Assembly (NCBI GenBank): GCA_947447235.1
Contig: CANFJA010000002.1
Location: 1 to 38,944, forward strand
From: Comamonadaceae bacterium
Lineage (GTDB): Bacteria > Pseudomonadota > Gammaproteobacteria > Burkholderiales > Burkholderiaceae_C
Length of the DNA stretch: 38,944 nt
Direction of reading: 5' to 3'
Both the position numbers and the translations under genes were made by a program. Within the stretch, counting starts at the first letter, position 1. The number at the start of each line of letters is the position of its first letter. The notes beneath the pieces were generated by a model, which ran no database searches, was not told where the DNA came from, and saw only the letters and a list, made by a program, of their open reading frames with translations. Of this stretch, positions 1-38,944 are shown one piece after another.

Positions 1-1204
1 GCAGCAGGGCTTGCGCCAGGTCATGTTGCAGGTCTTGCACGTCTTCCAAGCCGATGCACAAACGCACCACGCGTCCCGCTTGCAGTTGGGGGGTGGCAAG
101 GTGCCGTGCCGTACTCAGGTGGTAGGGCACCACCAAGCTCATGGGCCCGCCCCAGCTGTAGCCAATCTTGAACAACTTCAAGGCATCGCAAAACGCATCC
201 ACCGCAGGGGTGCTGTAGCGGGCATCGATCACCACGCTGAAAATACCTGCCGCCAGACCTTGCGGTTCATGGGGCGTGACACACAGGCGTTGCCAGTGCG
301 CATGCCCAGGGGCGCTGGCCAAGGCTGGGTGCAGCACCTGCACAAACTGTTTTTGCTGGGCGCACCACTGCGCCAACGCGCGGGCCGCAAGGTCTTGCGC
401 CCGGTAACGCAGCGGCAAGCTGGGCAAAGCGCGCAACAACATCTCCACATCGTTGGCCCCCACGCCAGTGCCCAAACGCATGTGGCTGAGCTTGAGGGTT
501 TTGGCCAGTGCGTCGCTGCGGGTGACGATGCTGCCCATCAGCACATCGCCGCCGCCACTGGGGTATTTGGTGAGGGCATGGATGGTCAGGTCCACGCCCA
601 GTGGAGCATCGCCCTGCCCTGGCGTCAAGTCAAACGCATTGAAGGCCAAGCCGGCACCCCAGGTGTTGTCGAGCGCGCACAGCACGCTGCGTTCGCGGCA
701 CACGCGCACCAATGCAGGCAAATCCGGAAACTCCATCGACACAGAACCCGCAGCCTCCAGCCACACCAATCGCGTGCGATCAGACAGGCGTGCAGCCAAG
801 TCGTCGGGATTCATGGGGTCATAGAACTGGTGGCTGATGCCAAAGCGCGCCAACTCGCCCTCAGCCAGTGATTTGTTGGGGCTGTAGGCGTTGTCTGGGA
901 TCAACACCTCGTCGCCGTTCTTGAGCAAGGCCAAATCGACATGGGCAATCGAGGCCAGCCCGCTGGGGGTCAAGAGGCAGTGCGTGCCGCCTTCCAGCGT
1001 AGCCAGTCGCTCTTCGAGCGTGAAGGTGGTGGGTGTGCCGTGCAAGCCGTAGGTGTAACTCGACTTGTCGAGCCACTCGCGCGTGCGCATGGCAGCCACG
1101 TTGGGGAAGATCACGGTGGACGCTTTGAACACCCCCACTTGTGGCGCTTCAAACTCGGCGGGCGGCTGGTACGGGTGATGAATGAGGTCAGTGCTGCGGG
1201 TCAT
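1..1204 (-). CDS. metC: cystathionine beta-lyase / PLP-dependent Cys-Met metabolism transsulfuration enzyme, C-terminus cut by window edge
   Basis: Manual reverse translation from ATG at 1204 reads MTRSTDLIHHPYQPPAEFEAPQVGVFKASTVIFPNVAAMRTREWLDKSSYTYGLHGTPTTFTLEERLATLEGG...LDNTWGAGLAFN...HALTKYPSGGGDVLMGS, typical of the family (Y-x-Y-G-x-x-G-T-P-T, lysine in TKYPSGG). Open to the edge, so missing from the supplied ORF track. Confidence 0.9.
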   Translation of the reverse strand, partial: MTRSTDLIHHPYQPPAEFEAPQVGVFKASTVIFPNVAAMRTREWLDKSSYTYGLHGTPTTFTLEERLATLEGGTHCLLTPSGLASIAHVDLALLKNGDEVLIPDNAYSPNKSLAEGELARFGISHQFYDPMNPDDLAARLSDRTRLVWLEAAGSVSMEFPDLPALVRVCRERSVLCALDNTWGAGLAFNAFDLTPGQGDAPLGVDLTIHALTKYPSGGGDVLMGSIVTRSDALAKTLKLSHMRLGTGVGANDVEMLLRALPSLPLRYRAQDLAARALAQWCAQQKQFVQVLHPALASAPGHAHWQRLCVTPHEPQGLAAGIFSVVIDARYSTPAVDAFCDALKLFKIGYSWGGPMSLVVPYHLSTARHLATPQLQAGRVVRLCIGLEDVQDLQHDLAQALL

Positions 1205-1230
1205 GCGCAGATAGTAACCAGCCCAGAAAC

Positions 1231-1255
1231 GAAAAACTCCGCCGAAGCGGAGTTC
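1231..1255 (-). terminator. intrinsic terminator after the phosphoribosyltransferase gene
   Basis: Minus strand AACTCCGC-TTCG-GCGGAGTTTTTCG: perfect 8-bp stem with UUCG tetraloop, followed by a short T-run. Confidence 0.85.
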
Positions 1256-1282
1256 TTGAGAGAGAGCCAGCCAAAAGGTGAA

Positions 1283-1807
1283 TTACACCTTCCACTTCTC
1301 CAACAAGGCTGCGGGGCGCATGTTGTCGTAGGGCTCAAAAGGCTGATGAATCCAGGGGTTGGTGGGTAAATAGTCCACCGAGTAGTCGGGCGCAAACGCT
1401 GACACGCCTTTGGTCCAAATCACGGCCGTGCGCAATTCGGTGATGGGTTGGTAGTTGTTTCTGAGTTGGTCGACCACAGCCTTCAAGGTGTGGCCGGTGT
1501 CTGCCAAGTCGTCCACCAACAACACCTTGCCAGCGATTTCGCCTTTGGGTGTGGTGATGAAGCGCGCAATGTCCAAGTGACCTTGCACGGTGCCAGCGTC
1601 TGCGCGGTAGGAGCTGGTCGACATGATGGCCAAGGGCTTGTCAAAGATGCGCGACAAGATGTCACCAGGGCGCATGCCGCCACGGGCCAAGCACAGGATG
1701 GTGTCGAACTGCCAACCCGATTGGTGGATCTTGATGGCGAGTTTTTCAATCAGGTTGTGGTACTCGTCGTACGACACGTACAGGTGTTTGCCGTCTTCGG
1801 TCAACAT
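1283..1807 (-). CDS. phosphoribosyltransferase domain protein (purine PRTase-like)
   Basis: 174 aa; PRPP-binding motif VLLVDDLADTGHTL and CLARGGMRPGD; adjacent to purA; SD-like AAAGGA upstream. Confidence 0.85.
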   Translation of the reverse strand: MLTEDGKHLYVSYDEYHNLIEKLAIKIHQSGWQFDTILCLARGGMRPGDILSRIFDKPLAIMSTSSYRADAGTVQGHLDIARFITTPKGEIAGKVLLVDDLADTGHTLKAVVDQLRNNYQPITELRTAVIWTKGVSAFAPDYSVDYLPTNPWIHQPFEPYDNMRPAALLEKWKV

Positions 1808-1826
1808 GTCAAGGTCCTTTAAAAAA

Positions 1827-3197
<1,371 letters not shown>

Positions 3198-3204
3198 TTA
3201 AAAA

Positions 3205-4353
3205 TTAAAGGGCCTGAACGACCCACTGGCCGTTCACATCGACCAACACGCGGTCACAGTCAAACTCATCGACTTCGCTTTCATGCCCGGGCATCACGCA
3301 CACCACGGTGTCGCCATGGCCACGCAAATGGGCGATGGCTTCGCGCAAACCTTGGGCGGTGCCCCACGGTGCGCGAATGGCCGCTTTCAATGGGCGCGCG
3401 GGCACCACATTGACCAGTTCTTTCAGGTCCAAGCTAAAGCCCGCTGCAGGGCGCTTGCGGCCAAACACGGCACCTACTTCGTCGTAGCGGCCACCGCGCA
3501 CCAAGGCGTCGCTGGCACCCGGCACATAGATGGCAAAGCGCACACCGCTGTAGTAGGCGTAGCCACGCAAGTCTGCCAAATCAAAGGTGGTGGGCACATC
3601 GCCTAAATCAGCCGCGACATGCCGCAACGCCGACAAGGCTTGGAGCACTTTGGGCCAAGCAGCAAAAGCTTGCTCGGCTTGTGCCAGCACCGATGCGTCG
3701 CCATACAAGCGCACCAAGGCAACGAATGCCGACTGCACCGGGGCGGGCAAACTGGCCGTCAAGTCACGCACAGCAGGCGCGTCTTTGCTGGCCAGGGCAG
3801 CGTGCAGGGCGTCGCGTGCCTCGGCGCTGAGTGACATGCCTTCGAGCAAAGCGGGCACGATGCGGGCGTCGCTCAAATCGACCGAAAAGTTGTGCAAGTT
3901 CACAGCCTTGAGGCTGTCTAAGGCCAGGTGCAAGACCTCCAAATCGGCCTCAAGGCCCGCATGGCCATAAATTTCAGCGCCAAACTGCAAAGGTTCGCGG
4001 GTGGCAAATGGGCGGTCGGGCCGGGTGTGCAAGACCGGGCCGCAGTAGCACAAGCGCGTGACGCCTGCGCGGTTGAGCAAATGCGCATCGATGCGGGCGA
4101 CTTGGGGGGTGGTGTCAGCACGCAGCCCCAAGGTGCGGCCGGAGAGTTGGTCGACCAGTTTGAAGGTTTGAAGGTCTAGCGCTCGACCTGTGCCTGACAG
4201 CAAGGACTCGAGGTACTCCAACAATGGCGGCATGACCAGCTCATAGCCAAAGCCACGTGCTGTGTCGAGATAAAGACGGCGGAGTTCTTCGATATGCCGG
4301 GCCTCGGAAGGCAAAACATCGGCGATGTGATCCGGCAAGACCCAAGCGGACAT
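3205..4353 (-). CDS. hisZ: ATP phosphoribosyltransferase regulatory subunit
   Basis: 382 aa HisRS-like paralogue ([38 protein letters not shown]); lacks the HisRS C-terminal domain. Confidence 0.93.
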
Positions 4354-4411
4354 GAGAATGAGGGGGGCTGTTAAAAGAGAGATTTTACCGGGCTTATGGG
4401 CGCGTTTGCGA

Positions 4412-4606
4412 TCAGCCCAGCCACCACAAGATCAAAACACCGGTCAACACGCAGGCCAACCCAAAGAATCGGATTTGGCCATTGTGCAAAGCCAAGATTT
4501 GCATCATTTTTTTGCGCCACCCTTCGGGTGAGACAAAAGGCATCACACCTTCAAACACCAGCATCAGGCCAAAGGCCGTCCACAGCACGTCGCTGCTCAA
4601 GTCCAT
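4412..4606 (-). CDS. DUF2065 family small membrane protein
   Basis: 64 aa with two hydrophobic segments; located between hflC and hisZ as in other proteobacteria. Confidence 0.85.
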
Positions 4607-4617
4607 GTGCGACGCTG

Positions 4618-5523
4618 TTATTTCTTGGCGGGAGCAGCCGAAGAGGCACCGCTGCCACGAAAGGCTTTGAAGAAGTCACTCGAAGGGTCAACCACCATGA
4701 CGTCGCTCTTTTTGCTGAAGGTGGTTTTGTAAGCTTCTAGGCTGCGGTAGAACTGGGCAAACTGCGCATCACGACCGAATGACTCGGCATAAATTTGCGC
4801 CGCTTGGGCGTCGCCCTCGCCTTTGATTTTTTGGGCTTCGCGGTAGGCGTTGGCCACGGTGACTTCACGTTGACGGTCGGCATCGGCGCGAATTTTCTCG
4901 CCCTCAGCCGCCCCGGTTGAGCGCAATTCGTTGGCCACGCGCTTACGCTCAGCCTCCATGCGGCGGTACACCGACTCGGTGATGGCGTCCACGTAGTCAG
5001 CCCGGGTGATGCGCACATCCACCACGTCCACGCCCCAAGGCTTGGCGCCTTTGACAGCAGCCAGAACTTCGCGTTTGACGTCTTCCAGCAAGGCTTCACG
5101 CTTGAGCGACAGCAGTTCTTTCACGGTGCGCTTGTTGATTTCTTCTTGGAAAGCATTGCGTACCACGCGAGCCAATTGAATCGCGCCCGCGGTTTCATCC
5201 AACCCCACGTTGCGGATGTATTGCGACGGATCGGTGATGCGCCAACGGGCGTACCAGTCGATGACCACACGCTGCTTTTCAGCCGTCAGCATGGGTTCGG
5301 TGTCGGCGTTGTCCAGGGTGAGCAAACGCTTGTCAATGTAGGTGACGTTTTGAAACGGCGGCGGCAACTTGACATTGAGGCCTGGCTCGGTGATCACATC
5401 TTTGATCTGGCCCAAGGAATACACCACACCGAATTGACGCTGGTCGACCACAAACAGCATGGAGCTGATGACGGCCAATCCGACCAAGGCGGAAGAAATA
5501 TAAAAACCAATTTTGCTGTTCAT
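4618..5523 (-). CDS. hflC: protease modulator HflC (SPFH/band 7)
   Basis: 301 aa; N-terminal TM, VVDQRQFGVVYSLGQIKDVITEPGLNVKLPPPFQNVTYIDKR. Confidence 0.96.
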   Translation of the reverse strand: MNSKIGFYISSALVGLAVISSMLFVVDQRQFGVVYSLGQIKDVITEPGLNVKLPPPFQNVTYIDKRLLTLDNADTEPMLTAEKQRVVIDWYARWRITDPSQYIRNVGLDETAGAIQLARVVRNAFQEEINKRTVKELLSLKREALLEDVKREVLAAVKGAKPWGVDVVDVRITRADYVDAITESVYRRMEAERKRVANELRSTGAAEGEKIRADADRQREVTVANAYREAQKIKGEGDAQAAQIYAESFGRDAQFAQFYRSLEAYKTTFSKKSDVMVVDPSSDFFKAFRGSGASSAAPAKK

Positions 5524-5538
5524 GTTTTTGCTCCCTGA

Positions 5539-6909
5539 TCAACGGCCATCACGGTCACGGGTGCGGCCATCGCGGGCACGCACATCTGCATTGGCCGCAG
5601 CGCTTGCATTGGACGTCACAGGGTTGTTGCTCTCATTGGCGGCAGGCGCTGCTGGTGCAGAAGCTTGAGAGGCTTGCTGAATGATTTTGTCGAGCGGCAA
5701 ATACAACAGGTTGGAGCCCTGTTTGGAGTCCACCAACACCTTGGTGACGTTGCTGTAGATCTGCTGCATGGTGTCGATGTACAAACGATCACGGGTGACC
5801 TGCGGCGCTTTTTGGTACTCGGCATAGAGCGACTTGAAACGCTGCGCGTCGCCTTGGGCTTGCGCCACGATGCGCGCCTTGTAGCCATCGGCCTCTTGAT
5901 TCAGGCGCGATGCGGTACCCACGGCACGGGGCACCACGTCGTTGGCATAGGCCTCGGCTTCGTTCTTGGTACGTTCACGTTCTTGACCGGCTTTGAGCAC
6001 ATCGTCGAAAGCGGCTTGCACTTGCTCAGGTGGGCGAACGCCACCTTGCTGCAAGTTGATGCCGACCACCTCAATGCCCACTTTGTAGTGGTCCAAGATT
6101 TGTTGCATCAAGGTGCGAATACGCGGACCAATTTGGTCGCGTTCATCGGACATGGCCGAGTCCATCTTCATCTTTCCCACCACTTCACGCACCGCTGTTT
6201 CGGCGGCTTGCACCACGGTGTCGGTAGGGTTCTTGGTTTCGAACAAATAAGCGCGTGCATCGGTCAAGCGATATTGCACAGCAAACTTGATTTCCAAAAT
6301 GTTTTCGTCTTCGGTCAACATGGCTGATTCGCGCAAACCGGTGGACTTGATGATGTTGTCGCGGCCCACATCGACCGAGCGAATTTGGGTCACAAACACC
6401 AGCTCATGGCGTTGGAACGGGTATGGCAAGCGCCAGTTAAAGCCCGCACCCACCGTGGTTTTGTAACGGCCAAACTGAGTGATCACCGCTTGCTGACCTT
6501 CTTGCACGATGAAAAAACCGGTACAAAACCAAATCGCTACCAACACGGCCAAGATCACTCCCAAGCTCATGCGCGCACCGGGCAAGCCGGGTCCCGCAGG
6601 CGTACCGCCAGAGGGTGGCTCAGAGCCGCCTTTGCGTTGGCCCAACAAGCCTGACAGTTTGCGGTTGAAGTCGCGCCACAACTCGTCCAAATCGGGGGGG
6701 CCGCCCGCATGGGGAGGACGCGAAGGATTGGGTGGCGGGCTTGCCGGGTTCGGTTTGTCCTCAGGCGCACCATTGCCGGCACCATGGGCGTTGGTGCTGT
6801 TGTCTGGGTTGTCGCGTCCCCAGCGGCCATCGTTGAGGTTGAACATGCCACGCAGGCGTGTCAGCCAAGAAGGGGAGTGTTCAGCGGTGGAGTGGGAGTT
6901 CATGCGCAT
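5539..6909 (-). CDS. hflK: protease modulator HflK (SPFH/band 7)
   Basis: FFIVQEGQQAVITQFGRYKTTVGAGFNWRLPYPFQRHELV; start taken as MRMNSHS (6909), with MNSHS (6903) as alternative, rather than the upstream-extended start in the track. Confidence 0.94.
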   Translation of the reverse strand: MRMNSHSTAEHSPSWLTRLRGMFNLNDGRWGRDNPDNSTNAHGAGNGAPEDKPNPASPPPNPSRPPHAGGPPDLDELWRDFNRKLSGLLGQRKGGSEPPSGGTPAGPGLPGARMSLGVILAVLVAIWFCTGFFIVQEGQQAVITQFGRYKTTVGAGFNWRLPYPFQRHELVFVTQIRSVDVGRDNIIKSTGLRESAMLTEDENILEIKFAVQYRLTDARAYLFETKNPTDTVVQAAETAVREVVGKMKMDSAMSDERDQIGPRIRTLMQQILDHYKVGIEVVGINLQQGGVRPPEQVQAAFDDVLKAGQERERTKNEAEAYANDVVPRAVGTASRLNQEADGYKARIVAQAQGDAQRFKSLYAEYQKAPQVTRDRLYIDTMQQIYSNVTKVLVDSKQGSNLLYLPLDKIIQQASQASAPAAPAANESNNPVTSNASAAANADVRARDGRTRDRDGR

Positions 6910-6956
6910 CGTTGTTTTTTCTCTGAAGACTCGATTGTGCCTAATTGCAAACGGAT

Positions 6957-8150
6957 TCAATCCAAATCCGGGGTTGCAACGAGGTCATCGGGCAAATGGC
7001 TCATGGCCTGGTCCGCCAAGAACTCGCGCAAGGCTTGCAAACCTTGACCCGTCTTGGCGCTGACAAAGAAACGCGGCACCGCTTGGCCGTCCACTTCGTA
7101 GTGGTCATGCGCGTGCACAGGTTGCGTGCCTTCTCGCATGGTGTCGAGCTTGTTGAACACCAACACTTGCGGGACATGGGCTGCACCAATTTCGGCCAGC
7201 ACTTTGTACACCTCTTCCATTTGTTCTGGAAAATTGGGGTTCGAGGCATCCACCACGTGCATCAGCAAAGTGGCGTCAGCGGCCTCTTGCAAGGTGGCCT
7301 GGAAGGCATCGATCAAACCGTGTGGCAAATCACGAATGAAACCCACCGTGTCAGACAAAGAGACCGATCGCCCACCGCCTTGTTTGTCCCCCAAATAGAG
7401 TTGCCGAGTGGTGGTGTCCAGCGTGGCAAACAACTGATCTGCGGCATAGGCACGTGCCTTGACCAAGGCGTTGAACAAAGTCGACTTGCCCGCGTTGGTG
7501 TAACCGACCAAAGAAATCGTGAAGGCGTCACGGCGCTGGCGTTGTCGACGCTGGGTGCTGCGCTGGCGTTTGACTTTTTCTAGGCGCTCGCGGGTGCGTT
7601 TGATGGACTCGCCGATCATGCGGCGGTCCAGCTCAATCTGGCTTTCACCCGGACCACCGCGCATACCAATGCCGCCGCTTTGTCGCTCCAAGTGGGACCA
7701 GCGTCGCACCAAGCGTGTGCTGAGGTATTGCAGCTTGGCCAAATCCACCTGCAACTTGCCCTCATGGCTGCGGGCACGTTGGGCAAAGATTTCCAAGATC
7801 AGCAAGGTGCGGTCGTTGACTGCCATTCCCATGTGGCGCTCTAAATTGCGCTGTTGGGCAGGACTCAAAGACTGGTCAAACAAAATTTCGCTGGCGCCGT
7901 GCAACACGGCAAGCGCCTTGATTTCATCGGCCTTGCCGCTGCCCACAAACAAGGCGGCATCAGGCGCCTTGCGTTTGCAGGTGATGCGCGCCACTGGCTG
8001 CATGCCAGCGGTTTGTGCCAGCAGCCCCAACTCTTCGAGTTCGCCATCGAAATGGGGCAAACCAAAATCAACGCCTACCAAGATGGTGGGTGCGGATGCG
8101 GAACGGCTGGAGTCGGTCAAAAGGTCAATCGAGGGAGGTAAAAAGGACAT
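6957..8150 (-). CDS. hflX: ribosome-associated GTPase HflX
   Basis: 397 aa; GGIGMRGGPGESQIELDRR, G1 motif GYTNAGKSTLFN, SDTVGFIRDLP, NKLD. Start codon uncertain (see findings). Confidence 0.95.
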   Translation of the reverse strand: MSFLPPSIDLLTDSSRSASAPTILVGVDFGLPHFDGELEELGLLAQTAGMQPVARITCKRKAPDAALFVGSGKADEIKALAVLHGASEILFDQSLSPAQQRNLERHMGMAVNDRTLLILEIFAQRARSHEGKLQVDLAKLQYLSTRLVRRWSHLERQSGGIGMRGGPGESQIELDRRMIGESIKRTRERLEKVKRQRSTQRRQRQRRDAFTISLVGYTNAGKSTLFNALVKARAYAADQLFATLDTTTRQLYLGDKQGGGRSVSLSDTVGFIRDLPHGLIDAFQATLQEAADATLLMHVVDASNPNFPEQMEEVYKVLAEIGAAHVPQVLVFNKLDTMREGTQPVHAHDHYEVDGQAVPRFFVSAKTGQGLQALREFLADQAMSHLPDDLVATPDLD

Positions 8151-8177
8151 AAAAAAAGGGCTGTCACAGCCCTTTTT
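8151..8177 (-). terminator. intrinsic terminator / attenuator between hfq and hflX
   Basis: AAAAAGGGCTG-TCA-CAGCCCTTTTT: 11-bp perfect stem flanked by A-run and T-run. Confidence 0.85.
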
Positions 8178-8191
8178 CAGAGCGCGCTGGT

Positions 8192-8458
8192 TCAGACTTC
8201 GGGTGAACTGCCCGTGCCGTCGGCGGCATTGAAATTCACCGCGCGTCCTGGCACGATGGTTGAAATGGCGTGTTTGTAAACCATTTGGGTGACTGTGTTT
8301 CTCAAAAGCACCACATATTGATCAAATGACTCGATCTGTCCTTGCAGTTTGATGCCGTTGACCAAGTAGATCGAAACGGGCACATGTTCGCGACGCAATA
8401 TGTTGAGGAAAGGATCTTGCAACAGCTGGCCTTTGTTTTTTGAGTTGTCGGTGTTCAT
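8192..8458 (-). CDS. hfq: RNA chaperone Hfq
   Basis: [60 protein letters not shown]; start ATG 8458 (MNTDNSK). Confidence 0.98.
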
Positions 8459-8534
8459 GTTCACGATATTCTCCGTGTTTCAGTGTGAAAGAAAGAGTAC
8501 TCACCTTACCACAGCAGCGAGACGCCTGGGCGAC

Positions 8535-9875
8535 TCAGTCGTCTTTGTCCTTGTATGGATTGGCCGAGGTACGCATCTGAATGCGCAAAGGCGTGCCTTC
8601 GAGTGAAAACGCCTTGCGAAAACGCCCTTCTAAAAAACGTTTGTAGGTTTCGCTGACGTGTTCCAGTGAATTGCCATGGATCACGATGACCGGTGGGTTC
8701 ATACCGCCTTGGTGGGCATAGCGCATTTTGGGTCTGAACATGCCGGCACGCTGCGGACTTTGAAATTGCACCGCTTCGAGCAGCAAGCGTGTGAGCACGG
8801 GCGTTGACATCTTGCACATGGCGGCTCGGTGTGCCTGCGCAATGGCGCCCCATACAGGGCCTAGGCCCTGGCGTTTTTTGGCAGAGATGAAATGCAAGGC
8901 AGCGAACTTCAAAAACGGCAAGCGGGTTTCAATCGAGCGTTGCAGCATCTCGCGTTGGTAGGCGTCGACCGCATCCCATTTGTTGACCGCCAACACCACC
9001 GCACGGCCACTCTCCAAAATATAGCCCGCAATGTGGGCGTCTTGGTCGGTCACACCCTGGGTAGCGTCGAGCAAGAGCAAGACCACATGGGCCGACTCAA
9101 TGGCTTGCAAGGTTTTGACCACCGAAAATTTTTCGATGGCTTCAAACACTTTGCCCTTGCGTCGCAAGCCTGCGGTGTCGATCAATTCGAACATCTGACC
9201 CTCACGTTCGAACGGCACGCTGATGGCATCGCGGGTGGTGCCTGGCAAATCAAATGCCACCAAACGCTCTTCACCCAACCAGGTGTTGATCAACGTCGAC
9301 TTGCCCACATTGGGACGACCCGCCACCGCCAGTTTGATGGTGCCGTCCTCGACCGGCTCGGCGTCTTCGTCAACCTCTGGCAAGTGCAAAGGGGCCAAAG
9401 CCATGTCGACCATGGATCGAATGCCTTGGCCATGTGCTGCTGAGACGGGCAACACCTCACCCAAGCCCAACTCATAAAACTCCACAAGCTGCATGCCTTC
9501 TTGCATGCCTTCGGCTTTGTTGGCCACCAACAAGCAAGGCTTGCCCAGGCGTCGCAAGTAGTTGGCAATGTCATGGTCTTGGGCCGAGATGCCCCCACGC
9601 GCATCCACCACAAACACCACCACATCGGCCTCAGCCACCGCCTGTTGGGTTTGGCGCGCCATTTCTTTGTAAATGCCGTCTGTGGCATCGGGCTCAAAGC
9701 CGCCGGTGTCAATCACAATGAATTCGAGCTTGCCAAACTTTGCGTTGCCATAGTGGCGGTCGCGGGTGAGGCCGGCGTAATCGGCCACGATCGCATCACG
9801 CGATTTGGTCAAACGGTTGAACAACGTGGACTTGCCAACGTTGGGGCGACCCACCAGGGCCAATACGGGTTTCAA
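8535..9875 (-). CDS. der: ribosome biogenesis GTPase Der (EngA)
   Basis: 446 aa; tandem GTPase domains ([12 protein letters not shown] and [12 protein letters not shown]) and KH-like C-terminus. Confidence 0.97.
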
Positions 9876-9899
9876 AAGATATTCCTCAACAGCCTGCGA

Positions 9900-11030
9900 T
9901 CATGGGATTTGCAGGCCCATCACGCGGCCTTCGCGTGTCACCAACACATAGTGTGCGCCGGCTGGTACGGGGGCAGAAGCCAACTCATTGCCATCGAGTT
10001 TGATGCGGTTGAGCAAGGCGCCGTCGGCCAGTGACAGCAGGTACAACCATCCGCCGCTGTCTGCCAGCAAAACGCCACGCGGGGTGACCAAGGGTGCGCT
10101 CAATTCGCGGTACTTCAGGCGCTCGGTGTCCCACAAGCGCTCGCCGTTGCTTCGTTTCCAAGCTTGCACCACCCCATTGGACATGGCGGCGATGAGCTGT
10201 GTGTCGTTGCCGCTGACACCGCGCTCGCCGATGGAGGCTCGGGTCCACATGCTTTGACCACGCTCGGCGTTGACACATCCGATTTGCGACTGGAATGCGC
10301 GCGCGCACACCACCTCGCCGATGCGGTCTGCAGGACCGACCAAATCGACCAAGCGCTCCATGTCGTTGGTGCCACGGGGGGTTGCAATCGCTGACTCCCA
10401 GCGAATGGATCCGGTGTTGGGATCGAGTCCAGTCAAGCGACCCGACAGCCCCACCACCAAGGTATTTTTGAAGGGCAACAAGACACCCGCTTGCTTGAGC
10501 ACAAGGGGTTCACCAGGGCGCTGTTGGGTCCACAGCTTGGTCCCGCTGACAGCGTCAAAAGCCAAAACCGATCGGTCAGCGGTCAACACAAACACGCGCC
10601 CACCAGCGACCAAAGGCGCCGTGAACGACTGGGCTGACAAGACTTGTCGCCACAGAACTTTGCCCTCTTGAAGCACGACCAACTGGTTGTCACGTGTGAC
10701 CAAGGCCACTTGCTGCCCATCGCTGCCAACACCGGCCGCAATGGATTGGTTCAAGTTGAGTCGCCAAATATCTTGGCCAGTTTGTGCAGACAACATGGCC
10801 ACCAGGCCTTGGCTGTTGGCCAGCGCCACACGGTCTGCCCGCGCAGAGACCACCAAAGGAAAGTCAACCGCACCAATTTGCGCGGTCCAACGGATGCGTA
10901 CATCCTGCAAGACAGGCACGCTCGGGATGTCATCTGGTTTAGGACGCGAAGAACCAGAGCAAGCCATCAAGCCTGCCAACAGGCTGAGCAAGGCCAGCTT
11001 AGACAACACAGACCAAAGGGTGGTGTTCAC
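9900..11030 (-). CDS. bamB: outer membrane protein assembly factor BamB (lipoprotein)
   Basis: 376 aa; lipobox LLAGLMACSG, PQQ/beta-propeller repeats; next to der and yfgM-like gene. Confidence 0.94.
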   Translation of the reverse strand: MNTTLWSVLSKLALLSLLAGLMACSGSSRPKPDDIPSVPVLQDVRIRWTAQIGAVDFPLVVSARADRVALANSQGLVAMLSAQTGQDIWRLNLNQSIAAGVGSDGQQVALVTRDNQLVVLQEGKVLWRQVLSAQSFTAPLVAGGRVFVLTADRSVLAFDAVSGTKLWTQQRPGEPLVLKQAGVLLPFKNTLVVGLSGRLTGLDPNTGSIRWESAIATPRGTNDMERLVDLVGPADRIGEVVCARAFQSQIGCVNAERGQSMWTRASIGERGVSGNDTQLIAAMSNGVVQAWKRSNGERLWDTERLKYRELSAPLVTPRGVLLADSGGWLYLLSLADGALLNRIKLDGNELASAPVPAGAHYVLVTREGRVMGLQIP

Positions 11031-11698
11031 TTGGTGGGCTCCTTGGCAGCAGTCTCTTCTGGATCGGCACCCAATGCCGCCAACTTGACCGCAACCAAAC
11101 GGCGGTACTCGGCATTGGCGTCAAATCCCTTCCAGGCTTTTTGGTAATTTTTGATGGCTTGTGCGGGTTTGTTTTCGAGCAGGTCGATGTCACCCAAACG
11201 GTCGGCCATCAAGGGCTCAAACGACAAAGGAACTTTGGCACCGAGTTGCTGACGCGCGGCATCAAAGTTTTTTTCTTCGATCCACAGTGCAGCCAAACGC
11301 AGTCGTGCCAAAGCTTGGTAGCCGGTATCGTCGGATTTGTCGATCACCCACGTCAGTTGTTTGCGCGCATCGGCAGGACGTTCTTTGTCTTGGTAAACGC
11401 GCGCTGCCAACAAAGCCGCTTGCTGGGCGTAGCTGGTGCTGGCAAATTTGTCTTCGATGTCAGACACCGAGCGATCCAGCAAAGCCATGTCATCACTGAG
11501 GGCGGCGCGCTCCACAGTGTCGTACAAGGCGGCGGACTGGGCCGATTGCTTGGCAGACCAAGACTGCCAGCCCATCCACGCGGCATAGCTGCCAAACACG
11601 GCAATCAGCACCCACGTGATCAAGTCTCCCCAGCGCTTCCAGAAGTGCTTGAGTTCATCGAGTTGTTCTTGTTCTTCGAGATCGAGGTGAGATGCCAT
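11027..11698 (-). CDS. YfgM/AncA-like tetratricopeptide membrane protein
   Basis: MASHLDLEEQEQLDELKHFWKRWGDLITWVLIAVFGSYAAWMGWQ; single TM then TPR; position between hisS and bamB. Start set to MASHLDL. Confidence 0.9.
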   Translation of the reverse strand: MASHLDLEEQEQLDELKHFWKRWGDLITWVLIAVFGSYAAWMGWQSWSAKQSAQSAALYDTVERAALSDDMALLDRSVSDIEDKFASTSYAQQAALLAARVYQDKERPADARKQLTWVIDKSDDTGYQALARLRLAALWIEEKNFDAARQQLGAKVPLSFEPLMADRLGDIDLLENKPAQAIKNYQKAWKGFDANAEYRRLVAVKLAALGADPEETAAKEPTK

Positions 11699-11746
11699 GG
11701 TGGTGCGCGTGTACAAAAAGTTAGTCGATTGTAGGCGTGGGCACGT

Positions 11747-13078
11747 TCAGACCAATCGCTGGGTGACCGCATGCGCCACATCGGTCAAAGTCACAGTGGC
11801 TTGGCTGCCAACGCCGTCGCGCAAAGACTTGATCGTGACTTCGCCACGCGCCAATTCATCACTGCCAAAAATCAATGCCAACCGAGCGCCGCTGGCGTCA
11901 GCCTTCTTGAATTGCGACTTCATGCTGCCCATGCCCTCACCCGCTCCGGCGTGCATTTGCGCCGACAGGCCCAGGCCGCGCAAGGTTTGCAGGGTGACAA
12001 ACACCACGGGCAAGGCCGAGGCGTCGGGGACGATGGCGTACACATCCGGGCCCACTGCGTCCGGCAAGGTACCTTGCTCCTTGAGCAACTCCAACACACG
12101 CTCAACGCCAAGGGCCCAACCCACAGCAGGCGCGGGTTTGCCGCCGACTTGTTCGATCAGGTAGTCGTAACGTCCCCCACCACAAATGGTGCCTTGTGAT
12201 CCCAAACGGTCGGTCACAAACTCAAACACGGTGAGGTTGTAGTAGTCCATGCCGCGCACCAAACGCGGGTTGATGCGGTAGCTCACGCCGCTGGCATCCA
12301 AGATGGCGCGCACCGCATGGAAGTGGTCCAGCGAGGCTTCGCCCAAAAAGTCAATCAGCTTGGGCGCGGCCTCCACCACCGCTTGCATGGCCGGGTTCTT
12401 GGTGTCCAAGATGCGCAACGGGTTGCTGTGCAAGCGCCGTTTGGCTTCTTCGTCCAGCACCTCCAAGTGCTGCTCCAAATGGGCAATCAAGGCGGCGCGA
12501 TGAGCGGCACGCTCTGTCGGTTGCCCCAGGCTGTTGAGCTCCAAGCGCACGTCTTGCAAGCCCAGCTCTTGCCACAAGGTGGCGGCCAGCAAAATCAATT
12601 CAGCATCCACCTCGGCCCCTGGAAAACCCAGGGCTTCGGCGCCGATCTGGTGGAACTGTCGGTACCGGCCACGCTGGGGGCGTTCGTGGCGAAACATCGG
12701 CCCCATGTAATACAGACGCTTGCCACCGTCGTAGAGCATGTTGTGCTCCACCACCGCGCGCACCACACCGGCCGTGGCCTCAGGTCGGAGGGTGAGCTGC
12801 TCGCCATTCAAGCGGTCTTCAAAGGAGTACATCTCCTTTTCCACAATGTCGGTGACCTCACCCAGGCCACGCACAAACAAGGCCGTGGGCTCCACGATGG
12901 GCGTGCGCAAGTTGCGGTAGGCATGGCGGACCATCAGACCACGCACTTTGTCTTCCAACCATTCCCAATGGGCAGAGGCTGGTGGCAGCAAATCGTTCAT
13001 GCCTTTGACCGCAGTCAAAGCTTGCTGCTTGGCCGGTTTGGCGACGGATGGTTGGGGTTTGTCGTTCTCTGAAGTCAC
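11747..13078 (-). CDS. hisS: histidyl-tRNA synthetase
   Basis: 443 aa; [56 protein letters not shown]. Confidence 0.97.
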
Positions 13079-13102
13079 AGTGTTTCCATGGCGCTTTGGT
13101 GT

Positions 13103-14356
13103 TCAACCAAAGCGTTTTTCGATATAGGTTTCAACAATTTGGTGGAACTCGCGGGCAATGTTGTCGCCGCGCAAAGTCATGGCCTTTTCGCCATCGATGA
13201 ACACGGGGGCAGCGGGTGCCTCACCGCTGCCGGGCAAGCTGATGCCAATGTCGGCATGTTTGCTCTCGCCGGGTCCGTTGACGATGCATCCCATCACCGC
13301 CACCTTGAGGTTTTCCACTCCGGGGTATTGGCTGCGCCATACCGGCATTTGCGCGCGCAAGAAATCGTCGATCTCTTTGGCCAACTCTTGGAAGGTGGTG
13401 CTGGTGGTTCGGCCACACCCCGGACACGCGGTCACGCTGGGCACAAAGGCACGCAGCCCCAAGGCTTGCAAAATCTCAGAAGCAATCACCACCTCTTGGG
13501 TGCGCGCCTCACCGGGTTGCGGTGTCAGCGACACACGGATGGTGTCGCCAATGCCTTCTTGCAACAAGATTGACAAGGCGGTGGCGCTGGCCACTGTGCC
13601 ACGTGTGCCCATGCCGGCTTCGGTGAGGCCCAAGTGCAAGGGGTAGTTGCAACGTTGCGCCAGTTCGCGGTAGACCGCGATCAGGTCTTGCACGCCACTG
13701 ACTTTGCAACTGAGCAAAATTTGCTCAGACGCCATGCCCATGGATTCGGCCAATTTGGCAGAGTCGATGGCCGAAGTGATGAGGGCCTCGTACATCACCT
13801 GTTTGGCATCAAACGGCTGCGCACGCTGGGCATTTCTGTCCATCAACTGCGCAAGCAGTTCTTGGTCCAAGCTGCCCCAGTTCACACCAATGCGCACCGC
13901 TTTGTTGTAGCGCATGGCCGCTTCGATCATTTGGCCAAACTGCTTGTCGTGTTTGTCACCCTTGCCCACGTTGCCAGGGTTGATGCGGTATTTGGAGAGC
14001 GCCTGCGCGCAGTCGGGGTAATCGGTCAACAGTCGGTGGCCGTTGTAATGAAAGTCGCCAATCAGGGGGACCTGAATGCCCATGCGGTCGAGCTGCTCGC
14101 GCACATGCGGCACGGCTTGGGCTGCCTCAGGCGTGTTCACGGTCAAACGCACCAACTCCGAGCCAGCCAGGGCGAGCTCTTTGACTTGAATCGCTGTGCC
14201 AATCACGTCCACCGTGTCGGTGTTGGTCATCGACTGCACCCGCACTGGGGCATCGCCACCCACGGTGACCACATGGTCGCCCCAGACCACCCGCGCTTGC
14301 AAACTGCGACGCGTTTTGGGTTGTGACAAAGAAATAGCGTGCGAGTCAATGGCCAT
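13103..14356 (-). CDS. ispG: 4-hydroxy-3-methylbut-2-enyl diphosphate synthase (flavodoxin)
   Basis: [63 protein letters not shown]. Start set to MAIDSHAIS (14356); the track start is over-extended. Confidence 0.96.
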
Positions 14357-15011
14357 TGGCAACTCCTGAAGCAGACAAAGCGGGTGCCGCTGAGACGGCG
14401 GACTGAACCGGGGTGATGACCATTGGCGAGGCAGAGCGCTCCTCTGTGGGTGCACTCGGTGGCAGCACAACCAATGGCGGGGGTTCTGTCACGGTGCTGG
14501 CCGGTATGGCCGAGGATGGTGGTGCACCATGGCCCTCCCACCAGGATTGAAGATCTGGCCAAACAGCCAACAGCAAGGCCAGCACAAGGACGGCCAAGGC
14601 TGCCCAGCGCAATGGGGTGAATAATTTCTCAATCACCACAAAGCTCGACTGGGGCAAAAAAGAAGGCCGTTGCAACGGAAAGTCCAAACCTCGCTCATCT
14701 TTGATGGCCAGGCGATTCACGTCTTGTTGCGGCAGCAAGGCCAAAACCGGGGTGGCGTCAGCGTTCAAATGGCGGCACACCGCCAATGCCAAGGCTCTGG
14801 CAAACATGGCATCTGGCAACAGGTCCCATTGGTCATCTTCCAAGGCCTGTAGCTTGGCCACGGGCACGCGTAAAACGGAAGCCAGAGAGTCGATCTTGAA
14901 CCCCGCATCTTCCCGCAGGCTGCGCAACAATGCGCCGGCGCTTTGTTGCGGCTGGTCAACCACTGGGGCAAGGCTTGGTTCGTCGATGGGCGGATGCGCG
15001 ACTTGTGTCAT
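14346..15011 (-). CDS. RodZ-like helix-turn-helix membrane protein (short form)
   Basis: [60 protein letters not shown] followed by a TM segment ([16 protein letters not shown]); start MTQVAHPP at 15011 gives an ATGA overlap with pilF. Confidence 0.8.
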
Positions 15012-15841
15012 TGATCTTGAGGTGTTTTCTGGAGCCAAGCCTGGGCTTGAATCGAGTTGGGGAAATGTTGGGTCAACTGTGCCAACAAGGCTTGTGCCTC
15101 ATGGGCTTGTGACAATGCTTGGGCCAGTTCGATGCCCAGCGACAAAGTGGCTGGGTTTGCATCAGAACTGCGGTTGAGCGGTGTCAAGATTTCTTGTGCA
15201 CGGCCGGGATTGGTGGCTTGTTCTAGGCTGGCCCATTGGTAGCGTGCCATCGGATAGTGGTTGTCCCACTTCAAGGCCTGTTCGAAACTCTGGCGTGCAT
15301 CGGCAGTTTGCCCCGCTTTTTGTTGGCAGACACCCAAAGCCATCCAGGTTTTTGCGGGCTGGCGGTAAGCGGTGTGACGCAAAGCGCGCTTGAGCAGGGT
15401 GTGGGCTTCGGTGAAGCGATGTTGTTCACACAAAAACCAACCGTAATTGTGTTGTGCGCTGGCCAGCGTTGCCGAAAGCGCCTCTCCAGTGGACGCAAGT
15501 TGCACCGCGTGTTGAAAGCTCTGCTCGGCCAAGCTCGCCGCCCCATCACGCTGGTGGATCAAACCGAGCAGGTTGTAAGCGTCGGCAAATTGAGGGTCAA
15601 TCTGCAAAGCTGCCCGCACCTCTTGCTGGGCCACGGTGTTTTGGCCTTGTTCAAAATAGGCGGTGGCCAAGTTCAGACGACGCAGGGCGCGTTCACGCAA
15701 GGCATTGGGCTCGGGGGTGGTCAAGGCATCCAAACGGCTGATGTCCGAGGACACACAAGCCGTCAAAGCCAGGCAGGTGCACTGCATCACACAGGTCAAG
15801 ACGGTCAGACGCATCCAGCGCTTGATGTGCCGCAAGCTCAT
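15008..15841 (-). CDS. pilF: type IV pilus biogenesis TPR lipoprotein PilF/PilW
   Basis: 277 aa; lipobox-like [11 protein letters not shown] repeats ([45 protein letters not shown]); next to rlmN. Confidence 0.88.
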
Positions 15842-16977
15842 GACGCCACCTGTGTCAGCGTGATGACGCGCTGCTTGGCCATGCGCGCATCCACTTGGGT
15901 GCGGTCTTTCACGTCCCCGGCCAATTGACCACAGGCCGCATCGATGTCATCGCCCCGGGTTTTACGCACGGTGGTGACGATGCCTGCGCCACTGAGTTGC
16001 TCGGCAAAGGCTTTGACCGTGGCCGCACTGGATCGCGTCAGGCCTGAGGCAGGGAAAGGGTTGAATGGAATCAGGTTGAATTTGCAGGGCACTGACTCAC
16101 CGCTGCCACGTTTGGGCTTGACCAAATCGATCAAGGCCTGGGCATGTTCCGGCTGGTCATTCACACCATCGAGCATGCAGTATTCGAAGGTGATGAAGTC
16201 GCGCGGTGCATGCGCCAAATAGCGACGGCATGCAGCCATCAACTCATGCAGGGGGTATTTGCGGTTGAGCGGCACCAGGTTGTCACGCAGCGCATCGTTG
16301 GGCGCATGCAGCGACACCGCCAAGGCCACGGGGCAATCGTCGCCCAAGCGGTCCATCATGGGCACCACGCCCGAGGTGGACACGGTCACACGGCGGCGCG
16401 ACAAACCATAGCCGTGGTCATCGAGCATGGTGCGCAAAGCTGGCACCAAGGCATGGTAGTTTTGCAAAGGCTCACCCATGCCCATCATCACCACGTTGGA
16501 GATCACGCGCTCGGTGGTGTTGAACTTTTTGCGCAGCACATGTTCAGCAAACCACAGCTGCGCGATGATTTCGCCCGCCGTCAAATTGCGGCTGAAACCT
16601 TGGTGGCCGGTGGAGCAAAAACGACAGCCCACCGCACAACCGGCTTGCGAGGAGACACACAAGGTGCCACGGTCGTCTTCGGGAATGAACACGGTCTCGA
16701 CGGCATTGCCGTCACCCACATTGAACAGCCACTTGATGGTGCCATCGGCCGAGTCGTGTTGAGAGATGGGGTGCAGCGGCAGCACCTGTGCGCAGGTTTT
16801 GAGCTTTTCACGCAAAGACTTGGCCAGATCCGTCATCTGGTCAAAATCTTGCGCGCCCTTTTGATGGATCCAGCGAAACAGCTGGGTGGCACGAAAGCGC
16901 TTCTCACCCAGGCGCTCACAAAAAACGGCCAAACCGTCGAGATCAAAGTCAAGCAGGTTGGCCGTCATGGTGCGCAA
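15838..16977 (-). CDS. rlmN: dual-specificity RNA methyltransferase RlmN
   Basis: Radical SAM motif [43 protein letters not shown]. Confidence 0.96.
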
Positions 16978-17015
16978 TGAGTAGGCTGCGCAGTGGCAGG
17001 CCCCTCGGTAGCTTC

Positions 17016-17441
17016 TTAGTGACCGTAAACGTTCATGCCAGCGAAGAAGAAAGCAATTTCAACTGCGGCAGTTTCAGCGGCGTCAGAGCCGTGCACGGCG
17101 TTGGCGTCGATGCTGTCGGCAAAGTCTGCACGGATGGTGCCAGCAGCGGCCTTCTTAGGATCGGTGGCACCCATCAGGTCGCGGTTTTTCAAGATGGCGT
17201 TCTCGCCTTGCAAGACTTGGATCATGACAGGGCCAGAGATCATGAAATCGACCAGGTCCTTGAAGAAAGGACGCTCTTTGTGAACGGCGTAGAAAGCTTC
17301 GGCTTCGCCGCGTGACAGGTGGGCCATGCGTGCAGCGATCACTTTCAAACCGGCAGCTTCAAAACGGGCGTAGATCTGTCCGATCACGTTTTTGGCCACA
17401 GCGTCAGGCTTGATGATGGAGAGGGTGCGTTCGATGGTCAT
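17016..17441 (-). CDS. ndk: nucleoside diphosphate kinase
   Basis: 141 aa; [48 protein letters not shown]. Confidence 0.98.
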
Positions 17442-17554
17442 TTTCTTTTTTCCTATGGAGTTGTTTTAGAAACTTTGGTACGTCAATTGCGAAGACTTGT
17501 ATTTTAACCGCTCTCTATGAGCGCCCGGGGGTTTCCCCTAGAGCCAGCAGGTAT

Positions 17555-18802
17555 TCAGCGTGGCCCTCGGCCGCCACGCTTGGGACCTGTCGGTGGACGC
17601 GGTCCGGTGGCGGGTTTGCCTCCGCGTACCAAGCCCGCCTTGAAGGCCCGTTGACCGGCTTTTTTGCGTTGACGTTCGATGTCAAAACTGTCAGCGCCGA
17701 TGTAACCCACCGAGGTTTTCATGGGATCGGGCTGCGCATCACGCGCTGGCACTGGCGGGGCTTTGCCACCACGTCTGCGCTCGGTCCGCACCAAGCGCTC
17801 GGGACCGGTGTTGCGTTCTTCGGCTGCGCGTGGGTAAGAAGGACGTGGTCCCACGCTGTTGCCACGGCGACGGCTGCTGGCGCGCTCAGTCCGGTGGTTG
17901 TGGGCTGGCCCGCTTTCCAGGGGGGCCTGGGCACCAGCGGCTTCCATCAAGGCGCGGATGTCGCGCTCGCCCAACTCCACGAAAGCACCCCGCTTCAAGC
18001 CACGCGGCAACACCATGGCGCCGTAACGGATGCGAATCAAACGGCTGACCGCGTGGCCCACCGCTTCAAACATGCGGCGCACCTCGCGGTTGCGGCCTTC
18101 AGAAATGGTCACGCGGTACCAGCAGTTGGAGCCTTCGCCGCCACCCTCTTCGATCGAGCCAAACTGGGCGGGACCATCGTCAAGCTGAATGCCATCCATG
18201 AGCTGCTGCTTTTGCTCCATGCTGAGTTTGCCCAGCGAGCGCACCGCGTATTCGCGTTGCAAACCAAAACGCGGGTGCATCAATTGGTTGGCCAACTCAC
18301 CCGAACTGGTGAACAAGAGCAAGCCTTCGGTGTTCAAGTCCAAGCGACCCACCGACTGCCACTTGCCCTGGTACAGGCGGGGCAAACGACGAAACACGGT
18401 CGGACGGTTTTGCGGGTCGTCGTTGGTCACCACCTCGCCCGCAGGCTTGTGGTACGCAATGACACGCGGCGGCGGCGGCGCAATGCGCACTTTGAGTTGT
18501 TTGCCATTGACCTTGATTTGGTCACCAAACTGAACGCGTTGTCCCACATGGGCGGGCTCATTGTTGACCGACACATGGCCGTCGGCAATCAGCTTTTCCA
18601 TCTCGATGCGCGAGCCTAAACCCGACTGCGCCAAGACTTTGTGCAGTTTGGGCGACTCGGGTTGCGGCAGCAAGACACGTTTGCTGGCAACGTCGTCTTC
18701 GCGGGTGGCCTCAACGTCAAAATCTCCCGACACGACATCGGCGAATTCGATCACCGGCTCGTGGGGCAAGGTGGCCCCGTCGTCGTGGTTTTCAGGATGC
18801 AT
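17555..18802 (-). CDS. rluB: 23S rRNA pseudouridine synthase RluB-like, with long basic C-terminal tail
   Basis: S4 domain LHKVLAQSGLGSRIEMEKLIADGHVSVNN; catalytic GRLDLNTEGLLLFT; GRNREVRRMFEAVG. Start set to MHPENHDD (18802), overlapping the scpB stop by 11 bp. Confidence 0.93.
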   Translation of the reverse strand: MHPENHDDGATLPHEPVIEFADVVSGDFDVEATREDDVASKRVLLPQPESPKLHKVLAQSGLGSRIEMEKLIADGHVSVNNEPAHVGQRVQFGDQIKVNGKQLKVRIAPPPPRVIAYHKPAGEVVTNDDPQNRPTVFRRLPRLYQGKWQSVGRLDLNTEGLLLFTSSGELANQLMHPRFGLQREYAVRSLGKLSMEQKQQLMDGIQLDDGPAQFGSIEEGGGEGSNCWYRVTISEGRNREVRRMFEAVGHAVSRLIRIRYGAMVLPRGLKRGAFVELGERDIRALMEAAGAQAPLESGPAHNHRTERASSRRRGNSVGPRPSYPRAAEERNTGPERLVRTERRRGGKAPPVPARDAQPDPMKTSVGYIGADSFDIERQRKKAGQRAFKAGLVRGGKPATGPRPPTGPKRGGRGPR

Positions 18803-19565
18803 GGGGTTCTTCTTCGCCGTCTGAGGCAGGTTCAACAGGGATGATCGGTTCGCTGAGGTCAGCGTTTGGAGGGGTATCGTTGGGCAACGCCTTGGCCAGG
18901 CGGGCATCGACCTGCTCAAGCGCAGCGTCAAGCAAAAGCGGCGCTTCCACCATCACGGGGTTGTTTTGGGCGTTCACCGCATCTTCGAGCGCCATGCGCA
19001 TTTGCGAGTCGGGCGCTTCGTCACTCAAGCGCGCAAAGGCATTGGTTTGCGCCTGGGTGGTGTCGTAAATCGGCAATTGGTCGAGCGAGGCCAGACCGAG
19101 GTCGTCTAAAAACTGACGGGTGGTGGCATACAAAGACGGGCGTCCTACCGTTTCACGGTGGCCAATGACTTCCACCCAGCCACGGTCTTCGAGTTGTTTG
19201 AGCACCAGCGAGTTGATGGTCACGCCTCGAATGTCTTCCATGTCGCCGCGTGTCACCGGTTGACGGTAAGCGATGATGGCCAGGGTTTCCATGGCCGCTC
19301 GGCTGTATTTGGGTGGCTTTTCGGGGTTCAGGCGGTCGAGGTACTCGCGCATGTGGGGGCGACTTTGAAAGCGCCAACCTGTGGCGACCTCGACCAATTC
19401 GACGCCCCGCTGCATCCAGTCTTGTTGCAAGTCTTCAAGCAGGGTTTTGATCGTGTCTGCACCCAAGGCATCTTGAAACAAAACGCGCATTTCACGCACA
19501 GGCAAGGGCTGGTGCGAACAAATCAGTGCGGTCTCAAGGACACGCTTGGCGTCGACGGTATTCAT
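18792..19565 (-). CDS. scpB: segregation and condensation protein B
   Basis: 257 aa; winged-helix features YSRAAMETLAIIAYRQPVTRGDMEDIRGVTINSLVLKQLEDRGWVEVIGHRETVGRPSLYATT. Confidence 0.95.
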   Translation of the reverse strand: MNTVDAKRVLETALICSHQPLPVREMRVLFQDALGADTIKTLLEDLQQDWMQRGVELVEVATGWRFQSRPHMREYLDRLNPEKPPKYSRAAMETLAIIAYRQPVTRGDMEDIRGVTINSLVLKQLEDRGWVEVIGHRETVGRPSLYATTRQFLDDLGLASLDQLPIYDTTQAQTNAFARLSDEAPDSQMRMALEDAVNAQNNPVMVEAPLLLDAALEQVDARLAKALPNDTPPNADLSEPIIPVEPASDGEEEPHAS

Positions 19566-19743
19566 CGTCTGCTTTTTCCGAAGTCGGTATTGAAGGAGGG
19601 CCCCGAAAATCTATCTCGAAGCAGTGAGGGCAATGCAACAGGAGCTTGGCACCTGGGTTTGGAGTCATCGCAAGTCAGAGCCAAAGGGCCCACCGCTTTC
19701 ACAAGCGTGCCTTGCCATTGTAATGGCAGCGCATGGACCCGCG

Positions 19744-20787
19744 TCAGGCGGGGCGTTGCAACCCCATCTGCGCCATGACGCTGACCATGTCCTCGGGCAG
19801 TGGTGACTCAAAGGTCATGGCTTGCTCGGTGATGGGATGGGCAAAACGCAAACGAAAAGCGTGCAAGGCTTGGCGGGTGATGCCCAAGCCCATGGGGCCC
19901 GCATACAAAGAGTCGCCCAACAGCGGATGACCAATGTGCGCCATGTGGACACGAATTTGGTGGGTGCGGCCGCTGTGCAAGGTGCATTGCACCAAACAGG
20001 CTTCTTCTTGTGAGTCGAGGCAGTCCAGGGTGGTGTGGGCCTCTTTGCCGCTTTGGCGCGTCAAGTCGACCACCGCCATGCGTAAACGGTTGCGCGGGTC
20101 GCGTCCGACCGCAGCCTCCACCTCACGGCGCTTGGCGCCGTTCCAACTGCGGTAAGCAATGGCCAAGTATTCACGGTGGACCTCACGTGCACCGATCATG
20201 GCCACCAAAGCATCCATGCAACGGCGGCTGCGTGCCACCACCATCAAACCGCTGGTGTCTTTGTCTAAGCGATGCACGATGCCAGCACGCGGCAACATGA
20301 CGGCCTGAGGGTCCAGCGCCAACAAGCCATTGAGCAATGTGCCGCTCCAGTTGCCAGGCGCCGGGTGCACCACCAAACCGGCCGGTTTGTGAATGATGCG
20401 CAAGTCGTCGTCTTGGTAGACCACGTCCAACGCCATGGCCTCAGGCTTGAAGGCTTGGCTTTGCGGCGTAGGCCTGAGGGCCACGTGGTAACGCTCCCCC
20501 ATGCGCACCCGGGCAGAGGCCTTGTTCACCACACGTGGCTGTGGCAACAAGCTGCTGACGCAGCCCTCGCTCAAGAGCTGCTGAGAAAAGCTCCGCGAAA
20601 ACTCAGGCAACAAAATAGCCAGCGCACGGTCTAAGCGCTCGCCGTGGAGGGTGGTGGGGATATTCAACTCACGCCACTCCACCTCGGGTCCGTCCACCAC
20701 ATCGACCGTGTCGTCCAGCAAAGCATCCTCCTCGGTGGGTACATGTTGCGTTGGTTGAGCCGATAGAATGGGATGTCTTTGCTTCAA
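19744..20787 (-). CDS. rluD: 23S rRNA pseudouridine synthase RluD
   Basis: GIVHRLDKDTSGLMVVARS, SGRTHQIRVHMAHIGHPLLGD. N-terminus uncertain: TTG 20787 in the track, or TTG 20721 behind GAGGAGG. Confidence 0.94.
   Translation of the reverse strand: MKQRHPILSAQPTQHVPTEEDALLDDTVDVVDGPEVEWRELNIPTTLHGERLDRALAILLPEFSRSFSQQLLSEGCVSSLLPQPRVVNKASARVRMGERYHVALRPTPQSQAFKPEAMALDVVYQDDDLRIIHKPAGLVVHPAPGNWSGTLLNGLLALDPQAVMLPRAGIVHRLDKDTSGLMVVARSRRCMDALVAMIGAREVHREYLAIAYRSWNGAKRREVEAAVGRDPRNRLRMAVVDLTRQSGKEAHTTLDCLDSQEEACLVQCTLHSGRTHQIRVHMAHIGHPLLGDSLYAGPMGLGITRQALHAFRLRFAHPITEQAMTFESPLPEDMVSVMAQMGLQRPA
20764..20769 (+). promoter_or_regulatory. putative -10 element for bamD
   Basis: TAGAAT upstream of the GTG start at 20799; no convincing -35 identified. 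Confidence 0.45.
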
Positions 20788-20798
20788 GAAAGTAGCCT

Positions 20799-21608
20799 GT
20801 GTTGTTACGACTCAAATTATCGGTGGTGTGGATGGCATTCAGCTTGGCTGGCGCGATTCTTTTGTCTGGTTGTGCCACAGAAAAAGATATCACCGCAAAC
20901 TGGACCGTTGAAAAGCTCTACGCTGAAGCCAAAGACGAAATGACGGCTGGCGCCTATGACAAAGCGATTGGCTACTACGAAAAACTCGAAGGTCGCGCAG
21001 CCGGTTCTGTGTTGGCTCAACAAGCCCAAATTGACAAGGCCTGGGCCCAGTACAAAACCAATGAGCCGGTGCAAGCGGTGGCCACACTGGATCGTTTCAT
21101 CAAACTCAACCCGGCAAGCCCTGCGCTGGACTACGCCATCTATCTCAAAGGTGTCGTCAACTTCAACGACAACTTGGGGCTTTTCTCATCCTTGGCCAGC
21201 CAAGATTTGGCCGAGCGTGACCCGAAGCAGGCCAAGGACTCTTTTGAAGCGTTCCGTGAGTTGACAGCGCGTTTTCCAGATTCCAAGTACAGCCCCGACG
21301 CACGCTTGCGCATGGCCTACATCAAAAATTCCTTGGCCCGCTCCAATGTGTATGTGGCGCGCCACTACTTCAACCGCGGCGCCTATGTCGCAGCGGTGAA
21401 TCGCGCCCAGATCACCGTCAATGAGTACCGCGATGTGCCAGCTGTGGAAGAGGCCTTGTTCATCATGGTGCAGTCGTATGACCGCTTAGGCTTAGAACAA
21501 TTGCGCGATGACACTCGGCGGGTGCTTGAAAACACTTACCCAGACAGCGTGTTGTTGCACCCCGAGCGCGCTGCAGCGGCTAAAAAACCCTGGTGGAAGC
21601 TGTGGTGA
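20799..21608 (+). CDS. bamD: outer membrane protein assembly factor BamD (lipoprotein)
   Basis: 269 aa; lipobox LLSGCATEKD; YCP/ComL-type TPR (YEKLEGRAAGSVLAQQAQIDKAWAQYKTNEPVQAVATLDRFIKLNP); GTG start. Confidence 0.95.
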   Translation: MLLRLKLSVVWMAFSLAGAILLSGCATEKDITANWTVEKLYAEAKDEMTAGAYDKAIGYYEKLEGRAAGSVLAQQAQIDKAWAQYKTNEPVQAVATLDRFIKLNPASPALDYAIYLKGVVNFNDNLGLFSSLASQDLAERDPKQAKDSFEAFRELTARFPDSKYSPDARLRMAYIKNSLARSNVYVARHYFNRGAYVAAVNRAQITVNEYRDVPAVEEALFIMVQSYDRLGLEQLRDDTRRVLENTYPDSVLLHPERAAAAKKPWWKLW

Positions 21609-23631
21609 GCGCTGCCTGCTTGAGTGCATCCAAGGCTTGAATCAATTCCTCGTCGTTTTCTAAGCGACGCATGGCTGGCAAGGCCACCAGCAGTCGCTTG
21701 CCATAGCCTGTGGTGACCAAACGGTTGTCACACAAGACCAGCAAGCCTTGATCGGTTTCTCGGCGTATCAACCGCCCTGCCCCTTGTTTCAAGGCCACCA
21801 CGGCCTCCGGCACAAAATAGTCATTGAATGGGCTGCGCCCTTGTGCCTCTAGCCGTTTGCTGCGTGCCTCGACCAAGGGGTCATTGGGCGGTGGGAACGG
21901 CAACTTGTCGATCACCACCAATTGCAGCGCCTCTCCGGGCACATCAAAGCCTTCCCAAAAGGTGGCCGACGCCACCAACACGCAACCGCCCTCAGCGGCC
22001 TGGGCACCTTCGCGAAAACGTGCCATCAAATGGCGCTTGGGCCACTCACCTTGCACCAACACCTCAATGCCACTGCCATCGAGTTGCTGCTTCATCAACT
22101 CACCAATGGCGCGCAAGGCGCGCAAAGTGGTGGTGAGCACCAAAGTGCGTCCGCCTAAGCGACGCACCGCATCACTGGCGAGTTGGGCCACTTGGGCGCT
22201 GTGCGCTGGGTCGTTCGGGCGCACCAGATGGCGCGGCACGTAGACGCTGGCCTGGTTGGGGTAATCAAAGGGGCTGCTGACACGCAGCACCTGGGCCGAC
22301 TCCAGACCACACGGTTCGGTGAACCAAGTCAAGCCGTCGTCGTCCCCCAAGGTGGCAGAGGTGAAGACCCACGCGCGAGGACGCTCGTCCAAGCTGGCGC
22401 CTGGCTTGCCCGTCTCTTGCGGCTTGGCGCAGAGCAACTTGTCACGCACACTTTGCGCGATGTCCAGGGGAGCTTCCATCAAACGCACCTGCGATGCCGT
22501 CACATCCAACCAACGCACCGCCTCTGGTGCACAGGGCTTCAAAAAAGCATCCACTTGTTGTGCGATCTCGGCCACTCGTTCAAACATGCGCACAAAGTCG
22601 GGGGCCAACTCGCTGACGGTCTCCAAAGCCCGCAGGGTTTGCACGCAGGCCGCACCAAGGTCTTGCAGCGCCAAACTCCAGGCCTCAGGGTGAATGCCCT
22701 CTGGGGCTTCGCCGGTCCAGCGCAAGGTGAGTGCGCCTGGACGTTTGCCAGCCACCAAGCGCAGTTCGCGCGTGGCGCGTTCCAGCAAAGACGAAACACC
22801 TTGCCAATCGGCCAAGCCGCGTGCCAACTGCAAGCCGGTGGCCAGCATGTCACGCGTCAAGTCCAGCAGCTGCGCTGTGCCCAACTGATGACCTAAAAAC
22901 TGAACCCCGGTTTCGTTGAGCTGGTGGGCCTCGTCAAATATCACCACGCGCACTGTGGGTAGCAACTCGGCCATGCCAGTTTCACGCACCGCCATGTCGG
23001 CAAAAAACAAATGGTGATTGATCACCACCACATCAGCCCCTAAGGCTTCACGACGCGCTGCATTGACATGACAGCCCTTGAACTTAGGGCACTGCGAACC
23101 CAAACAGTTGTCGCGGCTGGAGGTGATCCATGGAATCAGGGGTGAGCGCTCGTCCAACCCTGGCAACTCAGCCAGGTCGCCGGTGGTTGTGGCATGCGAC
23201 CATGTTTCCACCTTGGCCAACAAATGCACCGAAGTGCGGTCTGGCAGGCTGCTGCTTTGACGCGCCATCTCCAAGCGGTGTGTGCACAAATAGCTGCTGC
23301 GCCCTTTGAGCAAGGCCAGCCGTACCGGCAAATTCAATGCTTGCACCAAACGCGGCAAATCACGCGCAAACAATTGGTCTTGCAAGGCCTTGGTGGCCGT
23401 CGACAGCAACACCCGTTCGCCGCTGAGCAAAGCGGGCACCAAATAGGCAAAGGTTTTGCCCACACCCGTGCCCGCCTCCACCACCAAGCTGCCGCCGTGC
23501 GCCACCACATCGGCCACCGCCAAAGCCATCTCGGTTTGCCCTGCGCGAGGTTGGAACTGCTCGGTGGCGCGCGCCAAAACACCCAGAGGCGCAAACGCCT
23601 CCTGCACCATGTCGCGCAAAGGGTTGTCCAT
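21580..23631 (-). CDS. dinG: ATP-dependent DNA helicase DinG/YoaA type (XPD-like, Fe-S cysteines)
   Basis: 683 aa; Walker A EAGTGVGKTFAYLVP, DNCLGSQCPKFKGC, VIFDEAH, GAGRLIRRETDQGLLVLCDNR. DinG versus YoaA orthology not resolved. Confidence 0.9.
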   Translation of the reverse strand: MDNPLRDMVQEAFAPLGVLARATEQFQPRAGQTEMALAVADVVAHGGSLVVEAGTGVGKTFAYLVPALLSGERVLLSTATKALQDQLFARDLPRLVQALNLPVRLALLKGRSSYLCTHRLEMARQSSSLPDRTSVHLLAKVETWSHATTTGDLAELPGLDERSPLIPWITSSRDNCLGSQCPKFKGCHVNAARREALGADVVVINHHLFFADMAVRETGMAELLPTVRVVIFDEAHQLNETGVQFLGHQLGTAQLLDLTRDMLATGLQLARGLADWQGVSSLLERATRELRLVAGKRPGALTLRWTGEAPEGIHPEAWSLALQDLGAACVQTLRALETVSELAPDFVRMFERVAEIAQQVDAFLKPCAPEAVRWLDVTASQVRLMEAPLDIAQSVRDKLLCAKPQETGKPGASLDERPRAWVFTSATLGDDDGLTWFTEPCGLESAQVLRVSSPFDYPNQASVYVPRHLVRPNDPAHSAQVAQLASDAVRRLGGRTLVLTTTLRALRAIGELMKQQLDGSGIEVLVQGEWPKRHLMARFREGAQAAEGGCVLVASATFWEGFDVPGEALQLVVIDKLPFPPPNDPLVEARSKRLEAQGRSPFNDYFVPEAVVALKQGAGRLIRRETDQGLLVLCDNRLVTTGYGKRLLVALPAMRRLENDEELIQALDALKQAALTTASTRVF

Positions 23632-23837
23632 CAGGCAGGCTCTTTGGGGTCGAGGTCGCGTTCAATCTGATGAATCTGATCGCGCAAGGCCAGTCGACGT
23701 TTTTTCAGGCGACGCAACAACAATTCATCGTGCGGCACCACTTGGCTCAAGCGGTCAATGCTGGCATTTAAATCAGCATGCTCCATGCGCAACTCAATCA
23801 GTTGACGGTCTGGTGAACGCAGGTTTTCAAACGTCAT
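23631..23837 (-). CDS. DUF465/YdcH-like small coiled-coil protein
   Basis: 68 aa; LIELRMEHADLNASIDRLSQVVPHDELLLRRLKKRRLALRDQIHQIERDL. Confidence 0.88.
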   Translation of the reverse strand: MTFENLRSPDRQLIELRMEHADLNASIDRLSQVVPHDELLLRRLKKRRLALRDQIHQIERDLDPKEPA

Positions 23838-24376
23838 CGTGAAGCCCCAGGCGCAGGCAAGGGCGCTGCTGCTGGCTTGGTGCGCTCTCGACGCTTTTGC
23901 TCCAGATTGTCTCGGTGCGCTTGTGCCTCACGTTGTTTTTGTTCATAGGCTTCGCGCTTGCCACCTTGGGCTTCGTGGTCCGCCAGTTTGTCAGCATGGC
24001 GCTGCTCACGATCTTTGGCCTGCTGCAGGACTTGTTCGCGTTCTTGCTGACGCTGTTGCTGTTCGGTTGCACGCTCAGCCATGCGCTGCTTGGCTTGCTC
24101 GGTGTTGATTTGGCGCTCGATGTCTTTGTGCGCCAACTCGTCTTTGCGAAGTTGTGCATTGGCTTGGATTCGCCGATCTCGTGCCTCTATGCGGCAACTC
24201 GTGACATTGAACTCTTGGTAACACAAGCGCATGTCTTGGTTGTAGGTGTCTTCGAGCGCCTGGCGCCGTGCGTCAAGACGCGCGCCTTCGGCCCGACGAT
24301 CTTGCTCGCTGGGCCATTGGGCTTGAACAGCCAACACCCACGCACTGAGCAGCAGACCAAAGAACCGGTGTGTCAT
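23834..24376 (-). CDS. exported Gln/Glu/Arg-rich coiled-coil protein of unknown function
   Basis: 180 aa; N-terminal signal peptide MTHRFFGLLLSAWVLAVQAQ; two cysteines LCYQEFNVTSC; charged helical remainder; ATGA overlaps on both sides. Confidence 0.85.
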   Translation of the reverse strand: MTHRFFGLLLSAWVLAVQAQWPSEQDRRAEGARLDARRQALEDTYNQDMRLCYQEFNVTSCRIEARDRRIQANAQLRKDELAHKDIERQINTEQAKQRMAERATEQQQRQQEREQVLQQAKDREQRHADKLADHEAQGGKREAYEQKQREAQAHRDNLEQKRRERTKPAAAPLPAPGASR

Positions 24377-25470
24377 GTCAGTGCCGTGTCGACGGTGCGA
24401 CGCTCAAGGGCCAAGAACTCGGCCGATTGCATTTCGTTCAAGCGAGACACGGTGCGGGGAAACTCATGCACCAAGGGGCCTTCGGTGTAGAGCTGTTCTG
24501 GTGGGACCGCAGCGGACATGATCAGCTTGACCCGACGGTCATACAACACATCGACCAGCCAAGTGAAGCGCCGTGCTTCACTGGCTTTGTTCACCGGCAT
24601 GTAGGGCACATCGCTGAGCATGACCGTGTGGAACTGGGTGGCGATTTCGAGGTAATCGTTTTGCGAACGTGGGCCACCGCACAGGGCTTTGAAGTCAAAC
24701 CACACCACACCACCGGCGCGACGGCGAGCAGTGATTTCACGCGCCTCGATGTGCAGCACTGGGTCTCCATCTGGGCATTCGGCCAAACGCTGGAAGGTGT
24801 CGGCCATGGCTGCATCGGCCTCAGCACCCAACGGCGTGTGATAAAGGTCCACTTGCTCAAGTACACGACGGCGGTAATCGGTGCCGTTGTCGACATTGAC
24901 CACGTCCAAATTGGCATTGAGCAAATCAATGGCGGGCAAGATGCGGTCACGGTGCATGCCACCCGGATACAGGTCATCCGGCTTGAAGTTGGAGGTGGTG
25001 ACAAAGCCCACACCATGTTCAAACAGGGCTGTGAGCAAGCGGTGCAAGATCATCGCGTCGGTGATCTCGGCCACGTGGAACTCGTCAAAACATATCAGTT
25101 TGTAGCGCTTGGACATTTTTTGCCCTAGCACCTGCAAGGGGTTGGGCGTGCCTTGTAACTCGCGCAACTCGCGATGCACCTCACGCATGAATTCATGAAA
25201 GTGCAAACGCGTTTTGCGCTGAATCGGCACCGCGTCAAAAAAACAATCCATCAAAAAGCTTTTGCCACGCCCTACTCCACCGAACATGTAAACACCGCGA
25301 GGAATGGGTGGTCGATTGACCAGCTTTTTCAGCGTGCTGGAGCGTTTGGTTTTGTAATTTGCCCATTCGTTGGCGCAACGCTCGAGCGCATCGATGGCAC
25401 GCAGTTGAGCGGGGTCGCTTTGAAAGCCGCGGGCTTGGAGTTCTCGTTGGTAGTTTTCATGCACAGACAT
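24373..25470 (-). CDS. zapE: cell division protein ZapE (AFG1-like ATPase)
   Basis: 365 aa; RGVYMFGGVGRGKSFLMDCFF, FDEFHVAEITDAMILHRLL, TSNFKPDDLYPGGMHRDRILPAI. Confidence 0.95.
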   Translation of the reverse strand: MSVHENYQRELQARGFQSDPAQLRAIDALERCANEWANYKTKRSSTLKKLVNRPPIPRGVYMFGGVGRGKSFLMDCFFDAVPIQRKTRLHFHEFMREVHRELRELQGTPNPLQVLGQKMSKRYKLICFDEFHVAEITDAMILHRLLTALFEHGVGFVTTSNFKPDDLYPGGMHRDRILPAIDLLNANLDVVNVDNGTDYRRRVLEQVDLYHTPLGAEADAAMADTFQRLAECPDGDPVLHIEAREITARRRAGGVVWFDFKALCGGPRSQNDYLEIATQFHTVMLSDVPYMPVNKASEARRFTWLVDVLYDRRVKLIMSAAVPPEQLYTEGPLVHEFPRTVSRLNEMQSAEFLALERRTVDTALT

Positions 25471-25542
25471 AGCGGGAGGTATTGTGCCTTGAGCGCTTTG
25501 CAGGTCGAGGCGGAGGGTTGATTGACGCGAACGGTTAAACCC

Positions 25543-25568
25543 AAAAAACCCGCCATCTCTGGCGGGTT
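25543..25568 (-). terminator. intrinsic terminator of the sucA-sucB-lpdA operon
   Basis: Minus strand AACCCGCC-agagat-GGCGGGTTTTTTGGG: 8-bp stem followed by T-run, 28 bp past the lpdA stop. Confidence 0.9.
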
Positions 25569-25596
25569 GTCGTGCGCAGCCTGATACCCCTCAGGC

Positions 25597-27024
25597 TTAA
25601 AAGTTCAGCGTGCGCTTGTCCACGGCCAAGGCCGCTTCTTTGGTGGCTTCGCTCAAAGACGGGTGGGCGTGACAAATGCGTGCGATGTCTTCGGCCGAGG
25701 CCTTGAACTCCATCGCCACCACGGCTTCAGCGATCAGCTCGCTGGCCATCGGGCCCACGATGTGCACACCCAAAATTTCATCGGTCGTGGCATCGGCCAG
25801 CATCTTGACCATGCCCGTGGTGTCGCCCAAGGCGCGGGCGCGGCCATTGGCCAAAAACGGGAAGGTGCCCGCCTTGTAGGCCACGCCGTCGGCCTTGAGT
25901 TGCTGCTCGGTACGTCCCACCCATGCGATTTCAGGACTGGTGTAGATGACCCAAGGGATGGTGTTGAAGTTGACATGCCCGTGTTGACCGGCAATGCGTT
26001 CGGCCACCGCCACGCCCTCTTCTTCGGCTTTGTGGGCCAACATCGGGCCACGCACCACGTCACCCACAGCCCACACGCCAGGCAAATTGGTTTTGCAGTC
26101 ACCATCGACCACGATGGCGCCGCGCTCGTCCACTTGCAGGCCCACAGCCTCAGCGTTCAAGCCCGTGGTGTTGGGCACGCGACCGATGGAGACGATCAGT
26201 TTGTCGGCATCCAGCGTGACGGCTTCGCCTTTGGCATTGGTGTATGCCACCGACACGCCTTTTTTGCCGTTTTTGATCTCGCCCACTTTGACGCCAAGTT
26301 CAATCTTCAAGCCTTGCTTGTCGAAGGCTTTTTTGGCTTCTTTGGCGATTTGTTCGTCGACCGCGCCTAAGAAGGTCGGCAGACCTTCGAGGATGGTGAC
26401 ATCAGCACCCAAGCGGCGCCACACCGAACCCATCTCCAAACCAATCACACCCGAGCCAATCAAGGCCAATTTCTTGGGCACCGCACCGATGCGCAGCGCG
26501 CCGTCGTTGGAGAGCACATTCACTTCGTCAAACGGCACACCGGGCAAGGCACGTGCGCTGGAGCCGGTGGCGATGATGATGTGTTTGCCGGTGATGGACG
26601 CTTCGGCCTTGCCTGCCACTTGGATCTCATAGCCGCCTTCGGCCTTGGCCGCAAAGCTGCCACGGCCGTGGAAAAAAGTGACCTTGTTCTTTTTGAACAG
26701 GTACAAGATGCCGTCGTTGTTTTGCTTCACCACATTGTCCTTGCGGGCAATCATCTTGGTCACATCCATCTTCACGCCGGTGGCGCTGATGCCGTGCTCT
26801 TCAAAGTGGTGGTTGGCATGGTCAAAGTGCTCGCTCGATTGCAGCAAGGCTTTGGAGGGAATGCAGCCCACGTTGGTGCAGGTACCACCAGGGGCTGGGC
26901 CACCGGCGGCGTTTTGCCACTCATCGATACAGGCCACCTGAAAGCCCAGCTGGGCCGCGCGAATGGCGGCAATGTAGCCACCAGGTCCAGCACCGATGAC
27001 GACCACGTCAAATTGATTACTCAT
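25597..27024 (-). CDS. lpdA: dihydrolipoyl dehydrogenase (E3)
   Basis: [27 protein letters not shown]; redox-active [29 protein letters not shown]. Start corrected to 27024. Confidence 0.97.
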
Positions 27025-27047
27025 ATGCGTCCTTTGATGTTTCAAAC

Positions 27048-27121
27048 AACCCGCGGAACTGGCTTTGCCAGGCCGCTGGGTTGGTCCCCTCGCGGGGGGA
27101 TTCGGCGACACGCAGTGCGCC
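27048..27121. repeat. three-hairpin palindromic element between sucB and lpdA (REP-like candidate)
   Basis: AACCC-GCGG-aa-CTGGC-ttt-GCCAG-g-CCGC-t-GGGTT (27048-27082); TCCCC-tcgcgg-GGGGA (27085-27100); GGCG-a-CAC-gca-GTG-CGCC (27104-27121). Confidence 0.6.
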
Positions 27122-27135
27122 GTAAACGGGGGTGG

Positions 27136-28374
27136 TTAGATGTCAAACAACAGACGGGCTGGGTCTTCCAGCGCTTCTTTCATGGCGACCAAGCCCAACA
27201 CGGCTTCGCGACCGTCGATGATGCGGTGGTCATAGGACATGGCGAAGTAATTCATGGGGCGAACCACCACTTGGCCGTTTTCCACCATGGCGCGGTCTTT
27301 GGTGGCGTGCACGCCCAAAATGGCCGACTGAGGTGGGTTGATGATGGGGGTCGACATCATCGAGCCGAAGGTGCCACCGTTGCTGATGGAGAAAGTGCCG
27401 CCAGTCATCTCTTCCATGCCCAACTTGCCATCTTTGGCTTTGGCGCCGAATTCCGCAATCTTTTTCTCGATGTCGGCAAAGCTCATTTGGTCCGCGTTGC
27501 GCAAAATTGGCACCACCAAACCACGGGGTGAACCCACGGCAATGCCGATGTCAAAGTAGCCGTGGTACACGATGTCATTGCCATCGACCGAAGCATTCAA
27601 GACAGGGAACTTCTTCAAGGCATGCACAGCTGCTTTGACGAAAAAGCTCATGAAGCCGAGCTTGACGCCGTGTTCTTTTTCGAAACGCTCTTGCATGCGC
27701 TTGCGCATCTCCATGACCGGGGCCATGTTGATTTCGTTGAAGGTGGTCAAGATGGCGTTGGTCGACTGCGACTGCAACAGACGCTCTGCCACGCGGGCAC
27801 GCAGACGTGTCATGGGCACGCGCTGCTCAGGACGGTCGCCCAAGTTCACCGCCACGGGAGAAGCCACTTGCGGCAAGGCCTTGGTGGGTGCGCCCGTCGG
27901 AATGACGCTGGGTGCAGCCACGGCAGCCAACACATCACCTTTGGTGACGCGGCCGTCTTTGCCCGTGCCAGACACCGAGCCAGCGGCCAGGTGGTTGTCG
28001 GCCATCAGCTTGGCAGCAGCAGGCATGGCCACACCGGCCTTGCTGGTAGATGCAGCAGCGGCTGCGGCCACAGGTGCCGCAGCAACTGGGGCGGCGACAG
28101 ATGCGGCGGCGGGCGCAGCAGCAGCCACTTTGCCATCGGTGTCGATGCGGGCGATGAGCTGCTCGGCGGCCACGGTGCCGCCGTCGGCCACCAAAATTTC
28201 AGACAAAACACCTGCGGCCGGTGCAGGCACTTCCAGCACCACCTTGTCGGTTTCGATGTCGATCAGGATTTCATCCGCCGCAACCGTGTCACCGACTTTC
28301 TTTTTCCACTGCAGCATGGTGGCCTCGGCCACGGACTCGGACAACTGAGGAACTTTGACTTCTACGATAGCCAT
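27136..28374 (-). CDS. sucB: 2-oxoglutarate dehydrogenase E2, dihydrolipoyllysine-residue succinyltransferase
   Basis: [29 protein letters not shown]...[15 protein letters not shown] (lipoyl domain), Ala-rich linker, C-terminal [17 protein letters not shown]. Start corrected to 28374. Confidence 0.97.
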
Positions 28375-28416
28375 ATGAATTCTTTCTGTATTTATTTCGT
28401 TGTTCTTGGACAAGAT

Positions 28417-31281
28417 TTACTTGGTCAGCACAAAGCCTTTGAGCTTGCCAAACGCGCCTTCAACCAGCGCTTTTTGTTGCTCTTGGTGCAGGTGCGAGTA
28501 ACCCACGGCAGGCGACGCTGATGCCGCACGACCTGAATAGCCCAGTTTTTGGCCTGCGTTCATGTTTTCATGGATGTAGTGCTGCACAAAGAACCAGGCG
28601 CCCTGGTTTTGTGGCTCGTCTTGTGTCCACACCAATTCAGTGAGGTTGGGGTACTTCTTGAGTTCGGCCGCAAAGGCTTTGTGGGGGAAGGGATAGAGCT
28701 GTTCCACGCGCAAGATCGCCACGTCGTCAGCACCCAGCTCTTCGCGCTTTTTCACCAAGTCGTAGTACACCTTGCCAGAGCACGCCAACACGCGCTTGAC
28801 TTTGTCGGCCTTGAGCGCTTTGCTCTCAGGGATCACGGTCTGGAAGCTGCCCTTGGTGAATTCAGACACCGGCGATGTGGCGTCTTTGTTACGCAACAGC
28901 GACTTGGGTGTGAAGATGATCAAAGGCTTGCGCAAGTCGCGCACCATCTGGCGGCGCAACACGTGGAAGATCTGGCTGGCCGTGGTGGGCTGCACGATCT
29001 GCATGTTGGTGTCAGCCGCCAATTGCATGAAACGCTCCAGACGGGCCGAGCTGTGCTCTGGGCCCTGGCCTTCGTAGCCGTGCGGCAGCATCAAGGTCAA
29101 GCCGTTGACGCGGCCCCACTTGACTTCGCCCGAGGCGATGAACTGGTCGATCACCACTTGTGCGCCGTTGGCAAAGTCACCGAACTGGGCTTCCCAGATC
29201 ACCAAGGTGTTGGGATCGTTGGAGGCGTAGCCGTATTCAAAGCCCAACACAGCTTCTTCTGACAAGATCGAGTCGATCACGACAAAAGGTGCCTGTTTGT
29301 CGGCCACGTTTTGCAGCGCCACATAGGTGCCTGTGTCCCACTTTTCACGCTTTTGGTCGTGAATCACGGCATGGCGGTGGGTGAAGGTGCCTCGACCGCA
29401 GTCTTCGCCGGACAAACGCACCGGGTAGCCGCTGGCCACCAAGGAGGCAAAAGCCATGTGCTCGCCCATGCCCCAGTCGACCGGAATCTCACCACGACCC
29501 ATCGCGGCGCGGTCGTCGTACACCTTCTTCACCAACTGGTGCGGGGTGACAGACTCAGGAATGGTGGTGACGCGTTCGGCCAAGCGTTTCCACTCGGCCA
29601 TGGGGATGGCAGTGTCGCCCGCGTCGGTCCACTTCTTGCCCAAGAAAGGCGCCCAGTCCACGGTGAACTTGGTTTTGAAGTTGGTCAGCACGGGATCGGT
29701 GGTGTTCTTGCCGGCGTCCAAAGCGGCGCGGTAAGTTTTGACCATCTCGTCACCCAAGCCGTCGCCCAAGCCTTGGGCGGCCAGTTTGTCGGCGAATAAT
29801 TTACGGGTACCAGGGTGTGCTGTGATTTTTTTGTACATCAGCGGCTGGGTCAGCGCGGGGGTGTCTTGCTCGTTGTGGCCCAACTTGCGGAAGCACACGA
29901 TGTCGACCACCACGTCCTTGCGGAAGGTCATGCGGTATTCCAGCGCCAGCTGCGTGGCCAACACCACGGTCTCAGGATCATCGGAGTTGACGTGCAAGAC
30001 CGGGGCTTCGACCATCTTGACGATGTCGGTACAGAACACGCTCGAGCGCATGTCGCGTGGGTCCGAGGTGGTGAAACCGATTTGGTTGTTGATGATGATG
30101 TGCACCGTGCCGCCCGTGGAATAACCACGGGTTTGGGCCAAGGCAAAGGTTTCTTGGTTGACACCTTGACCACCGAAAGCGGCGTCGCCGTGCACCAACA
30201 CGGGCAACACTTGGTTGCCTAAAGGGTCGTCGCGACGGTCCATGCGTGCGCGCACAGAGCCTTCCACCACGGGGTTGACGATTTCCAGGTGAGACGGGTT
30301 GAACGCCAGAGACAAATGCACCGGGCCACCGGCGGTGCTCACGTCGGAGCTGAAGCCTTGGTGGTACTTCACGTCACCTGCAGGCAGCTCTTCGGGGGCG
30401 GTGTGGTCGAACTCGGCAAACAAGTCTGCGGGCAATTTGCCCATGGTGTTGACCAACACGTTCAGGCGGCCACGGTGGGCCATGCCGATCACCACTTCTT
30501 GCACGCCCTTGGCGCCAGCGAGCTGGATCAGTTCATCCATGGATGCAATGAAGCTCTCACCCCCTTCGAGCGAGAAGCGCTTTTGACCGACGTACTTGGT
30601 GTGCAAGTAGCGCTCTAAGCCTTCTGCGGCGGTCAAGCGATCGAGGATGTGTTTTTTCTGGTCGACATTGAAGTTGGGCTTGCTGCGGATGCTTTCCAAC
30701 TTTTGCTGCCACCAACGCTTTTCAGCTTGGTCGGTGGCGTACATGTACTCGGCGCCCAAGGTGCCGCAGTAGGTTTCGCGCAGCGCATTGAGCAACTCGC
30801 GCAAAGACATGTTGTTTTTGCCAAAGAAGGTGTTGCTGGTGTCGAACACAGTTTCTTGGTCGGCATCGGTGAAGCCGTAAAACGCAGGGTCGAGGTCTGG
30901 AATGGCCGGGCGCTCGGTGCGCTTCAAGGGATCAAGGTCAGCCCAGCGTTGGCCGACGTTGCGGTAAGCGGCAATGAGTTGCTGTGCGGCGGTGCGCTTG
31001 CGGCCCATTTCGGCATCGGCGCTGGCCATGACGACCTTGGTGCCGCCCGCTTTGGCGCGCTCGGCAAAGGCATTGATGACGGGCATGTGGGGCACGTCTT
31101 TGGCATGGCTGCCGTCAGCGGCGGGCACGTGCTGCAGGGCATCGAAGTATTCACGCCAAGAATCTGGGACGCTGCCGGGGTTGGCCAGGTAGTTCTCGTA
31201 CATCTCTTCGACGTACGGGGCATTGCCCCCGAACAAATAGGTGTTGCCTGAATAGGCTTGGTAGACGTTTGTCTCGCTCAT
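28417..31281 (-). CDS. sucA: 2-oxoglutarate dehydrogenase E1
   Basis: 954 aa; GMAHRGRLNVLVNTMGK, TDIVKMVEAPVLHVNSDDPE, YGYASNDPNTLVIWEAQFGDFANGAQVVIDQFI. Confidence 0.98.
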   Translation of the reverse strand: MSETNVYQAYSGNTYLFGGNAPYVEEMYENYLANPGSVPDSWREYFDALQHVPAADGSHAKDVPHMPVINAFAERAKAGGTKVVMASADAEMGRKRTAAQQLIAAYRNVGQRWADLDPLKRTERPAIPDLDPAFYGFTDADQETVFDTSNTFFGKNNMSLRELLNALRETYCGTLGAEYMYATDQAEKRWWQQKLESIRSKPNFNVDQKKHILDRLTAAEGLERYLHTKYVGQKRFSLEGGESFIASMDELIQLAGAKGVQEVVIGMAHRGRLNVLVNTMGKLPADLFAEFDHTAPEELPAGDVKYHQGFSSDVSTAGGPVHLSLAFNPSHLEIVNPVVEGSVRARMDRRDDPLGNQVLPVLVHGDAAFGGQGVNQETFALAQTRGYSTGGTVHIIINNQIGFTTSDPRDMRSSVFCTDIVKMVEAPVLHVNSDDPETVVLATQLALEYRMTFRKDVVVDIVCFRKLGHNEQDTPALTQPLMYKKITAHPGTRKLFADKLAAQGLGDGLGDEMVKTYRAALDAGKNTTDPVLTNFKTKFTVDWAPFLGKKWTDAGDTAIPMAEWKRLAERVTTIPESVTPHQLVKKVYDDRAAMGRGEIPVDWGMGEHMAFASLVASGYPVRLSGEDCGRGTFTHRHAVIHDQKREKWDTGTYVALQNVADKQAPFVVIDSILSEEAVLGFEYGYASNDPNTLVIWEAQFGDFANGAQVVIDQFIASGEVKWGRVNGLTLMLPHGYEGQGPEHSSARLERFMQLAADTNMQIVQPTTASQIFHVLRRQMVRDLRKPLIIFTPKSLLRNKDATSPVSEFTKGSFQTVIPESKALKADKVKRVLACSGKVYYDLVKKREELGADDVAILRVEQLYPFPHKAFAAELKKYPNLTELVWTQDEPQNQGAWFFVQHYIHENMNAGQKLGYSGRAASASPAVGYSHLHQEQQKALVEGAFGKLKGFVLTK

Positions 31282-31392
31282 TGCGCTGACCTCCGTTCCC
31301 CTTCAGGGAACATTAGCTGGTTGAAAAAAACCTTCCGCGACACGGCTGAACCGATTGGCGGATGCGTTAGTGGCTGGAAGGGCCTGAAAACA
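31282..31392 (-). ncRNA. structured 5' leader of sucA, candidate sucA RNA motif
   Basis: Minus strand: CCUUCC (31381-31376) can pair with GGAAGG (31336-31331), followed by U7; terminal hairpin GUUCCC-UGAAG-GGGAAC (31311-31295) directly before SD GGAGG (31294-31290). A sucA RNA motif upstream of sucA in Burkholderiales is established in the literature; the match here is by context and structure only. Confidence 0.6.
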
Positions 31393-31398
31393 CCCATC

Positions 31399-31407
31399 AT
31401 TGTGCCA
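31399..31407 (-). promoter_or_regulatory. putative extended -10 of sucA promoter
   Basis: Minus strand TGgCACAAT, about 110 nt upstream of the sucA start. Confidence 0.35.
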
Positions 31408-31458
31408 TCGATCTGCGGCTTGCCCGCGATCTTTATTTGGGCTGGTTTGGGCCAGCTG

Positions 31459-33354
31459 TCAGGCGATTTGATCCTGAATTTGTTTCAAGGCCGTGGGGTC
31501 ATCGATGGTGGTCAGGTCACCCGGGTCACGCTTTTCGCACACCGCTTGGATGGCACGACGCAGCAATTTGCCGCTGCGGGTTTTGGGCAAGGCGGTGACA
31601 AACAACACCCGCGATGGACGCGCCACTGCGCCGAGTTGAGAATCCACCACCTTCATGACCTCGCCTTCTAGCTTCAAACGCGCCGCGGGGTCGCCGAGGG
31701 CCGAGGCGTCTTTGGCAATGGCAAAGGCCATGGCCACCTGGCCTTTGAGCTGATCAGCCACACCGACCACCGCCACTTCGGCGATGTTGGGGTGGCTGGA
31801 AATGCTCTCCTCGATCTCACGGGTGCCCAGGCGGTGGCCGGCCACGTTGATCACATCGTCGGTGCGGCCCAAGATGAAGAAGTAACCGTCTTCGTCACGC
31901 ACCGCCCAATCGAAGGTGCTGTAGACCAGCTTGTTGGGCACTGTGTTCCAGTAGGTGCTGACAAAGCGCTTGTCGTCGCCCCAAATGGTTTGCAGGTTGC
32001 CCGGGGGCAGCGGGCCTTCGATGGTCAGCACGCCTTTTTGGTTGGCACCCGTCAACTCGAGCCCTGTTTGGTCGTCCACCAGCTTGACGTTGTAGCCATA
32101 GACCGCTTTGCCGGGTGAGCCAAACTTGCTGCGGGCTTTTTCCACCCCGTTGCAGATGGTCAGAATGGGCCAGCCAGTTTCGGTTTGCCAGTAGTTGTCA
32201 ATGATGGGCTTGCCGTTCAAGCCCTCAGAAATCCACTTCGCGGTGGGTTCGTCCAAAGGTTCGCCTGCCAAAAACAAGGCCTGCAAGCTGGACAAGTCGT
32301 ACTTGGTGAGCAGCGCCGGGTCTTGCTTTTTGAGCACCCGAATGGCGGTGGGTGCGCTGAACATGACGTTGACTTTGTACTTTTCGACCAAGTGCCACCA
32401 GATGCCGCCATCGGGGCGGATGGGCAGACCCTCGTACATGAGGGTGGCCATGCCGCCAATCAGGGGGCCGTAGATGATGTAGCTGTGGCCCACCACCCAG
32501 CCAATGTCGCTGGTGCAAAAGAAGGTACCACCAGGCTTGCCCTGGTAAATATTCGGAATACTGGCTGCCAAGGCCACGGTGTAGCCCCCGGTGTCACGTT
32601 GCACACCTTTGGGTTTGCCGGTGGTGCCCGAGGTGTAGAGGGTGTAACTGGGATGCGTGGACTCCACCCACTCGCAGGGCACCTGGGTGTCCATGTGCTT
32701 GGCGCGTTCGGTGGCGTAGTCCACATCGCGTCCGGCCACTGGGGTGAAGGCCGCGAGCTTGCGGTCCACCATGATGACGTGGCTGGGCTTGTGGACCGAC
32801 AACTGGATGGCCTCATCCAGCAAGGGCTTGTAAGGCACCCCTTTGCCACCGCGTGAACCGGCGTCGGCGCTGATGATGACTTTGGGTGAGGCGTCTTCGA
32901 TGCGCGTGGCCAGCGAGTGCGAGGCAAAGCCGCCAAACACCACCGAGTGGATAGCCCCAATGCGGACACACGCCAGCATGGCAAACGCCGCCTCGGCAAT
33001 CATGGGCATGTAAATCAGCACACGGTCGCCTTTGACCACGCCCAGGTCTTTCAAGATCGCAGCCATGCGCTGCACCTCAGCATGCAAGTCGCGGTAGGTG
33101 TAGGTTTTTTCTTGGTCGGTCTCGGTCGACACAAAGATCAGCGCAGGCTGGTCGGCGCGGTCTTTGAGGTGACGGTCCACGGCGTTGTGGCACAGGTTGG
33201 TGGTGCCGCCTACAAACCACTTGGCAAAAGGCGGGTTGCTGTAGTCGCAGATCTGCTGGGGGGGTGTTTTCCAGTCGATGTGCTGGGCCTGTTCGGACCA
33301 AAAGGCATCGCGGTCCTCAATGGAACGGCGGTGAAAGTCTGCGTAAGCAACCAT
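31459..33354 (-). CDS. prpE: propionate--CoA ligase (propionyl-CoA synthetase)
   Basis: 631 aa ANL-family enzyme; YTSGTTGKPKGVQRDTGGYTVAL, DNYWQTETGWPI, SGKLLRRAI; SD GAGGAG. Confidence 0.94.
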   Translation of the reverse strand: MVAYADFHRRSIEDRDAFWSEQAQHIDWKTPPQQICDYSNPPFAKWFVGGTTNLCHNAVDRHLKDRADQPALIFVSTETDQEKTYTYRDLHAEVQRMAAILKDLGVVKGDRVLIYMPMIAEAAFAMLACVRIGAIHSVVFGGFASHSLATRIEDASPKVIISADAGSRGGKGVPYKPLLDEAIQLSVHKPSHVIMVDRKLAAFTPVAGRDVDYATERAKHMDTQVPCEWVESTHPSYTLYTSGTTGKPKGVQRDTGGYTVALAASIPNIYQGKPGGTFFCTSDIGWVVGHSYIIYGPLIGGMATLMYEGLPIRPDGGIWWHLVEKYKVNVMFSAPTAIRVLKKQDPALLTKYDLSSLQALFLAGEPLDEPTAKWISEGLNGKPIIDNYWQTETGWPILTICNGVEKARSKFGSPGKAVYGYNVKLVDDQTGLELTGANQKGVLTIEGPLPPGNLQTIWGDDKRFVSTYWNTVPNKLVYSTFDWAVRDEDGYFFILGRTDDVINVAGHRLGTREIEESISSHPNIAEVAVVGVADQLKGQVAMAFAIAKDASALGDPAARLKLEGEVMKVVDSQLGAVARPSRVLFVTALPKTRSGKLLRRAIQAVCEKRDPGDLTTIDDPTALKQIQDQIA

Positions 33355-33445
33355 GCGGATGTCTCCTCGTATGACGTCGATTTGAATTCATAATTATGAG
33401 AAGACGGGACTTGCAGCAAGCTGACTTGGCTGCCATCCATCGGCA

Positions 33446-34048
33446 TTACTTGATCAGCGCTTGAATTTCTTTGAACGGATCGGCATCCGCGCTACGCAGC
33501 CATTCAAACAGCACCATCTCGGTGGTCACCAACTCAGCGCCCGCTCCCGCCAAGCGGTCAAACGCCGCATCGCGGTTGCGCTCGGTGCGTGAGCCGCAGG
33601 CATCGGTCACCACCCACACCTCAAACTCTGCGTCCAACAACTCCAGCGCGGTTTGCAGCAAACACACATGGGCCTCTACGCCCGCGATGACGATGCTTTG
33701 GCGACTCGGGTCTTGGGGCACAGCTTTTTGCAGGTGCTTGGGCAAGCTGCGTGCATTGCCACCGGCGGCGCGTGGTGCCGGACGCAGCACCTCGATCAAG
33801 CCCTCGGCACAGGCACTGAAGCTCATCTTGGGCAATGTGCGTCGGCACAGCGCGCGCAACTCGGCAGGGTTTTGGCCCAGCTTCTCTGGGTTTTGCTCAG
33901 TGCCCCAGGTGGGCACCTCCATCCAATGCGCGGCTTGGGCCAGGCGCATGGCGTTGGCCAACACCTCGACGCCATCGTGTATGGCGGGCATGAGCCGGCT
34001 TTGGTAATCCACCAGCACCAGCTGAGAGTCTTGGTCGTCGATCAACAT
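33446..34048 (-). CDS. isochorismatase-family cysteine hydrolase
   Basis: 200 aa; LVLVDYQSRLMPAI, SIVIAGVEAHVCLLQTALELLDAEFEVWVVTDACGSR. Confidence 0.9.
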   Translation of the reverse strand: MLIDDQDSQLVLVDYQSRLMPAIHDGVEVLANAMRLAQAAHWMEVPTWGTEQNPEKLGQNPAELRALCRRTLPKMSFSACAEGLIEVLRPAPRAAGGNARSLPKHLQKAVPQDPSRQSIVIAGVEAHVCLLQTALELLDAEFEVWVVTDACGSRTERNRDAAFDRLAGAGAELVTTEMVLFEWLRSADADPFKEIQALIK

Positions 34049-34194
34049 ACGCGAAATCCGTGGGATAAAAACAGCGACAAGTATCGGTGATGTTCAAGCC
34101 GGCCAATGAGTGCAGACAGGCAGAGAATCATTAACACCAATGAAATCAATTACTTAGCCTTGAGTCTTGATTCAGTGGGTCAGTCTCGGCAGGC

Positions 34195-34200
34195 TAGAAT
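34195..34200 (+). promoter_or_regulatory. putative -10 element placing TSS on the start codon of the NlpC/P60 gene
   Basis: TAGAAT, then 6 nt (ccaagg), then ATG at 34207; weak -35 TTCAGT at 34171-34176 (18-nt spacer). Confidence 0.5.
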
Positions 34201-34206
34201 CCAAGG

Positions 34207-34755
34207 ATGTTCAAACGTGCCCTCCTCGTCCTTTGCTGTGTTGCCAGCGCCCATGCGGCGCCTAGCAACAACGCGGCAGATGACATTGAGCGCTACCTGG
34301 CTGACCGCGGCGTGTTGGCCCAGATGGCCCAGCTGCGCGACTCGGTGGGCGGCAAAGCCTCTGAGCTGGTGGTCAACGCCATGGGCTTTTTAGGTGTGCC
34401 TTATCGACGCGGCGGCACCGAAGCGGACACGGGCTTCGATTGCAGCGGCTTTGTGCGCTCCATGTTCGAGCAAAGTGTCGGCCTGGTGTTGCCACGCCGT
34501 GCCCGCGACCAGGCGGCCGTGACCGAGAAAATTGACAAAAATGACCTGGAGCCCGGGGACTTGGTGTTTTTCAACACCATGCGCCAAACCTTCAGCCATG
34601 TGGGCATTTACGTGGGCGACAACAAGTTCATCCACTCGCCCAAGCCTGGCCAACAAGTGCGGGTGGAAGACATGCGGCAAGCCTATTGGGAGCGCCGCTT
34701 CACAGGCGCGCGGCGTGTGTCGGGTTCAGAAAAAACCGACGCTTCCAAAAACTGA
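34207..34755 (+). CDS. NlpC/P60 family cell-wall hydrolase, exported
   Basis: 182 aa; signal peptide MFKRALLVLCCVASAHA; GVPYRRGGTEADTGFDCSGFVRSMFEQ, FSHVGIYVGDNKFIHSP (Cys/His catalytic motifs). Confidence 0.95.
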   Translation: MFKRALLVLCCVASAHAAPSNNAADDIERYLADRGVLAQMAQLRDSVGGKASELVVNAMGFLGVPYRRGGTEADTGFDCSGFVRSMFEQSVGLVLPRRARDQAAVTEKIDKNDLEPGDLVFFNTMRQTFSHVGIYVGDNKFIHSPKPGQQVRVEDMRQAYWERRFTGARRVSGSEKTDASKN

Positions 34756-34831
34756 GCCGACTCAGCCGACTGCGCTTACGACTGAGCTTTCACGCGTTTC
34801 AAGCCTCGCTGGTCTTGAACACGTTCAACAT

Positions 34832-35617
34832 TTAGAACCGTTCATCACTGGCCATGTAGCGCCAGGTGCCGGGCGCCAACTCGCCCAAATTGACGCGACC
34901 CAAACGCAGGCGTCGCAAGGCAAAAATCTCCAGCCCTGCCAAGTCACACAGGTAAGACGCCAGCCCCAAGTGCGCGCCTTTCACCGCCAAACGCAGCTTG
35001 CTGCGCTCAGGTGACGAACTGCTCAGGCTGATCTTGGCCTGCGGCAAGCGTTGACGCTCGTCTTTGAGCGCACGCTCGATGGGGCGCAGCATGTCGGGCG
35101 TCACCTCACCGGCCACATCCACCATCAACTCGTGCTCCATGGTGGCCATGTCTTCCACCAGCTTGCGTTGGGTGCGCCAGTCTTGGGTGAACACCAGCAA
35201 GCCACTGGCGCCTTGCTCCAGCGGCACGCTGAACTGCAAGCCTCTGAAATGCGGTTTGAGCAGGCGCACCCCACTGTGGTCATGCGCGCTGTGATGGGCG
35301 GGGTTCAAGAGGCTGAGCGCATTCTTGGGGGCCGTTTTTTGTGCTTTGTGCGCCGAGGGTTGGGTGTCCTCGCGGCCATCCAGCCAGTCGGCGGGTTTGC
35401 AAACAATCAAAGTGACCGACGTCAGGTTGAGCAAACTGGCGTCTTTGTCAATGCTGACCTGCTGGGTGCTCACGCGGTGCTGGGGTTCTTCGACCACCGC
35501 GCCATCCACCATGACCCAACCGCCCTCGATGTATTGCTCGGCTTCGCGGCGTGAACAGCCACGCAGTTGCATGACGCGTTTGGACAGGCGTTCGCCGTCA
35601 GAGGATGTGGGGTGCAT
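34832..35617 (-). CDS. S4-domain RsuA/RluF-family protein with degenerate pseudouridine synthase active site
   Basis: S4 domain ERLSKRVMQLRGCSRREAEQYIEGGWVMVDG; KP motif CKPADWL; VPLEQGASGLLVFTQD in place of GRLDxxSxGLLLLT; C-terminal LRRLRLGRVNLGELAPGTWRYMASDE. Start set to MHPTSSDGERLS (35617). Confidence 0.85.
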   Translation of the reverse strand: MHPTSSDGERLSKRVMQLRGCSRREAEQYIEGGWVMVDGAVVEEPQHRVSTQQVSIDKDASLLNLTSVTLIVCKPADWLDGREDTQPSAHKAQKTAPKNALSLLNPAHHSAHDHSGVRLLKPHFRGLQFSVPLEQGASGLLVFTQDWRTQRKLVEDMATMEHELMVDVAGEVTPDMLRPIERALKDERQRLPQAKISLSSSSPERSKLRLAVKGAHLGLASYLCDLAGLEIFALRRLRLGRVNLGELAPGTWRYMASDERF

Positions 35618-35644
35618 GAGAGAGATGTTTTTAACCAAAGTGCG

Positions 35645-35672
35645 CTGAAAGCGCAGGCCCCAATGGTAAGGT
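35645..35672 (+). promoter_or_regulatory. putative promoter of the VOC gene with extended -10
   Basis: CTGAAA - 16 nt - TAAGGT with TGg immediately upstream of the -10; then 6 nt (gtgccc) to ATG at 35679. Confidence 0.4.
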
Positions 35673-35678
35673 GTGCCC

Positions 35679-36386
35679 ATGAAAACACAGATGGATCACT
35701 TGGTGGTGTTGGCCCCCAATTTAGAAATGGGCATGCAATGGTGCGAAGCCACCTTAGGTGTCACAGCCGGCCCTGGCGGCGAACACGAAAAATATGGCAC
35801 CCACAACCGCCTGTTCAAAATTGCCACCCCCGCCTACCCCACCGCGTATTTGGAAATCATCGCCATCAACCCCCATGCGGTGCGGCCCAAAAAAATGCAA
35901 CCCACGCGCTGGTTCGACATGGACAACGTCACCCTGCAAGCCGCTGTCAAAACCGAGCCGCGCTTGGTGCACTGGGTGGTCAACACCCCCGACATGCAGG
36001 CCGCGCGCATGGCGCTGCGCATGCAAGGCATTGACCGTGGCCCCGCCGTGTCGGCCAGCCGCCGCACCTCCAAAGGCGTGTTGAACTGGCAAATCAGTGT
36101 GCGTGCCGACGGCCAGCGCCTGTTCGACGGCACGCTGCCCAGCCTGATTCAGTGGGGCAAGCCCGAAGCCACCGACCCCATGCGTTTGCACCCCCGCAAC
36201 ACACTGCCCCGCTCTGGCGTGAGCCTGCAAAGTGTGGCCGTGACCCACCCCAGCGCCGCCAAGCTGCAAGCCGCTTACGAAGCCATCGGCTTAGAGGGCG
36301 TGACGGTGGCGGAAGGCCCGGCCAACTTGGTGGCCACGCTGCAAACGCCCAAAGGCCTGGTGCAGTTGCAAAGCTTGGGCGCTTGA
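35679..36386 (+). CDS. VOC / glyoxalase-like domain protein
   Basis: MKTQMDHLVVLAPNLEMGMQWCEATLGVTAGPGGEHEKYGTHNRLFKI...AYLEIIAINP. Confidence 0.85.
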   Translation: MKTQMDHLVVLAPNLEMGMQWCEATLGVTAGPGGEHEKYGTHNRLFKIATPAYPTAYLEIIAINPHAVRPKKMQPTRWFDMDNVTLQAAVKTEPRLVHWVVNTPDMQAARMALRMQGIDRGPAVSASRRTSKGVLNWQISVRADGQRLFDGTLPSLIQWGKPEATDPMRLHPRNTLPRSGVSLQSVAVTHPSAAKLQAAYEAIGLEGVTVAEGPANLVATLQTPKGLVQLQSLGA

Positions 36387-36468
36387 GTTGAGCGCTTGTT
36401 CAGCTCGCGTGCGACACACGCTTGTGCAGCAAAGCTGAGCGCCTTTCACGCACTCAGCCCGGAGGATT

Positions 36469-37617
36469 TCAACCCTCATCCGGCAAGGTAGCCAACAAGG
36501 CCATGCCAGCGACCATCACCCCGGCCGTGAGCCACAAAGCCCCGCGAAACGTGCCGGTGGATTGGGCCATCAAACCCGCCACCACCGGGGCCATCATTTG
36601 CGCCGCGCCATAGCTCAGGGTGAGCCGAGCCATGGCTTTGCCAGGGTTGTGGGGGGAGCGTCGCCCCACCAAAGCCAGGGTCAGGCTGACGATGCCAATG
36701 AAAGTGGCGCCATAGCCCACCGCCCCCGCCATGGCCGCTGCCAGCGAGCCCGATAAGGCGGGCAACACCACCGAGACGGTTTGTAACCCCAAGGCCAACA
36801 GCAGCGCCCGCGTGTCGCCGATGCGGCGTGCCACACGGTCCCAGACAAACACTGCGGGCATGGCGGCCACGCCCACCATCGCCCAAGCCCAAGGGCCTTG
36901 GCCCGCGAGCGCGGGTTCGCGCTCCACCATGGCCACGGTGAACGTGGCGCTGATGACAAAACCCCACCCCGCTGCAAAGTAGCTGCCCAGCAGGGTCCAC
37001 AGCCAACGGCGCGACACCGTGTGGGCCCCCTCGTCGGCCTGAGCAGCCGCCACGGCTGGCGGCACAGGCGGACGCCAGATCCAGGCCGGTACAAAAAACA
37101 CCACGCCCAGCACGGCAAATGCCAGCCATTGGCGCCACCACTCGGGCCACACCTGTGCCAAGCCCCAAGCTCCCAGCGCCGACACCACAATGCCTAAGCC
37201 AATGCCCATGAAGTGCAGCCCCAACTCGGGCCGATGGCCGTGGCGCATCAACCACCCCAGCACCAGGCCTGAGCCCAGCAACATGCCAGTGGCGCCGCAC
37301 AGCCCCCCGATGAAGCGCCAAAGCGCCCAGGCTGGCATCCAGGGGGATAAGGCCATGGCCGCCGTGGTCAACAGCGCCATCCACAAACCCGTGCTGTAGA
37401 GGCGGTGACGCCAGCGCACGTCGTCAATCCACGCGGCGGCCAACGCGCCGCTCATGTAGCCCGCGTAATTGACAGCCGCCAAGGCCCCCGCCCCAGCGTC
37501 ACTCAAGCCGGTTTGTTCCTGCAAACTGGGCAACAAGGGGGTGTAGGCAAAACGGGCCAGGCCGATGGTCAAGACCAAGCCACACACACCGCCGGTGGTG
37601 ACTTGCCAAGCTTTCAA
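36469..37617 (-). CDS. YbfB/YjiJ-like MFS transporter
   Basis: About 12 hydrophobic segments; TTGGVCGLVLTIGLARFAYTPLLPSLQEQTGLSDAGAGALAAVNYAGYMSGAL. Proposed TTG start at 37617 overlaps the upstream TGA (TTGA). Confidence 0.88.
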   Translation of the reverse strand: MKAWQVTTGGVCGLVLTIGLARFAYTPLLPSLQEQTGLSDAGAGALAAVNYAGYMSGALAAAWIDDVRWRHRLYSTGLWMALLTTAAMALSPWMPAWALWRFIGGLCGATGMLLGSGLVLGWLMRHGHRPELGLHFMGIGLGIVVSALGAWGLAQVWPEWWRQWLAFAVLGVVFFVPAWIWRPPVPPAVAAAQADEGAHTVSRRWLWTLLGSYFAAGWGFVISATFTVAMVEREPALAGQGPWAWAMVGVAAMPAVFVWDRVARRIGDTRALLLALGLQTVSVVLPALSGSLAAAMAGAVGYGATFIGIVSLTLALVGRRSPHNPGKAMARLTLSYGAAQMMAPVVAGLMAQSTGTFRGALWLTAGVMVAGMALLATLPDEG

Positions 37618-38132
37618 AAGCCGCCCTCCACCCAAGCCTGGGCGCTGTTGCGGTTGAATTTGAAGGCGGCGGGCACGCACTTTTCGGCCAAGCACTCGCC
37701 CGTCTCGTCCAAGGCACTCAGCACGGCATAGGGGTGTTCGTCGTCGGGCACGATGTCAAAGCGCACCGTGATGCGGCCCTGCGGGCTGTTCACCTCCAGG
37801 CTCTGGTGCAAGCTGGCGTGCAGTTGCTGCTCATGGCGGCGCACAAACTCGTGCGCGGTTTTGACCAAGGTGAGAAACGCGTTGTTGTCCAGCGGCTTGG
37901 GGTTCTTTTTGTCGCGCCCCATGGTCCAAGGGCCCACCAAGGCGGCTTCGGCTTCGCCGTCTTTGAACATGGCCACGGCCCAGCCGTCGTCATCGTCGTT
38001 GTTGATGACGCGGGCGGTCCAGCCCTCGCCTTGCCAGACGCGGGCTTCTTGGATGAAGGGGATGTCTTCGTTGATGGGGGTGTCTTGGGTCACAGTGAAC
38101 TCGGGTAAATCTTTGAATCGTGCCAGATGCAA
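37614..38132 (-). CDS. conserved-looking protein of unknown function, between RIO kinase and MFS genes
   Basis: 172 aa uninterrupted ORF (MHLARFKDLPEFTVTQDTPINEDIPFIQEARVWQGEGWTARVINNDDDDGWAVAMF...); tight spacing (15 bp from RIO gene, 4-bp overlap with MFS gene). Confidence 0.85.
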   Translation of the reverse strand: MHLARFKDLPEFTVTQDTPINEDIPFIQEARVWQGEGWTARVINNDDDDGWAVAMFKDGEAEAALVGPWTMGRDKKNPKPLDNNAFLTLVKTAHEFVRRHEQQLHASLHQSLEVNSPQGRITVRFDIVPDDEHPYAVLSALDETGECLAEKCVPAAFKFNRNSAQAWVEGGF

Positions 38133-38147
38133 AAAGCGCTTCGTGCC

Positions 38148-38944
38148 TCAAGGCGTGGCGGCTTGTTGCATGCGCAGTCGCCGGGCTGCGTCTTCGGCGC
38201 GGGCGTCGTCGATCTCGCGCATGACAGCGCTCAGGTCGACGTCGGCGGTGCTGCGGTCAAAGTGACCGCTCAACACCGTGTCTTGCAACAGCAAGCCTTG
38301 CTGGTACAGGCTCCAAATTTCTGGGCCAAAGTCGCTGCCCAACAACTCGGGGGCGAACTGCCCAAAGAAGTCACGCAAATTGGCCACATCGCGCAGCAGC
38401 ATGCGCTGTGCGTGGTGGTTGCCAGCGGCATCAACGGCTTGCGGCAAGTCGATGATGACGGGCACGTCCTGCCCCGCCTCATCGGCCAGCAAGATGTTGA
38501 ATTCCGACAAATCCCCATGCACCACGCCCGCACACAACATGCGCACCACCTCGCCCATCAGCGTGCGGTGGTGCTGCAAGGCTTGCTCGGGGGTGAAGGC
38601 CACGTCGTTGAGGCGCGGGGCGGCGTCGCCGTGGGCATCGGTGACCAGCTCCATCAACAGCACGCCTTCGTAAAAGTTGTAAGGCTGGGGCACGCGCACC
38701 CCGGCACCCGCTAGGCGGTACAGCGCATCGACTTCGGCGCTTTGCCACGCGGCTTCTTGGGCTTGGCGGCCAAACTTGGTGCCTTTGGCCATGGCACGGG
38801 CCTGACGCGAGTTTTTGACTTTGCGGTTTTCGGTGTAGTCCACCGCTTGGCGAAAACTGCGCTGGGTGGCCTCTTTGTAAATCTTGGCGCAACGGGTGTC
38901 GTCGCCGCAGCGCACCACATACACCATGGCTTCTTTGCCGCTCA
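38148..38944 (-). CDS. RIO1-like serine protein kinase, N-terminus cut by window edge
   Basis: SGKEAMVYVVRCGDDTRCAKIYK (ATP-binding loop, reading through the track start at 38927), VVHGDLSEFNILL (catalytic), VIIDLPQAVD (metal-binding). Confidence 0.93.
   Translation of the reverse strand, partial: SGKEAMVYVVRCGDDTRCAKIYKEATQRSFRQAVDYTENRKVKNSRQARAMAKGTKFGRQAQEAAWQSAEVDALYRLAGAGVRVPQPYNFYEGVLLMELVTDAHGDAAPRLNDVAFTPEQALQHHRTLMGEVVRMLCAGVVHGDLSEFNILLADEAGQDVPVIIDLPQAVDAAGNHHAQRMLLRDVANLRDFFGQFAPELLGSDFGPEIWSLYQQGLLLQDTVLSGHFDRSTADVDLSAVMREIDDARAEDAARRLRMQQAATP

Follow-up and report, generated by a model that had tools for sequence, protein, structure and literature searches.

The leader of sucA in the window (the whole 38,944-nucleotide stretch of DNA analysed here) is an ordinary member of the known family RF01070, the sucA RNA, and upstream of the family model it carries a conserved strand, CCUUCC, that probably forms an alternative fold with the GGAAGG core of the motif. 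The best explanation, held at a probability of roughly 0.55, is that the leader is an RF01070 cis-regulatory RNA acting on sucA translation, in which the CCUUCC:GGAAGG pairing constitutes an alternative fold excluding the stems P2 and P3. The conserved CCUUCC strand and perhaps a 5' hairpin, both outside the Rfam model, are new here, and comparison of related leaders gives moderate evidence for CCUUCC as the putative switch partner of GGAAGG.

Gene Context and Membership of the sucA RNA Family

The text of the minus-strand leader was confirmed by a sequence check to be exactly as quoted in the first-pass annotation. The leader occupies the 177-nt gap between the stop codon of an acyl-CoA synthetase-like gene and sucA, whose ATG begins at 31281, and the gene order after it is sucA-sucB-lpd (Table 1); except for sucA, the names of the neighbouring genes were assigned by reading their translations. 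The closest sucA (99% identity) was found in a Comamonadaceae metagenome bin, the sucA genes of Limnohabitans are 92–93% identical to the one in the window, and the nearest named relatives by sucA are Comamonadaceae.

Table 1. Coordinates of the sucA leader features and of the flanking genes in the window, listed from the upstream gene to sucA.
Feature	Position	Strand	Basis or remark
Acyl-CoA synthetase-like gene	31459–33354	same as sucA	upstream neighbour
GGCACAAT, probable −10 region	31399–31406	−	conserved in relatives
Small 5' hairpin P0, GGC/GCC, with CCUUCC in its loop	31372–31384	−	minimum-energy fold of the window
CCUUCC, putative switch strand lying 5' of the Rfam model	31376–31381	−	conservation in four families; 6/6 core pairing in 204 loci
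sucA RNA motif, full-length RF01070 match (P1, P2, P2b, P3, P4)	31284–31367	−	cmscan
GGAAGG core segment, partner of CCUUCC	31331–31336	−	Rfam alignment; co-evolution with CCUUC
Inner P4 hairpin GUUCCCU-GAA-GGGGAAC, directly before the Shine-Dalgarno sequence	31295–31311	−	many pair types, 276 distinct relatives
Shine-Dalgarno sequence GGAGG of sucA	31290–31294	−	sequence and Rfam structure
sucA, 2-oxoglutarate dehydrogenase E1, 954 aa	28417–31281	−	ORF; relatives up to 99% identical

When the whole window was scanned against Rfam 15, the sole match was RF01070, with 85.7 bits against a gathering score of 40 (E 3.7e-15, model positions 1–83), which bears out the membership of the sucA RNA motif that had been claimed from the letters. 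The match stops 3 nt short of the sucA ATG and lies in the presumed 5' UTR of sucA. A single copy is present in the source genome assembly, which is 65% complete. The leader shares with RF01070 the full length of the match, the gene, the place before the start codon and the order of bacteria, and differs from it in that CCUUCC and the predicted 5' hairpin are both absent from the family model. The motif has been described as a riboswitch candidate with a ligand called unknown (PMC7011215), and the same is said of the ligand elsewhere (PMC3766115); among the papers searched, none was found that names one, in agreement with what the first-pass annotation had believed. Two candidate RNA motifs that are listed beside the sucA motif and take their names from genes of this pathway, sucA-II (RF01758) and sucC (RF01759) (PMC2864571), are separate Rfam families of gammaproteobacteria, sucA-II being found in Pseudomonadales, and neither gave a match anywhere in the window in the Rfam 15 scan.

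Among sampled genomes, RF01070 was detected in 281 of 301 from the same family as the window, in 54/60, 31/41 and 36/41 genomes of the families f8, f32 and f4, respectively, in 4/26 of family f18, in 2/5 of family f3 (both below the cut-off) and in 14 of the 120 genomes of the order sample. No match outside Burkholderiales was obtained in a 185-genome class sample, and the genome samples agree with a restriction of the motif to this order. SucA is encoded directly downstream in 256 of the 259 sampled loci where an ORF of 150 aa or more could be read. Two genera of the window's own family, g34 (G033, G159, G241) and g141 (G141, G225), were sampled and gave no RF01070 match despite near-complete genomes; these are apparent losses that could reveal the replacement of the motif. 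In one genus of f18, the matches (L117, L238, L239) exceed the cut-off, CCUGCAUC replaces AACCCGCUA after P3, and CCUUC is absent upstream.

Across 276 distinct RF01070 matches, P1, P2, P2b and P3 were mostly 91–100% paired, the innermost P3 pair being paired in 70%; some two-sided changes were seen in P2, and inner P4 occurs with many pair types. The hairpin GUUCCC/GGGAAC that had been noted directly before the Shine-Dalgarno sequence is this inner P4 and is indeed present. The outer stem of P4, in contact with the Shine-Dalgarno sequence, is weak, its four pairs being paired in 11%, 55%, 88% and 80% of rows; taken from a MAFFT alignment, the P4 values probably underestimate the pairing where loops vary. 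In the Rfam structure the 3' GG of GGAGG sits in this stem; GGAGG itself ends 8 nt before the AUG.

Conservation of CCUUCC and the Predicted 5' End of the Transcript

CCUUCC lies outside the 83-position RF01070 model, which starts at P1. Its conservation was evaluated in about 295 leaders, 79 of them from named relatives and about 215 from loci in further genomes. In the 70 nt upstream, CCUUC alone among 5-mers was found in 70% or more of the leaders of each of four families, the next-best reaching 13%, and CCUUCY occurred in 83% of leaders or upstream regions vs 5% after shuffling. It is missing in about 17% of leaders, some with GGAAGG intact. The position of CCUUCY floats, from 3 to 47 nt from the motif and from 10 to 47 nt from −10-like sites. 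Its surroundings differ as well: in the window's own family a small GGC/GCC hairpin carries the strand in its loop, a second group of that family has it ahead of a long hairpin, and it lies within GCCCUUCCCCACAACUUGAU in f8, GGUCCUUCCAAGCA in f32 and GCCUUCUGCC in f4. A strand whose position floats while its complement stays fixed points to RNA pairing. A second conserved word, ACUUGAU, was observed between CCUUCC and P1 in f8 and f32 leaders (e.g., L112, L183), with ACUUGA/CUUGAU in about 60–90% of them.

The −10 region is conserved (GGCACA/CACAAT) in 85% of named relatives, at a median of 17 nt before CCUUCY, and from it we infer a transcription start near 31392, which would place CCUUCC near the 5' end of the mRNA. 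In Burkholderia cenocepacia J2315, a 118-nt RF01070 leader with a mapped start was reported by differential RNA-seq at 1676458–1676575 (PMC4603805). If that leader ends at the start codon, as is assumed, it would be long enough for CCUUCC, and an f8-type CCUUCC would lie about 14 nt from its 5' end. In Herbaspirillum seropedicae, expression of the motif RNA is proportional to that of sucA-sucB-lpd (PMC7011215). By analogy with these two species, the motif of the window is presumably transcribed within the sucA mRNA.

A hairpin is found at the same end of the leader. In 14 named relatives without CCUUC, the last 28 nt before the motif fold into a stronger hairpin (median −7.2 kcal/mol, z −1.5) than in the 63 named relatives with CCUUC (−2.9 kcal/mol, z −0.1). 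Its sequence differs among the CCUUC-free relatives, which include L034, L036, L068, L072, L074, L078, L095 and L105: GGGGUU/AACCCC, CAAGAAG/CUUCUUG and CCGGCGUU/GGCGCCGG were all seen. The computed folds suggest that this 5' hairpin adjoins P1.

Complementarity and Co-Evolution of CCUUCC and GGAAGG

A six-nucleotide complement within the sequence of the window alone is weak evidence for pairing; across relatives it stands far above chance. In all 204 CCUUCY loci tested, six contiguous pairs could be formed with the core hexamer, be it GGAAGG or the variants GGGAGG and GGAGGG; in the window the two strands are 45 nt apart, start to start. Of the 248 leaders with CCUUC, 235 retain GGAAGG and the other 13 still pair; of the 47 leaders without it, 19 retain GGAAGG. 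A plain Fisher test of this association (p 4e-17) was distrusted because the rows are related, and a tree-based test with control segments was preferred. On the SucA protein tree, loss of CCUUC coincided with a change of the core in 7.4 independent pairs vs 0 (median p about 0.008), the strongest coupling among the segments tested. Control segments also decay with CCUUC on this tree, namely P2b (5.0:0.1), CCGUG (4.7:0.1) and AUCCGC (5.5:1.5), and the behaviour of P2b and CCGUG indicates that general decay of the motif accounts for some of the co-loss; AACC of P3 does not track the loss (2.1:1.4). Candidate compensated lineages were CCUCC with GGAGG (L249, L127), CCUCCU with GGGAGG (L205), CCCUCC with GGGGGG (L122) and CCUUUCC with GGAAGGG (L201), each possibly compensated and each a single case that could be due to chance alone.

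Folding Energies and the Proposed Alternative State

In the Rfam alignment, GGAAGG comprises the final 3 nt of P2, a single linking A and the initial 2 nt of P3, so that pairing with CCUUCC excludes both stems. The computed energies do not favour this state in the window. The fold of the 125-nt leader is no more stable than those of its shuffled versions (z −0.39), the CCUUCC:GGAAGG state has a probability of about 0 in the free ensemble, and in forced folds it is about 5 kcal/mol worse than the Rfam fold. The pairing that had been read from the window is supported across relatives by its complementarity (6/6 in 204 loci) and by tree-controlled co-loss. By group median, the two states differ by −3.4 (f4) to +3.6 (named loci of the window's own family) kcal/mol in forced folds; such energies would suit a switch decided by ligand or co-transcriptional folding, without proving one.

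An extended alternative helix (CAC:GUG and CUUGAU:GUCAGG in f8 and f32; GCCACA:UGUCGC in f1) was seen in forced folds and is not supported as selected, as shuffling the spacer gave equal or better energies. GUCAGG, the partner of CUUGAU in the forced folds, belongs to P2b. In f4 a run of 8–9 pairs was found, among loci too few of which have spacer enough for the shuffle test. Since the alternative fold tolerates spacer shuffles, the selected helix seems to be of six pairs only.

Alternative Explanations

A different reading, rather unlikely, is that CCUUCC forms no alternative fold and is kept because a protein or small RNA binds there, close to the 5' end of the transcript, or because it serves as a stability element. 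Such a role would suit the placement of the strand near the predicted 5' end and, in the window's own family, in a hairpin loop; it would also accommodate the unfavourable free energies in the window and a coupling that is partly general decay. It would leave unexplained why every CCUUCY locus is fully complementary to GGAAGG, why the core is more strongly coupled to the strand than any other segment tested, and why the position of the strand floats.

It is highly improbable that the CUUCC part of the strand pairs with and masks the Shine-Dalgarno sequence GGAGG, as the first-pass annotation had proposed for the second of two mutually exclusive pairings. Five nucleotides can pair in the window and in many leaders of its own family, and the pairing probability in the free ensemble reaches 0.48 in one locus (L002); its median by group is 0.00–0.17, however, and in f8, f32 and f4, the Shine-Dalgarno sequence in other families being AAAGG or AUAGG, just 3–4 nt are pairable with CUUCC. 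Changes in the Shine-Dalgarno sequence do not track CCUUC loss on the SucA tree (2.6 pairs vs 2.8). With 3–5 nt of pairing across 204 loci and no tie to CCUUC loss, this pairing was rejected. In homologous leaders co-loss was found for CCUUC and GGAAGG, with a few possibly compensated loci, and not for CUUCC and GGAGG; in the Rfam fold it is the weak outer stem of P4, rather than CUUCC, that touches the Shine-Dalgarno sequence.

Hardly credible is an intrinsic terminator made of CCUUCC:GGAAGG and the seven U that follow GGAAGG (31331–31324, minus strand), acting by transcription attenuation, for the U run, terminator-like by eye, is not conserved (relatives have GGAAGGUAUACAUC, GGAAGGUUAAUCAACC, GGAAGGUUAGAUUAACC and GGAAGGUUGUCCUGC) and the conserved feature at its site is the P3 stem, so that this candidate was also rejected.

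Proposed Mechanism and Implications

In the preferred reading, the translational switch formed by CCUUCC and GGAAGG, the aptamer fold would engage GGAAGG in P2 and P3, while P1 and the outer P4 stem would hold the Shine-Dalgarno region; P1 and the P2/P3 junction would normally keep P4 and the Shine-Dalgarno sequence in place. Capture of GGAAGG by CCUUCC would prevent P2 and P3 from forming, and the support of the junction would be lost. Only two or three weak P4 pairs would then hold the Shine-Dalgarno sequence, permitting ribosome entry. A ligand, for which a metabolite close to the 2-oxoglutarate dehydrogenase step is a plausible candidate, would make the aptamer fold more stable and reduce translation. 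Since the computed exposure of the Shine-Dalgarno sequence is equal in both folds, the step from the switch to translation is one that we infer. The arrangement would resemble that of translational riboswitches in that one segment, GGAAGG, would have two conserved, mutually exclusive partners near the Shine-Dalgarno sequence, and it differs from them in being a candidate switch proposed from sequence comparison. Of the earlier suggestion that CCUUCC is the switching strand, its conservation and its coupling to GGAAGG were upheld, the coupling being partly general decay and the energies in the window favouring the Rfam fold.

For the family as a whole, the chances are judged about even that Rfam has missed a conserved 5' expression element of the sucA RNA, in which CCUUCC would be an anti-aptamer strand dissolving P2 and P3. 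It would be used in at least four families and have been lost or gained about 20 times on the SucA tree, some lineages carrying a strong 5' hairpin in its stead. If CCUUCC is the switch strand, ligand screens and reporters should add about 10–50 nt 5' of the Rfam model, and a compensatory CCUUCC/GGAAGG design would test the switch without knowledge of the ligand.
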